Source: Candidatus Poribacteria bacterium (GTDB lineage Bacteria > Poribacteria > WGA-4E > WGA-3G). From it: DNA of 64,000 bases. The stretch is taken from NCBI GenBank assembly GCA_026706025.1, contig JAPOZO010000063.1, positions 310,001 to 374,000 on the forward strand, given 5' to 3'. A program made the translations under genes and the position numbers. Below are positions 1-64,000 of the stretch, piece by piece. The notes below the pieces were generated by a model. It did not search any database. It was not told the origin of the DNA and saw nothing but the letters and a program-made list of their open reading frames with translations. Within the stretch, counting starts at the first letter, position 1; each line of letters opens with the position of its first letter.

Positions 1-59
1 GGACAATTCGTCAAACACGCCATACACCCAATACATTCGTCGGTGATATAGTATGCCAT
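1..59 (-). CDS. Ferredoxin, 5' end only (partial)
   Basis: Reading the minus strand from an ATG at 59 gives 19 full codons that run off the window edge. The peptide begins MAYYITDECIGCMACLTNC, with the next codon starting CC. The C-x2-C-x2-C-x3-C(P) spacing is the classic [4Fe-4S] binding loop of bacterial 2[4Fe-4S] ferredoxins, which carry low-potential electrons in the cytoplasm. A purine-rich ribosome binding site (AGGA at 69-72, 9 to 10 bases upstream) supports this start. The gene is divergent from the SDR gene at 392. The second cluster and the C terminus lie outside the window, so a larger ferredoxin-domain protein cannot be excluded. Confidence 0.85.
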   Translation of the reverse strand, partial: MAYYITDECIGCMACLTNC

Positions 60-243
60 AGGTCCTTTTCCTGTTTTTTCAGTCCGATAGAACTTGTCTA
101 TTTCCTTAACACATATATTTTACCACAGTCATAATATATTGTCAAATCAATTTTATTTCAAGCCAGAACTATTCAGGATTTGCAAAATTAGCGTATGAAC
201 AGGATTATAGGGGCTACGAGCTTAATACTCGGAATCCTTTGAG

Positions 244-285
244 TGCTGACAGTCGATTGCTGACGGCTGATAGCCAATGAAAAAC
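244..285. repeat. GACAGC/GATAGCC-type dispersed repeat copy
   Basis: The segment carries the words CTGACAGTCGATTGCTGACGG and CTGATAGCC. It matches repeats found upstream of genes at 16270, 23557 and 58077. It lies directly upstream of the SDR promoter. Confidence 0.5.
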
Positions 286-292
286 TATCCCG

Positions 293-322
293 TTGACATT
301 TTCGGAGGTTGTCGGCTATAAT
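293..322 (+). promoter_or_regulatory. Sigma70-type promoter for the SDR gene
   Basis: TTGACA at 293-298 and TATAAT at 317-322 are both consensus hexamers, separated by 18 bases. Transcription would start near 329, about 60 bases before the ATG at 392. The position also argues against any translation start near 293. Confidence 0.75.
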
Positions 323-391
323 AGCAACATAGAAATATTAGGGTGTTGCTTTCAAACCCATATTAAAAAAATAAAAGGACGTAGAATTCTA

Positions 392-1162
392 ATGGATTTA
401 GGACTAAAGGATAAAATAGTCGTTGTGACAGGCGCGAGCCGCGGTATCGGACGCGCCATCGCACACGGATTCGCTGAAGAAGGCGCGCGACTTAGCATCT
501 GCGGCAGAACCGAAGATACACTCCAAGGCGTAACAGACGAACTCACGACAAAAGGCGCGGCGGTTTTCGCCAAGCTCGCAGATGTTACGGACACCGAACA
601 AGTTGAAGCATTTATAGCGGAAACAGTCGAAACCTACGGCAGAATTGATGTTGTTGTAAACAATGTCGGGGGCAGCCGATGGACCCCTCTCGAAGAGATT
701 TCGGATACCGAGTGGCACGAAATCCTTGATCTGAATTTAGTTTCTGCGGCGCGCGTTAACCGGCTCGCGATCCCTGAAATGAAAAAACAGGGTGGCGGTG
801 TGATTCTGATGATAACGTCTATCTACGGCAGGGAAGGCGGTGGACACATTACATATAACGCCGCGAAAGCCGCCGAAATCAGTATGACAAAATCTTTAGC
901 GAAGGAACTCGCGCCGGACAGTATCCGCGTAAATAGCGTCGCTCCCGGTTCAATCCTGTTCCCCGGTGGCGGTTGGGCGCGTCGGATAGCAGCAGATCCA
1001 GAGGCGATGGAAGCCTTTGTGAAAAGCGATATGCCCCTCGGCAGATTCGGGAAACCGGAGGAAATCGCGAACGTTGTCGTTTTTCTCGCATCCGAACGCG
1101 CAAGCCTTGTAACGGGTGCTTGTGTGAACGTTGATGGATGCCAGACCCATTCAAATATTTGA
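392..1162 (+). CDS. SDR-family oxidoreductase (FabG-like)
   Basis: This 256-residue protein is a classical short-chain dehydrogenase/reductase, a cytoplasmic NAD(P)H-dependent enzyme acting on a hydroxyl or carbonyl group. Visible signatures are the N-terminal cofactor loop TGASRGIG, the NNVGG motif, the catalytic Y-x3-K in ITYNAAKAA and the C-terminal GRFGKPEEIANVVVFLAS segment. The ATG at 392 is preferred because AAAAGGA lies at 373-379 and because a consensus promoter occupies 293-322, which rules out the longer reading frame. The gene stands alone, followed 180 bases later by the DUF1501 gene. The substrate cannot be told from sequence; FabG-like and sugar or secondary alcohol dehydrogenases share this pattern. 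Confidence 0.9.
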   Translation: MDLGLKDKIVVVTGASRGIGRAIAHGFAEEGARLSICGRTEDTLQGVTDELTTKGAAVFAKLADVTDTEQVEAFIAETVETYGRIDVVVNNVGGSRWTPLEEISDTEWHEILDLNLVSAARVNRLAIPEMKKQGGGVILMITSIYGREGGGHITYNAAKAAEISMTKSLAKELAPDSIRVNSVAPGSILFPGGGWARRIAADPEAMEAFVKSDMPLGRFGKPEEIANVVVFLASERASLVTGACVNVDGCQTHSNI

Positions 1163-1344
1163 CGCGTTGACTGTATTGTAGGTGCGAAATCGTTCAATCC
1201 GAAGAGTTGACTAATACATGTTTGTAGTGGATGTGTAGAGTATCTTTCTGTTATTCGGATTTCGCTGGACGGAAATTTTTCCCTTGTTTATAAAGACACA
1301 AACATGGTAGAATGGTATAGATAAAATAATTGAGGAGGGTGGAC

Positions 1345-2652
1345 ATGGACACAAAATTGTGGGTTCCGGAATACGACACACCCGAATTATGGCACAAAGA
1401 AATCTCACGGCGTGGTTTTTTCAAGAGCGGTATCAGTAGTTTTCTCGGACTGATTGCGATGCAGCACTTCGGGTCCAGTAGTTTCGCGCAGCTTGAAGAT
1501 GTAATACCACGTGCGAAGCATTGTATCGTTCTTTTTATGAGTGGCGGTGCCAGCCAGTTAGATACATTTGATCCCAAACCCGGCACCAAAAACGGCGGTC
1601 CCTTTGCAGCGATTCCGACAAGTGCTAACGGTATACAGGTTTCCGAGCATCTACCGAATGTTGCCGAACAGGCACACCATCTCTCTATTATCCGTTCTAT
1701 GGTTTCGCGTGAAGGAAATCATGAACGCGCTCGCTACTTACTACATACTGGGTATGCGCCTGGTGGAGCCGTCAGACATCCGACGCTCGGTTCAATCACA
1801 TCTTATTATCTTGAAGACGCACTTTTGGACCTGCCGAGTTGCGTTAACATCAATTCGCCGATGTACTCCGGCGGCTTTCTCGGTGCGACGCACGACCCAT
1901 TTGTCGTCAAAGATCCGATGAAGCCTGTGGAAGACATCTCTTATCCGGCACAGATGGACACGCACCGTTTTCGTGAACGGCTCAAGATGCTGAGAACGAT
2001 TGAGAAGGATTTTATCGCAAAACGGACGGGACGCAGCACGGAAGCACACGAAGCAATTTACAAGAAAGCGGACGAACTCATCAATTCCCCTAAAATAGAT
2101 GCTTTTCGGCTTGACGAAGAGCCAATCGCCATCCGCGAAGCGTATGGTATGAATAGATTCGGACAAGGATGTCTCATGGCACGGCGACTCGTAGAAGCTG
2201 GTGTCAAATTTGTAGAAGTCTCACTTGATGGGTGGGATACACATCAAAACAACTTTGATCGGACAAAAGAACTTCTTGATATGGTGGATCCAGCGTTCGC
2301 AATGCTCCTGAAAGACTTGTCCGAGCGGGATCTCCTCGAAGAGACGATCGTGCTCTGGCTTGGTGAATTCGGACGTACGCCGAGAATCAACGAAAACGAT
2401 GGACGTGATCATCATACCAACGGTTGGTCGGCTGTTGTCGCAGGCGGTGGAACCCGTGGTGGGCAAATAGTCGGTGGTACCAATGAAGATGGTAGCGAAG
2501 TTGTCAATGGTGCCGTCGGCGTACCAGACCTTTTCGCATCCCTCTGCTTCGCACTCGGAATTGATGGTAATGAAGAGAACTATTCTCGCTCCGGACGACC
2601 GATTCGAGTCGTCAACGATGGATCGGTGATAGAGGAGTTGTTCAAGGCTTAA
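1345..2652 (+). CDS. DUF1501 family protein with Tat signal
   Basis: The 435-residue protein belongs to the DUF1501 family, related to the alkaline phosphatase/sulfatase fold and common in Planctomycetes and neighbouring phyla; its biochemical role is not established. The N terminus has a twin-arginine motif (SRRGFFKSG) followed by a hydrophobic stretch ending near FGSSSFA, so export by Tat is likely. Family hallmarks include the SGGASQLDTFDPKPG segment, the WDTHQNNF segment and LGEFGRTPRINENDGRDHH near the C terminus. The ATG at 1345 has an excellent GAGGAGG site six bases upstream. A weak promoter (TTGTTT 1284, TAGAAT 1308) may precede it. No DUF1553/DUF1549 partner is adjacent. Confidence 0.9.
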   Translation: MDTKLWVPEYDTPELWHKEISRRGFFKSGISSFLGLIAMQHFGSSSFAQLEDVIPRAKHCIVLFMSGGASQLDTFDPKPGTKNGGPFAAIPTSANGIQVSEHLPNVAEQAHHLSIIRSMVSREGNHERARYLLHTGYAPGGAVRHPTLGSITSYYLEDALLDLPSCVNINSPMYSGGFLGATHDPFVVKDPMKPVEDISYPAQMDTHRFRERLKMLRTIEKDFIAKRTGRSTEAHEAIYKKADELINSPKIDAFRLDEEPIAIREAYGMNRFGQGCLMARRLVEAGVKFVEVSLDGWDTHQNNFDRTKELLDMVDPAFAMLLKDLSERDLLEETIVLWLGEFGRTPRINENDGRDHHTNGWSAVVAGGGTRGGQIVGGTNEDGSEVVNGAVGVPDLFASLCFALGIDGNEENYSRSGRPIRVVNDGSVIEELFKA

Positions 2653-2654
2653 TA

Positions 2655-2765
2655 GGTATCAGTTGTCAGTACTCAGTTTTCAGTTAAAGAGGTTTGCTGT
2701 TACTTGCACAGTAAACTCAACTGCCACAAGAACCCTCTTAACCGACAACTGACAACTGATAACCA
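2655..2765. repeat. Dispersed palindromic repeat F1 (TTATCAGT family)
   Basis: A left arm (GTATCAGTTGTCAGTACTCAG) and a right arm (CGACAACTGACAACTGATAAC) are largely complementary and enclose about 60 bases. The same arms recur at least eight more times in the window, mostly between genes. Its end lies just before the rsmD start. Confidence 0.75.
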
Positions 2766-2771
2766 CTAAAA

Positions 2772-3386
2772 ATGAGAGTTATCGCTGGCACATTCAGAGG
2801 CAGACGCTTGGTTGCACCCAAGGGAAATCGTGTCGTCCGCCCTACTGCTGATCGCGTTAAAGAATCTGTCTTCAGTATTCTGCGTGAACAGATTATTGAT
2901 GCGAATTTTCTCGACCTTTGTGCTGGTACAGGGAATATGGGAATCGAAGCGTTGAGTCGTGGTGCAAAGCATGTCACCTTTTTGGAGCGTGATTCGCGGT
3001 GCATCCAGATTATAGAACAAAACCTTCGGACATGTGGACTTACTACTGAACCTCGCGCAGCCCGCAAACCGACTGATGCGATATCTCTGCTCCGTCGCGA
3101 TGCTGTGAAAGGAATTACATATCTCCAGAAACAGGCTGCTGTGTTTGAAATTATCTATTTCGATCCGCCCTACGGTACGGGTTTAGAGGGCAGCTCAGAA
3201 TTATACGCCGCCTGTTTAGCATTGCTGGCTGAGAATTCACTGCTCCGCACTAATGGCACACTGCTTGTTGAACATGCAAAGCAGTTTGTTGGACCTGACA
3301 CAGTCGGAAGTTTGACCCGGAGTCGGCAGGCAAATTATGGGGATACAGTCGTATCATTTTATGAAAAAGAAGCCGTAGATCTTTAA
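2772..3386 (+). CDS. rsmD: 16S rRNA (guanine(966)-N(2))-methyltransferase RsmD
   Basis: This 204-residue cytoplasmic enzyme matches RsmD, which methylates G966 of 16S rRNA using S-adenosylmethionine. The start MRVIAGTFRGRRL is typical of the family. It is followed by the RPTADRVKESVFSIL segment, the SAM-binding motif FLDLCAGTGNMGIEALSRGA and the N6/N2-adenine/guanine methylase motif DPPYGTG. Length fits the family (about 180-210). No convincing ribosome binding site is visible: the ATG follows an F1 repeat by only a few bases, so expression may depend on upstream transcription. Confidence 0.93.
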   Translation: MRVIAGTFRGRRLVAPKGNRVVRPTADRVKESVFSILREQIIDANFLDLCAGTGNMGIEALSRGAKHVTFLERDSRCIQIIEQNLRTCGLTTEPRAARKPTDAISLLRRDAVKGITYLQKQAAVFEIIYFDPPYGTGLEGSSELYAACLALLAENSLLRTNGTLLVEHAKQFVGPDTVGSLTRSRQANYGDTVVSFYEKEAVDL

Positions 3387-3446
3387 GCCGTGTGTTATTT
3401 ATTATAGGGTAATCTACCCTTTACGCGCTGGGTATAGACAGAAAAA

Positions 3447-4181
3447 ATGGAAATTTTGAACCTTCAATCCGGAACACCCTTTCAGATGGGTAAAGGCAAA
3501 AATTGGCGTGTCGTACACCCAGATATGGGATCGACACAGTTGACGCTAAACCACGGACTCCACGCTCCCGGTCAAGAATTTACACAGCACTATCATGATG
3601 CATCGGAAGACGCTATTGTCGTCTTGGAAGGTGGTGGTGCTATCCGACAAGGGAGTGTCTATACACCGATTGCCGCAGGCGATGTTATTTTTGTACCGGC
3701 AGGCGAAGTCCACGGAACAGTCAATACGACGCCGAACAAGGCACGCTTGATTAGTTTCCAAGCACCGCCAGATATGGCACTCTATCGGGGTGAACGGGAT
3801 ACACCAGATGAAGTCCCAACACCGCAAAATGGGCATCGGAGCAACGTTCAGGTACTCAATATGGCACGGTGTGGACCTGTGTTCGGAAAAGCTGCCGATT
3901 GGCGAAGCGTCGTCTCACCGCAGAAAGGGTCTGTACATCTCTCCTTAGATTACATCTGTCTTGACAACGGACAACACTTTACGCACGAACCGATACACAG
4001 CGAATCAATTTATGTGCTAAAGGATGGGTGTGCTGAAGTGACGGATGACACTGGAAAGACACATACACTCGAACGACATGATGTTCTGTTCCTCTCCCCT
4101 GGAGATTCTTTTTCCCTTTCACATGCTGGAAATGAACAGACAACCGTTATATCTTGTCGGGCGGTTGCCGCTGCCATGTAA
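3447..4181 (+). CDS. Bicupin-domain protein
   Basis: The 244-residue protein contains two cupin barrels. The first (about residues 25-110) shows the metal-site pattern QHYHDASEDAIVVLEGGG followed by a PAGEVHG histidine; the second (about 145-235) shows THEPIHSESIYVLKDG and an LSPGDSFSLSHAG segment. Cupins of this sort bind a divalent metal and can be dioxygenases, isomerases or sugar-binding proteins. There is no signal peptide, so it should act in the cytoplasm. It lies 60 bases after rsmD and 90 before the GH36-like gene, on the same strand, which allows co-transcription. A role in carbohydrate metabolism beside the glycosidase is a guess. Confidence 0.8.
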   Translation: MEILNLQSGTPFQMGKGKNWRVVHPDMGSTQLTLNHGLHAPGQEFTQHYHDASEDAIVVLEGGGAIRQGSVYTPIAAGDVIFVPAGEVHGTVNTTPNKARLISFQAPPDMALYRGERDTPDEVPTPQNGHRSNVQVLNMARCGPVFGKAADWRSVVSPQKGSVHLSLDYICLDNGQHFTHEPIHSESIYVLKDGCAEVTDDTGKTHTLERHDVLFLSPGDSFSLSHAGNEQTTVISCRAVAAAM

Positions 4182-4272
4182 ATCATGGTGTATGCCAGAT
4201 GTTAAGGGTTTCCCGCAAAATTGTCCAAGTTCAGTCTATACACTTATGCCAAGATGAAAAGGAAATTAATGG

Positions 4273-6750
4273 ATGAGACCAGATGATGTAGCAGTCTCAC
4301 GGCAGGGGAACCTCACCGTGATAAATCACAATAAATTTCAGATTAAATTCAACCTTTCAAAAGGAACTTGGGATTACATTGATGAGAGCGGTGACACAAT
4401 TATCCGAAACGGATGTACACAGATAACCTTTGATGACGGAACTGTCATCAAAACCGAAGACGCTGGCACCCGTGAATTTATTACCAAACTTCCCGAGACC
4501 GATGTGTTCGGTGATTATCATCAGCTCCGTTTCTCGCATGAGGCAACCGGTAAGGGCGTTCGGATAAATACCTACCTCAATTGTTATAGGGCGCATCCCG
4601 CCATACACCTCAAAGTTGGTGTTGAAAACCTAACACCTGAACCGTTGCAACTTGATAGTGTAACAGTGCTCGGTGTTTCAACAAACCGAGGTGCCGTCTT
4701 GTCTGGAGCAGCACCGTCGGACTGCCATCTCTTTATCAATATGCCTCCCATCTCTCCTGGTATTAGTAAAAGACTCTATGACGGGTTTCTTCTCAGTGAG
4801 ACCGATGCTATGCATCCCAGCCATGATGGTGTGCTTCACGATACACAGAGTGGCAAAGCACTCGTTTTCGGTTTCCTAACGACTGAGAAATGGTGGCCCC
4901 GAATTCAGGTCGGTTGTCAAGGGAGTGGTGGGCAACGTTCAAAATCCAATGCTAAAAAGGCATCGGTGTCAGGTGTTAACCCGTGGGCACTCTATCATCA
5001 GTGTGGGCAGCGCTGCGATGCTGGTGAGGAATTCTTCTCCGAAACCGTCTATATCAACTTTACAGGTGGGGCTAAGGCTGCCTATGAGCACTATACCGCT
5101 CTCAGGGGAGAAAAAAGTGGACTCACGGATGTTCAATCTACAATGCCTCGCGATGATTCATTTGCTGCGTGGTCCTTTTCCGACGCATCAGAACCACTTG
5201 ATCCCGATGCTCTATTAACCCAAGCAGATGCACTCGTTGCGCACCCCCTGTTTCAACCCAACTCCCCGGGAGGTATCGGTTATATTCAACTTGACACAGC
5301 GTCAGGATCGCAAAACCCGGAGACTGTCAATCAGATTCAAGCAAAAGGTTTTAAAACAGGGGTACGGATTAATCCGTTCGCGCTGACACTTGATTCAGAA
5401 CTTGTACAGAACCATCCAGACTATTGCATACAGGAACGAATTGAAACTCGCGGCGGAAAGAGACATCCACGTAGACGCACTGCGCATAACAGGTCCAAAC
5501 CCGCAACAATCCATCTGCCGGACACTGGCAAAGAAGTCGCACTCTTGGATGTTTCCCATCCAGAAATACAGTCACGTATTCGTGAACAGATTAAACACAT
5601 GGTGAGCGATTGTAGGTACTCACTCATTAATGTAGACTTCACGGCGTATACAACAGGACTTACCAACGCCTCACACAACTTGAAATGGCATGATGACAGT
5701 CTAACAGCAGTGCAACTCTACCGTCTTGCCGCGGAATTCCTAAGAGATACAATTAATGAGGCCCGCTTGGAGAACGTGCCAACAAAAGAGAACGTTGTGC
5801 TGGTAGGATACAATGCTGTTTCGGACTTGTGTATCGGTAGTATTGCGCTCAACACGCCACTCCTCAATCCACCCTTCGCTGGTGGAGCTCAGAACCGGGC
5901 AAGCGATCAGTGGCATCACCAACGGGGCACGAAGCATCGTTTGAGTAGATATGCGGCGTATCTACGAGAGCATAAGGTCCTCTGGAACCATCTTTTTGGC
6001 GAACTTGCTGTTGATGAACCACGACCTATCAACGAGGCAATAGCGGAGATGACAGCCGCCGCACTCAGTGGTGGGGCTGTTCTCTGCACTGACTCGATTA
6101 CAACGCTTGCGCCATTGCGGGCAGCGTACTTGGCAAAAATCTTTCCGCTGATCAATGAAGCCGCTATGCCTGTAGATATTTACGACGACCCTTTCCCGAA
6201 AGTTTGGAGCCTGCCTATTTCAACACCTCGCGAAACATGGCATCTCGCCGCAATCTTCAATTGGAATGATCGCGAAGATGACGTTTATTTTGAACTCAAT
6301 GCGCTTGGTGTACCTGAATCTTCTAACGGGTTTCTTGTCCATGATTTCTGGATGCGTCAATACCTCGGTAGGGTTTCACAAGGCGTAAACTTATTGAATA
6401 TTCCACCCCGTTCGGCTAAATTGCTCTGTTTCCGTGAGGAGCAGGACGTGCCCCAATTGCTCGCAACCGATATCCACTATACACAGGGCGGTACCGAGAT
6501 ATTATCTGCCGGTTGGGACAGTCACAGCCAAACCTATCTACTCGTTTGCAAGCCGCTTAGACAGACAGAGGGCACCTGCTTTATCCATGTTCCAGAGGAT
6601 TATCTGCCCATAAGTGTGGCGACTTACGGCAGCAACTACGAATATAGTTGGGACAAACCGATTTATGAATTAAAATTTACCGAGACGCAACCGGATCAGT
6701 TAGTACACGCCAGTATTCACTTCGCAAAAACTTCGGGAGGCACCGTGTAA
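4273..6750 (+). CDS. GH36-like alpha-galactosidase family protein
   Basis: The 825-residue protein resembles glycoside hydrolase clan D (GH36-type). It has an N-terminal beta-sandwich (about 1-290), a (beta/alpha)8 barrel (about 310-640) and a C-terminal beta domain. In the barrel, GYIQLDTASG and GFKTGVRINPFAL precede a strand ending INVDF, whose Asp (residue 455) is a candidate nucleophile. No signal peptide is seen, so it is probably intracellular and acts on imported oligosaccharides. The ATG at 4273 follows AAAAGGA by about ten bases. An overlapping ATG at 4269 is in another frame. Activity (alpha-galactosidase, alpha-N-acetylgalactosaminidase or other) cannot be assigned. Confidence 0.75.
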   Translation: MRPDDVAVSRQGNLTVINHNKFQIKFNLSKGTWDYIDESGDTIIRNGCTQITFDDGTVIKTEDAGTREFITKLPETDVFGDYHQLRFSHEATGKGVRINTYLNCYRAHPAIHLKVGVENLTPEPLQLDSVTVLGVSTNRGAVLSGAAPSDCHLFINMPPISPGISKRLYDGFLLSETDAMHPSHDGVLHDTQSGKALVFGFLTTEKWWPRIQVGCQGSGGQRSKSNAKKASVSGVNPWALYHQCGQRCDAGEEFFSETVYINFTGGAKAAYEHYTALRGEKSGLTDVQSTMPRDDSFAAWSFSDASEPLDPDALLTQADALVAHPLFQPNSPGGIGYIQLDTASGSQNPETVNQIQAKGFKTGVRINPFALTLDSELVQNHPDYCIQERIETRGGKRHPRRRTAHNRSKPATIHLPDTGKEVALLDVSHPEIQSRIREQIKHMVSDCRYSLINVDFTAYTTGLTNASHNLKWHDDSLTAVQLYRLAAEFLRDTINEARLENVPTKENVVLVGYNAVSDLCIGSIALNTPLLNPPFAGGAQNRASDQWHHQRGTKHRLSRYAAYLREHKVLWNHLFGELAVDEPRPINEAIAEMTAAALSGGAVLCTDSITTLAPLRAAYLAKIFPLINEAAMPVDIYDDPFPKVWSLPISTPRETWHLAAIFNWNDREDDVYFELNALGVPESSNGFLVHDFWMRQYLGRVSQGVNLLNIPPRSAKLLCFREEQDVPQLLATDIHYTQGGTEILSAGWDSHSQTYLLVCKPLRQTEGTCFIHVPEDYLPISVATYGSNYEYSWDKPIYELKFTETQPDQLVHASIHFAKTSGGTV

Positions 6751-6771
6751 CTTCAGTACGCCCCAGGCCCC

Positions 6772-6796
6772 GTAGGTGCGGTTTCCTAACCGCACC
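6772..6796 (+). repeat. REP-like hairpin with 5' GTAG
   Basis: GTAG is followed by a nearly perfect hairpin: GGTGCGGTT, loop TCCT, AACCGCACC. It lies just after the GH36-like gene. The layout matches REP elements, which carry GTAG at the foot of a palindrome. Confidence 0.75.
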
Positions 6797-6859
6797 GGAC
6801 TGCCCCAAGAAATTACCGAATTAACTTTTTAATTTTCATAGGAAAGTTGGTGTCAGAAC

Positions 6860-7492
6860 ATGAGCACTGTTCATACACAGATACAAGCCCTTAAAACGCG
6901 GGCAAGTGTTTGCACGGCTTGTGACTTAGCGGAAACCCGCACAAACGTCGTTTTCGGTAGTGGGGATGCCACCGCGAAATTAGTACTTGTCGCAGAGGGA
7001 CCCTCCGCTGCAGATAATCACACAACGCTGCCATTTTCAGGGCCTACTGGGAATTTGCTTGATGAAGTATTGACAATAAATGACTTGACGCGCAGTGACA
7101 TCTGGCTCACCAATATCATTAAGTGCCGAGCAGCAGGTCTCAAAGGGGGTGTGTTGAAAAACCGCCCGCCGAAAGTATCAGAGATTAAAGCCTGCTCCAA
7201 ATGGCTTGATGGCGAACTCACCCTCATACAACCTTCCGTGATTCTCTGCATGGGGGCACCTGCAGCGAAGGCACTGATTCACCGAAGTTTCCGCATTACC
7301 GAAGAACGCGGCGTCTGGTTTACAGATACGCAGTACGCACCCTTTGTGATGGCAACGTTTAATCCTGCTTACATCCTACGACAAGAGGGTGAAGATTTCA
7401 CGGCAATGCGACAAGTCCTCGTTAATGACATTGCTGATGCGGTCCGGAAGTTACAGGAGGCACCCGAAGTTCCCAGACTTACCCTTTTTTAG
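6860..7492 (+). CDS. Uracil-DNA glycosylase family protein (family 4-like)
   Basis: This 210-residue protein fits the iron-sulfur uracil-DNA glycosylases that remove uracil from DNA in base excision repair. Four cysteines are placed as expected for a [4Fe-4S] cluster: C18 and C21 (CTAC), C89 (IKCRA) and C112 (KACSKW). The AEGPS segment replaces the usual GEAPG motif, SGPTGNLLDEVL replaces FVGRAGKLLDEML, and the C-terminal HPA(Y/H) motif appears as NPAYILR. The gap between C89 and C112 is longer than in textbook family 4 members. These substitutions make a divergent subfamily likely, and substrate range may differ. It converges on the LamG gene 27 bases downstream. Confidence 0.85.
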   Translation: MSTVHTQIQALKTRASVCTACDLAETRTNVVFGSGDATAKLVLVAEGPSAADNHTTLPFSGPTGNLLDEVLTINDLTRSDIWLTNIIKCRAAGLKGGVLKNRPPKVSEIKACSKWLDGELTLIQPSVILCMGAPAAKALIHRSFRITEERGVWFTDTQYAPFVMATFNPAYILRQEGEDFTAMRQVLVNDIADAVRKLQEAPEVPRLTLF

Positions 7493-7519
7493 CTAAGATT
7501 TACCGTTTGCCATTTGTAC

Positions 7520-8296
7520 CTATCGGCTCTGCTTGATTTTACCCCAAAGCGTCGCGGCTTTATCCGCAGGTTCAACCGCCAGTGTCGCGTCTAAACCGTT
7601 ATCCATGAGCGATTGGATGTCGTCTTCCTCAAGTGCGACATCAAAGAGGATCATTTCATCGAACATACCCTCCCACTCTCTGCCGCCGCCACTCCATGAA
7701 CCGATGCGTCCAGGTCCAAATTCCCCCGCCAAGGGACCCCATTTCCCCTCAGCGTCAAGTTCGCCGTCGAAGTAGACGCGAACCGATTCTTCGTTGCTAC
7801 TGTAGGCGACTGCAAGATGGAACCATTTATTCAAGATGCTCTTATCCGCTGTGAAATCCGAATCGGGCCAACCCGGGTGCCGAACCGGGTTGTTGGAATG
7901 AATAGCCATCTCCATCTTATTATCCGGTCGAAATTGATAATGGACATACCCCGCTGCCCAACCGTCACGGTTAAAGAAACATCTCCACGCGCCAACTCTC
8001 CCTGTTGAATTGAACCATTTCATGAGCGTAAAGTCTTCGAGCGGTCCAATCTCTGGAACGGTGACCCAAGCGTCTTTTCCATTGAGTTCAATGGCGTTAC
8101 CGAATTTGCCTTTCACCCATTTGGCACCGCCGACAAGGTCTCCATCATTACCATTGTCAGATGAATCTTCAGCCACTTTTCCATTTGTTTCGTCAAACAA
8201 CCATGCACCGACAATAGATTCTGGGTCGATTTCAGCGTTACTGAGTTGCACAAACATGCAAACTACGATGATTAAACTGATGCTAAAACGTATCAT
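7520..8296 (-). CDS. Secreted LamG/concanavalin-like domain protein
   Basis: The 258-residue protein starts with a signal peptide (MIRFSISLIIVVCMFVQLSNA) and continues with a LamG-type jellyroll: VGAWLFDE, a DSSDNGNDG loop, WVKGKFGNAIELNG, KWFHLAVAYS and RVYFDGEL. Such domains bind carbohydrates or proteins outside the cell. It is a paralogue of the LamG gene at 45543 (same order of motifs, same length, same C-terminal WG.(I/L)K ending). On the minus strand an AGGAGAACC ribosome site precedes the ATG at 8296. It is convergent with the UDG gene and divergent from the respiratory block. The ligand is unknown. Confidence 0.85.
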   Translation of the reverse strand: MIRFSISLIIVVCMFVQLSNAEIDPESIVGAWLFDETNGKVAEDSSDNGNDGDLVGGAKWVKGKFGNAIELNGKDAWVTVPEIGPLEDFTLMKWFNSTGRVGAWRCFFNRDGWAAGYVHYQFRPDNKMEMAIHSNNPVRHPGWPDSDFTADKSILNKWFHLAVAYSSNEESVRVYFDGELDAEGKWGPLAGEFGPGRIGSWSGGGREWEGMFDEMILFDVALEEDDIQSLMDNGLDATLAVEPADKAATLWGKIKQSR

Positions 8297-8760
8297 CTTG
8301 GTTCTCCTCTGTTTATCGGTTGTCTATTTCTGAAAACTAAGAAAATCTCTAAGGGCGATTATATCACAAATTATCGAAAAACTGCGCAAAATTTTGCTGA
8401 TTTCATCCAATTTATTGTGTTTATTGGGCAATATAATTGCTTTGAGACGGTAATAAAAAAAATACGAAGCAGTTCCCTGAAATTTTTCCAAATTCTGTGA
8501 GAAAATCGAAAAAAATGGTTGACAAATCTCTGAGAACATGTTATAATATTTAACGCTCACGATGCAAAATGGCGTTGGGTGAATTTTGTGTCTTGGATAA
8601 TCGAGCCAATCTGGTATTGGCAAGTCTGTTTTACCCGCGCAGGAATGACTTTCAAATCAAAAATTTTGGTGATAGTTTGTTTAAAATCGGGCTATAATGT
8701 AGGCAGTTTGCCTTTAGTTTCGTAGAACCGACGCCTGAGCGTCTATCTACTAAATCGGGG
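8297..8760. other. Intergenic region, promoter and leader of the respiratory block
   Basis: This 464-base gap separates divergent genes. The left half is AT-rich and holds nothing recognisable. The right half holds the 8519-8547 promoter and then about 205 bases of leader with small hairpins at 8605-8621 (GCCAAT/ATTGGC), 8702-8712 and 8730-8743 (GACGC/GCGTC). Two of these follow GTAG and may be decayed REP elements. A second TATAAT lies at 8693-8698 without a good -35. Confidence 0.6.
8519..8547 (+). promoter_or_regulatory. Consensus sigma70 promoter of the respiratory block
   Basis: TTGACA at 8519-8524 and TATAAT at 8542-8547 are perfect hexamers separated by the optimal 17 bases. The predicted start near 8554 leaves a long leader before the Rieske gene at 8761. 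Confidence 0.8.
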
Positions 8761-9255
8761 GTGGAAGTGGTATCTCGACGTAAATTTTTCAAATTCCTTG
8801 GTTGGGGAAATTTCACTGCAGCACTGGGGCTAACCTTGGGACCAGGGCTCGTTCGGTATCTTTATCCGCGTGTCCTGTTTGAACCGTCCTCCATTTTTAA
8901 AGCAGGATTTCCAGCAGAGTATCCGCCGGGCAGTGTTAGCGAAAAGTTCAAAAAGGAACCTTATGGTGTTTGGATTGTCCGGAAACAGGATGGCGAATTC
9001 TACGCACTCTTAACTATGTGCACACATCTTGGATGCACGCCGCGCTGGCTCGGTTCTGAAAATAAATTCAAGTGCCCCTGCCACGGTAGCGGTTTTGACC
9101 GTGAGGGTGTCAACTACGAGGGGCCCGCACCACGACCGCTTGAACGCGTTAAAATTACATTAGCAGAAGATGGTCAGATCGAAATTGATAAGTCTGTGAA
9201 GTTTTTAGGTGAGAAGGGGCAGTGGACCGACCCAAGCTCCTTTTTGAAGGTCTGA
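8761..9255 (+). CDS. Rieske [2Fe-2S] protein of a cytochrome b6/bc complex
   Basis: The 164-residue protein carries the Rieske cluster motifs CTHLGC and CPCHGSGF, with a GPAPRPLERV segment after them. The N terminus has a twin-arginine-like motif (SRRKFFKFLG) and one membrane anchor (about 15-38), as usual for Rieske subunits that extract electrons from quinol on the outer face of the membrane. Translation starts with GTG at 8761 or GTG at 8767; a G-rich stretch lies just upstream and does not decide between them. It heads the respiratory block and is followed by the small ORF and the cytochrome b genes, making a quinol:cytochrome c oxidoreductase. Confidence 0.92.
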   Translation: MEVVSRRKFFKFLGWGNFTAALGLTLGPGLVRYLYPRVLFEPSSIFKAGFPAEYPPGSVSEKFKKEPYGVWIVRKQDGEFYALLTMCTHLGCTPRWLGSENKFKCPCHGSGFDREGVNYEGPAPRPLERVKITLAEDGQIEIDKSVKFLGEKGQWTDPSSFLKV

Positions 9256-9271
9256 AGAAAGGAGAGCATTT

Positions 9272-9367
9272 GTGCCTGACTTCGGTCAGGTAGAAAAGGC
9301 GTTTCGGCGTTATAGGGCGTATCTTGAATATTCCTTGTCGCAACGTACGCGTCGAAACTTGCTATAA
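9272..9367 (+). CDS. Small ORF, 31 residues, between Rieske and cytochrome b
   Basis: A GTG at 9272 has an ideal AAAGGAG site at 9258-9264 with 7-base spacing, placed immediately after the Rieske stop. It opens a 31-codon frame ending TAA at 9365-9367. The peptide starts MPDFGQVEKAF and ends QRTRRNLL; it is basic, has no membrane segment and matches nothing I know. Cytochrome b starts six bases after its stop and has no ribosome site of its own, so the small ORF could feed ribosomes to it by translational coupling. It might be a true small subunit or assembly peptide, or only a leader peptide. A UUCG-capped hairpin (9275-9290) lies within its first codons. Confidence 0.55.
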   Translation: MPDFGQVEKAFRRYRAYLEYSLSQRTRRNLL

Positions 9368-9372
9368 AAAGT

Positions 9373-10143
9373 ATGAACGAAGAACGTAAAGGGCTCAAAG
9401 AAAAGATTACGAATTCCGACATTTGGCGCTCTATATTCCGCCACGGATATGAAGATACAGGGCGCAGGTACACCTTACAAATTCTCCAAAACGTCTGGTT
9501 GCATCTCCATCCTCCTCGGGTTTCTCGCCATGCACTCAACTTCCGTTTTACATGGTGCATGGGCGGTATTACCTTCCTAATGTTCCTCGTGACAGCTGTC
9601 ACGGGCGTGCTCCTGATGTTCTATTATCGACCGACTGCCGAATACGCCTTCCACGATGTACAATACCTCGAATTTGATATTCCGTTCGGGATGCTCCTAC
9701 GGAACATGCACCGCTGGGCAGCGCACGGGATGGTTATTTCGGTGATGTTGCACATGTTCAGAGTCTTTTTGACCGGTTCCTATAAGAAGCCACGCGAATT
9801 CAACTGGGCAGTGGGTGTCATCTTACTGCTTGTGACATTTTTCCTGAGTTTTACTGGCTACCTGTTGCCCTGGGATCAATTGGCTTTTTGGGCTGTGACT
9901 GTCGGAACGAACATGGCACGCGCAACACCCGTGTTGGGACACGAAGGTCCATTCGCACCGCAAGACATCACACAATCCAACGATGTCCGATTTGCCTTAC
10001 TCGCAGGTACGATTGTAGGACCCTCAACGCTCTTGAGGTTCTATATTCTACATTGTGTCGCTGTGCCGCTTTTGGCAAGCGTTTTGATGGCGTTGCATTT
10101 CTGGCGTGTCCGTAAAGATGGAGGCATCTCTGGACCGCTATAG
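9373..10143 (+). CDS. Cytochrome b6-type subunit (N-terminal half of cytochrome b)
   Basis: The 256-residue membrane protein matches the four-helix heme-binding half of cytochrome b. Paired heme ligands are visible in NMHRWAAHG/VMLHMFR and in FYILHC/LMALHFWR. The sequence FYYRPTAEYAF and the ending GGISGPL are b6-like. The segment FTWCMGGIT puts a cysteine where cytochrome b6 attaches heme c(i)/c(n). It transfers electrons from quinol at the Qo site and across the membrane. The start lacks a ribosome site and follows the small ORF closely. Its TAG stop is followed in the same frame by 31 sense codons leading straight into the C-terminal subunit. Confidence 0.92.
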   Translation: MNEERKGLKEKITNSDIWRSIFRHGYEDTGRRYTLQILQNVWLHLHPPRVSRHALNFRFTWCMGGITFLMFLVTAVTGVLLMFYYRPTAEYAFHDVQYLEFDIPFGMLLRNMHRWAAHGMVISVMLHMFRVFLTGSYKKPREFNWAVGVILLLVTFFLSFTGYLLPWDQLAFWAVTVGTNMARATPVLGHEGPFAPQDITQSNDVRFALLAGTIVGPSTLLRFYILHCVAVPLLASVLMALHFWRVRKDGGISGPL

Positions 10144-10236
10144 ACGGCATGGCTGGAACAAATCTTTGGTGGCAGCGGAACACAGTTTCTCTTAGCATGG
10201 GCAAGCAATCCTACCTTCAAAGGAGCAGAAAATCGT

Positions 10237-11103
10237 ATGGAGCATTTTATAGCACTGGTGACGAAGCCGGATAATGTCCCTATTGTTGCTATTCTCTTTT
10301 TGATACCCTATTTCATCTGGCTCTCTTATCGGCAGGCACGCCTGACTGACAAAGCAGGTGTACCTTCGGATGCTGCACTCAACGATAAAGTCTATGTGTG
10401 GCCCTACCTCTGCCGAAACGAATTTATCTGCGCAATTATTGTGATGCTGGTGCTTGGGGTCTGGTCTATTATGATTGATGCCCCACTTGAAGAGCCGAGT
10501 GATCCGACGAAAACCCCCAATCCATCTAAAGCACCGTGGTATTTCCTCGCACTCCAGGAGATGTTGGTTTACTTCGATCCGTGGATTGCCGGTGTCGTAC
10601 TGCCGGGGCTAATTATCGCAGGCTTGATTGCTATTCCCTACATTGACACCAATCCAAAAGGTAAAGGCTATTATACCATCAAAGAACGTCCGTTCGCTCT
10701 CGCCGTATTCTCTTTCGGATTTATCATTTTGTGGATCGTCTTGATGGTCGTTGGGACATTTCTCAGAGGACCCGGATGGAATTTCTTCGCGCCATGGGAT
10801 TATTGGGACCCACACCTTGTTGTGCCACTGACGAACGTCAATTTATCGTATCTTTTCGGTATTCGGAGTGAGGTTACAGCAAACTTTTTCGGCTTCGCCG
10901 TCGTCGCAGGTTATTTCTCGCTCGGGCCGATTGTCTATTTATGGAAGCGAAATAGTAACCGTTTCTTACAGGAACTCGGTCTCGTTCGATATATTATTGT
11001 CTCGTTTCTGTTTTTAACTATGCTCGCACTGCCAATAAAAATGATTTTGCGAATATTCTTCAATGTGAAATATATCTGGGTCTCCCCGTGGTTCAACATT
11101 TAG
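10237..11103 (+). CDS. Cytochrome b C-terminal/subunit IV-like protein
   Basis: This 288-residue membrane protein corresponds to the C-terminal half of cytochrome b (subunit IV) extended by extra helices. The N terminus contains TKPDNVPI. The Qo-site segment KAPWYFLALQEML stands where PEWY occurs in classical complexes, so the motif glutamate is replaced; PWYFL..QE variants are known from non-proteobacterial complexes. About six to seven hydrophobic helices can be counted. The ATG at 10237 has AAAGGAG at 10219-10225. It completes the quinol-oxidising membrane core with the preceding cytochrome b6 and Rieske subunits and is followed by the octaheme cytochrome. Confidence 0.9.
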   Translation: MEHFIALVTKPDNVPIVAILFLIPYFIWLSYRQARLTDKAGVPSDAALNDKVYVWPYLCRNEFICAIIVMLVLGVWSIMIDAPLEEPSDPTKTPNPSKAPWYFLALQEMLVYFDPWIAGVVLPGLIIAGLIAIPYIDTNPKGKGYYTIKERPFALAVFSFGFIILWIVLMVVGTFLRGPGWNFFAPWDYWDPHLVVPLTNVNLSYLFGIRSEVTANFFGFAVVAGYFSLGPIVYLWKRNSNRFLQELGLVRYIIVSFLFLTMLALPIKMILRIFFNVKYIWVSPWFNI

Positions 11104-11180
11104 CAAAAATGGCGCGCCCGTGGGCATTTTGTAGGCAATGACATCGTATCGTATCAATCGACATGGAGGTAGTAAAGTTC

Positions 11181-14100
11181 GTGAGGAACAAAAAAGAAAT
11201 TCCTGCTGAAAATAAATCGTATTCTGCTTTGTTCTTTATTCTGTCCGGTCTGTTAGGGCTTGTAACCTTATGGGGGTTCTGGAGTGAGATGATCACTCGT
11301 CGCCCGTGGAAGCAGATCCAGCAGCAATTTTATCAGTATGAGTATGAGAAGACAGATGCAGAATTGGCAAACGCAAAGTTAGATTTGCCTGAACTTTCCA
11401 CACCTCAAGAACCTGACGCGAAAGAGTTAGGTAGGTTAACAAAAACGGTTGAGACTGCTCAAGTTTCACTCGACGAAGCATTGCAGGAACGAAAGTTCCG
11501 GCAGAGCGAATCGGATGCGATTAACTATAAATATCAACATAGCCTCCACGTAGCAAAAGGTAAACGCAACGCGACTGTTGACAAATGGCAAGAGAAATTA
11601 GCTGGACTTGAATCTCAGATTGAAGGTGAACTCACCGAAGCCGTCTTAGCAGCAGAGGCGACTTTCGCGAGTGCCAACAAAGCATTGGCGCAGTTCTATC
11701 AAACCAGTAATGACCCGCAGCGCGCACTCAGCACCTACCTCATTGCCCAAAAATATAATGCCACAGACGCAGAAATCGTTGATGGTATCGCCGCTGCGCA
11801 AGCATCCCTACAATCACTACAAGCCGACAAAGCCAAGTATGATGAAGTCTCACGTCTGCAGGAAAAATTAGGTTCGGTTGGCGGTATCAAACGAACTTTC
11901 CTCGGTAGCCTATTAGAAAATCCGTTCCGTGAGACACGAACCATTACGCAATACTATCTTGAAGATTTCGGTTACACCGCAGATAGGTGTGCGACGTGCC
12001 ATTTTTCTGCTGATAGGAGCGGCTACGAACAATCCGCACAAGAGACGTTTGAGGTCGAAGGTGATGGCGAAAATCCCGTCGTACATCGCCTCAAGCACGC
12101 AAGCGTCAAGGTCGGTAGTGAAAGCATCATAATTGATGGGTTTGATGCGGAAGCCGATGAATATACACTGGAAGCAGACGGGACGCTTACGTTTAGTGAT
12201 GTGGATGTCTTCGGTGAAGTTGAGATTTCTTATGAGACCGGCTACCGGTCCGTCCTTCAAACGCATCCGCACCGCGATGTCCTCCTCGCGATGCACCCGA
12301 TTGATAGATTTGGGTGTACACCATGTCACGGTGGACAGGGGCAAGCACTGACAGCGAAAGCCGCGCACGCGCTAACACATGCTGAATATTGGCTCAGTCC
12401 TGTACTCGGGTTAGATGAACATACCGGTGGAACGTCCGAAGAGACGAAAGGGTATATGGAATCTAACTGTCGCCGGTGCCATGATGGGGTCATGAAATTA
12501 GATTACGGCGTAGATCCTGAAACAGATGAACCTGTTGACTATGCGCCGAATCTCACAAAAGGGTTGGCTCTCTTTGAAGACCTCGGTTGCCACGGTTGCC
12601 ACGCTGTGGAGGGGTATAGTGCAATCGAAAACATTGCCAAAGTCGGTCCATCGCTTGCCAAAGTCGGCAGTAAGGTGAAAGACACGGCTTGGCTCGAAAG
12701 TTGGATTAAGAAACCCGAAGCCTATCTACCAAATGCGACGATGCCGAACTTCTTCCCCGCCGAGGGTATGAGTCAAGTCGTCTATCTCAAGAACGGCGGA
12801 ACGCGCACCGGCGTTGTCACAAAAACAACCAACGGTATTGAGATTAAAACAGATGATGGCACTGTATATCCCTATCCCGACGATTATGTCCTCCGTATCG
12901 TTGATGAAGTGAAGTCTATTGCAGCATATCTCGCAACGATGAGTGATGCAAATCTTGATGAATCCTCCGTAAACTATTCCCAATCTGAGAGCGTTATTAA
13001 GGCAGGCGAGGAAACTGTTAAAACCGTCGGCTGCCTCACATGCCATACTGTTGACGGTTTAGGGAGCGATTTCGGCCCAGCACTTGATAGTGTCGGGGCG
13101 AAGGTCACACCGAATTATCTCCGTCAGTGGATCAGCGACCCGAAGGCTTATGATCCCGATACCAGTATGCCGAGTTTGCGGTTAAGTAACCGCGAAATTG
13201 ACAACGTTGTCGCCTATTTGATGAGTTTGCAGAAAGCAACTCCCAACGCAGCAGGTGAATCCATCGGTGAAGTGGACGTAGCAGAGGGCGAAACACTCGT
13301 CAGAACTTACGGATGTTTCGGTTGCCACGAAATACCTGGTTTTGAAGATGAATCGAAGGTCGGTGCTGACCTTGGCGAATTCGGCGCGAAACTCGCTGAT
13401 GAACTTGACTTTGGCGATACAGTAGGCATTGAACATAGTTGGACCGGATGGACGATCGGCAAAGTTACTGACCCGCGACGTTATCAAACCCGACGGATTG
13501 CCTCGCGGATGCCTGTCTTTCATCAAATTAAGGACAACGAAGAAAATGCAAGGGCACTCGCTGTGCTTTTGAAGAGTTTCCAACCCGAAAAATATCCGCT
13601 CAGCTATATCCATAACCGATCCGAAAAGTTGAATCGTATTGATGCTGGCAGACGATTGGTTAAAAAATATAACTGCACCGGATGCCATGAGATTGAGGGT
13701 GCAGGTGGCGATTATCGCGACGTTATCATCGCACATGAAGGACTCAGTGATATGATTGCCACGCAGCTTGCACCACCACCATTGAAGGCTGAAGGCGCGA
13801 GAGTCTATCCAGACTGGTTGTTTAAGTTCCTCAAAGAGCCTTCTGATATCCGATACGGACTCAAAGTCCGGATGCCGACATTTGGTCTATCTGATGATGA
13901 AGCGACCACGCTTGTTGAATACTTCTCTGCGCTTGACGATGAACCGTTCCCTTATGAGACGCTTGAGGTGCCAACCCCAACACGGGCTGAATTGCGGGTC
14001 GGTAAACAGGTTTTTGACGAGCTTCAGTGCATCTCTTGTCATCCTTCGCAGGGTGAAGTGATTCCTGCAGGAAGTGACAAGGCCGGACGGCCCGATCTTT

Positions 14101-14300
14101 CATTGGCAAAAGAACGTCTTAAACCGGATTGGCTCATTGATTGGATGAAAGATCCACAGTCGTTCCAACCCGGAACGGCGATGCCACAAGCCTGGCCACT
14201 CGTCGGTGGACAACACATGGCAGTTGATGGTTACGCTGGCAATGATGCTGAAAAACAGATTCAACTCGTCCGAGATTATATGATCTCGTTAGGGCGTTAA
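11181..14300 (+). CDS. Membrane-anchored octaheme c-type cytochrome
   Basis: The protein (1039 residues) has one N-terminal membrane anchor (about residues 12-32), then an alpha-helical, Glu/Lys/Ala-rich region to about 230, then eight CxxCH heme c sites at residues 270, 379, 430, 470, 618, 712, 832 and 950. Several of these sit in cytochrome c-like repeats with distal MP..L methionines (for example ATMPNFFP, TSMPSLRL, TAMPQAWP). It probably passes electrons from the cytochrome b complex to periplasmic acceptors. I choose GTG at 11181 because GGAGGT at 11165-11170 serves it; the longer frame would start inside that site. No known single family covers the full length. Confidence 0.88.
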   Translation: MRNKKEIPAENKSYSALFFILSGLLGLVTLWGFWSEMITRRPWKQIQQQFYQYEYEKTDAELANAKLDLPELSTPQEPDAKELGRLTKTVETAQVSLDEALQERKFRQSESDAINYKYQHSLHVAKGKRNATVDKWQEKLAGLESQIEGELTEAVLAAEATFASANKALAQFYQTSNDPQRALSTYLIAQKYNATDAEIVDGIAAAQASLQSLQADKAKYDEVSRLQEKLGSVGGIKRTFLGSLLENPFRETRTITQYYLEDFGYTADRCATCHFSADRSGYEQSAQETFEVEGDGENPVVHRLKHASVKVGSESIIIDGFDAEADEYTLEADGTLTFSDVDVFGEVEISYETGYRSVLQTHPHRDVLLAMHPIDRFGCTPCHGGQGQALTAKAAHALTHAEYWLSPVLGLDEHTGGTSEETKGYMESNCRRCHDGVMKLDYGVDPETDEPVDYAPNLTKGLALFEDLGCHGCHAVEGYSAIENIAKVGPSLAKVGSKVKDTAWLESWIKKPEAYLPNATMPNFFPAEGMSQVVYLKNGGTRTGVVTKTTNGIEIKTDDGTVYPYPDDYVLRIVDEVKSIAAYLATMSDANLDESSVNYSQSESVIKAGEETVKTVGCLTCHTVDGLGSDFGPALDSVGAKVTPNYLRQWISDPKAYDPDTSMPSLRLSNREIDNVVAYLMSLQKATPNAAGESIGEVDVAEGETLVRTYGCFGCHEIPGFEDESKVGADLGEFGAKLADELDFGDTVGIEHSWTGWTIGKVTDPRRYQTRRIASRMPVFHQIKDNEENARALAVLLKSFQPEKYPLSYIHNRSEKLNRIDAGRRLVKKYNCTGCHEIEGAGGDYRDVIIAHEGLSDMIATQLAPPPLKAEGARVYPDWLFKFLKEPSDIRYGLKVRMPTFGLSDDEATTLVEYFSALDDEPFPYETLEVPTPTRAELRVGKQVFDELQCISCHPSQGEVIPAGSDKAGRPDLSLAKERLKPDWLIDWMKDPQSFQPGTAMPQAWPLVGGQHMAVDGYAGNDAEKQIQLVRDYMISLGR

Positions 14301-14342
14301 GAGTTATCAGTTATCAGGCAACTGACAACTCTTAAAACTGGT
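14300..14342. repeat. F1 palindromic repeat, short copy
   Basis: GTTATCAGTTATCAGG is followed by CAACTGACAACTC, a compact copy of the F1 arms, filling the space between two cytochrome genes. Confidence 0.6.
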
Positions 14343-14349
14343 AGCCATT

Positions 14350-14706
14350 ATGAGACACCTTGCCGTCGTCATCGTCATGATTATTGTATGGCTCAACGGG
14401 TTAATCTGGTTGGGTAAGCAGGTCGATCCAAGTACGAAGTATCAGTCGGAGATAGAATACAAGTACGCACGATATTGCGCTGGATGTCACGGAAACAATG
14501 GAGAAGGCAACGGACGCATCGGTCGTTTCAAGAAACTGGACCCGGCAGACCTAACCGACAACAGCCTCTGGGAAATGCACGACGATGAACAATTGCTGGA
14601 TAGCATTAACACCGGAAAGAACGACATGCCGGCGTTCTACTACTATCTCAGCGATGAAGAGCAACGTGAGATTCTCGCCTACATTAAGGAGACATTTCGT
14701 CCCTAA
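14350..14706 (+). CDS. Small membrane-anchored monoheme cytochrome c
   Basis: The 118-residue protein has an uncleaved signal or anchor (about 3-20), one heme site CAGCH at residue 43 followed by GNNGEGNGRIG, and a distal-methionine segment NDMPAFYYYLSDEEQREILAYI. This is a class I cytochrome c fold of normal size (about 80 residues in the domain). It sits 50 bases after the octaheme gene in the same direction and probably shuttles electrons between the cytochrome b complex and an oxidase. The exact partner is not determined by sequence. Confidence 0.88.
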   Translation: MRHLAVVIVMIIVWLNGLIWLGKQVDPSTKYQSEIEYKYARYCAGCHGNNGEGNGRIGRFKKLDPADLTDNSLWEMHDDEQLLDSINTGKNDMPAFYYYLSDEEQREILAYIKETFRP

Positions 14707-14735
14707 CTTGAAGTCGGTCCAAGGTGGAGGTATGA

Positions 14736-15224
14736 ATGCGACATTTTATTCTATGTATGCTGTTAATGTCCTTTTACAACTACGGTTTCGCGGATCCGGG
14801 TGAGGTTGATGAAGACGGTGGACATTATAATCAAAAAACAGGCGAATACCATTATCATATAGAACAGAAAGAACCTTCAGGTATTGTAGAACAGAAAGAA
14901 CCTTCAGGTATTGTTTCTGTCCAATCGAAAGCCGTTGCGGATGCGCAACGAGATGCCTTACAGGTGGATAATAACATCTGGGTAGCCGCTGGCGTTTTCG
15001 GCGGTATATTTGGTATAGGTGCCGCTATGATTATAAAACCTACAATACCTCCCATGGCATTGATTGGAAAATCACCTGAATATGTTACTTTTTACACCCA
15101 TGCCTATCAAACCGCCGTAAAAGACGCGCAGGTTAAAGCAGCAACGGCTGGGTGTGTCGGAGGAACCGCCATCTCCGTCATGTGTCTTTTGGTATTACAA
15201 CAACAGGGTTACAGCTATTATTAA
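14736..15224 (+). CDS. Secreted YHYH-motif protein of unknown function
   Basis: The 162-residue protein begins with a signal peptide (MRHFILCMLLMSFYNYGFA) and then GGHYNQKTGEYHYH, a His-rich motif found in small secreted YHYH-type proteins. Two hydrophobic stretches follow (about 85-105 and 138-155), so it is probably membrane-bound. A nine-residue unit EQKEPSGIV occurs twice in tandem and reflects an exact DNA duplication. GGTGGAGG lies five bases before the ATG. It is embedded between cytochrome and cupredoxin genes; the histidines could bind metal, but no function is known to me. Confidence 0.7.
   Translation: MRHFILCMLLMSFYNYGFADPGEVDEDGGHYNQKTGEYHYHIEQKEPSGIVEQKEPSGIVSVQSKAVADAQRDALQVDNNIWVAAGVFGGIFGIGAAMIIKPTIPPMALIGKSPEYVTFYTHAYQTAVKDAQVKAATAGCVGGTAISVMCLLVLQQQGYSYY
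14862..14915 (+). repeat. Tandem 27-bp duplication in coding sequence
   Basis: Two adjacent 27-base units (14862-14888 and 14889-14915) differ only at the last base and encode EQKEPSGIV twice. The near identity suggests a recent in-frame duplication. Confidence 0.9.
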
Positions 15225-15250
15225 ACTGAGGGCACATACGAGGAAACTAA

Positions 15251-15262
15251 GGTGTTAACACC
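15251..15262. promoter_or_regulatory. 12-bp perfect palindrome, candidate operator
   Basis: GGTGTTAACACC is a perfect palindrome 108 bases before the cupredoxin gene, in a non-coding gap. A 7-bp hairpin (CTGTAAT/ATTACAG, 15315-15336) follows. A regulator site is possible; nothing else supports it. Confidence 0.3.
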
Positions 15263-15369
15263 AAAATGGCACTGATTTGTTACGATTGGTTCGTTTGATT
15301 TGCGTTCTTAATTGCTGTAATGTTAATATATTACAGAACAAATTTAAACTATAAGAAGGAGAAATAATC

Positions 15370-16122
15370 ATGAAAACCCTAATTGCCTTGCTTGTCTTTG
15401 GAATGCTCGCAAGCGTTGCATTGGCAGGCAATATCACTGGCACGGTAATGTATGATGGCGACGCACCGGCGCGTCCAGAACTAACGGCTACTAAAGACGA
15501 TCATTGCATTAAAACTGTAAAAGGCACAAAGTCAGAGGCACTCGTTGTCTCAAAGGGCAAAGGCATCAAAAACGTTGTTATTTACGCCCGTGTCCCCAGA
15601 ACAAAAGTAACCTTGCCAAAAGAAAACCCTAAAATGGACCAAGTCGATTGTGCTTACTACCCGCACGTGCTTGTTGTTCCTGTCGGTGCTACAGTGGATC
15701 TTGTTTCCAGTGACCCAGTGGCGCACAACGTCCACTCACATGCCCAGAAGAATGAAGCAGTGAATACGCTGATTCCGAAGCCCGGGGTAGTCGTTCCACA
15801 CACAATCACTAAGGCTGAAGAAATTAAGTTCACATGTGATATCCACGCGTGGATGACAGGTTACATCGTTGCTGTTCCCAGTAACTTTTATACTGTCACC
15901 GGTTCCAAAAACGCTGAAGGCGAAATGATCAGTTCAGATGCTTTTGAAAAATCGGCGGACACTGGTAAGTATACGCTCGAAAATGTTCCTGCCGGTAGAG
16001 CACGCGTTGTCGCATGGCATGAGGAACTCGGCTCAGCAAACAAAACGATTGAAGTGCCAGCAAGTGGCGATATTGCCGTAAACTTCACAAGTGCTGATTT
16101 TAAGAAAAAAGCCAAAAAATAA
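15370..16122 (+). CDS. Periplasmic cupredoxin (plastocyanin-like) protein, copy 1
   Basis: The 250-residue protein has a signal peptide (MKTLIALLVFGMLASVALA) and a type 1 copper domain. The ligand set is visible as His in AHNVHSH and then Cys, His and Met in TCDIHAWM. A carboxypeptidase-regulatory-like segment follows (GKYTLENVPAGRARVVAWHE). Such proteins carry single electrons in the periplasm. It is a paralogue of the protein at 22737, which has the same order of domains. AGAAGGAG precedes the ATG. Placed between the cytochrome b complex and the oxidases, it is a candidate soluble carrier. Confidence 0.87.
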   Translation: MKTLIALLVFGMLASVALAGNITGTVMYDGDAPARPELTATKDDHCIKTVKGTKSEALVVSKGKGIKNVVIYARVPRTKVTLPKENPKMDQVDCAYYPHVLVVPVGATVDLVSSDPVAHNVHSHAQKNEAVNTLIPKPGVVVPHTITKAEEIKFTCDIHAWMTGYIVAVPSNFYTVTGSKNAEGEMISSDAFEKSADTGKYTLENVPAGRARVVAWHEELGSANKTIEVPASGDIAVNFTSADFKKKAKK

Positions 16123-16123
16123 C

Positions 16124-16268
16124 AGGCAGCAGCCAGCCTTCGGTGATTAGCAAGAGACCTGCTTTACTGACGGAAACCGAAAGGCGACGGCTAATAGTCT
16201 GTTTGGTTTGATAGGTTCAGAAAACTGAAAGGGATCCCGCTGACAGCCGATGGCTGACAGCCGAAAGC
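16124..16268. repeat. GACAGCC-type dispersed repeats before the bd-like gene
   Basis: The gap is filled with repeated words such as GCTGACAGCCGATGGCTGAC and CGACGGCTAATAG, related to repeats at 244, 23520 and 58037. No ribosome site is evident before the ATG at 16270. Confidence 0.5.
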
Positions 16269-16269
16269 C

Positions 16270-18168
16270 ATGAAAATATCTAAGAAGAGGCTCTATCTTA
16301 TACTGGGCTGTGTGCTTGTCTTTTATGCTGTGTTAGCTATCGCACCGGCGTTCGCACAGGACGTGACCGAGGCGGAGTATCGCGCCTTCCCGAAGATTGG
16401 CAGCCGAAACGCAGCATGGATCGCCGCGCAGCTTCACCTCTTATTCGGATCCTTTATTCTCGGTGTCCCGATGTTCGCCGTTATCATCGAATTCATCGGT
16501 TGGAAAACCAAGGATGAGCGGTATGACCGGATGGCACAGGAGTTCATTAAACTCTGTATGGGGGCGTTTTCGACAACAGCCTTACTCGGTGGTGTTCTCG
16601 TCTTCATTCTTATCTGGTGCTATCCGAAAGTGATGAGCAAGCTCAGCGGGATATTCGGACCGACGATGATTTTTTACGTTGTCCTGTTCTTCGGTGAGAC
16701 CTTTACGCTCTACCTCTATTCCTACGGATGGGACAAGATGCAGGGGCGACATAAAGGGTGGCATCTCTTCCTCGGTGTTTTATTAAATGTGTGGGGCACG
16801 GCGATTATGTTTGTCTCTAACTCTTGGTTGAGTTACCAGACGAGTCCGGCAACCCAATACGGCGTGCTATCTGAAGGAAGGCGGAAGTCTTGGATTGAAG
16901 AAAGATTGGCTGCGGACCCGGCTCTAACACCTGAAACCGCTATGGAGGGTGTTACAAGCCATACAATGGTGCCACTCCACAACGAGACAACAGGCGAGTT
17001 CATGGGAACCATTTGGGATGCAGTCAACAACTTTACGTGGATGCCAGTTAATCTCCATCGACTCGTTGGGAACATTGCCTTCGGTGGCTCGATTGTGGCG
17101 GCTTATGCGGCGTTCCGATTCCTCGTAGCGAAGACGAAAGAGGACAAAGCACACTACGATTGGATGGGGTATACCGGAAACTTCATCGCACTCTGCGGAC
17201 TTATACCACTGCCATTCCTCGGTTATTGGCTCGGTAGAGAGATCTACATGTTCAATAACACGATGGGCATCAACATGATGGGTAGTCTTTTCTCTTGGTT
17301 GTTTATCATTCAGGCAGTGATGATCGGTGTACTGTTTATTGGCGCGAATTACTACCTCTGGTCAGGCATGGGGCGCATTCAGGGGGCGGAGATCTACGCA
17401 CGTTACCGTCCATACATGATTACTATTATCGTTATCTGTGTTGCAGTCTGGATGACACCGCGAACGCTCTCTAAAATCTCAACCGCCAGTGAATTGAGCG
17501 CAATGGGCGGGGCAAATCATCCGCACCTCGGATTGTTCGGTTTGATGACTGCCAAGAATACGGCTGTTAACATCATTATCCTCGCCACCTTTTTGAGTTT
17601 TTTGTTCTATCGGCGTTCAGGGAAAACACCAACCGCAAGTTGGCGAAAGGTGGGGAACATAGCGATTTCCTCTATCTTCTTTCTCGCAACTGTCTCAATT
17701 GTGGTTATTGGCATCGTCGGATTTACCGTTCCTACGGACTTACGCGTCAATGTCCTAACCCCGTATCAAGTACTGGTCGCGCTCGCTGTCATGGCAGTCG
17801 TCACTGTTGTTGATATCTTCATGTACCGCAAAGCCACAACATCCGGTGCTATCAATTGGGGCGAAATGACGGATCGATCACAGTACGTCTTAATCCTCAT
17901 CGCTATTACGTTTACGTCCCTGATGGGACTCATGGGTTATGCGCGTTCAGGGCTCAGGGAGGCATGGCATATCTTCGGGGTCATGCAGGATACATCTCCG
18001 GATGCATTTACACCGCTTCTCAGCGAGGCTGTGAACATGGTAGCGATTATCATGGTAGCCTTCTTTGCACTTGTCGGGTTTATCTTCTGGCTCGGTTTGT
18101 GGGGTGAAAAGAAAAAGCAAGCCGCCGCTCCTGTAGAAGCGGAGGTCGCTATGGAGAGCGATGATTAG
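16270..18168 (+). CDS. Cytochrome bd-like oxidase subunit I (CydA-like, no CydB)
   Basis: The 632-residue membrane protein is related to CydA. After an N-terminal signal-like helix, QLHLLFGSF provides the expected first heme histidine, FFGETFTLYLYSYGWDK resembles the acidic-ligand helix, FVSNSWLSYQTSP resembles NSWM.TP.G, and MPVNLHRLVGN supplies a second histidine. The canonical GRQPW quinol-loop motif is absent and no subunit II gene is adjacent. This matches the divergent bd-superfamily members without CydB (OR-N type), known for example from Nitrospira. The reaction is unproven; cytochrome c may be the donor, since cytochrome genes flank it on both sides. Confidence 0.82.
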   Translation: MKISKKRLYLILGCVLVFYAVLAIAPAFAQDVTEAEYRAFPKIGSRNAAWIAAQLHLLFGSFILGVPMFAVIIEFIGWKTKDERYDRMAQEFIKLCMGAFSTTALLGGVLVFILIWCYPKVMSKLSGIFGPTMIFYVVLFFGETFTLYLYSYGWDKMQGRHKGWHLFLGVLLNVWGTAIMFVSNSWLSYQTSPATQYGVLSEGRRKSWIEERLAADPALTPETAMEGVTSHTMVPLHNETTGEFMGTIWDAVNNFTWMPVNLHRLVGNIAFGGSIVAAYAAFRFLVAKTKEDKAHYDWMGYTGNFIALCGLIPLPFLGYWLGREIYMFNNTMGINMMGSLFSWLFIIQAVMIGVLFIGANYYLWSGMGRIQGAEIYARYRPYMITIIVICVAVWMTPRTLSKISTASELSAMGGANHPHLGLFGLMTAKNTAVNIIILATFLSFLFYRRSGKTPTASWRKVGNIAISSIFFLATVSIVVIGIVGFTVPTDLRVNVLTPYQVLVALAVMAVVTVVDIFMYRKATTSGAINWGEMTDRSQYVLILIAITFTSLMGLMGYARSGLREAWHIFGVMQDTSPDAFTPLLSEAVNMVAIIMVAFFALVGFIFWLGLWGEKKKQAAAPVEAEVAMESDD

Positions 18169-18233
18169 TTTGCAAGAATGAAGGCAGGACCGCTTTTATC
18201 CTTTTGGTATTGTTAAATATGGGGTGTGTCACT

Positions 18234-18406
18234 TCAACCCCGATGTACTTACATCAAAAACCCGCTCACAATGAAATGGAGAGCGGATTTAAGATTAGGA
18301 AGCGGTAGAACAAAGTGCGTAGCTCGTAATGGAATGGAGAGCGGATTTAAGAATGGCACGTTAAAGTCTAAACCCATGTCATTTGACCGCAAGGAAAATT
18401 AAAATA
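18234..18406 (+). ncRNA. Recurrent structured 5' leader, site A (with tandem half-copy)
   Basis: Upstream of the diheme cytochrome gene, a hairpin block GCTC-N13-GAGC-GGATTTAAGA occurs twice (18264-18294 and 18322-18352). The second copy continues into AUGG/CCAU (18353-18356 with 18374-18377), the AAACC word and the closing block ACCGCAAGGAAAATTAAAA, which contains the ribosome site. The same ordered blocks occur before the genes at 20056, 33329 and 38048. A cis-acting RNA is inferred. Confidence 0.55.
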
Positions 18407-19915
18407 ATGTCAAGAAATACGCTCATAAAAATCGCAAGTTTAATCTTAATGGTGGTGAGTTTCATCGCCTATATTGCTGGGGCATCTGCGTTCCCAATTG
18501 CCTCCGAGAATCTGCTGCCTTGGTCGGTCTGGTTTCTGATCGCGGTAGTTGTAAACATTGTCTTGTGGACCAGTGTTATGAGATTATTGACGTTCTCGCT
18601 TGCTGTGATATGGTTTTACGCCTTTGTCGCGGGCTTGGTACCGGAAAGTTCCACTGCGGTGAATTTAACCGAACTCGATTGGAGCGACCCTGAGGCTGTG
18701 GCTGAACAAGGTGCCTTGGTCTTTAATGGAAAAGGACAGTGTAGCGCATGCCATACCGTGGATACCTCCGCACCGCCAGGAAGGTGTCCCGACTTGACAG
18801 ACATTGGCGTTAACGCTGCAACCCGTGTACCCGGCATGGATGCCAAAGCGTATTTGATTGAGTCTATGTATCAACCTGCGAATTACCTTGTACCTGGCTA
18901 CGGCAAAATTATGCCAGAGGTATGGAAAGCACCGATCGCACTCTCCAAATTAGAGATTGAAGCGGTTATCGCTTACCTCCAGAGTCAAGGTGGCGAAATT
19001 GATCCAACGCCGTTTGATGAACCGATAGACAGGGCAGATGTAGCGACAGCCGCTGCAGCACTCCCACCTTTACTTACCGGTGACTCAGAACTCGGTAAAA
19101 AGGTTTTTGTGGATGCCGCGTGTATCTCATGCCATGCTGTGACAGGGATAGAGAGTCCAGCAGCAGGCGAGACCAATGAAGATTTTGAAGTCGTTACTGC
19201 ACCAGATCTCTCTGAAATCGCAGCCTTTAATGACATGCGGTATCTTGAGGAGTCAGTCCTTGTACCCGGTGCCCAAATTGTGAGTGGATACGGGGCTGTT
19301 ACTGTGCGTGCCAAAGGAACAACTTTCCAAGGAACACTCGTCTCGCAAGACGAAGAGAAAATTGTCGTCCGAACCAAAACAGCGGATGGCGTGGAAGAAG
19401 AGCACACTATCTTATTAAGCGAACTTGATGACGAGCCGATTGAGGAACTCACAGATCTGGAAGCGAAAGGTTATCTTACATTAACACTAACGCCTGCAGA
19501 TGCGAATGCGCCCGTAACTGGGCAATTGGTCTCGGAAACTGATGAAGTCGTAACACTTAAGGTTGGCGACGAGGCGCGAACGCTCTCTAAAACAGATGTG
19601 AAGAGCCTGATGACCGTTGTCACTTTTGATGGCGATGAAATTGTTGGCGAATATGTGTCAGGAACAATGGATGATGATGAGATCGTCTTAATCGTTGATG
19701 GGAGTGAAGAGATATTTGATACGTTTGATCTTGAGGAAGCTACCCTTACCCGTGCGTCTGGCAAGAGACTCCATGTTACATCACCGATGCCTGAAAACTT
19801 TCCAATCATCTTATCGGTGGCAGATTTGACCAATCTACTCTCTTTCTTGAGCACACTTACTGGTGCAACAGCGGAAGCAGCACCAGAGGAGACGGGAGAT
19901 ACTCCCGCAGAATAA
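18407..19915 (+). CDS. Membrane-anchored diheme cytochrome c
   Basis: The protein (502 residues) has three N-terminal membrane helices (about 8-30, 38-55, 60-78) and then two heme c sites, CSACH at 112 and CISCH at 239. Methionine ligand candidates lie in YGKIMPEVW and in the C-terminal TSPMPENFP. Between the second heme and the C terminus is an acidic beta-rich region (about 300-455) with repeated segments of the type GTLVSQDEEKIVVRT and GQLVSETDEVVTLKV. The ATG at 18407 is served by AAGGAA in the leader element; the longer frame would begin inside that element. Located directly after the bd-like oxidase, it is a likely electron donor or partner. Confidence 0.87.
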   Translation: MSRNTLIKIASLILMVVSFIAYIAGASAFPIASENLLPWSVWFLIAVVVNIVLWTSVMRLLTFSLAVIWFYAFVAGLVPESSTAVNLTELDWSDPEAVAEQGALVFNGKGQCSACHTVDTSAPPGRCPDLTDIGVNAATRVPGMDAKAYLIESMYQPANYLVPGYGKIMPEVWKAPIALSKLEIEAVIAYLQSQGGEIDPTPFDEPIDRADVATAAAALPPLLTGDSELGKKVFVDAACISCHAVTGIESPAAGETNEDFEVVTAPDLSEIAAFNDMRYLEESVLVPGAQIVSGYGAVTVRAKGTTFQGTLVSQDEEKIVVRTKTADGVEEEHTILLSELDDEPIEELTDLEAKGYLTLTLTPADANAPVTGQLVSETDEVVTLKVGDEARTLSKTDVKSLMTVVTFDGDEIVGEYVSGTMDDDEIVLIVDGSEEIFDTFDLEEATLTRASGKRLHVTSPMPENFPIILSVADLTNLLSFLSTLTGATAEAAPEETGDTPAE

Positions 19916-19947
19916 CAGACAAAGAATAGTAAAAAAACAGAAACCTT

Positions 19948-20055
19948 AGCCTGTAATGTAATGGAAGGGTTTTTGCTTGGGGGTTTTCTCAGATATATGT
20001 CAGGGAATGTCAAACCCCGAATCTACCTGACCGAACCGCAAGGAAAATTAGAAAA
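19948..20055 (+). ncRNA. Recurrent structured 5' leader, site B
   Basis: The element starts AGCCTGTAATGTAATGGAAGGG and ends CTGACCGAACCGCAAGG plus AAAATTAGAAAA directly before ATG 20056. Helix candidates are CCU/AGG, GGUU/AACC and a strong GGGGUUU/AAACCCC that encloses the middle. It shares blocks and order with sites A, C and D. Confidence 0.6.
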
Positions 20056-20832
20056 ATGAAAAGACCTTCCCTTTTCACAATATGTCTCATAATTCTGGTT
20101 GGTTCTTGGATCTTCCTGAAATTCGTCGTTGGCGGACTTATCTCAGTTCCTATACCCGGTAGCGTGATCGCTATGTATATGGGGCTGATAGTCATCGCTA
20201 TTTTGGTACATATCTCCGTTGAGGACTCGCTATTTCGCGAGTTTCGCCGCCCTATCCTTGAAACGCTGGTGAATGACAAACGCCGTCTCCACCGCCGGGT
20301 TCTTGTGGTATTGATCCCGCTCCTCCTGCTCGGTTATACCTACTCGATTATCGCACAACGAGCGAATCCACCGGGAAGCCCGCGCGACGCACATCCATCG
20401 CCGCCGCTTGAATTGACCTACAAAGATGAGGTCATCGGCACGATGCAAGATGTCGTTAACCCCTTCCGGCACTATGAAAAAGATGATCCGGAGGCGTTCA
20501 AAGCACATGTTGAAAACGGTAGACGCGTCTATCATCAGAATTGCTTTTATTGCCACGGAGACCACTTAGATGGGCAGGGACATTTCGCAGCGTACCTCCA
20601 ACCGCTTCCCGCTAATTTCCAAGACCCCGGAATTATTCCGAACTTCCAAGAGTCTTTCTTTTTTTGGCGAATAGCAAAGGGCGGACCGGGATTACCCGCA
20701 GCTGGCACCCCGTGGGATTCAGCGATGCCTATCTGGGAAGATCACTTGACAAAAGACGAAATTTGGGACGTTATCCTGTTTCTATCTGATTACACCGGTT
20801 ATCAACCACGAACCTTTGGGGAGGCGCACTAA
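20056..20832 (+). CDS. Membrane-anchored monoheme cytochrome c
   Basis: The 258-residue protein carries three hydrophobic helices (about 7-27, 33-53 and 82-102) followed by a periplasmic cytochrome c domain with CFYCH at residue 163 and a distal segment SAMPIWEDHLTKDEIWDVI. The ribosome site AAGGAAAA is part of leader site B. Its stop overlaps the next ATG (20832), indicating tight translational coupling with the EB_dh cytochrome. Together they look like the anchor and catalytic or electron-transfer subunits of one complex; what that complex oxidises or reduces is not visible. Confidence 0.87.
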   Translation: MKRPSLFTICLIILVGSWIFLKFVVGGLISVPIPGSVIAMYMGLIVIAILVHISVEDSLFREFRRPILETLVNDKRRLHRRVLVVLIPLLLLGYTYSIIAQRANPPGSPRDAHPSPPLELTYKDEVIGTMQDVVNPFRHYEKDDPEAFKAHVENGRRVYHQNCFYCHGDHLDGQGHFAAYLQPLPANFQDPGIIPNFQESFFFWRIAKGGPGLPAAGTPWDSAMPIWEDHLTKDEIWDVILFLSDYTGYQPRTFGEAH

Positions 20833-22550
20833 TGAGAATCAGAACAGTTGCTCTCCTACTTATCCTGTTTGGAACGCTTGCTGTGTTTAGTTTTACATAC
20901 GCGCAAAATGCACCGGAGGCTTCCGAAAAAGGAAAAGCGGTTTATGAAAATAGCTGCGCACACTGTCACGGCACCGAAGGCAGAGGCGACGGCTCCGCAG
21001 CTGAGAATCTGCTCCCAAAACCGAGGGATTTCACACGCGGTTTGTATAAAATCCGGTCTACAGAAACTGGAGAACTTCCAACAGATCAAGATCTGTTTGA
21101 CATCATCACCGAAGGGATGCCCGGCTCGTCTATGCCAGGGTGGGAAACTGCCTTAAGTGCCAATGACCGCTGGGAATTGGTGGCATACATCAAAACCTTC
21201 TACGACGGCTTTAAGGAGGCTGAAGCACCGCCAAAGCAGATTAACCTGTCCGGGAAAGTCCCTGACTCTGAACAGAGTGTAGAAACCGGAAAAGCCCTTT
21301 ATACCGAACTCGGTTGTATTGAATGCCACGGCAACATCGGAAGAGGGGATGGCACTTCGGCACCGGACCTGACCGACGAGTGGGGATTCCAGAGCTGGCC
21401 CGCAAATCTGACGCAGGGTTGGAATTTCCGCGGCGGTGCAGACACCGAAGACATCTTCAAACGCTTCATCGGTGGACTCGCCGGTTCTGCTATGCCAGCG
21501 TTTGAGGGCGATAGCTTCCCGGGCTTCGGATTGACAGCTGAAGAATCCAGTCGCATGATTGAATTAGATAACAAAGATGAAATGACAGAGGCAGAGGAAG
21601 AAGAATCCGCCCAGCTTTACGAGAAATACGATGCTGCTGTTGACATCGCTCTCAATCTGGCAGAAGGTACAGAACTGTCTGCAGAAGAAAAACAGATTTA
21701 TGATGATGCGATGAAAGTCGTCTATGAAAAGAGTTGGCATTTAGCGAACTACGTTAAATCGCTTATGCCTGAGAAACGCCCTGAACCCGCGATCGGCAAC
21801 AACGTACTCCGTTCACAATACGTTCAAGGTGAGTTGCCTGAAATGGATAATGCCGCATGGGAGACGCTTGAAGCAAGGTATTTCCCGCTCGTCGGGCAAA
21901 TAGTCATTGAGCCGCGGCAGTTTAATCCAACGATTGATGCTGTGAACGTCAAATCGTTTTACAATGATACGGAGGTCGTTTTCCTTTTTACGTGGGATGA
22001 CCGAACGCACACGACTGGTGACGAAACGGATGAGGCGACAGGGAAAACGCTTGAGGACGCATTGGCAGTCCAATTTCCCGTGAAGGTACCGCAAGGACCG
22101 ACCGCCCCAAAGCCCTATTTCTTATGGGGGGGTAGACTGCCGGTCTATCTATGGCACTGGAAAGCCTCCGCACCTGAACAGGTGACCGAGCTTACCGCTA
22201 AAGGTATTAACAATGCAAAAGTGCAGGACGCACAGGGCGAATTACAAGCACAAGGCACCTATACAGACGGGCAATACAAATTATGGGTGAAACGCGCTTT
22301 GAAAACTGACGACAAAAAGGACTTGCAACTTGATCCCGGTGTCTTCGTGCCTATCGCTTTCTCAGCATGGGACGGCGCGAACGGTGATGTTGACACAAAA
22401 CGGGTCATGACAAGTTGGTATACTTTTGTTCTTGAACCTGTACCGTCTTCAAAGCGGTTCATTTATCCGCCCTTAATCGCACTGCTCTCTGTTGGCTTCC
22501 TCTTCGGTTTACGGGCATTCGTCCAACGCAGAAATTCAGAAGAAGCCTAA
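20832..22550 (+). CDS. Diheme cytochrome c with ethylbenzene-dehydrogenase-type heme b domain
   Basis: This 572-residue protein has a signal peptide (about 1-24), two cytochrome c domains (CAHCH at 42, CIECH at 162), a linker, and a C-terminal EB_dh-like domain (about 350-540) of the kind that binds heme b in the gamma subunits of DMSO-reductase-family enzymes and in Nitrospira NXR candidate C subunits. A final helix (about 548-565) anchors it. Motifs such as FTWDDRTHT and YLWHWKAS are consistent with that domain. No molybdopterin alpha subunit or Fe-S beta subunit is nearby, so it probably works here as an electron-transfer partner of the bd-like oxidase or cytochrome complex. Confidence 0.82.
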   Translation: MRIRTVALLLILFGTLAVFSFTYAQNAPEASEKGKAVYENSCAHCHGTEGRGDGSAAENLLPKPRDFTRGLYKIRSTETGELPTDQDLFDIITEGMPGSSMPGWETALSANDRWELVAYIKTFYDGFKEAEAPPKQINLSGKVPDSEQSVETGKALYTELGCIECHGNIGRGDGTSAPDLTDEWGFQSWPANLTQGWNFRGGADTEDIFKRFIGGLAGSAMPAFEGDSFPGFGLTAEESSRMIELDNKDEMTEAEEEESAQLYEKYDAAVDIALNLAEGTELSAEEKQIYDDAMKVVYEKSWHLANYVKSLMPEKRPEPAIGNNVLRSQYVQGELPEMDNAAWETLEARYFPLVGQIVIEPRQFNPTIDAVNVKSFYNDTEVVFLFTWDDRTHTTGDETDEATGKTLEDALAVQFPVKVPQGPTAPKPYFLWGGRLPVYLWHWKASAPEQVTELTAKGINNAKVQDAQGELQAQGTYTDGQYKLWVKRALKTDDKKDLQLDPGVFVPIAFSAWDGANGDVDTKRVMTSWYTFVLEPVPSSKRFIYPPLIALLSVGFLFGLRAFVQRRNSEEA

Positions 22551-22570
22551 GAATATGGAAATACCTGCTG

Positions 22571-22594
22571 GTAGGCGTGCTTTGGAAGCGCGCC
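22571..22594 (+). repeat. REP-like hairpin with 5' GTAG
   Basis: GTAG is followed by GGCGTGC, a 7-base loop, and GCGCGCC, which pair fully when one G-U pair is allowed. It lies shortly after the EB_dh cytochrome stop. Confidence 0.6.
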
Positions 22595-22631
22595 GATTGG
22601 TGGTGTATCCTTAATTATAAAATCTACTATT

Positions 22632-22722
22632 TTCAGTTATCAGCACTCAGTTCAAAAGATACCTGAGTCGAATCGAAAGGTTCTTTAACTGAAAACTGAT
22701 AACTGATAACTGATAACTATTA
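22632..22722. repeat. F1 palindromic repeat
   Basis: The left arm TTTCAGTTATCAGCACTCAG is matched by the right arm AACTGAAAACTGATAACTG, with further GATAACT units at the end. It occupies most of the gap before the second cupredoxin gene. Confidence 0.75.
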
Positions 22723-22736
22723 AAAAGGAGAAAAAA

Positions 22737-23519
22737 ATGAAATCCTATTTGTTGGCAAGTCTCACGGTACTACTCGCCTGCTGCTTTGTGGGTAACGTCT
22801 TCGCTGACCACCACGGGGCAGGTGAAATGGAAATGTTGGTATTCCCTAAAGACTATAAAGCTATGGCAGTGAACAACGGCGGCACAATTAGTGGTGTTGT
22901 GAAGTTTGAAGGAGACATGCCTGAGAAAAAAGCACTGGAAATCACAAAGGACGAGAAGGTTTGTGGTGCTGACGAAAAGTTTGATGAATCACTGGTCGTC
23001 GGTGAAGGCAACGCTTTAAAAAATACAATTGTCTATCTAATCGACATTTCAGAAGGTAAAGATTTTGACAAAGACGCCAAAGTGGAGATTGACCAGAAGG
23101 GTTGCAAATTTACACCACATATCCAGATCGTTCCTATAGGCACACGCCTAACAATGCTGAATTCCGATAAGATTATGCACAATGTGCATATCTTCAGTAA
23201 GATCAACAAACCGGTTAACAAAGCGCAGCCAAAAGCCCGTCGGAAGATGCCGCTCAAGGCTGTCCAGAAGGCAGAGGGCCCCGTTGAAGTCAAATGCGAC
23301 GTTCACGGGTGGATGTCTGCTTGGATTTCCTACGTACCACACCCTTATTTTGCTGTTACCAACGAAAAGGGTGAATTCACACTTGAAGATGTCCCCGCAG
23401 GCGACTATAAACTCGGCTATTGGCATGAGGCTTGTGGCACGAACAGCAAAGCACCTGTCGCTGTTACTGTGGAAGCTGGCGGTACCATCACGCAGGATTT
23501 CACACTGAAAATGAAGTAA
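22737..23519 (+). CDS. Periplasmic cupredoxin (plastocyanin-like) protein, copy 2
   Basis: The 260-residue protein has a signal peptide ending near GNVFA, a short His-containing spacer (DHHGAG), a type 1 copper domain with MHNVH and KCDVHGWM ligands, and a C-terminal GEFTLEDVPAGDYKLGYWHE segment. It parallels the protein at 15370 through its whole length but differs in most residues, so the duplication is old. AAAAAGGAG lies before the ATG. It probably transfers electrons in the periplasm, perhaps to the CuA site of the oxidase encoded downstream. Confidence 0.87.
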   Translation: MKSYLLASLTVLLACCFVGNVFADHHGAGEMEMLVFPKDYKAMAVNNGGTISGVVKFEGDMPEKKALEITKDEKVCGADEKFDESLVVGEGNALKNTIVYLIDISEGKDFDKDAKVEIDQKGCKFTPHIQIVPIGTRLTMLNSDKIMHNVHIFSKINKPVNKAQPKARRKMPLKAVQKAEGPVEVKCDVHGWMSAWISYVPHPYFAVTNEKGEFTLEDVPAGDYKLGYWHEACGTNSKAPVAVTVEAGGTITQDFTLKMK

Positions 23520-23625
23520 GCGATCAGCGATCGGCAGTCAGCAAGAGGGCTCCCTTGTGGCAGACACAAAGGTTTCGCATACCATAACTACTGATAGCCG
23601 ATTGTCGACAGTTTCCAACAGCCGA
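23520..23625. repeat. GACAGCC-type repeat overlapping the ABC ATPase 5' end
   Basis: Words such as CGATCAGCGATCGGCAGTCAGC and CTGATAGCCGATTGTCGAC mark a dispersed repeat. Its right part is read through as the first two dozen codons of the ATPase gene. Confidence 0.5.
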
Positions 23626-24552
23626 ATTGAGGTGGAGAATCTCTCCCATGCCTATCAGCGACGGCAGGCACTTGACAATATAAGTTTTGATGTCTCATGC
23701 GGCGAGATTTTTGGACTTCTCGGACCGAACGGAAGTGGGAAAACGACCCTTTTTAGAATCCTGTCTACGTTGATGCCAGTAACTTCTGGCACTGTTCGTA
23801 TCCTCGGACATGACTTAGCAACCGAGGTGAAAGCAATTCGGAGCCTTTTAGGGGTCGTTTTTCAACACCCAGGGTTAGATGTCAAACTGACCGTCGTTGA
23901 AAATTTACGACACCATGGTCATCTTTACGGACTTGCTGGTAGAACCCTGCGTTCCCGAATTTCGGAGCTCCTGGAGTGTTTTGGAGTCTCTGATAGATCA
24001 ACAGAACGGGTTGAACTCCTATCCGGCGGTTTGCAGAGACGGGTTGAAATCGCAAAAGCCCTGCTCCATTCCCCGCGCGTTTTGCTCCTTGACGAACCGA
24101 CGAGTGGGTTGGATGTAGCCACACGCCGACAACTCAATAACTATCTCGGTATGCTTGCACAGACAGAGAATATTTTGGTGCTGCTGACAACGCACCTGTT
24201 AGATGATGCTGAGGCATGCAATCGGGTTGGCATTTTGGATGTGGGGAAATTGGTTGCAATCGGGGAGCCTAATGAACTGAAAAATCAAGTCGGTGGTGAT
24301 GTTATCCTTATAGAGAGCAGAGACAATGAAACTCTTGGTACCGCTATTATCGAGCGGTTCGGCGTTTCAGCCGTATCTACGGATAACCAACTGCGCGTTG
24401 AGTGTAAGCGCGGACATGAGTTCGCTCGAAATGTAGTTGCCGCTTTTCCAAATGCGATTCAATCTGTTCGGTTTGGGAAGCCGACACTGGAGGACGTATT
24501 CGTAAAGTTGACAGGGAACCCATTCGTGGAGAGGAAGGATACGGAAAATTAA
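23557..24552 (+). CDS. ABC transporter ATP-binding protein
   Basis: The 331-residue ATPase shows Walker A (GPNGSGKTT), the Q-loop region (FQHPGLD), the signature LSGGLQRR, Walker B (VLLLDEPTSGLD) and the H-loop (LLTTHLL). This is the NatA/DrrA-like subfamily that pairs with ABC-2 permeases. The proper ABC domain begins at about residue 24 (IEVENLSHAY); the preceding residues are encoded by dispersed-repeat DNA. GTG at 23557 has AGAGGG seven bases upstream, so this start is plausible. It is followed within five bases by its permease. The position before the oxidase genes suggests export or assembly work for copper or heme proteins, without proof. Confidence 0.88.
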   Translation: MADTKVSHTITTDSRLSTVSNSRIEVENLSHAYQRRQALDNISFDVSCGEIFGLLGPNGSGKTTLFRILSTLMPVTSGTVRILGHDLATEVKAIRSLLGVVFQHPGLDVKLTVVENLRHHGHLYGLAGRTLRSRISELLECFGVSDRSTERVELLSGGLQRRVEIAKALLHSPRVLLLDEPTSGLDVATRRQLNNYLGMLAQTENILVLLTTHLLDDAEACNRVGILDVGKLVAIGEPNELKNQVGGDVILIESRDNETLGTAIIERFGVSAVSTDNQLRVECKRGHEFARNVVAAFPNAIQSVRFGKPTLEDVFVKLTGNPFVERKDTEN

Positions 24553-24556
24553 AAAT

Positions 24557-25330
24557 TTGCTACCGATTACAACGATTTGGTGGCGCGAAATCATCAGGTT
24601 TTATCGCCAACGGAGCCGACTCTTCAGTGCTATCGCGCAACCTTTGGTATTTTGGCTTCTCATTGGCAGCGGTTTGAGTGCCTCTTTTCAGCCCTCGGGG
24701 GCATCAGACGGACCCGGTTATATTGAATACTTTTATCCCGGTATCGTCGTTTTGGTCTTGCTTTTTACATCTATTTTCGCTACAATTTCTGTTGTCAATG
24801 ATCGGCGCGAAGGCTTCTTGCAGGGGGTACTCGTCGCACCAGTACCAAGGTGGCGGATTGTCTTCGCACAGGCGTTAGGTGGAACAACGTTAGCACTCTT
24901 ACAAGGTCTACTGCTATTGCTACTCGCACCAACGGTAGGCATTCGGTTCGGCGTAATCTCTCTCTTACTTTCGCTCGGTGTGATGGCACTTTTAGCGTTT
25001 GGTCTGACAAACCTCGGATTACTTATCGCGTGGCGGATGGATTCAACGCAAGGGTTTCATGCAATTATGAATCTCCTGCTAATCCCGATTTGGCTTCTCT
25101 CTGGCGCGTTTTTCCCGAGTACAGGTGTCCCTGGTTGGTTAGCATGGACAATGAAATTCAATCCACTCACGTATGGGCTTGCAGCTTTTCGACACAGCCT
25201 TTACCTTGATACCACCGCAAAAGCATTCGGAGAGGGACCGCCCTGGATCCTCTCGCTGCTGATTACCGGTCTGTTTTGTGTTTTGACGTACATAGGCGCA
25301 ACCCTTACAGCGTCTGCAGAAACGAATTAG
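24557..25330 (+). CDS. ABC-2 type permease
   Basis: The 257-residue protein has six hydrophobic helices and the ABC-2 pattern (NDRREGFLQGVLVAPVPRW in the coupling region; LLIPIWLLSGAFFP and FNPLTYGLAAFRHSL near the C terminus). It forms an exporter with the ATPase immediately upstream. The start is uncertain: the first usual codon is TTG at 24557, but the nearest ribosome site (GGAAGGA, 24533-24539) is 17 bases away; an ATT at 24548 would have the ideal distance. The substrate is unknown. Confidence 0.85.
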   Translation: MLPITTIWWREIIRFYRQRSRLFSAIAQPLVFWLLIGSGLSASFQPSGASDGPGYIEYFYPGIVVLVLLFTSIFATISVVNDRREGFLQGVLVAPVPRWRIVFAQALGGTTLALLQGLLLLLLAPTVGIRFGVISLLLSLGVMALLAFGLTNLGLLIAWRMDSTQGFHAIMNLLLIPIWLLSGAFFPSTGVPGWLAWTMKFNPLTYGLAAFRHSLYLDTTAKAFGEGPPWILSLLITGLFCVLTYIGATLTASAETN

Positions 25331-25402
25331 ACTTGTTAAAAACGAAACTCTTACGCGCTTGTCCCTTTTCAATGGGCGAAGCGCATTATTAAGGAGGACT
25401 GG

Positions 25403-26068
25403 ATGCTTCAATGGCTACCAGAGAACGTATCAACGTTCGGACAAGGCGTTGATAACCTCTTTCACGCTATTTATTGGATTACCCTCGTTGTGTTTATCCT
25501 TGTGATGGGCACGCTTATTGTTTTTCTAATTAAATATCGACATCAGGAAGGCAAAAAGGCGGACTACATTGAGGGGAGCACAACATTGGAAATCGTCTGG
25601 ACAGTTGTTACAACGCTGATTGTCTTTATCCTCGCGATGTTTAGTTACCCGCAATGGAACAATATTAAGTCGCCGACACAATTTCCTGAGAATCCAGATG
25701 TTGTCGTCCAGGTCAGTGGAAAACAGTTTAACTGGGATATGACCTATCCCGGCCCCGATAACGAGTTCGGGACAGACGACGACCTTGAATTGGAAAACGA
25801 ATTGCATGTCCCTGTCAACGCGGTCGTGCATATCCGTTTAACCTCTATAGATGTCATTCACAGTTTTTTTGTGCCACAGTTACGGCTCAAACAGGACGCA
25901 TTGCCGAACCGATTTATCAATGTCTGGTTTGAGGCGACACAGGCAGGACGCTATGAGATTCCTTGCGCCGAACTCTGTGGATTCGGACACTCCGGGATGC
26001 TCGGTTACCTTAATGTGCATACACAAGCAGACTATGATGCCTGGGTACAAGAAAGATGGCCGCAATAG
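25403..26068 (+). CDS. ctaC: Cytochrome c oxidase subunit II
   Basis: This 221-residue subunit has two membrane helices (about 20-45 and 62-85) and a periplasmic CuA domain. CuA ligands are visible in VIHSFFVP and in CAELCGFGHSGM (two Cys, His, Met). It accepts electrons from a cytochrome c or cupredoxin and hands them to subunit I. There is no fused cytochrome c domain, so it is not the caa3 form. AAGGAGGA precedes the ATG. It opens the oxidase gene set and is followed 20 bases later by ctaD. Confidence 0.95.
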   Translation: MLQWLPENVSTFGQGVDNLFHAIYWITLVVFILVMGTLIVFLIKYRHQEGKKADYIEGSTTLEIVWTVVTTLIVFILAMFSYPQWNNIKSPTQFPENPDVVVQVSGKQFNWDMTYPGPDNEFGTDDDLELENELHVPVNAVVHIRLTSIDVIHSFFVPQLRLKQDALPNRFINVWFEATQAGRYEIPCAELCGFGHSGMLGYLNVHTQADYDAWVQERWPQ

Positions 26069-26088
26069 GCTTAAGGAGGACGGTAAAT

Positions 26089-27957
26089 ATGCACGATAAC
26101 GAACATGCGTCACATGACCACGAAGAAAGTTTTATTCGTAAATACATCTTTTCGCTCGATCACAAGACAATCGGTAAGCAGTTCCTTATCTATGGACTGA
26201 TTATGTTCTTTGTCGGGGGCGGACTTGCACTGCTCTTTAGATGGCAACTCGCCTATCCTGATCAACCGCTACCGATCATCGGTGCCTCTCAACAGTATCT
26301 TGACGAAGGTGAAGTTGTCACTGGGGCTGACAGGATGTGGGAACGTATCTATGAGTCTGATAAAGAGGAATGGCTTGAGACAAACATGCCGAGTGGGGTC
26401 ATCACACCCGAATTCTACAACATGCTCTTTACGATGCATGCCACCATTATGGTGTTCTTCGTTGTTGTTCCTATCTTGGTGGGTGCCTTCGGGAACTTCC
26501 TGATTCCGTTGATGATCGGTACACGCGATATGGCGTTTCCGATTCTCAATATGCTCTCATTTTGGCTCGCGGTTCTCGCTGCAATTGTGATGGCGATCGG
26601 GTTTTTTGTACCCGGTGGACACGCTGCAGCCGGATGGACGGGCTACGCACCACTCTCTGCTGATCCACAGTGGACAGGCGTGGAGTGGGGACAGAACCTC
26701 TGGGCAATCAGTCTACTCATTCAAGGGTTCTCCTCTTTGGTAGGTTCTATTAACTACATCACCACGATTATCAATATGCGCGCACCGGGGATGACCTTCT
26801 TTCGCATGCCGTTAGTCATCTGGTCGCTTTTCATCGTCGCGATCCTCTTGCTACTCGCATTCCCTGTGTTGTCTTCCGCACTCGCACTTCTCATCTTTGA
26901 TAGGCTGGCGGGCACAACATTCTTCTCTGCAACAGCGGAAGGTGGGGGTGACCCGCTCCTCTGGCAGCATCTCTTCTGGTTCTTTGGGCACCCAGAGGTC
27001 TATATCCTCATATTACCCGGCATGGGAATCGCTTCCGAACTGATTCCTGTCTTTTCACGGAAACCGGTCTTCGGATATCGGTCCATGGTCTACGCAATGA
27101 TCGCCATCGCGTTTTTAGGTTGGATTGTCTGGGGGCACCACATGTTCCAAAGCGGTATGCGCTCCGAAATGGGTAACTTCTTCATGACAACAACCATGCT
27201 CATTGCGGTGCCTTCTGCCATTAAAACATTTAACTGGCTGGGGACAATGTTCCGCGGTTCAATCCGATTTACGACCCCGATGCTTCACGGTATCGCCTTC
27301 GTTTCAATGTTTGTCATTGGTGGACTTAGCGGTATCTACATGGCAAATACGCCAGTCGATATCTTCATCCACGATACTTACTACATTGTGGCGCATATTC
27401 ACTATGTTGTGTTCGGCGGAAGTCTGTTCGCTATCTTTGGTGGCATCATCTTTTGGTTCCCAAAGATGTATGGCCGCTATATGAACGATGCACTCTCCAA
27501 AATTCACTTTTGGTTGACGTTTATCGCATTCAACTGCACATTCTTCCCGATGCATATTCTCGGTGTCGGCGGACACATGCGACGCATCTCCAACCCGCAG
27601 CAGTATGAATTCTTGATGGAACCAACAACGATTAAGTTTTTAATGTGGCAGTTTGAATTCCAAGGATTTATAGGTATGAACATCTTTATCACAATGAGTG
27701 CCTTTACCCTTGGGTTCGCACAACTGATACTCGTCTTTAACTACTTCTGGAGCATGTACAAAGGTAAAGTCGCTGAACAGAATCCGTGGCAGGTCAATAC
27801 ACTGGAGTGGGAAGCACCGACACCTGTGCCACACGGCAACTTCGGTCAAATTCCAACTGTCTATCGGGGACCTTATGAATATAGTGTCCCCGGTGAAGAA
27901 TCTGATTGGATTCCGCAGGCACAACCTGAACATGAACCCGCTACAAGCGGAGACTGA
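26089..27957 (+). CDS. ctaD: Cytochrome c oxidase subunit I
   Basis: The protein (622 residues) is the heme-copper oxygen-reducing subunit. It contains GNFLIPLMIG (D-channel region), FFGHPEVYILILPG (CuB histidine, cross-linked tyrosine and the channel glutamate), WGHHMF (two CuB histidines) and DTYYIVAHIHYV (heme a3 and heme a histidines), so it is an A-type oxidase with all key residues. A His-rich N terminus (HDNEHASHDHE) precedes the first helix. The ATG at 26089 is chosen because AAGGAGGA lies eight bases upstream; the longer frame would begin inside ctaC. It pumps protons and reduces oxygen to water. Confidence 0.96.
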   Translation: MHDNEHASHDHEESFIRKYIFSLDHKTIGKQFLIYGLIMFFVGGGLALLFRWQLAYPDQPLPIIGASQQYLDEGEVVTGADRMWERIYESDKEEWLETNMPSGVITPEFYNMLFTMHATIMVFFVVVPILVGAFGNFLIPLMIGTRDMAFPILNMLSFWLAVLAAIVMAIGFFVPGGHAAAGWTGYAPLSADPQWTGVEWGQNLWAISLLIQGFSSLVGSINYITTIINMRAPGMTFFRMPLVIWSLFIVAILLLLAFPVLSSALALLIFDRLAGTTFFSATAEGGGDPLLWQHLFWFFGHPEVYILILPGMGIASELIPVFSRKPVFGYRSMVYAMIAIAFLGWIVWGHHMFQSGMRSEMGNFFMTTTMLIAVPSAIKTFNWLGTMFRGSIRFTTPMLHGIAFVSMFVIGGLSGIYMANTPVDIFIHDTYYIVAHIHYVVFGGSLFAIFGGIIFWFPKMYGRYMNDALSKIHFWLTFIAFNCTFFPMHILGVGGHMRRISNPQQYEFLMEPTTIKFLMWQFEFQGFIGMNIFITMSAFTLGFAQLILVFNYFWSMYKGKVAEQNPWQVNTLEWEAPTPVPHGNFGQIPTVYRGPYEYSVPGEESDWIPQAQPEHEPATSGD

Positions 27958-27963
27958 GCAGTT

Positions 27964-27988
27964 GTAGGCACGGTTTTCAACCGTGCCT
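27964..27988 (+). repeat. REP-like hairpin with 5' GTAG between ctaD and ctaA
   Basis: GTAG leads into AGGCACGGTT, loop TTC, AACCGTGCCT, a perfect ten-base-pair stem. There is no T-run after it, so it is a REP element that may slow polymerase or protect mRNA ends and is not a clear terminator. Confidence 0.8.
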
Positions 27989-28011
27989 CTGTAAAATTCT
28001 GAAAACGCAGC

Positions 28012-28959
28012 ATGGAAAATCACGCTAATTACAGTCCATGGCTACACAGAATGGCACGCCTCACCGCAGGCGCGACATTCTTGTTGATTGTCATTGGAGG
28101 GATTGTCACAAGCACAGATTCTGGATTGGCTGTCCCTGATTGGCCAACAACTTTCGGATACAATATGTTCCTCTATCCCTTATCCGAAATGGTAGGGGGC
28201 ATTCTGTATGAGCATAGCCATCGACTCATGGGTTCCCTCGTTGGAATCTTGACAATCGGTCTCTTATTCTTGATATTGGCGAGAGATTCCCGAAAATGGC
28301 TGAAATGGCTTGGACTCGCCGCACTTATCGCTGTTATTGTACAGGGCGTGCTCGGTGGGCTTCGCGTTACACAGATCAATCGCAACTTCGCCATAGTGCA
28401 TGCATGTCTCGCACAAGCATTTTTCGCACTGCTCTGTGGCATCGCTTGGTTCACCTCGCGTGAGTGGTGGAAAAATAAAACTGAAACCCCGGTTCGTAGG
28501 GGCGAGGTCGCCTCGCCCAGACTGCGAAGGCTCAGTCTGATTACGACATGCCTCATTTATATGCAGCTCATCTTTGGGGCGATTTTGCGACATACCGGCA
28601 GCAGACTTGACGCGCATCTCCTCTTTGCTTTCTTGGTGGCACTACATATCTTTTTGCTGGCAAGACGTTTGTTAGCAGTGGATAGTGAATCAGACGGAAT
28701 TGGACAATCAACGCCATTATTATTACTTGGACTGCTTGTCGTCCAGTTAATGCTCGGCACCGGAGCATTTTTCGCGAAACTAACCGCATTCGGGGAAACA
28801 TTCGCAGCAGCACTTACAGTCACAATTACCACTGCACACGTCGCAGTCGGCGCACTCATGTTGGTGAGCAGTTTTGTGCTTACCCTGAAGATTTACCGGT
28901 TCACTGACGCATCGGTAACTCTTGAAACAGCAGCGAGCGGTACACTGGTTACAGAGTAA
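28012..28959 (+). CDS. ctaA: Heme A synthase (CtaA/COX15 family)
   Basis: This 315-residue membrane protein has eight helices in two four-helix halves. Family features are GGIVTSTDSGLAVPDWPTTFG near the N terminus, the heme ligands in YEHSHRLMGS and IVHACLAQAFFA, and the corresponding ILRHTGSRLDAHL and TTAHVAVGALM segments of the second half. It oxidises heme O to heme A for the oxidase. The loop between helices 4 and 5 contains PVRRGEVASPRL, encoded by a GTAG hairpin repeat inserted in frame. It lies between ctaD and ctaB in the oxidase locus. Confidence 0.93.
   Translation: MENHANYSPWLHRMARLTAGATFLLIVIGGIVTSTDSGLAVPDWPTTFGYNMFLYPLSEMVGGILYEHSHRLMGSLVGILTIGLLFLILARDSRKWLKWLGLAALIAVIVQGVLGGLRVTQINRNFAIVHACLAQAFFALLCGIAWFTSREWWKNKTETPVRRGEVASPRLRRLSLITTCLIYMQLIFGAILRHTGSRLDAHLLFAFLVALHIFLLARRLLAVDSESDGIGQSTPLLLLGLLVVQLMLGTGAFFAKLTAFGETFAAALTVTITTAHVAVGALMLVSSFVLTLKIYRFTDASVTLETAASGTLVTE
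28496..28518 (+). repeat. REP-like hairpin inside the ctaA coding sequence
   Basis: GTAG plus GGGCGAGG, loop TCG, CCTCGCCC form a perfect 8-bp stem. The element is read in frame as part of a cytoplasmic or periplasmic loop of heme A synthase. Confidence 0.85.
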
Positions 28960-28969
28960 AATAAACATT

Positions 28970-29896
28970 ATGCCTTCAACAACGGTAACGTTACCAGACA
29001 ACACAGATACGGCAAATCCACCAGCGAAACACACGGTTTTTGCGCGACGCGCCGCTGACTATATTGAGTTCATCAAACCGAGGTTGGTGATGATGATCCT
29101 CGTTACGACCGCTGCTGGTTTCTATCTCGGTGCGCAGCAGACCGTAGATTGGCTGCGCTGCTTGCATACACTTATCGGGGCAGGATTGACAGCGGCGGGT
29201 GTATTAGGACTCAACCAATACCTTGAACGCGATGTAGATGCACAGATGAAACGGACGCAGGAGAGACCGCTCCCTGATGGTAGGATGAACCCGTTGGAGG
29301 CACTAATCGTTGGTGTTGTTCTCACAGGTAGCGGAATGCTTTACCTGACGTTCATTGTTAATACTTTGAGTGGATTCGTCATTTCGCTGATAGTCGTGAG
29401 TTACCTGTTTCTCTATACGCCGCTGAAGCGGAAGACTTCGCTGTGTACGCTGATCGGGGCAGTGCCGGGCGCGCTCCCGCCTGTCGTCGGATGGGTCGCA
29501 GCGCGAGGGACGCTAACAGGCGAGGCATGGGTGCTGTTTGCGATACTCTTTTTATGGCAGCTGCCGCATTCTCTTGCAATCGCCTACATCTATCGCGAAG
29601 ACTACGCAAAAGCCGGATTCCGCCTATTACCGGTCATTCATCCCGATGGCGCAAGCACGTGCCGTCAAATTGTGATTAATTGCGTCGCACTCCTCGGAAT
29701 AGGTTTGTTGCCTGCCTTGTACAACGTCGCAGGGAGTGTCTACTTTTTCACAGCACTGTTGACAGGTGGGACGTTTCTGGTATTCGGTATCTATTTACAA
29801 CGTACACGCTCCGTAAAAGCCGCACGCTACCTGTTATATGCATCGTTGCTTTATCTGCCAGTGGTATTTATCACAATGGCGTTGGATAAAATTTAG
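28970..29896 (+). CDS. ctaB: Protoheme IX farnesyltransferase (heme O synthase)
   Basis: The 308-residue UbiA-superfamily prenyltransferase attaches farnesyl to heme B to make heme O. The first Asp-rich motif is seen as NQYLERDVDAQMKRT followed by RPLPDG, and the second region as YIYREDYAKAGFRLLPV. About eight to nine helices are present. The ATG at 28970 is ten bases after the ctaA stop, with no evident ribosome site, so coupling to ctaA is likely. With ctaA it supplies heme A to subunit I. Confidence 0.94.
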   Translation: MPSTTVTLPDNTDTANPPAKHTVFARRAADYIEFIKPRLVMMILVTTAAGFYLGAQQTVDWLRCLHTLIGAGLTAAGVLGLNQYLERDVDAQMKRTQERPLPDGRMNPLEALIVGVVLTGSGMLYLTFIVNTLSGFVISLIVVSYLFLYTPLKRKTSLCTLIGAVPGALPPVVGWVAARGTLTGEAWVLFAILFLWQLPHSLAIAYIYREDYAKAGFRLLPVIHPDGASTCRQIVINCVALLGIGLLPALYNVAGSVYFFTALLTGGTFLVFGIYLQRTRSVKAARYLLYASLLYLPVVFITMALDKI

Positions 29897-29913
29897 ATTA
29901 ACGAGGAAGCAAA

Positions 29914-30309
29914 ATGAACGCGCCAGAGCATCGCAAGCGAAATCGCCGCCTCGGACTTATCTTGGCCCTGTTGTTTGTAGGATTATTTGCTATTGTGACA
30001 GCAGCGATAATTACAGGCAGCAAAGCACCGCAATCTGTTGAAAGTGTTGTAAGTAGTCTTGTTGTTCCGGTTCTGGGCATTATCGGGTTGCTATTGATTA
30101 TCGCAGCGATAGGGGAAATTGTTCAAAAGCGTCGCCTTACTATTATTTTATCTCTACTTGTGACAGTTCTTTTTGTCATAGGAGCAATAGCAGGGGGTGT
30201 TACTGCAACGATTTTAGGTGTTGCCGTTCGCATTATCGTCCTGCTACTGATTATTGCGGCGGTAGTTGAGATTGTTCTGCGAATTCTAAAAAATAGGGTG
30301 CGCGAATGA
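29914..30309 (+). CDS. Four-helix membrane protein of unknown function
   Basis: The 131-residue protein starts with a short basic segment (MNAPEHRKRNRRLG) and has four hydrophobic helices (about 12-33, 45-65, 73-97 and 100-122) in two similar halves, each ending (I/V)(G/V)EIV followed by basic residues. This pattern suggests an internal duplication. I do not recognise the family. GAGGA lies before the ATG, and the stop overlaps the start of the next subunit III gene, so it is part of the oxidase transcript and may be a small accessory subunit. Confidence 0.7.
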   Translation: MNAPEHRKRNRRLGLILALLFVGLFAIVTAAIITGSKAPQSVESVVSSLVVPVLGIIGLLLIIAAIGEIVQKRRLTIILSLLVTVLFVIGAIAGGVTATILGVAVRIIVLLLIIAAVVEIVLRILKNRVRE

Positions 30310-30899
30310 TGACACATAATAACTCTGAAGTCCAGGAACGACAACCTTTGAGTAACGCACGATTGGGCATATTGGTCCTACTCGGTGCGGAGACAATGCT
30401 GTTTTCGGGACTCATCGGTACGTTCCTCGTCTTTCGGGTCGGGAATGTCACATGGCCCCCGCCATCGCATATCGGGATTGAGTTGCCACGTGTCGTAACC
30501 GGCATTAATACCGCCCTGCTTCTGCTCAGTGGTTACACAATGTTTCAAGCGTGGCGCGCGATCCAGAAAGACAGCGTAAAGCAGCTCCGTAATTGGCTTT
30601 TAATCACAGGGATGCTTGGGCTGCTTTTCCTCGGTGTACAGGGGAGCGAGTGGGTACAACTCATTCGCAACGGGCTTACACTCCAGTCTGGTGTGTATGG
30701 CGGCATCTTCTATGTGCTTATCGGGTGCCACGCTGTTCACGTCCTGAGTGCTGTTATCTGGGTGTTCATAGTTTTTGGCATGGCGATGGCAGGACGGTTC
30801 TCTGCAGACCGTTACACGGGCGTTGATACTTGTGCGATCTACTGGATTTTTGTCGTCGCGCTCTGGCCAATTCTCTACGTTTTGGTGTATCTCTCGTAA
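30306..30899 (+). CDS. ctaE: Cytochrome c oxidase subunit III, copy 1
   Basis: This 197-residue protein has five helices and COX3-family features: LLGAETMLFSGLIGTFLVFR in helix 1, FLGVQGSEWVQLI, YVLIGCHAVHVLSAVIW and a final IYWIFVVALWPILYVLVYLS. It stabilises subunit I and helps proton supply. It lacks the first two helices of mitochondrial COX3, as is normal for short bacterial forms. The gene overlaps the previous one by four bases (ATGA). A second subunit III gene lies 380 bases downstream. Confidence 0.9.
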   Translation: MMTHNNSEVQERQPLSNARLGILVLLGAETMLFSGLIGTFLVFRVGNVTWPPPSHIGIELPRVVTGINTALLLLSGYTMFQAWRAIQKDSVKQLRNWLLITGMLGLLFLGVQGSEWVQLIRNGLTLQSGVYGGIFYVLIGCHAVHVLSAVIWVFIVFGMAMAGRFSADRYTGVDTCAIYWIFVVALWPILYVLVYLS

Positions 30900-30921
30900 G
30901 ATCGCGAAAGGAATTATTGGA

Positions 30922-31224
30922 ATGCATAGAATATTTTGGCGCAGCTTGCAAGCCAAAACTTGCTATACAACAGTCTTAGGGGCTTCCGTCTTGATACTTG
31001 TCATGCTTATTGCCCCGATGTCTCTTGAAGCATGCCCCGGGTGTAAAACACTTGATGATCCGATCGGTAAAGGTTTTAATTGGAGTATCCTTTTTATGAT
31101 AGCGATGCCCTTTACTATTTTTGGGATCATCGGCGGCACGATTTTTTTACAATGGAACGGTTATCGGTTATCTGTTATCGGTAGTCGGTTAAAGGAGCGT
31201 CTGCTACGCATCAGAAATTCTTAA
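30922..31224 (+). CDS. Small membrane protein with CPGC motif
   Basis: A 100-residue protein results from the ATG at 30922 (GAAAGGAA upstream). It has a signal or anchor helix (about 14-32) ending in LEACPGCKTLDDPIGKGF and a second helix (about 53-76). The two cysteines face the periplasm and could bind metal or exchange disulfides, which would suit an oxidase assembly role. The last 21 residues (from about GYRLSVIGSRL) are encoded by an F1 repeat, so the original C terminus was probably shorter or different. The family is unknown to me. Confidence 0.65.
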   Translation: MHRIFWRSLQAKTCYTTVLGASVLILVMLIAPMSLEACPGCKTLDDPIGKGFNWSILFMIAMPFTIFGIIGGTIFLQWNGYRLSVIGSRLKERLLRIRNS

Positions 31225-31262
31225 CTGACGACTGACAACTGATAACTGACAACTGATAATAA
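31145..31262. repeat. F1 palindromic repeat forming a gene end
   Basis: GGTTATCGGTTATCTGTTATCGG is complemented by CTGACAACTGATAACTGAC about 60 bases later. The left arm encodes the C terminus of the CPGC protein; the right arm fills the gap to the second subunit III gene. Confidence 0.75.
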
Positions 31263-31280
31263 ATAAAGGAGTTTAATGTA

Positions 31281-31931
31281 GTGGAACACGCTACCACTTT
31301 AGACCACACTGAAGACGTATACGAACCTTCACTTACGCCGGACAGCCTCGGCAAGCTCGGTATGTGGATTTTCCTCGTCGGGGATACCATGTCCTTTGGC
31401 GCGTTGCTTGCAGCGTACGCGGCGCTCCGGGCGGGTGCAGGCGTAGTCGGTTGGGTACCACCAGATGAAATCCTCGGTATTAACCTAACCGCAGCCATGA
31501 CATTTCTGCTGATATGCAGTAGTGTCACGATGGTGAAAGCACTGGAGTCGATTCAGAATGGCAATGTTTCACGCATGTGTCTGTTCCTTGGACTGACAAT
31601 TGCGGGTGGAATTATCTTCCTTGGACTACAGGCTTATGAATGGACACATTTGATTAAACACGGCTTGACTCTGACAGGTATCCCTGAGCACGGGTTAAAG
31701 AGTGCGACTATCAGTGGGTCAACGCTTTTTGGTCCCACTTTCTACGCCATCACAGGTTTCCACGGGATGCACGTGACTGGTGGTGTCATTTATCTCATCG
31801 TCATCTTGATACACGGTTTGCGTGGCAGATATACCGCTGAGTTTAACCATGAAGTGGAAATTGTTGGACTCTATTGGCACTTCGTTGACCTTATCTGGAT
31901 TATGGTCTTTACCTTCATTTATCTACTATAG
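31281..31931 (+). CDS. ctaE: Cytochrome c oxidase subunit III, copy 2
   Basis: This 216-residue COX3-family protein has five helices with LGMWIFLVGDTMSFGALLAAY, FLGLQAYEWTHLI, FYAITGFHGMHVTGGVIYL and a final VEIVGLYWHFVDLIWIMVFTF. It differs from copy 1 by an acidic N-terminal extension and an inserted loop (TGIPEHGLKSATISG). Translation begins at GTG 31281 with AAAGGAG at 31265-31271; the ATG at 31276 runs into a stop. Two subunit III genes in one locus may reflect alternative assembly or two oxidase isoforms sharing subunits I and II. Confidence 0.9.
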   Translation: MEHATTLDHTEDVYEPSLTPDSLGKLGMWIFLVGDTMSFGALLAAYAALRAGAGVVGWVPPDEILGINLTAAMTFLLICSSVTMVKALESIQNGNVSRMCLFLGLTIAGGIIFLGLQAYEWTHLIKHGLTLTGIPEHGLKSATISGSTLFGPTFYAITGFHGMHVTGGVIYLIVILIHGLRGRYTAEFNHEVEIVGLYWHFVDLIWIMVFTFIYLL

Positions 31932-31942
31932 GAGTAATAAGA

Positions 31943-32281
31943 ATGGCACAGGATGGACACACAGAACACCCGAAATACATGAATATCTTCTGGTGGCTTT
32001 TGGGGCTGACAGTCGCTGAGGTTTTGGTCGTGATTCCCGATCTCCCTATAGCAATCAAAGCCATCTTGCTTATCGGAATGGCATGTTCCAAGGCTGCCCT
32101 TGTCGCTATCTATTTCATGCATCTGAAGTTTGAAAGGAAAACATTAGCAGCTATCGTGATAACGCCCTTCCTTATCTGCGTTTTTCTCGTCGTCATGCTG
32201 ATGCCTGATCTCACATTAGATACACGACTCGATGGCATAGAGAAACCGGCAGCAGAAGTTGTGGATACGTCGGCTCACTAA
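31943..32281 (+). CDS. Cytochrome c oxidase subunit IV (prokaryotic type)
   Basis: The 112-residue protein has three helices (about 12-30, 36-56 and 64-85) and the motif KAALVAIYFMHLKFER, typical of bacterial cytochrome oxidase subunit IV/CyoD-like proteins. It lies 11 bases after subunit III copy 2 with an AGGAG site. Its role is structural, supporting assembly of CuB in subunit I. Confidence 0.87.
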   Translation: MAQDGHTEHPKYMNIFWWLLGLTVAEVLVVIPDLPIAIKAILLIGMACSKAALVAIYFMHLKFERKTLAAIVITPFLICVFLVVMLMPDLTLDTRLDGIEKPAAEVVDTSAH

Positions 32282-32301
32282 CTACCCACTGGGTTTGGAA
32301 T

Positions 32302-32937
32302 ATGGAAGCACAAGTCGATAATGCCACTAAAACGAAGCGAAAATTTGACAAAAGCACCCTCATCTGGGTCATGCTGGGTGTTATCATTATCGCTATCGCC
32401 GGGATTAACTTATGGTCGGTATTTGGCACCAAACCGGAAGTATTAACTGAAACTGCTTCTATCAGCGTGCCAGACTTTAGCCTGACGAACCAACAGGGAG
32501 AGCCATTAGGGTTATCCGACATGGCAGGCAAAATTTGGGTCGCGGATTTCATCTTCACCAACTGCCCAACGATTTGTCCAGCGATGACACAGGAGATGGC
32601 ACGCTTGCAATCCGAATTTGTTGCAGACCCCGTTTATTTCGTCTCGTTCTCTGTCGATCCAGAGCGGGATACGGCAGAAGTTCTCACGCGCTACGCAAAG
32701 GCTTATGGCGCAGACGATAGGCGTTGGCACTTTCTCACCGGCGACAAGGCACATATTTATCAGTTAGCCGAACATGGGTTCAGTTTGGCGGCGGGGCACA
32801 AGGGTAGCGAAATACTCCATAGCCCGCGGTTCGTTCTCGTCAAAGCGGATGGGAACATCCACGACTACTACGACAGTCGAAGTAAACCCGCGATGCTGCG
32901 TTTACGCCGAGATGTCAAAACGCTCCTCAAAAAATGA
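32302..32937 (+). CDS. SCO1/SenC family copper chaperone
   Basis: The 211-residue protein has one N-terminal helix (about 17-37) and a thioredoxin-like periplasmic domain. The copper ligands are the C-x3-C in NCPTICPAM and the histidine in ILHSPRFVLV. The family delivers copper to, or reduces, the CuA site of subunit II. SVDPERDT is also typical. Its stop overlaps the next start (ATGA), and it closes the oxidase locus. Confidence 0.93.
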   Translation: MEAQVDNATKTKRKFDKSTLIWVMLGVIIIAIAGINLWSVFGTKPEVLTETASISVPDFSLTNQQGEPLGLSDMAGKIWVADFIFTNCPTICPAMTQEMARLQSEFVADPVYFVSFSVDPERDTAEVLTRYAKAYGADDRRWHFLTGDKAHIYQLAEHGFSLAAGHKGSEILHSPRFVLVKADGNIHDYYDSRSKPAMLRLRRDVKTLLKK

Positions 32938-33200
32938 GAGACTTTGATCTGAATCTCTTAATCTCTCTTGCGGCTTTTGTAATTCACTTCACTTTCGGAT
33001 TTTTCCGTGGACGCTTTAAAAGATTCAGCCGCCCGTGGAGCAGATGTCTCTACATTCCGATTACAATGAACATCGTTGTTCGACACTTTATCCTCAATTG
33101 GAAGTGGCAGACTGCGATGGTTTACTTATGGCCAGCAACACTGATTGCGCATATACTTGGCGGTTTTCTGGGAGCGCGTTACAGAAACCGTAGCCGGTAA
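32934..33200 (+). CDS. Small membrane protein, unknown
   Basis: The 88-residue protein overlaps the Sco gene by four bases and so is translated with it. It has two or three hydrophobic stretches (about 7-23, 40-52 and 60-80) separated by basic segments (RGRFKRFSRPWSR), and ends with basic residues. I do not recognise it. The end of the gene overlaps leader site D, whose first block begins at 33193. Confidence 0.6.
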   Translation: MRDFDLNLLISLAAFVIHFTFGFFRGRFKRFSRPWSRCLYIPITMNIVVRHFILNWKWQTAMVYLWPATLIAHILGGFLGARYRNRSR

Positions 33201-33328
33201 TGAAATTATGCCTTAAATGGCATAATTTTGCTTCGCAGTGAGAATGCTTTACATTTGGAGGGCGACTCTTAGGGAAGACGCGTGAAATACGAAACCTACG
33301 TTGTTCTCCCGCAAGGAAAGTTAAAAAG
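33193..33328 (+). ncRNA. Recurrent structured 5' leader, site D (with inserted hairpin)
   Basis: The block AGCCGGTAATGAAAT is separated from TTGGAGGGCGACTC by about 48 bases that include a perfect 8-bp hairpin (ATTATGCC/GGCATAAT). The rest follows the shared order: UAGG pairing with CCUA in GAAACCTACG, then CCCGCAAGGAAAGTTAAAA before ATG 33329. It begins inside the end of the preceding gene. Confidence 0.55.
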
Positions 33329-35236
33329 ATGATCAAAAAAATCTATGTGCCTGTTGACAATTCGGACTACTCCGACGCAAGTATCGCTTTGGCGGTCGAA
33401 TTCGCAAAGAAATTCGGTTCGCAGTTAGTGGGATCACACGTTTACGCCGCAAAGATGCACGATGTCCGCTTCAAGCAGATGGAATATACCCTGCCGGAGG
33501 AGTATCAGGACGAGGTCGAACTTGAAAAACAACGCCGCATCCACGATACCCTCATTACAATGGGGCTGCAACTGATCTCCGATTCCTACCTTGAGGTGAT
33601 GAAACAGAAGTGCACCGAATTTGACATCCCATTTGAACCCAAAATGCCGGAAGGCAAACACTTTATAAAACTCGTTGAAGACATTCAGGAAAGCGATTAC
33701 GATCTTGTCATTATGGGGGCACTCGGTATGGGTGCAGTCAAAGATAGCCTTATCGGCGGTGTCACTGAACGCGTCGTCCGCCGTATTAATACCGATACGC
33801 TCGTTGTCCGAGACCTTGAACCCATTGAAGCACATGACGGAAATATCCTTGTCGGGATTGATGGAAGTCCAGAGTCTTTCTCAGGTTTGAAGACCGCTAT
33901 ACAACTCGGACGTAAATTCAACAAACAGGTTGAAGCCGTTGGTGTCTATGATCCGTATCTGCACTACATCGTTTTCAATTCCGTCGTGAATGTGCTAACA
34001 GAACGCGCCGCAAGAACTTTCAGATTTAAAGAGCAAGAACAACTCCACGAGGAAGTTATTGATACCGGATTAGCGAAAATTTATCAGTCACATTTGGAAG
34101 TCGCACGCGCTATTGCAAAAGAGGAACACGACTACGCCCTAAAAATTACCTTGCTTGATGGAAAAGCCTACGAAAAAATTCTACAATATGCCCGAAAAAC
34201 GAATCCATGGCTCCTCGTCTTAGGCAGAATCGGTGTCCATAGTGAACAGGAGATGGACATCGGAAGCACTGCAGAGAATCTATTACGTCTTGCCCCTTGC
34301 AATGTCTTTTTATCAAGCCAACGTTATTTCCCACAAATAGATGTAAAAGCGGAAGAGACCCTCGTCTGGACGCAGGAGGCGTTAGATAGAATGGAGAAAG
34401 CACCACCCTTAGTGCGCGGCATCGCTAAGACAGCCGTACATCGGTTTGCTATAGAACGCGGTCATTCTGTTATTACCGAGAGCGTCATTGATATGGCAAT
34501 GGAAGCGATTATGCCGCAACGTGCCTCTGAAAAACTCACGCGTGTCGCAAAAGAGATCGCCGAACAGAAAGTCTTGGAATCAGATGCCGTCCAGACATAT
34601 ATCTGTGGCGAGTGTGGCTACGCCGCACACAACCAGCAACCCGTCCAGTGTCCTGTCTGTAGTTCACCGCCGGAACGTTTTCAGATGGTGGACAAAACTT
34701 CTCTGGAGAGCATGGCCGTAGACGAAGGCGGTGCTGCCGAGGAAGAAACTTTTGATGGCGTACGACTCCAATGGTCAGAACAGGCGAAAAAAGCACTACG
34801 TGGGGTGCCGCGCGGCTATATGCGGCGCAATGTCAAAGCACGGATCGAAAAATCCGCACGCGCCCAAAAAATTGGCACTATCACCAATGCCTTCGCAACA
34901 GAGATTATCAACGACAGCATGGGCGAAGCGGCTGCAGTCCGTGAAGATGCCCCTGAACTCAGAACCTTACAAGCACAGACTTCCGATTCCCAGAACGCTG
35001 AAGTCGTTCCAGGTTTTGAAAGTCCAGTGCAGTGGACCGAGGAGGCAATCGAACGTTTGAATTTAGTGCCTGCTGGGTTTATGCGGAATATTACGCAGAC
35101 GCGTATTGAGCAGCGGGCGCAAGAGAACAACATTGAACAGGTTACACTCGATTTCGCCGCGCGTGTCATTGAGGATGGCAGAAGCCTTGCCAATGAGGTA
35201 CTTGGACAGTATTATCAACAGCCAGATCAGGAGTAA
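33329..35236 (+). CDS. Usp-Usp-PCP_red-rubredoxin-PCP_red-PCP_red fusion protein
   Basis: This 635-residue soluble protein has two universal-stress-protein domains (about 1-162 and 170-335; the second has a full ATP motif GRIG-x9-GS), a PCP_red domain (346-395), a rubredoxin-like zinc or iron ribbon (424-452, CGECG and CPVC) and two more PCP_red domains (about 480-530 and 567-617). PCP_red is the C-terminal domain of light-independent protochlorophyllide reductase subunit B and also occurs in non-phototrophs. No chlorophyll genes are here. The combination points to nucleotide-controlled redox or metal-cofactor work, possibly for the respiratory block. The start is served by AAGGAAAG within leader site D. 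Confidence 0.85.
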   Translation: MIKKIYVPVDNSDYSDASIALAVEFAKKFGSQLVGSHVYAAKMHDVRFKQMEYTLPEEYQDEVELEKQRRIHDTLITMGLQLISDSYLEVMKQKCTEFDIPFEPKMPEGKHFIKLVEDIQESDYDLVIMGALGMGAVKDSLIGGVTERVVRRINTDTLVVRDLEPIEAHDGNILVGIDGSPESFSGLKTAIQLGRKFNKQVEAVGVYDPYLHYIVFNSVVNVLTERAARTFRFKEQEQLHEEVIDTGLAKIYQSHLEVARAIAKEEHDYALKITLLDGKAYEKILQYARKTNPWLLVLGRIGVHSEQEMDIGSTAENLLRLAPCNVFLSSQRYFPQIDVKAEETLVWTQEALDRMEKAPPLVRGIAKTAVHRFAIERGHSVITESVIDMAMEAIMPQRASEKLTRVAKEIAEQKVLESDAVQTYICGECGYAAHNQQPVQCPVCSSPPERFQMVDKTSLESMAVDEGGAAEEETFDGVRLQWSEQAKKALRGVPRGYMRRNVKARIEKSARAQKIGTITNAFATEIINDSMGEAAAVREDAPELRTLQAQTSDSQNAEVVPGFESPVQWTEEAIERLNLVPAGFMRNITQTRIEQRAQENNIEQVTLDFAARVIEDGRSLANEVLGQYYQQPDQE

Positions 35237-35275
35237 ACGGGTGACTGGCGACTTGAAAAAAATGGATGGTAAATA

Positions 35276-35704
35276 ATGAGCGATATTCCAACGGTCACAT
35301 TTCAAATCCTCGGTCCAAATGAGGGTGTTGCAGAGGGTTCACACAAAGGGTTATGGTTTAAGGTGCATTCAGATCCGCCACCGGCGCGTAATCTTCTCGT
35401 CGGTGTGAAGGTTTGCGCATCTAACGGAGAGGTTCAACAGTCCGGCACTGTCATGATCCTGAAACATGAAAGCCATTCTGCAGATTTTTTTTACAAGACA
35501 GTGGAAGGCAAACTGGATGTCCGACTGGAAATTGAACCTTTTGATGCTCTTGCGAAATTAGAGTTCCCTGTTTTCACAAACGAAGGGTATGTGATAGAAG
35601 CAGAACGTGAATTTCTGGAATATAGCGTTGGCGACTTGTCGAAAATAGTCCCTTACCAGTGGAATGGACCTGATCGAGGCTTATGGACAGACGAGAAACG
35701 TTGA
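35276..35704 (+). CDS. Hypothetical beta-rich protein
   Basis: The 142-residue protein has no signal peptide or membrane helix. Alternating hydrophobic residues (for example TVTFQILGP, LLVGVKVCAS, LDVRLEIEP) suggest a beta-sandwich. It lies 40 bases after the Usp fusion and 56 before the PQQ-propeller gene. I do not recognise the family, and no catalytic pattern is seen. Its place between accessory genes suggests co-expression only. Confidence 0.6.
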   Translation: MSDIPTVTFQILGPNEGVAEGSHKGLWFKVHSDPPPARNLLVGVKVCASNGEVQQSGTVMILKHESHSADFFYKTVEGKLDVRLEIEPFDALAKLEFPVFTNEGYVIEAEREFLEYSVGDLSKIVPYQWNGPDRGLWTDEKR

Positions 35705-35759
35705 AACTTATTATTGGCATTGGATCGTAGCAAGGTTCACTGAAAAGCGGAGGTTCATC

Positions 35760-37034
35760 ATGAAAAAGAAGGTTTTGAGATGCACGATAATGTTCTTACT
35801 TGTGGCGTTTATCCTAACCGCTAACGGTTTCGCCGACAATTGGCAACAGTGGCGCGGGATGCACAACGACGGGATCAGCAAAGAAACCGAGGCACCCATC
35901 CAGTGGAGTCAAACCGAAAATATTAAGTGGCGTTTACCACTCCCCGGTGAAGCCGCCTCTACCCCCATTGTTTGGGAAGACAAGATTTTCCTCACCTCGG
36001 CTGAAGGCGACACCCTTGTTTTGATGTGTATTACCACCGATGGTAAAGAACTCTGGAAACGTACTCTCGGACATGGCAACCGAGATGTCCGTAGTGGCGA
36101 AGCCAATTCTGCCGCACCCTCTCCTGTAACCGATGGCGAACACGTCTGGGCGTTCCTCGGAACCGGTGACCTCGCCTGCTACGATTTTGAGGGGAATCAG
36201 GTTTGGCACACCAATCTCGCCGACCGTTACGGTGAATTCAACCTCTACTTCGTCATGTCCACTACCCCGCTCCTTGACAAAGACCGACTCTACTTCCAAC
36301 TCATCCACAGCAATGCATGGGTCGTCCTCGCGCTTGACAAAATGACCGGTAAAGAGGTCTGGAAACATGATAGGGATAGTGACGCAACCGCTGAATGCGA
36401 ACAGGCTTATACTTCTCCTATTCTCTATCGCGATACAGAACGTGAATACCTTGTTGTCCACGGTGCTGATTATGTCACCGCACACAGTTTGGAAGACGGC
36501 AGCGAAATCTGGCGATGTGGCGGTTTGAATCCAGTATTCAGTTATAACCACTCCCTCCGGTTCGTCGCTTCTCCTGTTGCAACAGAAGGACTCATTGTCG
36601 TTCCTTCCGCGAAAAACGGCCCCGTTTTGGGCATCAATCCAGCTGCCACAAAAGGCGATATAACTGAAAGTGAGTGGCAGATTTGGAAACGTCAGCAAGG
36701 CACACCCGATGTTCCTTCTCCGCTCATTCATGATGGCTTAGTCTACCTCTGCCGAGAAAACGGTGACCTGATCTGCCTTGATGCCGCAAGTGGCGAACAA
36801 CTCTATCGAGAACGGACGCATCGACACCGACATCGCGCCTCGCCTGTCTATGCCAATGGGTTTATCTATTTGACCTCTCGTGACGGGGTTGTCACCGTGG
36901 TGAAAGCAGGACGTGAATTTGAAATCATCGCCAGCAATGCCATGGACGAAGTTATCGCTGCATCTCCTGCAATCGCAAACGGTACGCTCTATCTCCGCAG
37001 TTATCAAGCACTTTATGCCATTGGTGGAGAATAA
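35760..37034 (+). CDS. Secreted PQQ-type beta-propeller protein
   Basis: The protein (424 residues) has a signal peptide (MKKKVLRCTIMFLLVAFILTANGFA) and then WQQWRGMHNDG, the usual start of outer-membrane or periplasmic PQQ-like propellers. Repeated blades of the form G.ELWKR, G.QVWHT, GKEVWKH, GSEIWRC and GEQLYRE are seen. There are no clear PQQ-dehydrogenase active-site cysteines, so it is a structural or binding propeller. The ATG at 35760 has GGAGG at 35749-35753. Its stop overlaps the Mrp start, indicating an operon. Confidence 0.87.
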   Translation: MKKKVLRCTIMFLLVAFILTANGFADNWQQWRGMHNDGISKETEAPIQWSQTENIKWRLPLPGEAASTPIVWEDKIFLTSAEGDTLVLMCITTDGKELWKRTLGHGNRDVRSGEANSAAPSPVTDGEHVWAFLGTGDLACYDFEGNQVWHTNLADRYGEFNLYFVMSTTPLLDKDRLYFQLIHSNAWVVLALDKMTGKEVWKHDRDSDATAECEQAYTSPILYRDTEREYLVVHGADYVTAHSLEDGSEIWRCGGLNPVFSYNHSLRFVASPVATEGLIVVPSAKNGPVLGINPAATKGDITESEWQIWKRQQGTPDVPSPLIHDGLVYLCRENGDLICLDAASGEQLYRERTHRHRHRASPVYANGFIYLTSRDGVVTVVKAGREFEIIASNAMDEVIAASPAIANGTLYLRSYQALYAIGGE

Positions 37035-37915
37035 TGAAAACATACACCGATTTGCCAAGCGATGCCGGTTCCAACATTATCGGACAAGTCACGGCGCAAG
37101 CAAACCGACTCCAACAGCGATTGACTTCCGTAAAACATACCGTAGCCGTTATGAGCGGAAAAGGGGGTGTTGGAAAGAGCTCTCTCACCGCGAATCTTGC
37201 CGCCGCACTCACGCTAAAGGGCAACACTGTCGGAGTCGTTGACGCTGATATTAATGGACCAACGCTTGCAAAGATGATGGGTGTCCGCAACGCTACACTG
37301 GAATACACACCTACAGGGGTCAAACCTGCGATTACCGCACTCGGTACCAAACTGATCTCTATGGATCTACTTTTGGCTGAAGACGATGCACCCGTGCTTT
37401 GGAATGCACATTCTCAGAAGGACGCGTTCACATGGCGTGCTACGATGGAAGTAGGCGCGCTCCGAGAGTTCATCGCTGATACCGAGTGGGGGAACTTGGA
37501 TTACCTCCTGTTGGATCTGCCGCCCGGGACCGATCGACTGCCAAACGTAGCAGAACTTATCCCAAATCTCGGTGGTATCGTCGTTGTGACAATCCCCTCT
37601 GAAGTCTCGCAATTGATCGTCAAAAAATCGGTGACCATGGCGAGAGATATTCTCAAAGTCCCGATTATCGGTGTTGTCGAAAATATGGCTTTCTATGTAT
37701 GTCAGCACTGCGGTGAGAAAGAGCCTCTCTTTTCCGCAGACGAAACGCCTGATAAAGCATTCCAGCAGACCGTTCTCGGCAGCATCCCGTTTGATCCACG
37801 ACTCGCGCATGCCAACGACAACGGAACCCCTTATATTGACAAATGCCCAGATACCGTCGCAAGTAAAGCACTCATACAAGTGGCTAAAAAAATCCAAAAC
37901 TTTTTTAGTATGTAG
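37034..37915 (+). CDS. mrp: Mrp/NBP35-family Fe-S carrier ATPase
   Basis: The 293-residue P-loop ATPase has the deviant Walker A GKGGVGKSS, the DADINGPTLAKMMG segment, LLLDLPPGT and the C-x2-C pair in VCQHCGEKEPLF that bridges a [4Fe-4S] cluster between dimer subunits. It transfers Fe-S clusters in the cytoplasm. The N-terminal DUF59 domain found in many Mrp proteins is absent. It is translationally coupled to the propeller gene and followed by leader site C and a PCP_red gene; a role in maturing respiratory Fe-S proteins is plausible. Confidence 0.92.
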   Translation: MKTYTDLPSDAGSNIIGQVTAQANRLQQRLTSVKHTVAVMSGKGGVGKSSLTANLAAALTLKGNTVGVVDADINGPTLAKMMGVRNATLEYTPTGVKPAITALGTKLISMDLLLAEDDAPVLWNAHSQKDAFTWRATMEVGALREFIADTEWGNLDYLLLDLPPGTDRLPNVAELIPNLGGIVVVTIPSEVSQLIVKKSVTMARDILKVPIIGVVENMAFYVCQHCGEKEPLFSADETPDKAFQQTVLGSIPFDPRLAHANDNGTPYIDKCPDTVASKALIQVAKKIQNFFSM

Positions 37916-37959
37916 TACAATTCAGTGAAGCACTGAAGTTCATTAGAAAAATGAAACTT

Positions 37960-38047
37960 AGCCCGTAATGAGATGGAGGGCGGTTCTACGGAAGGGTACT
38001 TCAAGTTTCAAACCCGTCCTGACCGAACCGCGAGGAAAGTTAAAATT
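37960..38047 (+). ncRNA. Recurrent structured 5' leader, site C
   Basis: This is the most compact copy. GCCC (37961-37964) can pair with GGGC (37978-37981); CGGUUC (37981-37986) with GAACCG (38025-38030), competing for one base; GGGU (37994-37997) with ACCC (38012-38015). The end reads CTGACCGAACCGCGAGG and then AAAGTTAAAA, giving the ribosome site of the PCP_red gene. Equivalent pairs use different bases at sites A, B and D. Confidence 0.6.
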
Positions 38048-38578
38048 ATGAAATTTTTATGTACAGACTGCGACACGGCAATGAAATTTAAAGATGTAAC
38101 CCGACCTGAACAAGGCTCCGTAACAGCACTTTTTGAATGCCCTGACTGCTTTACAGAGATCGCCATGTACCTCAATCCGTCGGAGACCCAGATGCTGAAA
38201 TCCTTGGACCTTAAACTCGGTGGCACTAACGAAGCAGCACAACCGATGCAGCTGGTACGCTCACAATTAGAGACGGCAAAGGGTGAATCAATGCCTAATA
38301 TGTTTGCGTCAGAAACCGATTCAGGTGAGACTACTGAAGGCGGCAAATGTCCCTTTACTGGCGTTATCTCGGATGCATTTCAGGAGGCCGCAACGCCTAC
38401 CGAACCGACCGGTCCCACTTGGACAGCGGAGGCACTCGAACGCTTAGAGCGGATCCCCGCTTTTGTCCGGCCCATGGCGAAGATGGGGATTGAAAGTTTC
38501 GCTAAAGACAACGGTCACGATGAAATTACAGGCGAAGTCATGGATGCCGCCCGCGGCAACTTCCCCGCACAGTTCTGA
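38048..38578 (+). CDS. Zinc-ribbon protein with C-terminal PCP_red domain
   Basis: The protein (176 residues) has an N-terminal ribbon with C-x2-C pairs (FLCTDC and FECPDC), a flexible middle and one PCP_red domain (about 124-172; TWTAEALERLERIPAFVRPMA, then AKDNGHDEIT). It resembles the first PCP_red domain of the Usp fusion. The ATG at 38048 follows GAGGAAAG in leader site C; the longer frame would start inside the leader. It lies next to an Fe-S carrier gene, suggesting metal-cofactor maturation. No function is established. Confidence 0.82.
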   Translation: MKFLCTDCDTAMKFKDVTRPEQGSVTALFECPDCFTEIAMYLNPSETQMLKSLDLKLGGTNEAAQPMQLVRSQLETAKGESMPNMFASETDSGETTEGGKCPFTGVISDAFQEAATPTEPTGPTWTAEALERLERIPAFVRPMAKMGIESFAKDNGHDEITGEVMDAARGNFPAQF

Positions 38579-38711
38579 GATATTCAAGTGCTTTGAAGAA
38601 TTGGCGAAATCCACAAAATATATCCCGATCTATGGTTCAATGCCTTTATCCGACTGATGCCAGTCAAGTTGAAGGCGAGCATCCGAACGACCCGATAATA
38701 AGAGCGTATTG

Positions 38712-40883
38712 ATGAAATTCCGGATATTATCAACTAACAAACGTCGGCAACGAGATGTTAGGAATTTTGGGATACTCCTACTGGTTATAGGTATTGCTTC
38801 ACGAGATCCGGGCATAACGCCTTTGAGTGCCTTCGGGGCTATAATGTTGCTGTGGAGTGCTATGTCATGGGGACTACGGATCGGCATAGCAAAAGGGAAA
38901 CTACAAGATACCGTTTGGATACATCTCATTGCCCTTATAACCCTAATTTTAGTAGACCATCAAGTAAATGGTATCCTTCAGATCACAAAATCCACCATAA
39001 CTAACTTTTCAAAACAGGTACTATACGCTGAGTTGTCTGCACCCCCGGAAATACCGAAACCAATCCTGGAATTAGACCATGGACATGGTATCTATGCATT
39101 AGCATTTTCACCCACCGACCCAGATATCATCGCAACCACCGGAGACAATACCATAAAACTCTGGAACCAAAACACACCAGAAACACCAGAAACACTTCAC
39201 AGTAAAAAACACAGAGATGACATTGAGACCCTCGCTTTTTCACCCAATGGGAAGTACCTTGCCGCGGGAAGCCCTAACGCCATAACATTATGGGATACCC
39301 AACAGAGGCAGCTCCTGCAAACCTTTGAAGACAGTGCCAACACACTCACATTTTCACCGGATAACCGCTATCTCGCGACAGCAAAATGGAATCTTAATCT
39401 ATTCGACATCACTGACACGGATAATTGCAGGAAAATAACACTCTTTGAACATCGCAAACACGATGTACAGATAGAGTCCCTCGCTTTTTCACCAAACGGA
39501 GCATATCTGCTCGCCGGTGATAATCACGGTTACATCAAAATTTGGGACATAGAAAAGCAAGGTTTAGCGATTCGACCTTTAAAAGCAGGAAAAGCGACGG
39601 TTCGGGACATTAAGTTCTTAAACGATACAACGCAGTCCCGCTTCGTAACCGCAGGGACTGACGGAAGCATCAAATTTTGGCGCGCCACCGACTATCAAGT
39701 TGAGCGCAGCATTTCAACAGGTACCATCCTAAACCTTGCCTGTTCACCCGACGGAAAAACGCTGCTTACCGCCGCATGGAATAAAGTTAATCTCTGGGAT
39801 GTCCAGACCGGTAACGCTGTCTTCTCATTTAAACAAAAACCGAGATCTGTCGGTTTCGGACCAGACGCATTTACCTTTGCTACCGGAGACCTCGACGGAA
39901 CACTCCGAATTTGGGATATTCCACTACTCAATACCCACCAACAATTAGCTCATCAAAATGCAGTCAGGATCATTTACTTCTTACCCGACGGGCTCTCACC
40001 ACAACTCAATATACACAGAAAAATAGAGAAGATAATGCAAAAGGTACAACGGTTTTATGCACAACAGATGGAAGACAACGGTTTCTCCAAAACCACTTTT
40101 AATATCGAAACTAACCCTAATGGGAAAATAAAAATCCATCTGGTCCAAGGGAAGTTTACAGCCGATTACTATCTTGAAGATACAGTCAAAAAAATTGACG
40201 AAGAAATCACGCAATACTTTGATATATCAGAAAATGTGTTCCTCGTCGTTTTGGAGAGTGCTATAGACGGTATCGCTGGAGATACTTTAGCCCTCGCGGG
40301 ATTAGAAAGCACCTATATCGATGGAGAACGATGGCATGCACACGCAGGAACAGCGTATATCCCAACCGTTGACAACGCTTTTGACTGGCAAACCGTTGCA
40401 CATGAACTCGGACACGCCTTCGGCCTCGGACACGACTTTCGCCGCTCCAGTTATATCATGTCCTATGGAAACGCTGTCAGATCAACGCTCTCATCTGCCG
40501 CAGCACATTGGCTACAGCGACATCGCGTTTTTCAACCGAATCAACCCAATTTCAATAGCCCTACCACCATTGATAGGGAAAACACTGCCCCCACTTTCCA
40601 AGTCGAAATTGTTGACCCCGATGGAATCCACCAAGTACAATGGTTCGTTCCACCCACTGGCAATCGCCCACCCTCCGGTTATGTCATTAGCCAAAACCGA
40701 AAAAACAACTTACGCAGCTGGAAAAAGTATACAGGCTACATTTTCAAGCACTATAGGAAGTTAAACGGCGAGGACCGAACAATCATCGAATTAAAACATC
40801 CGCATCAGAAAGTCCAAGTTCGTGTTATTGACAGCCATGGAAATATCACTCGGAGAACTTTCACGATAACGGCATCTGACTAA
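38712..40883 (+). CDS. Membrane-anchored WD40-metzincin protease fusion
   Basis: This 723-residue protein has three N-terminal helices (about 16-85), a WD40 propeller (about 115-430, with blades like LAFSPNGKYLAAGS..ITLWD and IKIWD), a linker and a zinc protease domain with the metzincin site HELGHAFGLGHD (H564, E565, H568, H574) followed by a Met-turn candidate YIMSYGN. A C-terminal beta domain follows. The protease probably works outside the membrane; substrates are unknown. ATG at 38712 is preferred over TTG 38709, but no strong ribosome site is seen. Confidence 0.83.
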   Translation: MKFRILSTNKRRQRDVRNFGILLLVIGIASRDPGITPLSAFGAIMLLWSAMSWGLRIGIAKGKLQDTVWIHLIALITLILVDHQVNGILQITKSTITNFSKQVLYAELSAPPEIPKPILELDHGHGIYALAFSPTDPDIIATTGDNTIKLWNQNTPETPETLHSKKHRDDIETLAFSPNGKYLAAGSPNAITLWDTQQRQLLQTFEDSANTLTFSPDNRYLATAKWNLNLFDITDTDNCRKITLFEHRKHDVQIESLAFSPNGAYLLAGDNHGYIKIWDIEKQGLAIRPLKAGKATVRDIKFLNDTTQSRFVTAGTDGSIKFWRATDYQVERSISTGTILNLACSPDGKTLLTAAWNKVNLWDVQTGNAVFSFKQKPRSVGFGPDAFTFATGDLDGTLRIWDIPLLNTHQQLAHQNAVRIIYFLPDGLSPQLNIHRKIEKIMQKVQRFYAQQMEDNGFSKTTFNIETNPNGKIKIHLVQGKFTADYYLEDTVKKIDEEITQYFDISENVFLVVLESAIDGIAGDTLALAGLESTYIDGERWHAHAGTAYIPTVDNAFDWQTVAHELGHAFGLGHDFRRSSYIMSYGNAVRSTLSSAAAHWLQRHRVFQPNQPNFNSPTTIDRENTAPTFQVEIVDPDGIHQVQWFVPPTGNRPPSGYVISQNRKNNLRSWKKYTGYIFKHYRKLNGEDRTIIELKHPHQKVQVRVIDSHGNITRRTFTITASD

Positions 40884-40905
40884 CGCAGCACAGGACCCTG
40901 TCCGC

Positions 40906-40943
40906 CGCCTCTTAACCCTCCTTACGCCTCTTAACCCTCCTTA
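40906..40943. repeat. Perfect 19-bp tandem duplication
   Basis: The unit CGCCTCTTAACCCTCCTTA occurs twice without spacer in the gap between the WD40-protease gene and the first lipoprotein gene. Confidence 0.9.
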
Positions 40944-41070
40944 TTCTAATTTTGCCACTATAAACGTGAAACCTAAAACTCCTATCTATCGTTTATTTAT
41001 AACGTTTGATCGCATGCAAAAATGTATCATCTGTCATCTGCGTCAGTACTTCACACGGAGGAGCAACACT

Positions 41071-41832
41071 GTGAAAAATATGAAAATAAAAATCAACAAT
41101 ATAACCTTTTTAATCAGCTGTCTGCTCATTGTGTTTATCAGCGTAGCAGGCTGCACCGATGTCCCTTACTCAGGACCCGTAGTAACCTCCGGCGACCTGG
41201 ACCAGTATCTTAACACAATAGAACAAGATACCGTCTGCCTGGAAGATGGATTCGACGCAATCTGTGTAAAACTTTTGTTGGATAAAACAGAAATCGACCC
41301 GACAAATATAGACTATACACCGACTGTCCACGTTCATCCAACAAACATCGCCTATGTCTTTAATTATCAAGGGCGAACCGTATTAGAAGCAAAACGACTC
41401 ATGGATACCAGCCAAATTGTACAGGAATTGGTAGAAGCAGGCAAAGCCGAACTGCCATCAGATGTCAATCTGGGCGGTGGCGATACCAACTATATACCCG
41501 AGGGTTGGAGCATTGAGGTGTACTATCCAAGCGCATTCCGTGAAGCGAACCGCGGCAACACACCCGAAACCAGCGGACTCGGTATCAGAATCGCCGAAGG
41601 AGAGACAATCCCAACCAATAGGCGAAGCGATCTGAAGATCACTGAATTCACCCAAATCAACAAAAACGACGGTAGACGCGGCGTTCGATTTTCCGTCAAA
41701 ACGCAAACTCCAGAAATAACAATTCAGGTAGACGGAGTCGTACCTGCAAATATAGCAACCTTCCATATCAACGGAGACAGTGTAGAAGCCGACAATAACC
41801 AAAATATCCTCCGCTTACAACCCATACAGTAG
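41071..41832 (+). CDS. Lipoprotein, paralogue 1, unknown function
   Basis: Starting at GTG 41071 (GGAGGAG at 41057-41063), the protein has 253 residues, a hydrophobic signal and a lipobox SVAGC, so it is likely lipid-anchored. It shares with its neighbour the plan TDVPYSGP, a cysteine pair (TVCLEDGFDAICVKL), a beta-rich N domain, a GWSIEVYYP segment and a C-terminal sheet domain ending in (V/I)xG.V. The GTG start, ribosome-site spacing and gene order are also the same, so these arose by duplication. No family is recognised. Confidence 0.78.
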   Translation: MKNMKIKINNITFLISCLLIVFISVAGCTDVPYSGPVVTSGDLDQYLNTIEQDTVCLEDGFDAICVKLLLDKTEIDPTNIDYTPTVHVHPTNIAYVFNYQGRTVLEAKRLMDTSQIVQELVEAGKAELPSDVNLGGGDTNYIPEGWSIEVYYPSAFREANRGNTPETSGLGIRIAEGETIPTNRRSDLKITEFTQINKNDGRRGVRFSVKTQTPEITIQVDGVVPANIATFHINGDSVEADNNQNILRLQPIQ

Positions 41833-41957
41833 GGGGTTTTTGTTTGCGGTATTTCTGCGGATTTCTTCAAAGTTCCCTCGCCCGACATTCGCAGATACCT
41901 TCAAATTCAAACTTTATGCAGCAATAGGATAAACTTCGATGGAACAGGAGCAGCATC

Positions 41958-42893
41958 GTGAGAAAAACATCACAAATGAATTCCCGGAACCCGAAAAAAT
42001 TTAAACCTATACCCGCGAAATTCATCATCGGAATCCTCATGATCCTTTTTGCTATCACCGGATGCTCCGATATGCCTTATACCGGATCAAACCCAACAGT
42101 TTTTGAGGTAAACCGCTATCTCGTCTCAACGGACGGTGAATCCGTCTGTTTTCAGGGTGATATCGACGCAACCTGTATAAGGCTTATACCTGAAACACAG
42201 AACACTGTAGATGCAAATAGCCGCCCTGCCGTCTATATCTATCCAGAAAGGCGCGTCTATATGCTTTATCATGAAGGGGCACCTATCTTGCGTGCAGAAA
42301 GAGCACAGATTGTACCAACACCCCCAGATACACAAGGAAACACATCAGCCGATGACCCCTCAACGCCTAACGGACAAACAGGAAATAATAACGGCAATAA
42401 CGGCAATAACAATAACGGTGGCGGCAATAACAACAACAATAATAACGGTGGGGGCAATAACGGCAATAACAACAACAATAATAACGGTGGCGGCAATAAC
42501 GGCAATAACAATAACAATGGTGGGGGTAATAATGGGGGCGATGACGCAGAGCAGACGAATGGTGGGAATAACAATAATGGCGATCCGTCTAATAATAACG
42601 ATGATGGACACGGATGGATTATTTGGGTATATTACCCAGAAGGGGCATCTCCCCCAAATGCACCGACACTTAGCGAGAGCGGCGTAACAGTTACCATAAA
42701 TGGGAGTCGACTAACAGATGAAGATATAGCAGGTTTCGCCCAATTCATTGGCAGCGCTGGCGAAAGAGGCGTTCAATTTTTCTATCCAACTGAGTCCGCG
42801 GAATTGTTAGACCTAAAGATCCGAATCGAAGGCGTCGTCAGTGATGATGAAACCGTCAAATTCAACATAAATTACTTATGGAACTCGCAATAA
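41958..42893 (+). CDS. Lipoprotein, paralogue 2, with Asn/Gly-rich linker
   Basis: This 311-residue lipoprotein (lipobox AITGC) parallels paralogue 1: DMPYTG, SVCFQGDIDATCIRL, a HGWIIWVYYPEG segment and a C-terminal sheet domain. Between the two domains it has about 70 residues almost wholly Asn and Gly, encoded by repeated AAC/AAT/GGN codons. The start GTG 41958 has AGGAG at 41946-41950. The linker is absent from paralogue 1 and likely grew by slippage. It ends 12 bases before a convergent SDR gene. Function is unknown. Confidence 0.78.
   Translation: MRKTSQMNSRNPKKFKPIPAKFIIGILMILFAITGCSDMPYTGSNPTVFEVNRYLVSTDGESVCFQGDIDATCIRLIPETQNTVDANSRPAVYIYPERRVYMLYHEGAPILRAERAQIVPTPPDTQGNTSADDPSTPNGQTGNNNGNNGNNNNGGGNNNNNNNGGGNNGNNNNNNNGGGNNGNNNNNGGGNNGGDDAEQTNGGNNNNGDPSNNNDDGHGWIIWVYYPEGASPPNAPTLSESGVTVTINGSRLTDEDIAGFAQFIGSAGERGVQFFYPTESAELLDLKIRIEGVVSDDETVKFNINYLWNSQ
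42380..42540 (+). repeat. Low-complexity Asn/Gly codon repeat
   Basis: Imperfect units such as GGTGGCGGCAATAACGG and AACAACAATAATAACGG repeat four to five times. The repeat keeps the reading frame and encodes the linker of lipoprotein 2; the reverse-strand Leu/Pro-rich frame is a shadow. Confidence 0.9.
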
Positions 42894-42905
42894 TTCTACT
42901 GACAT

Positions 42906-43706
42906 TTATTCGTCGAGTTGATGCACGACAGCAAGTGGTGTCGCCGCAAGTAGACCTGCATCAATCGGAATGACGACACCGGAGATCCATTTCGATTCGT
43001 CGCTGGCGAGAAAAACGGTTGCCCACGCCACGTCCCATGCGGTTCCCTCTGTGCCAAGCGGTCCAATGAGACGGCGGCGCTCCCGTTCCGCTTCACTCAG
43101 ATACGGTGCAGGAAAGGAGGCATAGAGATGTCCAGGCGCGATACAGTTCACTCGAATGTTATCGCGTCCGTGATGAACTGCCATCACTGTTGTTGCGGAA
43201 ATCATCCCACCCTTCGCGGCTGCATAGGGTAGATTCCGAGATGAGCCTGCACGCAGCGCGTCAATCGAAGAGACATTAATAATCGAGCCACCGCCTGCTT
43301 CCGCCATTCGAGGCACCGCATGCTTACACGCCATGATCATGCTCTTAAGGTTGACATCCATCACTCTATCCCACTTCTCTTCGTCTACTTCCGTGACCAT
43401 CCCAGAACCGCCAAGTCCAACGTTGTTAAAAAGGACGTTCACTTTGCCAAAGCGTTCAACAGCAGCCTCTACCATTCCAGCACAGGCTTCCTCTGTAGAC
43501 AAATCTCCGATGAACACCGAGGCTTCACCACCTTCTGCCTCAATTTCGGCAAGCGTGGCATTAGCGTTCTCAAGTGAGATGTCCGCCAACAGTACTTTCG
43601 CACCTTCTCTCGCAAAGAGCATTGATGTCGCATAGCCGGTCCCGTCAACTTCACCTTTTTTACCGGCACCCGTGACAATCGCAACCTTTCCGTTCAATCG
43701 CTCCAT
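42906..43706 (-). CDS. SDR-family oxidoreductase
   Basis: The 266-residue protein is a short-chain dehydrogenase with the cofactor region TGAGKKGEVDGTGYA (an enlarged glycine loop), the FNNVGLGG motif, the serine in NVSSIDAL and the catalytic Y-x3-K in PYAAAKGG. It is cytoplasmic and NAD(P)-dependent. The ATG at 43706 is preferred to the upstream TTG at 43718, as homology begins at MERLNGKVAIVTG. It follows the Gfo/Idh/MocA gene by about 90 bases on the same strand; the pair may act on the same sugar or polyol. Confidence 0.88.
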   Translation of the reverse strand: MERLNGKVAIVTGAGKKGEVDGTGYATSMLFAREGAKVLLADISLENANATLAEIEAEGGEASVFIGDLSTEEACAGMVEAAVERFGKVNVLFNNVGLGGSGMVTEVDEEKWDRVMDVNLKSMIMACKHAVPRMAEAGGGSIINVSSIDALRAGSSRNLPYAAAKGGMISATTVMAVHHGRDNIRVNCIAPGHLYASFPAPYLSEAERERRRLIGPLGTEGTAWDVAWATVFLASDESKWISGVVIPIDAGLLAATPLAVVHQLDE

Positions 43707-43796
43707 AGTTTCAACCAATTGTGAGGACGGAAGATTTCCAGCGTTTCAACCTTCCAATCCTACACAGAAATGAACATCCAATCGTAGAGGTTATAT

Positions 43797-44969
43797 CTAC
43801 ACACCAATCCCGAGTTTATCGTTAATCTCTTTCTGATAGCCTTCGAGTTCACAGTTTTCGATCTCGGCAATTGTCACAGGGCGACCGAACCAACCGGATT
43901 CATAAACCGCCATACAGATGGCTTCAGAGCGCATCCCTTCAACAGCATCCACTTCAGGTTTACCACCGTTCCGAATCGCATCGGCGAAGTATTTCAGTTC
44001 AATTGCGACTGTATCTTCAACGCCACCTGGGAAGTAGTATTCCCGCTCTGAATCGCTGAGGCTATCCATGAATTCTTTCATTAAGTCTTCGTTAGAAATC
44101 GGTTCACCGCCGCGCGGCACCAAGCCTCTACCCCAGTCAAGCGCACCCTCGCTACCGTAAACGGTATGTTGACCGAAACCGTGTCCCGGTGCTGAACCGA
44201 CCCACGTCCATTGCGCGGTAACGCCTTGTTCAAACTTGATAGTCGCAATCATCGCATCTTCAACATCAACAGCGTAACCACCTTCACGCTCACCTGGATT
44301 ATCGTAGCGGAACGGTTCATAAGCCTTATTAATTGCGTACACTTCCTCGGCTTCCAGCCCGAGAATATAGCGCATTAGATCGGTGAAGTGCACACCGCCA
44401 TCTAATGCCCAACCGCCGCCAGCGTCCATCTTAAAGTTGCGCCAACCCCATTTGCCTAACCCTTCACCGACTTCGATCCAGAAGAACATACGCGGTTCGC
44501 CGATACGCCCTTGTGCGATTGCCCAGCTCCGCGTGCGTTGAATGCGCGCCAGACGATAGTTTTCAGCCACAGAGATGATCTTATCGTTCCGATCCGCCGC
44601 TTCCATCATCAATTGGCATGCCCGCATCGTGATACCAAACGGCTTTTCAATAATAACGTGTTTCCCCGCCTCAAGTGCAGGCACGGCGAGCGTATGGTGT
44701 GCACTGTGAAGCGCACAGATGTCAACACACGCCAAATCAGGATGTTTCGCCAGCATCTCATCAAGTTCTGTATAGACAGCAGGTTTTGTACCGCCTTGAA
44801 ATTCGTGTGCCTGATTCGCGCGTTCCGCTGCGCGTTCTTCGGCGATATCGCACGCTGCCACAATCTCAAAATCTCTAAGTCCTTTCGACCAGAGTTGACG
44901 ATAACCGCCCATGTGTGCACCCGACATACCGCCGCATCCTACCAATCCCATCTTAATTCGTTCTGCCAT
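43797..44969 (-). CDS. Gfo/Idh/MocA family oxidoreductase
   Basis: The 390-residue protein starts with an NAD(P)-binding Rossmann motif (GLVGCGGMSGAHMGGY), contains the family motif EKPFG, and has the C-terminal alpha/beta domain with DGGVHFTDLMRYILG. Such enzymes oxidise or reduce sugars and inositols. No signal peptide is present. AGGAGG lies upstream of the ATG on the minus strand (44974-44979). It precedes an SDR gene and is divergent from the LamG gene. Substrate unknown. Confidence 0.9.
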   Translation of the reverse strand: MAERIKMGLVGCGGMSGAHMGGYRQLWSKGLRDFEIVAACDIAEERAAERANQAHEFQGGTKPAVYTELDEMLAKHPDLACVDICALHSAHHTLAVPALEAGKHVIIEKPFGITMRACQLMMEAADRNDKIISVAENYRLARIQRTRSWAIAQGRIGEPRMFFWIEVGEGLGKWGWRNFKMDAGGGWALDGGVHFTDLMRYILGLEAEEVYAINKAYEPFRYDNPGEREGGYAVDVEDAMIATIKFEQGVTAQWTWVGSAPGHGFGQHTVYGSEGALDWGRGLVPRGGEPISNEDLMKEFMDSLSDSEREYYFPGGVEDTVAIELKYFADAIRNGGKPEVDAVEGMRSEAICMAVYESGWFGRPVTIAEIENCELEGYQKEINDKLGIGV

Positions 44970-45088
44970 CTAAGCCTCCTTATATGTTTGTCCAAATCAC
45001 GATTCGCGCGTCCAACGCGTCTAACAAGACATGTGAAATTATATGCCATGTGAAATCTCGTGTCAACATTTTTTGGACCCCAGATCCG

Positions 45089-45154
45089 GTAGATGCGGAA
45101 TGTAATACAAGGAACGGATTTAGTCTAACCCCAGACTAAACCCCCTAACCGCAC
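45089..45154 (+). repeat. REP-like element split by an insertion
   Basis: GTAG with ATGCGG at 45089-45098 is matched by CTAACCGCAC at 45145-45154, as in the intact copy at 6772. About 46 extra bases between the arms include their own hairpin TTTAGTCT/AGACTAAA. Confidence 0.5.
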
Positions 45155-45488
45155 GAGAATGGCATGGAAAATCCCTAAATTGACACCTATGGTGCGGTTT
45201 TGCGGCGCACCATATTAATTTTTAAATCTTCATGGAATCGGACCGGACTTGAAAAAGAATATCCAAAAATTGAGACAATCCGATAATTTACTTAAAACTA
45301 AATACCCGTACTGAACGCCCCAGGGGCATTCAATTGTAGGTGATACTACTTAATATATGTTATGTTTTTAAAAAACGCAGAAATTTTCGCAGCATTTCGC
45401 TAGATTTCGCACCGGATCCTGCAAAAAAAGATGTCCAATCCAATAATTTCTTAAAATTGAATGGTCCTGCTGAACGCCCTCTAAATTC

Positions 45489-45518
45489 TTGACTTAAAAA
45501 TTCTTTTTCTGATAAAAT
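45489..45518 (+). promoter_or_regulatory. Sigma70-type promoter for the LamG gene
   Basis: TTGACT (45489-45494) and TAAAAT (45513-45518) are 18 bases apart. The predicted start near 45525 is just before the AAAAGGAGGA site and the ATG at 45543. Confidence 0.65.
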
Positions 45519-45542
45519 ACGGAAATAAAAGGAGGAGTAACT

Positions 45543-46325
45543 ATGCACATCAGAGGGTTCTTGATTATTCTGCTCGCAGTTTCACTCCTGTTCGGCGGTG
45601 GATTTGCCGATGCAGCAGTTGATAAAAATACAGTCGCGGTCTGGCTCTTTGAGGAAGGTGCCGGAAAGACTGTGAAAGACGCGTCCGGTAATGGACACGA
45701 CGGAAAATTCGCTGGGAGTCCCAAGTGGGTAAAAGCGAAGTTCGGGACAGGATTAGAGCTCCCCGGCGATGCTGGCGGCTACGTTGTCGTCGATTCTACT
45801 AAAAAACTGGAATTGGAAACACTCAGTATTGAAGCATGGGTTAAAGTGAAAGAGAGCACCGGTAAATGGCAGGGTATGGTCTGCAAACAGCAGGCAGGAT
45901 GTAACAATCGAAACTATGGCATCTGGGTGCATGTAGATCAGAGCGTTCTACATGCGCAGATTGGGGCAAACGGTGGGTGCGCGTTCAATATAAATGGCAC
46001 AAGCGATATTACCGACAACAAGTGGCACCATCTCGCCTTTACCTATGATGGCAAGATGGGACGCGTTTACGTTGATGGTGAATTGGAGACCGAGGCTCCC
46101 AACGCTGAGTCGTTTCAGAGCAACGACCCAATTACGATCGGCGTGCCGAACCTTGATAACGCAAACGGATTAAAAGGTATCATTGATGAGATACGCATCT
46201 CTAACGTTGCACGCACCGAAGATGAAATTCAAGAGGCGATGGAGGTCGGCTTGGCACAAATCCTCAACGTTGAACCCGGCGGCAAACTCGCAACGCGCTG
46301 GGGGTACCTTAAGGTCGTACAATAA
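45543..46325 (+). CDS. Secreted LamG/concanavalin-like domain protein
   Basis: The 260-residue protein has a signal peptide (MHIRGFLIILLAVSLLFGGGFADA) and one LamG-type jellyroll: VAVWLFEEG, DASGNGHDGKF, WVKAKFGTGLEL, KWHHLAFTYDGKMGRVYVDGEL and IIDEIRISNVART. It parallels the gene at 7520 in every block. It is likely a carbohydrate-binding extracellular protein. AAAAGGAGGA lies before the ATG. It precedes the hydrolase cluster, but an F1 repeat separates them. Confidence 0.87.
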   Translation: MHIRGFLIILLAVSLLFGGGFADAAVDKNTVAVWLFEEGAGKTVKDASGNGHDGKFAGSPKWVKAKFGTGLELPGDAGGYVVVDSTKKLELETLSIEAWVKVKESTGKWQGMVCKQQAGCNNRNYGIWVHVDQSVLHAQIGANGGCAFNINGTSDITDNKWHHLAFTYDGKMGRVYVDGELETEAPNAESFQSNDPITIGVPNLDNANGLKGIIDEIRISNVARTEDEIQEAMEVGLAQILNVEPGGKLATRWGYLKVVQ

Positions 46326-46330
46326 TTTAT

Positions 46331-46470
46331 ACTTATCGGTTTTCAGTACGGATTTTTTTTCGCAAAAAAATCCTTTCGGTTTTCGGTTAAGAGGGTTCTT
46401 GTGTCGGTTATAGATTGTATCACTGCCAGAAAGGACTCTTAACCGTTAATCGACAACTGATAACCATTAA
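46331..46470. repeat. F1 palindromic repeat with central hairpin
   Basis: TATCGGTTTTCAGTAC is followed by a central hairpin (GGATTTTTTTT-CGC-AAAAAAATCC) and by the right arm CGACAACTGATAACC, which precedes the ribosome site of the first hydrolase gene. The same central hairpin occurs in copies at 51720, 62230 and inside the dagK-like gene. Confidence 0.75.
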
Positions 46471-46481
46471 AGGAGAGTGGA

Positions 46482-47789
46482 TTGAAGATATTAATGTGTG
46501 CGTCATTACTACTGTTTTTCGGCACGACACTTGCATCCGGACAAGAACTTCCCATGGCTGTGCCGGAGGCGGTCGGTGTCTCCACCGAACGTCTTGAACG
46601 TATCCGTCCTGTGATGCAAGGCTATATTGATGACGGACGTATAGCAGGGCTCCTGACCGCCGTGGCACGACGCGGAAAAATCGTTCATTTTGAAACCGTC
46701 GGCATGCGAGATATTGAAAACAACAAACCCATTGAAGCGGACACAATATTTCGTATCCACTCCATGTCAAAACCGATTACCAGTGTCGCAGTCATGATGC
46801 TCTATGAAGAGGGACATTTTCAACTCAATACACCCGTGTCCGAGTTCATCCCTGAATTTAAAAACATGAAGGTCTACAACGCGGACCAGACGGAAATCTT
46901 GGATGCGAAGAAAGAGGTAACGATCAAACACCTTCTCACGCATACCGCAGGGTTAACCTATGGCAGGGGCAGCGAACCGGTTGATAACCGCTATAGGGGA
47001 GCGAACCTTTTTCAGCCCGGTACAACACTCGCAGATTCGATGAAGAAACTCAGCGAGATTCCCCTCGTTCACGAACCGGGTAAAAGGTGGACCTATGGGT
47101 TATCTACCGATGTCCTCGGCTACCTCGTTGAGGTGGTTTCCGGTATGCCGTTTGAAGAATTTCTCCAAACCCGTCTCTTTAAACCGATCGGGATGGTTGA
47201 TACCGCATTTTCAGTGCCTTTAGAGAAGTTGGACAGGTTTGCCGCACTCTATCAACTTCACAAAGAAGGGTGGATGAAAGGTGATAAAGAGAAAGAAAAA
47301 AAGACGGACGGTGCTAAAGAAAAGGGGATCGAAGGCGATAAAGACCGAAAAATGAGGTTGGAACGTATTGAGAAAGATCCACCCCTCAAGAACGGTGAGG
47401 TCCGTTTCTTTCCAGGGGGTGGTGGTAAACTCCTCTCAACGGCACCAGACTATATGCGGTTTTGTCAGATGTTGCTCAACGGCGGCGAACTCGAGGGTGT
47501 CCGCATATTGAAGCAGGAAACGGTTGAACTGATGTGCTCCCCACATCACGATACTTGGTTCGGACTCGGTTTCGCTATTGTTACCGATAAAAAGGAGTCA
47601 ACCGACGATAAAGAACCAAAAGGCACGCCGGAATCAACAGGAAGTTACAGTTGGGGCGGTGCCGCTGGTACCACCTTCTGGATTGATCCCGAAAAGGAGT
47701 TGATCGGTCTGCTCATGACGCAGATCAGTGATGTCTCCTCTTCCCACGATCAATTTAAGAAACTAACCTATCAGGCACTAACCGAGTGA
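46482..47789 (+). CDS. Secreted class-C beta-lactamase-like serine hydrolase 1
   Basis: The 435-residue protein has a signal peptide (ending near TLASG) and a serine beta-lactamase/DD-peptidase/esterase fold. The nucleophile motif S-x-x-K is SMSK at 94-97, the tyrosine motif is in WTYGLSTD, and the third motif region reads SWGGAAGT. It carries an extra Lys/Glu-rich insert (about 265-305, KGDKEKEKKTDG) absent from the paralogues. TTG at 46482 with AGGAGAG is the start, as in the next two genes. Activity could be esterase or peptidase; a true beta-lactamase is less likely. Confidence 0.87.
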   Translation: MKILMCASLLLFFGTTLASGQELPMAVPEAVGVSTERLERIRPVMQGYIDDGRIAGLLTAVARRGKIVHFETVGMRDIENNKPIEADTIFRIHSMSKPITSVAVMMLYEEGHFQLNTPVSEFIPEFKNMKVYNADQTEILDAKKEVTIKHLLTHTAGLTYGRGSEPVDNRYRGANLFQPGTTLADSMKKLSEIPLVHEPGKRWTYGLSTDVLGYLVEVVSGMPFEEFLQTRLFKPIGMVDTAFSVPLEKLDRFAALYQLHKEGWMKGDKEKEKKTDGAKEKGIEGDKDRKMRLERIEKDPPLKNGEVRFFPGGGGKLLSTAPDYMRFCQMLLNGGELEGVRILKQETVELMCSPHHDTWFGLGFAIVTDKKESTDDKEPKGTPESTGSYSWGGAAGTTFWIDPEKELIGLLMTQISDVSSSHDQFKKLTYQALTE

Positions 47790-47800
47790 AGGAGAATGAA

Positions 47801-49003
47801 TTGAAAAAATTAACGTATATATCTTTATTACTTTTCTTCATCGCCTCGTTCGCTTTTGGACAAGGGCTGCCGATGATAGTGCCAGAAGAGGTAGGTGTTT
47901 CTGCCAAACGGCTGAAACGCATTCGCTCTCTCCTGCAAGGTTACTACAATTCAGGACAAGTCTCCGGATTCCTAACAGTCGTGGCACGACGCGGGAAGAT
48001 TGTCCATTTTGAAACCATCGGCATGCGAGATTTTGAAAATAGCAAACCTATTGAACCGGATACGATCTTCCACATCTACTCTATGTCAAAACCCATTACC
48101 AGTGTTGCTGTGATGATGCTCTATGAGGAGGGGCATTTTCAACTCGGCACGCCTGTTTCCAGGTTTATCCCTGAGTTTGAGAACATGAAGGTCTACAATG
48201 AAGACCAGACCGAAATCTTGGACGCAAAGAAGAAGATAACCATCAAGCATCTTCTCATGCATACTGCTGGACTCACTTACGGTTGGGGCAATAAACCGGT
48301 CGATACACTCGATAGGGAGGCAAAAATCCGGGAACCCGGTTCAACCTTGGCGGATATGGTCAAAAAACTCGGGAACATTCCCCTCGTTCACGAACCCAAT
48401 GAAAAGTGGACCTATAGTGTCTCTACTGATGTGCTTGGTTACCTTGTAGAGGTTGTATCTGGCATGCCTTTTGAGGAATTTCTCCAAACACGGCTCTTTG
48501 AACCCCTCGGTATGGTTGACACCGGATTTTCAGTACCCCCTGAGAAACGAGATAGGCTTGCCACACTCTATAGACGCACAAAAGAGAATGGAATTGAACG
48601 GACGAAACGAGCTGCGATCCCAGATGATGAATTCACGTTTTTCCCCTCCGGCGGTGGCGGACTCGTCTCAACCGCTGCGGATTATATGCGCTTTTCTCAA
48701 ATGTTGCTCAACGGTGGTGAACTCGACGGTGTCCGCATATTGGGCAAAAAGACAGTTGAATTGATGCGCTATCCCCATCACAACAATCGGTTTGGACTCG
48801 GTTTCGGAATTGTTACTGATAGAAACCCACCGAACATTTTGGAGTCCGTTGGAAATTTCAGTTGGGGCGGTGCTGCCGCTACCACCTTCTGGATTGATCC
48901 GCAGGAGGAATTGGTCGGTTTGCTCATGACACAACTCCTCAATAACCGCTACCCTTTCCGACAGCAATTTAAAGTCCTAACCTATCAGGCACTCACCGAA
49001 TAA
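47801..49003 (+). CDS. Secreted class-C beta-lactamase-like serine hydrolase 2
   Basis: The protein (400 residues) starts at TTG 47801 (AAGGAG upstream), the equivalent of the start in genes 1 and 3; an upstream GTG in frame would overlap the ribosome site. A signal peptide ends near SFAFG. SMSK is at 94-97, with WTYSVSTD and SWGGAAAT following. It is very close to gene 3, with blocks such as FFPSGGGGLVSTAADYMRF identical. It lies 11 bases after gene 1, so these are co-transcribed. Confidence 0.87.
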   Translation: MKKLTYISLLLFFIASFAFGQGLPMIVPEEVGVSAKRLKRIRSLLQGYYNSGQVSGFLTVVARRGKIVHFETIGMRDFENSKPIEPDTIFHIYSMSKPITSVAVMMLYEEGHFQLGTPVSRFIPEFENMKVYNEDQTEILDAKKKITIKHLLMHTAGLTYGWGNKPVDTLDREAKIREPGSTLADMVKKLGNIPLVHEPNEKWTYSVSTDVLGYLVEVVSGMPFEEFLQTRLFEPLGMVDTGFSVPPEKRDRLATLYRRTKENGIERTKRAAIPDDEFTFFPSGGGGLVSTAADYMRFSQMLLNGGELDGVRILGKKTVELMRYPHHNNRFGLGFGIVTDRNPPNILESVGNFSWGGAAATTFWIDPQEELVGLLMTQLLNNRYPFRQQFKVLTYQALTE

Positions 49004-49085
49004 CACTTGTCATCAAGGGGTTGTAAGGGAAATTGATGCCGCTCTAACTGACAATTATTAAGGTGAATTATAAAAGGAGAATGGA

Positions 49086-50294
49086 TTGAAAAGATTAACG
49101 TTCGCATGTTTACTACTTCTCTGTATGACTACACTCGCATTCGCGCAAGGGCTTCCGATGGCAATACCAGAGGCGGTTGGTGTTTCCGCCGAACGTCTTG
49201 AACGTATCCGTCCTGTGATGCAAGGTTATGTCGATGACGGAAGCCTATCGGGATTTCTAACGGTCGTAGCACGACGCGGAAAGATTGTCCATTTTGAAAC
49301 CATCGGTATGCGAGATATTGAAAGTGAAAAACCGGTTGAACCCGATACGATATTCCGTATCTACTCCATGTCAAAACCGGTTACCAGTGTCGCTGTAATG
49401 ATGCTTTATGAGGAGGGACACTTTCAACTCGGCACGCCAGTCTCCAGATTTATCCCTGAATTTAAAAATATACAGGTCTACACCGAGGATCAGACGGAAA
49501 TATTAGATGCGAAGCAGCCCATTACAATCAAGCATCTCCTCATGCATACCGCAGGGTTAACTTATGGTTGGGGCAATAAACCTGTTGATGAACGCTATAA
49601 AGCGGCGAAAATTTTTGAACGCGGCACGACGTTGGTGGACATGGTGAAGAAACTCGGCGATATCCCGCTCGTTCACGAACCCGGTGAAAGGTGGACCTAC
49701 GGAGTCTCCGTTGATGTACTCGGTTATCTCGTGGAGGTTGTATCTGGTATACCGTTTGAAGAATTCCTCCAAACCCGTCTTTTTAAACCGCTTGGTATGG
49801 TGGACACTGCATTTTCAGTACCGCCGGAGAAGGTGGACAGATTTGCGGCACTGTATCGGCATAACAGAAGAGAGGGGATGATGAAACGCGTAGGTGACGA
49901 TGCACCACTCGCTAACGATGCAGTCAGTTTTTTCCCATCCGGCGGTGGCGGACTTGTCTCAACTGCTGCGGATTACATGCGCTTTTCTCAGATGTTGCTC
50001 AACGGTGGTGAACTTGATGGAGTCCGCATATTAGGGAAGAAAACGGTTGAACTGATGCGCTATCCGCATCACGATGATTGGTTTGGACTCGGTTTCGCGG
50101 TTGTTACGGACAAGGAACCGCCAAACATTCTGGAGTCGGTAGGGAATTTCAGTTGGGGCGGTGCCGCCGCTACCACCTTCTGGATTGATCCGCAAGAGGA
50201 ATTGATCGGCTTGCTCATGACACAACTCCTCAATAACCCTCACCCGTTCCAACAACAATTTAAAGTCCTAACCTATCAGGCACTCACGGAATAA
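49086..50294 (+). CDS. Secreted class-C beta-lactamase-like serine hydrolase 3
   Basis: The 402-residue protein uses TTG 49086 with AAAAGGAGAATGGA upstream, has a signal peptide (ending near LAFAQ), SMSK at 94-97, WTYGVSVD and SWGGAAAT. Its close identity to gene 2 points to a recent duplication. Extracellular hydrolysis of esters or peptides is inferred from the family; the substrate is unknown. Confidence 0.87.
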   Translation: MKRLTFACLLLLCMTTLAFAQGLPMAIPEAVGVSAERLERIRPVMQGYVDDGSLSGFLTVVARRGKIVHFETIGMRDIESEKPVEPDTIFRIYSMSKPVTSVAVMMLYEEGHFQLGTPVSRFIPEFKNIQVYTEDQTEILDAKQPITIKHLLMHTAGLTYGWGNKPVDERYKAAKIFERGTTLVDMVKKLGDIPLVHEPGERWTYGVSVDVLGYLVEVVSGIPFEEFLQTRLFKPLGMVDTAFSVPPEKVDRFAALYRHNRREGMMKRVGDDAPLANDAVSFFPSGGGGLVSTAADYMRFSQMLLNGGELDGVRILGKKTVELMRYPHHDDWFGLGFAVVTDKEPPNILESVGNFSWGGAAATTFWIDPQEELIGLLMTQLLNNPHPFQQQFKVLTYQALTE

Positions 50295-50295
50295 A

Positions 50296-50510
50296 AGTTG
50301 TCAGTTATCGGTTGTCGGTTAATACTCTGTGGCAGTTCAGTTAATTTGCTTTTCACAACAAACCTCTTTATAGTAGATTCTGTAATTACTTACACACTTA
50401 GCATCGGTTCGGTTAGGAAACCGAACCTACTGGGGGATGAAAGTGTATATTTATTTTTGGAATTTGCTATAACTGACAGCTGATGGCTGATAGCCGAATT
50501 ATAGGAGATA
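50296..50510. repeat. Composite of F1 repeat, REP and GACAGC repeat
   Basis: GTTGTCAGTTATCGGTTGTCGG opens an F1 arm, the REP at 50406-50430 lies in the middle, and CTGACAGCTGATGGCTGATAGCC closes the gap just before hydrolase 4. Confidence 0.6.
50406..50430 (-). repeat. REP-like hairpin, GTAG on the minus strand
   Basis: On the minus strand GTAG leads into GGTTCGGTT, loop TCCT, AACCGAACC. Compared with the copy at 6772 the arms differ at one paired position on both sides, so pairing is kept. Confidence 0.8.
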
Positions 50511-50513
50511 TTG

Positions 50514-51695
50514 ATGGCAATATATGAAGGATTACCGCGAGTTGTGCCTGAAGATGTCGGCATGTCAACTTCGCGGTTGGGACGTATTACACCGGTCATG
50601 CAAGGCTATGTTGATGCCGGAAAAATCCCCTGCGCATTAACAATGATCGCGCGTGAAGGCAAGCTCGTCCATTTTGAAAAATTCGGTATGCAGGATATCG
50701 CCGCCAAACCGATACAATTTGACACCATCTTCCGCCTCTATTCAATGACAAAGCCGATTACCAGCATCGCTGTCATGATGCTCTACGAAGAAGGGCATTT
50801 TCAACTCACCACGCCTGTCTCCGAATTTGTGCCACATTTCAAAGACATGAAGGTTTACACGGAAGATGGTAGTGCTATTGTTGATGCCGAACGTGAGGTG
50901 ACAATAAAACATTTACTCACGCATACCGCTGGACTTATCTATGAAAGCGATAGGGAGGATCACCCGATTGATCAGCAATATGAAGATGCCGATCTCTACG
51001 GCGGCGACCTCGCGAACATGATACAAAAACTCGGAGATATTCCGCTCATTCACCAGCCAGGTGACGCATGGAAGTACGGGATGTCTACCGATGTACTCGG
51101 CTACCTCGTACAAATCGTATCGGGTATGCCGTTTGAGACGTTCTTGAAAACTCGTATTTTTAATCCATTAGGTATGAACGACACCGGTTTTTCAGTGAAG
51201 GTTGAAAATGCTGACCGATATTCAAAGGTATATGAATTCGGGGAAGACGGTGAACTTCAGGCAATTGAGAAAGTCCATGCTGCAACTGGACCCCTGAGTT
51301 TTTTCCATTCTGGTGGTGGAGGCTTGCAATCGACCGCCGCGGATTATCTCCGTTTCTGCCAAATGGTGCTCAACAATGGTGAACTTGATGGTGTACGCCT
51401 GCTCGGAAGGAAAACTGCTGAACTCGTCACGATGAGCCACGTTCCACCCGATTGGTTAGCACCTAAGAGAACCGGTACCGGTTTCGGACTTGGGTTCGCC
51501 GTTGTCACCGATGTCGCTGATACGCACACGGTCGGCTCTTTAGGCACTTGCGGTTGGGGCGGCATGGCAAGTACCACATTTTGGATTGATCCTGTGGAAG
51601 ACTTAATCGGTGTTTTCATGACACAATTGGTCGGTGCCGATTCGCCATTCCAGGCACAGTTCCGGGTCTTAACCTATCAGGCACTCACGGAGTGA
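50514..51695 (+). CDS. Cytoplasmic class-C beta-lactamase-like serine hydrolase 4
   Basis: The protein (393 residues) lacks a signal peptide and begins MAIYEGLPRVVPEDVGMST. SMTK is at 77-80, WKYGMSTD and GWGGMAST follow. ATG at 50514 has a GGAGA site; the TTG three bases earlier is less likely. It pairs with gene 5 in sequence and start type and differs from the three secreted copies, so export was lost or gained within the array. Confidence 0.87.
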   Translation: MAIYEGLPRVVPEDVGMSTSRLGRITPVMQGYVDAGKIPCALTMIAREGKLVHFEKFGMQDIAAKPIQFDTIFRLYSMTKPITSIAVMMLYEEGHFQLTTPVSEFVPHFKDMKVYTEDGSAIVDAEREVTIKHLLTHTAGLIYESDREDHPIDQQYEDADLYGGDLANMIQKLGDIPLIHQPGDAWKYGMSTDVLGYLVQIVSGMPFETFLKTRIFNPLGMNDTGFSVKVENADRYSKVYEFGEDGELQAIEKVHAATGPLSFFHSGGGGLQSTAADYLRFCQMVLNNGELDGVRLLGRKTAELVTMSHVPPDWLAPKRTGTGFGLGFAVVTDVADTHTVGSLGTCGWGGMASTTFWIDPVEDLIGVFMTQLVGADSPFQAQFRVLTYQALTE

Positions 51696-51699
51696 GGAA

Positions 51700-51895
51700 G
51701 TTAACAGTTGTCAGTACGATTTTTTCTACGAAAAAATCTTTCAGTACTCGGTTAGGAGATTTTGGAACTATCGAAAACCTCTTATAACTGATAACTGATA
51801 ACTATTCTTGCGGTTACCTTTCATATTCCGACCACAAGAGACCTCTTTAACTGATAACTCTCACTGCGAGGCAAACCGATAACTGACAACTATCT
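51700..51895. repeat. F1 palindromic repeats, tandem copies
   Basis: An arm with the central hairpin (GATTTTTTC-TAC-GAAAAAATC) is followed by two right arms (CTGATAACTGATAACTA at about 51785 and CGATAACTGACAACTA at about 51870). The gap between hydrolases 4 and 5 is nearly all repeat. Confidence 0.75.
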
Positions 51896-51909
51896 CATAG
51901 GAGTTTTTA

Positions 51910-53088
51910 ATGACCTTATATGAAGGATTACCGCGGGCTGTTCCTGAAGATGTAGGTATGTCAACCTCGCGATTAGAACGCATCGCTCCGGTCATGCAAC
52001 ACTATGTTGACGACGGTAAAATCCCCTGCGCTTTAACGATGATCGCGCGTGAAGGCAGACTCGTCCATTTTGAAAAATTCGGCACGCAAGATGTCGCTAC
52101 TGCGAAACCCGTGGAATTTGATACCATCTTCCGCATCTACTCGATGACGAAACCGATTACCAGCATCGCCGTCATGATGCTCTACGAGGAGGGGCATTTC
52201 CAGCTCGGCACACCCGTCTCTGAATTGATTCCCGCTTTCAAGGATATGCAGGTTTACACTGAAGGTGGCGAGGCGATTGTTGATGCTGAGCGAGAGATGA
52301 CCATAAAACATCTGCTCACACATACCGCTGGAATTATCTACGGTGGCGATTGGGAGCATCCGATTAATGAGCGGTATAGAGCAGCGAATTTCTACGGCGG
52401 CGACCTCGCAAATATGGCGCAAGAACTCGGAAATATCCCGCTCCTTCACCACCCGGGTGATGGATGGAACTACGGGATGTCTACCGACGTACTTGGCTAT
52501 CTCGTGGAGGTGGTATCAGGAATGCCGTTTGAGGAATTTTTGAAAACCCGAATCTTAAATCCATTAGGTATGCATGATACCGCTTTCTCAGTGCCGGACG
52601 AAAAGGCTGATAGATATGCGACATTATATGAACCCACAGAAGACGGTGGTATTCAAGTAATTGAGAATGCACCTGTTTCGAGCGGACCCTTGAGTTTCTT
52701 CCATTCTGGTGGCGCAGGTTTACAATCGACCGCCGCGGATTATCTCCGCTTCTGTCAAATGTTGCTTAACGATGGTGAACTCGATGGCGTGCGATTGCTC
52801 GGAAGCAAAACCGTTGCGCTCATCCGAATGAATCATATCTCTGACGATTGGCAACCCCTTGAGAGAACCGGATGCGGCTTCGGACTCGGATTTGCCGTTG
52901 TCACCAACGTCGCCGATACCAATAGCCTTGGTTCTGAAGGCACTTACAGTTGGGGCGGTCTGGCGAGTACGACATTTTGGATTGACCCTGTGGAGGACCT
53001 CATCGGCATTCTGATGACACAACTGATCGGTGATTCGCCATTCCACGCCCAATTCCGGGTCCTCACCTATCAGGCAATTACGGATTAG
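51910..53088 (+). CDS. Cytoplasmic class-C beta-lactamase-like serine hydrolase 5
   Basis: The 392-residue protein starts MTLYEGLPRAVPEDVGMST without a signal peptide. SMTK is at 78-81, with WNYGMSTD and SWGGLAST following. AGGAG lies before the ATG at 51910. It is the closest relative of gene 4 and ends the five-gene array. Its job inside the cell cannot be told; esterase-type (EstB-like) chemistry is the most common in this group. Confidence 0.87.
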   Translation: MTLYEGLPRAVPEDVGMSTSRLERIAPVMQHYVDDGKIPCALTMIAREGRLVHFEKFGTQDVATAKPVEFDTIFRIYSMTKPITSIAVMMLYEEGHFQLGTPVSELIPAFKDMQVYTEGGEAIVDAEREMTIKHLLTHTAGIIYGGDWEHPINERYRAANFYGGDLANMAQELGNIPLLHHPGDGWNYGMSTDVLGYLVEVVSGMPFEEFLKTRILNPLGMHDTAFSVPDEKADRYATLYEPTEDGGIQVIENAPVSSGPLSFFHSGGAGLQSTAADYLRFCQMLLNDGELDGVRLLGSKTVALIRMNHISDDWQPLERTGCGFGLGFAVVTNVADTNSLGSEGTYSWGGLASTTFWIDPVEDLIGILMTQLIGDSPFHAQFRVLTYQAITD

Positions 53089-53391
53089 ATCACGCGCTGC
53101 GTTAGAGGCAGAGCTATTCAGTTTTCGGTTTTTTGGTTTCCCAATTTTAGACCCCAGGACCGGTAGGTTCGGTTTGAAACCGAACCGGATTTACACAAAA
53201 ACCTTGAAGTCTTCAAAAACTTCTTCAGTCGCGTAGCGACGGCATGTTTATAGAAACGCGTGTCCTCCTATCTTCAGCCCTGTAAGGGCGGTATGTTTAT
53301 CTGAGGCATTGATTGGGCCCATTGTAAATGCAGTGATTTATGAACCACCTTCAATTAAATTGACGGAACCAAAGGTTTAGGAGAAAAAACT
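53089..53391. other. Intergenic region with three repeat elements
   Basis: The 303-base gap holds a REP (53163-53186) and two copies of another hairpin repeat: GTCGC-GTA-GCGAC followed by GGCATGTTTAT (53228-53251) and GCCCT-GTA-AGGGC followed by GGTATGTTTAT (53277-53300). A similar word, ACGCATGTTTATA, lies at about 63855. No gene or clear promoter is seen. Confidence 0.6.
53163..53186 (+). repeat. REP-like hairpin with 5' GTAG
   Basis: GTAG leads into GTTCGGTTT, a one-base loop and AAACCGAAC. It shares arms with the copy at 50406, in opposite orientation. Confidence 0.8.
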
Positions 53392-54006
53392 ATGAAAATC
53401 GCAGTTGTAACCGGCGAACACGGATTTCAAGAAAAACAGTTTGACGCAGTTTTTGAAAGTATGGAAGGTATCCAATTCGTCCGGGAAGACCTGGATATTT
53501 TTGTAGACGACCCTAACCAGAAAGACTACGACACTGTCGTCTTTTACAACTTCCACCGTCCATATCCGACAGAAGCACAAGCACAGGCTATTCTCGGTTT
53601 GGCGGAACGTGGACAGGGCATAGTAATTCTGCATCACGCCATCTTGGCGTTCCCAGAATGGGATGTCTACTCCGAAATGTGTGGGATTGGCGATCGCGGC
53701 GAATTCGGATACTATCCACGGCAAACGCTAAACGTGCAAATCGCTGATGCGACGCATCCTATTACCGACGGTCTGACCGAATGGGAGATGGGTGACGAAA
53801 CCTATACCATGAAATCTGCTGGCGATGATAGTTCAATCCTGCTAACAGTCGATCATCCGAACAGTATGGATGTCCTCGGTTGGGCGCGTGAATATGGAAA
53901 ATCCCGTATCTTCTGCTTCCAGAGTGGGCACGATGATGTAACTTTTTCTACTCCAAACTTCCGGGAGGTCCTACGACGCGGCATTCATTGGTGTGCCAAA
54001 GCGTAG
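53392..54006 (+). CDS. ThuA-like domain protein
   Basis: The 204-residue cytoplasmic protein matches the ThuA-like family, a class I glutamine-amidotransferase-like fold linked to sugar use: KIAVVTGEHGFQ, VVFYNFHRPYP, GIVILHHAILAFPEWDVY, THPITDGL, DETYTMK and FQSGHDDVTFSTPNFREVLRRGIHW split over the length. AGGAGAAAAA precedes the ATG. It ends just before (or within) the start of the aldose epimerase gene, so both are likely one transcript. Confidence 0.88.
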   Translation: MKIAVVTGEHGFQEKQFDAVFESMEGIQFVREDLDIFVDDPNQKDYDTVVFYNFHRPYPTEAQAQAILGLAERGQGIVILHHAILAFPEWDVYSEMCGIGDRGEFGYYPRQTLNVQIADATHPITDGLTEWEMGDETYTMKSAGDDSSILLTVDHPNSMDVLGWAREYGKSRIFCFQSGHDDVTFSTPNFREVLRRGIHWCAKA

Positions 54007-54019
54007 CGTAGGCGAAAAA

Positions 54020-55138
54020 ATGATTCGTCTTTTCTTCTACCATCAATTCAAAGGACTTTGGAAGCACGCCCGCCGCATTGGCGCGTGTTATGTTCTGTTG
54101 TTATGTTTAACGATGCTCGTAAATGCAGATAAAGGGGAAACGATGGCGCATACATCATACACAGTCGCAGCAAAGACGGTTGAAGGTTTTCAAGTTTACT
54201 ATATACAGCAAGATAACAAAGCAGTTGCTCAGATCGTGCCCGCACTCGGAAATAACTGCTGCGCTTTCAAGGTCGCAGACGGAGAGACTTGGTTGAATTT
54301 GATAGACGCACCGCCGGATCTTGCCACACTGGAAGAACGCCCGACTGCTTATGGCAATCCAATCCTCTTCCCGTTCCCGAACCGAATCCGAAATGGCACA
54401 TGGCAGTTTGAGGGTGAGACCTATCAGTTTGACAAATCACCCGAATCCCCAACGACAATCCACGGTTTGCTATTGAATCAGCCGTATCAGGTCGAGAGCC
54501 ATACCGCTGATGAAAACGGGGCAACACTGGTATGTTCGCTTAATTCTCAAGATTTTCCCGAAGTCGTCCGCCAATATCCGTTCCCTTTCAAAATTGAGAT
54601 TACCTATACCCTTAAAGATACTGTGCTAACGATGGAGACTTCCATCAAAAATATCGGCGATCGGAATATGCCGATGGGGTTCGGTATCCACCCATATTTC
54701 AGCGTAGACCTCGGCACCGAAGCGGATGCGTCCCAAGCAGTGATTACCGTCCCCGCCGCCGAGTATTGGGAACTTGATGAAGTCCTCGTGCCAACCGGGA
54801 GACGGCACACTGTTAGCGGCACACTTGATCTACAAAATGGACAACCGTTTTCACGACTGAAACTCGATCATGTCTTTACAGACGTTCAATTCGTTGATGG
54901 TGTAAGTCGCTGCCTCATCGGGAATAAAGATACAGGATACGGTATGGTAATGGAATCCGACGCGCAGTTCAGAGAATTGGTTGTCTATACGCCTCCTAAC
55001 AGAAATGCTATCTGTTTTGAGCCTTACACCTGCCCAACGGATGCTATCAACCTTGAAGCGCGCGGAATTCCCGCAGGCGTAATTGTACTGGCACCTGATG
55101 AAACCTTTTCCGGAACCGTCCGCTTTCTGTTACAGTAG
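54020..55138 (+). CDS. Aldose 1-epimerase family protein
   Basis: The protein (372 residues from ATG 54020) has a signal-like N terminus (RRIGACYVLLLCLTMLVNA) and an aldose 1-epimerase/galactose mutarotase-like beta-sandwich with FPFPNRIRNG, TTIHGLL (first catalytic histidine), GFGIHPYFS (second), and NAICFEPYTCPTDAIN with the catalytic glutamate. It interconverts anomers of sugars. Alternatives are GTG 53993, overlapping the ThuA gene, or ATG 54143, which has a better ribosome site (AAAGGGGA) and would give a cytoplasmic protein. The start is therefore unsettled. Confidence 0.87.
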   Translation: MIRLFFYHQFKGLWKHARRIGACYVLLLCLTMLVNADKGETMAHTSYTVAAKTVEGFQVYYIQQDNKAVAQIVPALGNNCCAFKVADGETWLNLIDAPPDLATLEERPTAYGNPILFPFPNRIRNGTWQFEGETYQFDKSPESPTTIHGLLLNQPYQVESHTADENGATLVCSLNSQDFPEVVRQYPFPFKIEITYTLKDTVLTMETSIKNIGDRNMPMGFGIHPYFSVDLGTEADASQAVITVPAAEYWELDEVLVPTGRRHTVSGTLDLQNGQPFSRLKLDHVFTDVQFVDGVSRCLIGNKDTGYGMVMESDAQFRELVVYTPPNRNAICFEPYTCPTDAINLEARGIPAGVIVLAPDETFSGTVRFLLQ

Positions 55139-55157
55139 TAGGCACGCTCCGTGTGCC
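55138..55157 (+). repeat. REP-like hairpin overlapping a stop codon
   Basis: GTAG (55138-55141) shares its G with the epimerase TAG stop and leads into GGCACG-CTC-CGTGTGCC, an imperfect hairpin. Confidence 0.5.
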
Positions 55158-55197
55158 GTTCACCTGAAAACGCAACCTTACTTATGGGGGACACCGC

Positions 55198-56103
55198 TTG
55201 ATTCGTGCCTTATTCCTGCTTCCATTTTTTCTCCTAATTGCGCAGCCGTGTATAGCAATCCGCGAAGGCACAGCGACTGCTGACATCTTTATCAGACACT
55301 ACGCGCGGTCTCGGGACTTCGGGAAACTTGCGCTCTGGCACGAAGCCGCCGCAGAATGCCTTAAACGCATTTCTGTCCCCATGAACGAGGTCGCGCACAA
55401 CTACTACATCCAGCGCGGATACAAACAGTGGATGGCACGTGCAAAAAAAGAGGCGCGAGAGATTCAGGAGCAGTATAAATACCACCGCAAGCAGGCGAAA
55501 ATTGCTTGGCAGAAATCGGAAACTCCCAAACCCGCTCTGGCTGCCGAGCGTGAAAATATCGCAAAATTTATCGCAACATGGCTCCCTCGCTATCCCGATC
55601 GGTTTTACGAGTTCGGCATCTATCCGACATTTTTCAGGAAACAACGGGAAATAGCAGAACAGAAAGGCGATTATGTAAAGGCTCTCCTGCTTGAAGCCGA
55701 TGCAGCAGAGATGTGCGCAACGCAATACGAAAAGATTCCGATCGCCTATGGTCTCAAGGATTATCAAAAACACCGAGATGTCTATCGCCAACATGCATCA
55801 CTGCTCCAGAACCTTGCACAGCAGCACCTAAAAACTTTGCCTGCAGAAATAGATAAAGGGAAACAAATACCAGATGTGTTGGAGACCTGCGTGTCGCCTT
55901 CTCGCCGAAAAGCAGACACAGTCCTTCACATCGCAAAATTGGATACACGTGTGAAAACCGCTTTAGGGACTCAAAGAGGGGTTCACGCATATCCACTGTT
56001 TCAAGGGTTCGTGTGGATAGTCACTTTCTTCAGTCACAGCCAAGGAAATATCGCTGTTGCAATTATTGACGAAAAAACTATGAAGGTGTTGGATGTGTTT
56101 TAA
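55198..56103 (+). CDS. Secreted protein of unknown function
   Basis: The 301-residue protein starts at TTG 55198 with a signal peptide (MIRALFLLPFFLLIAQPCIA). The mature part is helical and basic, rich in Arg, Lys and Tyr (for example QWMARAKKEAREIQEQYKYH), with TPR-like helix pairs, and ends with a small beta domain (FVWIVTFFSHSQGNIAVAII). GGGGGA upstream supports the start weakly. I do not recognise the family. It is the last gene before a long gap. Confidence 0.65.
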   Translation: MIRALFLLPFFLLIAQPCIAIREGTATADIFIRHYARSRDFGKLALWHEAAAECLKRISVPMNEVAHNYYIQRGYKQWMARAKKEAREIQEQYKYHRKQAKIAWQKSETPKPALAAERENIAKFIATWLPRYPDRFYEFGIYPTFFRKQREIAEQKGDYVKALLLEADAAEMCATQYEKIPIAYGLKDYQKHRDVYRQHASLLQNLAQQHLKTLPAEIDKGKQIPDVLETCVSPSRRKADTVLHIAKLDTRVKTALGTQRGVHAYPLFQGFVWIVTFFSHSQGNIAVAIIDEKTMKVLDVF

Positions 56104-56505
56104 CGTGTGTTCAGACTGGCGCGATTTCAAACCGAGCCTATCACTGTCCTTAATCTCTCCATTTTTTTCTTGACAATGGCTGCTAACTATGAAATAATAA
56201 AGTCGTTAAGTTTTTCACACCGAAAAGTCAAATTGGAATGTTTAGCACCAAAGCGATTTTTGAGTATTATAGTATGATCTGAAAATATGTTGACATTTCA
56301 GTGAACAGCAATTCTGTAAATGTGCTTTTTCGCTGACGGAGTTTGTAACCCCAGCATTCTGTTTGCGTATAGGTAATTGTATTTTTTAGTATAAGAGCGG
56401 CTTAATATAAAAGCTCGTTTTTCTTACAATAGCGAATTTGATTGAAGCGGTGCTTTTCTTAAATGGCACTATCCCAGTTTTTATTTGAAAATAAAGGAGT
56501 TTAAC
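56104..56505. other. Intergenic region upstream of the LivJ-like gene
   Basis: This AT-rich 402-base gap holds one good promoter candidate at 56170-56198 and a weaker TTGACA at 56290. No gene, repeat of the main families or clear operator is seen. Confidence 0.5.
56170..56198 (+). promoter_or_regulatory. Promoter candidate for the LivJ-like gene
   Basis: TTGACA (56170-56175) and AATAAT (56193-56198) are 17 bases apart. This would give a leader of about 300 bases before ATG 56506. Confidence 0.45.
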
Positions 56506-57681
56506 ATGAACATAAGAAGAATCATAACATTCGCGTCTGTATTGGCGATTGTTGTTTTGGCTATCGGGCTTTCCAGTTGCGAAAGGGTGCCTTCAATGAT
56601 GCCGGATGCTGAAACGCCGCCGATGCCGGATGCTCCGATGCCAGATGAAGGGATTCCTATCGGTCTGGTTGTATCTCTGACAGGGAAGGATGCCGAACCG
56701 TATGGGCTACCAATGAAACGCGGCTTTGAGTTGGCGCAAGAAGAGATTAACATGCTCAGTCCTATACCGCTCATGTTCATCCCCGCGGATGATCAGAGTT
56801 CCGAAGCGGGAGCGATTGAAGCCGTGCAGCAATTGGTGGATCAAGGCGTACCTGCAATCGTCGGAATCGCTATCTCAGATTACCTTGAAGATGCTTTTCC
56901 GATTGCGCAAGAGGCGGGAGTGGTCGCTTTTAGTTCCGTTTCGTCCGCAGCGGGTTTGAGCTCGATTGGGGATTATGTCTTCCGCACCGGTCTCGCTGTG
57001 GACATAATGAACCCCAGTGGTGTCATGGCAACCCACGGGAAACTCGGCTATACGAAGGCCGCATTAATATATGATGCCGCTGATACCTACTCCAAAAGCA
57101 GTAACGATGAGTTAAAGAAAGCACTTGAGGCAAGTGGTGTCGAGATCCTAATAGAGGAAACCTTCCAAACCGGCGACACCGATTTTTCTCCGCAATTGAC
57201 CAATATCATGAACATGGCTCCTGAGGCACTCTTCGTCTCTGCGCTATCGGTAGAGATGACGCAGGTTATCATTCAAGCCGGAGATCTCGGTATTCCAGCC
57301 ACTGTTCAACTGATTGTTCCCGATTTGACAGCAAAAGAAATTCAAGCAGCAGGCGATGCCGCTGAGGGTGCGATTGCTTTTACGGGATGGACAAGTCTGT
57401 CTAACATACCCGGAAACCAAGACTTCATCGAGAAGTATCGGGCGAAATACGAAATTGAACCCGAACCATGGGCAGCGCAGTCGTATGCAACCCTCCATAT
57501 TCTCGCTGCGGCGATTGCGAAGGCGCAACCGGCAGATGCCGCCGCAATCCGAGACGCACTCGCACAGACGATGGATTTCCCGACAATTTTAGGAAATTTC
57601 TCGTTTGACTCCAATGGTGAAGCAGTGTATGACCCGATTGTCCTTATGGTCAAGGACGGCACACTTCAACTCTTTGAATAA
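56506..57681 (+). CDS. LivJ-like ABC substrate-binding lipoprotein
   Basis: The protein (391 residues) has a lipoprotein signal (lipobox LSSC), a Pro/Met-rich linker with PMPDAP repeats, and a type I periplasmic binding fold of the branched-chain amino acid (LivJ/ANF receptor) family: IGLVVSLTGKDAEPYG, GFELAQEEIN, LVDQGVPAIVGI and YAALIYDA-like segments (AALIYDAADTYS). It would bind amino acids or other small molecules for an ABC importer, but no permease or ATPase gene is adjacent. AAAGGAG precedes ATG 56506, and a strong terminator follows, so it is monocistronic. Confidence 0.88.
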   Translation: MNIRRIITFASVLAIVVLAIGLSSCERVPSMMPDAETPPMPDAPMPDEGIPIGLVVSLTGKDAEPYGLPMKRGFELAQEEINMLSPIPLMFIPADDQSSEAGAIEAVQQLVDQGVPAIVGIAISDYLEDAFPIAQEAGVVAFSSVSSAAGLSSIGDYVFRTGLAVDIMNPSGVMATHGKLGYTKAALIYDAADTYSKSSNDELKKALEASGVEILIEETFQTGDTDFSPQLTNIMNMAPEALFVSALSVEMTQVIIQAGDLGIPATVQLIVPDLTAKEIQAAGDAAEGAIAFTGWTSLSNIPGNQDFIEKYRAKYEIEPEPWAAQSYATLHILAAAIAKAQPADAAAIRDALAQTMDFPTILGNFSFDSNGEAVYDPIVLMVKDGTLQLFE

Positions 57682-57704
57682 CCCACTATTGGATGAATAT
57701 AATC

Positions 57705-57750
57705 AGAGCCTTGTCATCAGCTATTCGCTGATGGCAAGGCTCTTGCTTTT
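57705..57750 (+). terminator. Rho-independent terminator after the LivJ-like gene
   Basis: AGAGCCTTG-T-CATCAGC pairs with GCTGATG-G-CAAGGCTCT around a TATTC loop, a 17-bp stem with one G-U pair, followed by TGCTTTTATTT. It lies 24 bases after the stop codon. Confidence 0.88.
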
Positions 57751-57819
57751 ATTTAGGCATTTCTATGAAACCAGAAAGCGTGTAGGTGGTTAATAATTGA
57801 TAGATGGTCTATTTCGCTT

Positions 57820-57848
57820 TTGCTACTTTTTTATTAATATGCTAAAAT
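57820..57848 (+). promoter_or_regulatory. Promoter candidate for the subtilase gene
   Basis: TTGCTA (57820-57825) and TAAAAT (57843-57848) are 17 bases apart, 229 bases before ATG 58077. Confidence 0.45.
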
Positions 57849-58036
57849 AATTCAACTTGCTAACGCCAATATATGCATTATTTTCATCCTTGCTACAAGA
57901 CCCCGACTTTGGTCACGATAGATGATGAAAAAGACACATTATCCAGCAAATCCTAAAACCCTGACCCCGACAAGCGAAAGGTCAACAGTTGGTATCTGGC
58001 ATGTGCATCTCACTTGGATACCACAAAACTCGCTTT

Positions 58037-58073
58037 CTGATAGCCGATTACTGACAGCCGACAGCCGATAGCC
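58037..58073. repeat. GACAGCC-type repeat before the subtilase gene
   Basis: CTGATAGCCGATTACTGACAG and CCGACAGCCGATAGCC directly precede the ATG; there is no normal ribosome site, so the repeat may have displaced it. Confidence 0.6.
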
Positions 58074-58076
58074 ATT

Positions 58077-61000
58077 ATGAAATGTTCTAACATTTTGCCA
58101 GTAGGCATCCTACTTCTAATTGTAATCTGCGCCGAATTCTCGCTGATTAAAGCAGAGAATTCACCTTTGGCGGATATTCATTCACATATCACCCCCGGTG
58201 AACTCCTAATCCGTTTGACACCAGGGGCAGCGGCAGATGTTGAGCAGTTGCACGCAAACGCTCCTATCTCTATCCTGCACGCAAAACACAATGTAGAATC
58301 GCTGCACCCGCTGTTTCCATATCTCGCGCGTCCATCGCTCAATCCAAATCTAAAGCGCATCTACCTGTTACGGTTTTCTCCTGACGCCTCCCTTGAAGCA
58401 CTCAAAGCAGCATACCAGCAGAACCCGCTCGTTGAGGCAGTCGAATATAACTATCTCCGTCCGACGCTCGCAGACCCAGCCATCCCGAATGACCCAAAAT
58501 ATCCTGAACAGTGGAGTTTGCCACTGATGAAATTACCACAGGCGTGGGCAGTCGAAAAAGGAGACCGGAGTGTCGTGATTGCTATCATCGATTCTGGCAT
58601 TGATTATAAACACGACGATTTAGCACCCAAAGCGTGGATAAACCCTGACGAAATCCCAGAAAATGGACTCGACGACGATGGCAACGGCTACATTGACGAT
58701 GTCTATGGTTGGGATTTTACCGATGCACCCAATCTACAAGCCGAAGGCGATTACCTTGAAGGTGATAACGAACCTATTGATGAAAGCGGACACGGCACGC
58801 ATGTTGCAGGTATTGCGGGTGCCATGCCGAATAACGGGATCGGAATCGCTGGGGTCGCATGGGAGTGTCCACTCATGGCGATACGCGCAGGACTCTCACT
58901 CGGTGGGAGCTCTCGCATGCAAGACGATGACTCCGCATCGGCGATCGTCTACGCCGCCGACAACGGCGCAAGCGTCATAAACATGAGTTGGGGTAGCGAG
59001 CGCCGTTCTTTTGTTATTCAGGATGCAATTGATTACGCTTATGCGCATGGGGCTGTTTTAGTTGCCGCTGCTGGAAATTCTCAGAAACCTGCTGCTATCT
59101 TTCCCGCCGCCTACCGGAAAGTCATCGCTGTGGCATCTACTGAGCAGAATCAACAACGGTTCTACCAATCCAATTTCGGTGCTTCCATTGATATCGGTGC
59201 CCCTGGTAACGTAATTCTCAGCACACAGATTAATAACCAGTATCGACTCCTCACCGGTACCTCTATGGCATCCCCGCACGTCGCGGGTGTCGCGGCGCTA
59301 CTATTCGCAAAACGACCCGCACTGACACATGAAGAGGTGCGGCACATACTGATTAACACCGCCGACCCCGTCCATCAAGAGGATAGTGATGAATTAGATG
59401 AAAGATTCGTAGGGGCAGGCACTGTCAACGCTGAACGCGCACTCTTCGCAAGCGGCGCATTACAGGCACGCATCCTCATACCTGAAACCAATAGCGGCGG
59501 CGCGGATTCAATTACCTTTGTCGGTAACACTGGCGGCTATAAGTTTCAATCGTGGCAGCTGAGTTATGGCGAATCTACAGTTCCTACTGAATTTACGCCT
59601 TTCACGCAACCCGCAGCCACACAAAAAATCGGTGAAACGTTGGCTGTTTGGGATACCACAACCGTTCCAGAGGGTATCTACACTGCTCGGTTAACAGTAA
59701 CCGCCACGGACGGACACCAAACACACGATCAGGTCGTCTTGAGCGTAGACCGAACACCTCCTCAAGTTATCTCTCTTACTGCAACAGAAACGCTTTACGG
59801 TGAGCGAAGTCTTACTATTTTCACTTGGGCAACCGATGATGTTACCCAGAATACCCTCTATTACCGACGTAAGGGGAGCCTCGCACCCTTCGCACCTATT
59901 GACACAACGGATCTCGGCGTAGAGCATTCCCTCTCTTTGGGTTTTGAGACTGGGGCTTATCAATTTTTTGTTGAATCAGAGAATACAACGCAGCTCAAAA
60001 CAAGGGAAGACAACGGCGGCGCGTTTTATGCTATTGATGTCGTTGGCGGGCATATTTCTCCGAGCGGGTTTACTGAAAAACCCCTTGATATTCCGCCGCT
60101 TCATATTGCAAGTGTAACGACTGACTTTGACAGGGATGGTCAACCTGAAATCGTCGGAAGCCCGTTGTCATCTGATACGCTTGACACCGAGCTACAGGCT
60201 GCGATCGTTGCGATTTATGAACGCTTGCCAAGTGGTAGGTATGAACTTGCGCATACCGTTGAGAACGTTGAGAATCTCTCTAATCTTGAAGAGTTCATTA
60301 CATGGGCAGTAGATGATACTGACGGGGACGGTTTACTCGAAATACTTGCAACGGATGATGAGCGAACTTTTCTCATGGAGAGTAGCACGCCTCGAGGCTA
60401 TCCGCATCAAGTTATCTGGGAGACACCTTTCCTCTCTGGCGGTACCATCGCCGACGTTGATCGCGATGGTCAGAAAGAGATTATCGGCGCAGATAATAAT
60501 AATGATCGACTCCTCGTTTTTGAATACGATAGTCTCACGAACACCCATATCGAAAAAGCAGCTTTGGTAAACGAAACCCCTGGTTCTAATGTATTTGCGC
60601 AGCGTTTTGCTATTGACGATTTTGATGGTGATGGGCGCACGGAATTGGTCGCAGGCGATGGTGAAGGTGAACTTTTTATTTATGAGTCTGTTTCTACCAA
60701 CAATACCTTCCGTCTTGAGTGGCAGACGCAACTACCACTGAAAAATATTACCCAATTCACTTCAGGTGATCTGACGGGAGATGGTAGCCCGGAGTTTGTC
60801 GTCGGTGGCTTGCTCTCGCTACCCGATAACCCCTCAGGACCGCTGCTCTGGAAGTTTTTCGTCTTTACGCATACACCGCGCGGCTACGCACTACTGACGG
60901 AAGGGGAACGCGAGGCAACGCTCGCAATCGCCCCGCACCGCCGAAACGCTAACAGTCTTGCTATCGCGGATTTAGATCGTGATGGTGCTAATAATTTGAT

Positions 61001-62222
61001 CATTGCGACCTATCCGAACCTCTATGTGACACAGTGGGATGGCACTGCCTTGAAGGCATTGTGGCACAGGAGAATAGAGAAAACACCGATGCTCTTCACT
61101 GCTGAACTCAATCAAAATGGATTTGACGAATTTTATGGTAACCTTGAGGACGGAATTTACCGTTTTGAGTCCGTTTTCGCAACAGACCCAGACGGTATTG
61201 ATAGACTCACACCTTGGAATATTGAGGCGAAACCGTTGACAGAGAAGGCAGTACAGGTTACATGGAACGCTCAGCAGGACGACGAAACGACTGAAGAACA
61301 GCCAAGGTTGACACGATCTTTTACCGTCTATCGGGCGCAAGGCGAAAAGGAAGAGGCACCGACGGATGATATGTTTGAGAAAATTAGGGAGAACCTAACT
61401 GTCACAAGGTTCTTGGATAGGCATGTGGCGAAAGATAATACCTACTGGTATGCTATCACTGTAAAGGATACCAACGCAACCGAAACCCCTCGCACCGAAC
61501 CTGTTGCTGCCACACCCAGGGAACCACCCCAATTAATTCGTGCTGCCTATCACCGACCCGGAGGAGAAACGCTGGCAACACAACTTGAGTTTCAGTCTGA
61601 CATATCTAACGAGATTTCTAAACGCGGAAATTTCTGGGTTATTGTTACATTTGACCGACGCATGAACCTCGGCATTGCCGACGAGAGTCGGTATGTCCTG
61701 CGGAAGGTGAAACGGATTGACGGTGTGAATCCTGTATCTGCTATCCGCGACCGGATGGGAACACGCGCACTTTTAGCATTCGATGCAGAGCGTCTCCTTG
61801 AACACTTCGGGCAGTCCCTTACCGCTACAGCAGACCGGTATGAAATTTCTGTTTCCAATGTCGCTGATATTGACGAAAACGCTATTCGCGGTGCTACGCG
61901 ACCCCTTGAAATGCCGAGCAGTATTGCCGAAACAGCCGTGTCCGATTTGATGCAAGTACGCGTCTATCCGAATCCAGTGCGACCCAACGTTGCTGATAAA
62001 GGCGTGATTACTTTTGACAGGATACCTATTGGCACACGCATCCAACTCTTTACAGCAAAAGGCGAATTGCTCGAAATATTAGACGTAACCGAGCAGGATC
62101 ACAACCGAAAAAAATGGTGGCTTACAAGTAATAACACCGCAGACGTCTCCACCGGCATCTATATTTATGTGCTTGAATTTGGTGAGGAAAAAAAAGTGGG
62201 AAAAATTGCTGTTATTAAATAG
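58077..62222 (+). CDS. Giant secreted subtilase with FG-GAP repeats and sorting-like C terminus
   Basis: The 1381-residue protein has a signal peptide (about 1-26), an inhibitory-prodomain-like region (about 35-130) and a subtilisin (S8) domain with D172 (AIIDSGIDY), H239 (GHGTHVAGI) and S396 (GTSMASPHVAG). It continues with Ig-like regions and about six FG-GAP/VCBS-type calcium loops (DFDRDGQPE, DTDGDGLLE, DVDRDGQKE, DFDGDGRTE, DLTGDGSPE, DLDRDGANN; about 685-975). A fibronectin-like part follows, then a C-terminal beta domain (RVYPNPVRP, GIYIYVLEF) like those used for cell-surface sorting or FlgD-type domains. It is an extracellular protease. Confidence 0.9.
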   Translation: MKCSNILPVGILLLIVICAEFSLIKAENSPLADIHSHITPGELLIRLTPGAAADVEQLHANAPISILHAKHNVESLHPLFPYLARPSLNPNLKRIYLLRFSPDASLEALKAAYQQNPLVEAVEYNYLRPTLADPAIPNDPKYPEQWSLPLMKLPQAWAVEKGDRSVVIAIIDSGIDYKHDDLAPKAWINPDEIPENGLDDDGNGYIDDVYGWDFTDAPNLQAEGDYLEGDNEPIDESGHGTHVAGIAGAMPNNGIGIAGVAWECPLMAIRAGLSLGGSSRMQDDDSASAIVYAADNGASVINMSWGSERRSFVIQDAIDYAYAHGAVLVAAAGNSQKPAAIFPAAYRKVIAVASTEQNQQRFYQSNFGASIDIGAPGNVILSTQINNQYRLLTGTSMASPHVAGVAALLFAKRPALTHEEVRHILINTADPVHQEDSDELDERFVGAGTVNAERALFASGALQARILIPETNSGGADSITFVGNTGGYKFQSWQLSYGESTVPTEFTPFTQPAATQKIGETLAVWDTTTVPEGIYTARLTVTATDGHQTHDQVVLSVDRTPPQVISLTATETLYGERSLTIFTWATDDVTQNTLYYRRKGSLAPFAPIDTTDLGVEHSLSLGFETGAYQFFVESENTTQLKTREDNGGAFYAIDVVGGHISPSGFTEKPLDIPPLHIASVTTDFDRDGQPEIVGSPLSSDTLDTELQAAIVAIYERLPSGRYELAHTVENVENLSNLEEFITWAVDDTDGDGLLEILATDDERTFLMESSTPRGYPHQVIWETPFLSGGTIADVDRDGQKEIIGADNNNDRLLVFEYDSLTNTHIEKAALVNETPGSNVFAQRFAIDDFDGDGRTELVAGDGEGELFIYESVSTNNTFRLEWQTQLPLKNITQFTSGDLTGDGSPEFVVGGLLSLPDNPSGPLLWKFFVFTHTPRGYALLTEGEREATLAIAPHRRNANSLAIADLDRDGANNLIIATYPNLYVTQWDGTALKALWHRRIEKTPMLFTAELNQNGFDEFYGNLEDGIYRFESVFATDPDGIDRLTPWNIEAKPLTEKAVQVTWNAQQDDETTEEQPRLTRSFTVYRAQGEKEEAPTDDMFEKIRENLTVTRFLDRHVAKDNTYWYAITVKDTNATETPRTEPVAATPREPPQLIRAAYHRPGGETLATQLEFQSDISNEISKRGNFWVIVTFDRRMNLGIADESRYVLRKVKRIDGVNPVSAIRDRMGTRALLAFDAERLLEHFGQSLTATADRYEISVSNVADIDENAIRGATRPLEMPSSIAETAVSDLMQVRVYPNPVRPNVADKGVITFDRIPIGTRIQLFTAKGELLEILDVTEQDHNRKKWWLTSNNTADVSTGIYIYVLEFGEEKKVGKIAVIK

Positions 62223-62440
62223 TTATCAGTACGATTTTTCTGCGAAAAATCTTTCGGTTATCAGTTATAGGACTTACGCATTTCGTCTTAAAGTCCCCCT
62301 GATAAGGGGGATTTAGGGGGTTTAAAGGGCTAAATTACCGCTTTTTGCGTCCTAAATACCTGATATTCGCTCAATTTGCGTAAGTCCTGAGTTACAAGAG
62401 TCCTCTTAACTGAAAACTGAGTACTGACAACCGACAACTA
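62222..62440. repeat. F1 palindromic repeat interrupted by a MITE-like element
   Basis: The left arm with the central hairpin (GATTTTTC-TGC-GAAAAATC) runs to about 62268, and the right arm resumes after 62388 (CTTAACTGAAAACTGAGTACTG). The MITE-like element sits between them. Confidence 0.7.
62269..62388. mobile_element. MITE-like element, 120 bp, with 12-bp terminal inverted repeats
   Basis: AGGACTTACGCA at 62269-62280 and TGCGTAAGTCCT at 62377-62388 are perfect inverted ends. The inside carries CCCCCTGATAAGGGGG and GATTTAGGGGG and no coding frame. A clear target duplication is not seen. It is probably moved in trans by a transposase not in this window. Confidence 0.7.
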
Positions 62441-62444
62441 TTCA

Positions 62445-63461
62445 ATGAACGACTTTATTCTCATCGCAAACCCAATCTCCGGCAAGGGACATGCTAAGAA
62501 TGTTGCTGAGCAGGGCTACGCTGCCCTTACCGAATCCGGACAGCACGGACAACTCGTATTGACTTCGGCATCTGGCGACGCAAAACGTTTCGCACAAGAA
62601 GCCGTTGCTAATGGAACTCGGTACGTAATTGCTTGCGGGGGTGATGGAACGCTCCACGAAGTGGTGAATGGTATCGCGATGGCTCCAGATGTAACCTTGG
62701 GTGTTCTCCCGTGCGGGCGCGGCAACGATTTTGCCGCAGCGGTTGGTATCCCACTGAAGCCTGAAGCGGCGATCGCAACCCTCTTATCTGGCACCCCTAT
62801 CCGTGTAGATTTGGGACGTTGCTATCAGAATAGTCCTCAGTTAACAGTTAACAGTCATCAGTTAAAGACGGATTTGTTAAACGAAAATCCGTTACCGACA
62901 ACCGACAACCGACAACCGACAACTATCTCCTCTGATAACCGACAACCGACAACTGACAACTATTTCACCACCATTGCGACTTGTGGTTACGATACGGAAG
63001 TCAGCCGCCGCGCAGCCAAAGGCACACCCCTATTTGCTGGCACTGCCTCCTACGCCTATGCAGCTGTAGAGACGCTGTTCTACTACGATCCGCCGACTGT
63101 ACGTCTTGAAGGCGATTTTGGTACTTATGAGGGACCACTCCTCCTCGCCGCTACCGGCATCACAAGTCGCTACGGTGGCGGGTTTCAGATTGTCCCGGAT
63201 GCACGTATTGATGATGGACTTTTCGATGTCTGTATCGTCCGACCCGTTTCCTCTTTGACAGTACTCCGACTCTTAGTAACACTTTTCTGGGGCGGTCATG
63301 TCGGACACCCCGCCGTATCCATGCACCAGACCCGGACTTTAAAGATTGAAACCGATCCACCCATGCTGTTATATGCTGATGGCGAACCGATGTGCGAAAC
63401 ACCTGCCACAATTGAGATCATCAAGGGCGGATTAACTGTGATGGCACCGCGTGGCACGTAA
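62445..63461 (+). CDS. Diacylglycerol/sphingosine kinase family protein with repeat-derived insert
   Basis: The 338-residue protein belongs to the DagK/YegS lipid kinase family, which phosphorylates diacylglycerol or related lipids at the membrane. The N-terminal nucleotide-binding part shows ANPISGKGHA, CGGDGTLHEVVNG and LPCGRGNDFA; the C-terminal part shows YGGGFQIVPDARIDDGLFDVCIV and YADGEP. Residues about 130-172 (from SPQLTVNSHQLK to RQPTTDN) are encoded by an F1 repeat inserted in frame between two beta strands. The ATG follows the right arm of another F1 copy, without a clear ribosome site. Confidence 0.88.
   Translation: MNDFILIANPISGKGHAKNVAEQGYAALTESGQHGQLVLTSASGDAKRFAQEAVANGTRYVIACGGDGTLHEVVNGIAMAPDVTLGVLPCGRGNDFAAAVGIPLKPEAAIATLLSGTPIRVDLGRCYQNSPQLTVNSHQLKTDLLNENPLPTTDNRQPTTISSDNRQPTTDNYFTTIATCGYDTEVSRRAAKGTPLFAGTASYAYAAVETLFYYDPPTVRLEGDFGTYEGPLLLAATGITSRYGGGFQIVPDARIDDGLFDVCIVRPVSSLTVLRLLVTLFWGGHVGHPAVSMHQTRTLKIETDPPMLLYADGEPMCETPATIEIIKGGLTVMAPRGT
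62832..62966 (+). repeat. F1 palindromic repeat inserted in frame in a coding sequence
   Basis: CAGTTAACAGTTAACAGTC and the central hairpin ACGGATTT-N8-AAATCCGT are followed by several CCGACAACCGACAAC units and CAACTGACAACTATT. About 129 bases (43 codons) add to the kinase without a stop or frame change. Confidence 0.85.
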
Positions 63462-63588
63462 GGGATACATAGGGCAGCGGGTTTCAAACTACCTTATTTT
63501 TCCTCCTGCGTTTCGTTAACATTCAAATGGTCGATACTGATATTATCTCGGATATCGGTGTGAAAGTCAATCCTTGATTCCGCCTACA

Positions 63589-63658
63589 TCAGGGTCATTC
63601 AATTTTAACATTTCTCATTTTATTCTGACACCAAAAACCTACAATTGAATAACCCTGA
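63589..63658. repeat. Inverted repeat, 70 bp, MITE-like
   Basis: TCAGGGTCATTCAATT pairs with AATTGAATAACCCTGA with one mismatch. The word ATTCAATTGTAGGT on its minus strand is also at 45329-45342, so this family has other members. Confidence 0.6.
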
Positions 63659-63894
63659 CCCAGCCCCTGAGCCATTCAATCCTGAAAAACTATTTTGTCG
63701 GAGCGAAACCTTGGAAACCCGATTGATGTGCCTGTCACCAACTATTTATAAGATACACTACTTTTTTCCATCATTTTTGGATAATTTATGACATTTTTTT
63801 CCTTTTTTGCACGAAAAGGGCTTAAAAAACTGGTCTATGTAAGATAGTGTTAGACGCATGTTTATACGATTTGTGATGGATATATCTCTCACTT

Positions 63895-63918
63895 GTAGCA
63901 TAGACTGTTAGTCTGTGC
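63895..63918 (+). repeat. REP-like hairpin with 5' GTAG
   Basis: GTAG is followed by CATAGACT, loop GTT and AGTCTGTG, giving a 9-bp stem with one G-U pair. Confidence 0.6.
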
Positions 63919-63989
63919 ATACCGATTTCGGCGCGGATGCACCTTTTCTCTCCAAAATTGTGTCTTTAATTATAAAGGGAGTTGATAGT

Positions 63990-64000
63990 ATGACAGCAAT
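63990..64000 (+). CDS. Possible gene start at the window edge (partial)
   Basis: ATGACAGCAAT begins eight bases after a good AAAGGGAG site (63974-63981). Only three codons (MTA) are inside the window, so no function can be given. Confidence 0.45.

Follow-up and report, generated by a model that had tools for sequence, protein, structure and literature searches.

In-frame palindromic repeats in a lipid kinase and other enzymes of a Poribacteria genus

Palindromic repeats that code for protein are most familiar from Rickettsiales, and on this basis selfish DNA has been argued to have a general part in creating new protein segments. The Rickettsia palindromic elements (RPEs; Ogata 2000, 2002, summarised in PMC10969869) are palindromic repeats of ~100-150 nt belonging to several unrelated families. 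Nearly half of them lie in frame in unrelated genes, and the RPE peptide is tolerated by the host protein (PMC10969869). TAACTGA direct repeats have been described from Beggiatoaceae, Cyanobacteria, and Bacteroidetes (MacGregor 2015, PMC4679880). Their forward copies are held to stop all reading frames, and most in-gene copies fall either in hypothetical proteins or at the ends of a protein (PMC4679880). Poribacteria, which are sponge symbionts, do not appear in the main text of MacGregor (2015). The literature searched, which lacked most subscription journals, contained no report of such elements in Poribacteria.

The Poribacteria element described here resembles RPEs in that it is a repeated palindrome, with a median length of 137 nt for intergenic copies, and lies in frame in unrelated conserved genes for which insert-free orthologues are known. 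It differs from RPEs in its phylum, in the inverted heptad arrays around interchangeable hairpins, and in modules which nest in or replace each other at one site. A preliminary description of the locus had pointed to Rickettsia palindromic elements. The comparison is apt for behaviour, but it is an analogy; the phylum is unrelated, relatedness is not shown, and we do not claim RPE membership. With the TAACTGA repeats, the Poribacteria heptad shares the TAACTGA/TCAGTTA unit, the tandem arrangement, the high copy number, and a mostly intergenic location close upstream of start codons, and its reverse orientation reads LSVISYQ. Unlike those repeats, the inverted arms can be read in either orientation within conserved enzymes; the forward arm is readable because CCGACAA replaces CTGATAA. 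The element is also short, palindromic, high in copy number, and non-autonomous-looking, as are MITEs and the REP elements associated with Y1 transposases (RAYT), and Y1 transposases are present in the genome, but neither a target-site duplication nor a consistent association with a Y1 gene was found. Rickettsia-like behaviour in a distant phylum can be followed here over 38 genomes: some orthologues are filled and others unfilled, replacements are nested, and several families unrelated to each other share one site. This set permits testing how genes acquire the elements, why these are tolerated, and whether function is ever gained.

The window is the whole 64,000-nt stretch of DNA analysed, from a Candidatus Poribacteria genome. 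The host gene is an open reading frame for 338 amino acids without internal stop (Table 1). Pfam assigns DAGK_cat to residues 4-126 and YegS_C to residues 179-333, and leaves the segment between them unassigned. The protein scores above the cut-off of TIGR00147, and its closest fold match is DgkB (2qv7, E 6e-26), with YegS (2bon) also matching. The preliminary description had claimed a complete F1 element with its central hairpin inside a dagK-like ORF, without stop or frame shift. Both claims held, as the arms and the 9-bp hairpin are read directly and the frame is open throughout. Its estimate of ~43 added residues, 130-172, was about right.

Table 1. Positions of the lipid kinase gene, the parts of its element, and related features. 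Unprefixed positions refer to the window; G000 is the genome of the window.
Feature	Position	Strand	Basis
YegS/DgkB/BmrU-type lipid kinase gene, host of element	62445..63461	+	ORF, Pfam DAGK_cat + YegS_C, TIGR00147, fold match DgkB 2qv7
Whole in-frame insert, residues ~127-172, flanked by ...VDLGRC / YFTTIATCGYD	62823..62960	+	alignment of relatives
Heptad-arm/hairpin/heptad-arm element, residues ~132-172	62838-62959	+	direct reading
Left arm, four heptads CAGTTAA CAGTTAA CAGTCAT CAGTTAA	62838..62865	+	direct reading
Central hairpin, 9-bp stem gacggattt / aaatccgtt, 9-nt loop	62867..62893 (stem 62867-62875 with 62885-62893)	+	fold z = -2.85
Right arm 1, four CCGACAA heptads (stop-free variant of CTGAYAA)	62895..62922	+	direct reading; CCGA/CTGA counts
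Right arm 2, after spacer: CTGATAA CCGACAA CCGACAA CTGACAA	62932..62959	+	direct reading
Intergenic heptad/hairpin-family copy directly upstream of kinase start codon, split by MITE-like element 62269-62388	62223..62437	.	direct reading; census
CarA, TlyA inserts	G000:C56:162721-163962 (L189), G000:C56:232199-233164 (L192)	not given	own genome
L-aspartate oxidase NadB, penicillin-binding protein 1C inserts	G000:C56 ~123492 (L191), G000:C63:210907 (L190)	not given	own genome

CCGA accounts for 50% of heptads (155/310) in the two non-stop phases of in-gene copies, versus 22% (20/91) in intergenic tandem heptads. This difference is free of circularity, but the phase test of CTGA versus CCGA is otherwise circular in part; the ORFs were chosen as open, so the stop phase necessarily lacks in-frame CTGA. 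The MITE-like element of ~120 bp that sits within the intergenic heptad element upstream of the kinase has the ends AGGACTTACGC/GCGTAAGTCCT.

The close relatives come from publicly available genomes and are MAGs of Candidatus Poribacteria. Every same-genus kinase orthologue with an intact site (31/31) has an insert of 18-61 residues, counted from the residue after DLGx, with a length divisible by three and no stop. At this site, order-level relatives have 5 residues (DLGKIGDHYF / DLGKIGDHYFDTI) and family-level relatives have 8-10 (DLGKIYSAERGTHYF or similar). The alignment thus confirms an insert that order- and family-level kinases lack. Its junctions are not clean: a few native linker residues are replaced, and no target-site duplication is visible. 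It is likely that the insertion predates the genus, and thus it is not recent. The preliminary description would have been refuted by homologues free of F1 repeats with a similar segment at this point. Such homologues were not seen; the same-genus segments of similar length are other repeat families, and true outgroups have none.

The inserts are of several types. F1 heptads with the ACGGATTT hairpin are found in the window genome (G000), G029, G011, and G007, and F1 with a core of the TTAAAAGG..CCTTCTTTAA type in G001, G035, G022, and G006. Heptads surround a TGGAAGG/CCTTCCA hairpin in G005, G016, G019, and G009. In ten species, heptads accompany an unrelated core of ~89 nt (F2), nested in this loop and coding ARNEMEGGSTER..LTEPQG, and short ISESRP forms or remnants are seen in some orthologues. 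The MEGGSTE core of F2 is itself repeated, with dozens of listed matches in each of three genomes. This indicates that two unrelated repeat families share one kinase loop in different species, both in frame. A related record, L097, keeps only CYRQPATGSYF with degraded heptads, which is probably a deletion remnant. Two other matches, L043 and L046, were dropped, as these copies have stops and lie outside genes. Kinase inserts are also present in the single-contig assemblies G005, G010, G021, and G028, and in G018 (3 contigs), which argues against an assembly artefact. Related Poribacteria kinases with ~60% identity (L114 and L115) have an insert of another kind, without heptads, at this point, which suggests that insertions are generally tolerated in the turn.

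AlphaFold2 with 42 homologues gave a mean pLDDT of 86. The sole long stretch of low confidence (pLDDT<50) is 132-168, between strands 117-128 and 172-181. The insert is therefore predicted to be an unstructured, floppy surface loop, a disordered turn in the model. Residues invariant over the 42 sequences (GGDGT 65-69, N94, D95, D122, D257, and E314) are all present, and thus the kinase looks intact. The pN/pS of 0.07-0.14 in the flanks indicates purifying selection on the kinase, and that of the insert is 0.35-0.60. Tolerance of the element as a surface loop and its neutrality or near-neutrality for the kinase are inferred. There is no protein-level evidence that the loop is translated and kept.

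One alternative is that selection maintains the loop for a function in the kinase of this genus, for example as a partner- or membrane-binding segment, and that its origin from a repeat is incidental. All genus orthologues whose site is intact retain the loop, consistent with this, and pN in the insert is lower than pS in the flanks, so that its nucleotides are not drifting at the neutral rate. However, sequence, length, and repeat family vary freely between species, AlphaFold2 gives no structure, L097 retains just its short remnant, and the pN/pS of the insert is far over that of the flanks. We consider a functional loop unlikely. A pure neutral passenger also meets a difficulty. Within insert codons 136-165, synonymous divergence was 0.07-0.2 in comparison with ~0.3-0.5 in both flanks, in three orthologue groups. 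The reduction relative to both immediate flanks is 2-5 times. This result rests on small counts and a simple method. Neutral drift does not predict such a reduction; homogenisation by other copies or constraint at the nucleotide level may be responsible.

Another alternative is that the insert is removed from mRNA or protein, like an intron, a bypass element, or an intein, and never affects the kinase. The strong hairpins could recall bypass elements, and some composite copies fold with z as low as -5.9, in a TlyA module. Removal at the RNA level would need neither a stop-free sequence nor a length divisible by three, yet all 31 orthologues have both. Intein families had no match in the kinase in Pfam and TIGR searches, and Rfam gave no match near threshold in the insert region. 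This alternative is very unlikely.

The insert DNA belongs to a repeat family. Against its own genome, the best non-self match has E = 6e-15, and 56 matches, self included, are at E <= 0.01. The heptad pattern CYGAYAACYGAYAACTRWY has 294 sites in the 6.27-Mb genome, versus 0 for the reversed control. All genomes of the genus (38/38) contain 8-294 sites each. Heptads are near-absent in the 36 other genomes, at 0-11 sites in six same-family genomes of other genera and 0-5 elsewhere. The reversed control of this comparison gave 0-1. The heptad expansion is limited almost wholly to one Poribacteria genus.

The census of heptad clusters covered one 400-kb contig, not the whole genome. Only 6 of its 43 clusters are within called ORFs, though called ORFs make up 89% of the sequence, so that in-gene insertions are strongly under-represented. 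The 27 intergenic copies with a length of 70 nt or more have only 10 open frames out of 162, and 8 of these copies have a length divisible by three. Since a random copy would rarely pass in frame, the in-gene copies are filtered survivors. The ORF-based search finds open frames by construction, and thus disrupted genes are under-counted. At window positions 46466-53088, there are five tandem paralogous ORFs of ~1.2-1.4 kb each, some of them separated by heptad elements. A low-complexity tandem repeat (AATAACGGC...) coding Asn/Gly lies inside an ORF at 42387-42553.

Transposition-like spread of the element is inferred. No transposase for it was found, and the filled and unfilled CarA and TlyA sites show no clear target-site duplication, though inverted arms are present. 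The expectation for a REP/RAYT system, that elements flank the Y1 gene, is not fulfilled, as heptads are present in the fetched flanks of only 1 of 5 Y1 genes, ~0.7-1.3 kb away.

It is also conceivable that no mobile element is involved. Replication slippage within a loop under little constraint would then have generated the heptads on the spot, as would also have happened in intergenic DNA. Heptad number and flavour differ between orthologues, and the short forms of TlyA seem to have lost the sequence between heptads and kept QNS footprints, both in favour of slippage. However, hairpin cores and whole modules are shared by unrelated loci (QLKxDLLNxN in the kinase, CarA, and a TamB-like protein), and the F2, TGGAAGG, and TTGACCAA...TTGGTCAA modules are found in different genes or at many loci. 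Slippage alone cannot yield an identical non-heptad core at many loci, and this origin is unlikely.

The preliminary description had stated that all other large copies are intergenic. This is true within the window and false for the rest of the same contig and genome. The kinase insertion is not unique; many enzymes hold similar in-frame inserts. Hosts were surveyed by a peptide search of the genus with one frame-specific query and reading of the matches, and thus the counts are lower bounds, biased to one frame. The own genome of the window has such inserts in at least CarA, TlyA, NadB, and PBP1C, whose families were confirmed. In sister species, in-frame inserts are found in RNase J, PdxA, RecG, the TamB-like protein, and a beta-propeller protein, and near the N-terminus in transketolase, a BamA-like protein, and an ABC ATPase. 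The QLKxDLLNxN frame common to the kinase, CarA, and the TamB-like protein is one for which the peptide query itself selects.

The CarA linker is filled in 16 same-genus species and native and uninterrupted in 13 (e.g., YAWQHQENNNVDPKYRVVALDFGIK). Same-genus TlyA orthologues include 20 long and 8 short forms, and some short ones (QQNSHYDII, QQNSRQPTTDNHLDII) resemble in-frame deletions between heptads that leave a QNS footprint. Two more hairpins occur in TlyA inserts, a second with the sequence AAAGGTTTTTCGCAGAAAAACC and a third with TTGAC..CTCG..CGAG..GGTCAA (z -5.9). Their location varies between species, and the frame is kept each time. In a tree of the kinase, CarA, and TlyA flanks, insert types follow phylogeny only partly, which makes it likely that inserts have been gained, lost, and replaced and that alleles have been exchanged.

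The explanation that we consider likely is a composite palindromic element inserted in the genus ancestor, tolerated in a kinase loop, and then remodelled. The element is built of TAACTGA-type heptad arms that flank a hairpin in inverted orientation, and its heptads have multiplied to hundreds of sites in the genus. It would have entered the turn between two beta strands of the DgkB/YegS-type lipid kinase and would persist because one open frame reads through, adding only a flexible loop and leaving the catalytic residues untouched. Later remodelling would proceed by gain or loss of heptads and by other repeat families nesting in the loop or replacing its content, each time by a multiple of three. 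Many other enzymes of the genus would have received such peptides by this process as well. A bolder reading, which remains possible, is that the loop is a refillable docking site, with unrelated palindromic families continually swapped in frame where certain surface turns of conserved enzymes accept them time after time. The exchange could occur by gene conversion or nested insertion from a genome-wide repeat pool. This reading would explain why synonymous divergence in the loop is 2-3 times lower than in the flanks although its content is wholly different between species. If it is correct, repeat elements still supply new protein variation to the genus through refillable loops.

The second repeat family (MEGGSTER..LTEPQGKIK; L342, L346, and L349) includes ATG and AAGGA. 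In L342, around positions 205-291 (G026:C77), it seems to supply the N-terminal end of a protein resembling epimerases (MEGGSTERNVKLETDLTEPQGKIKKALVTGGAGFMGAHV).
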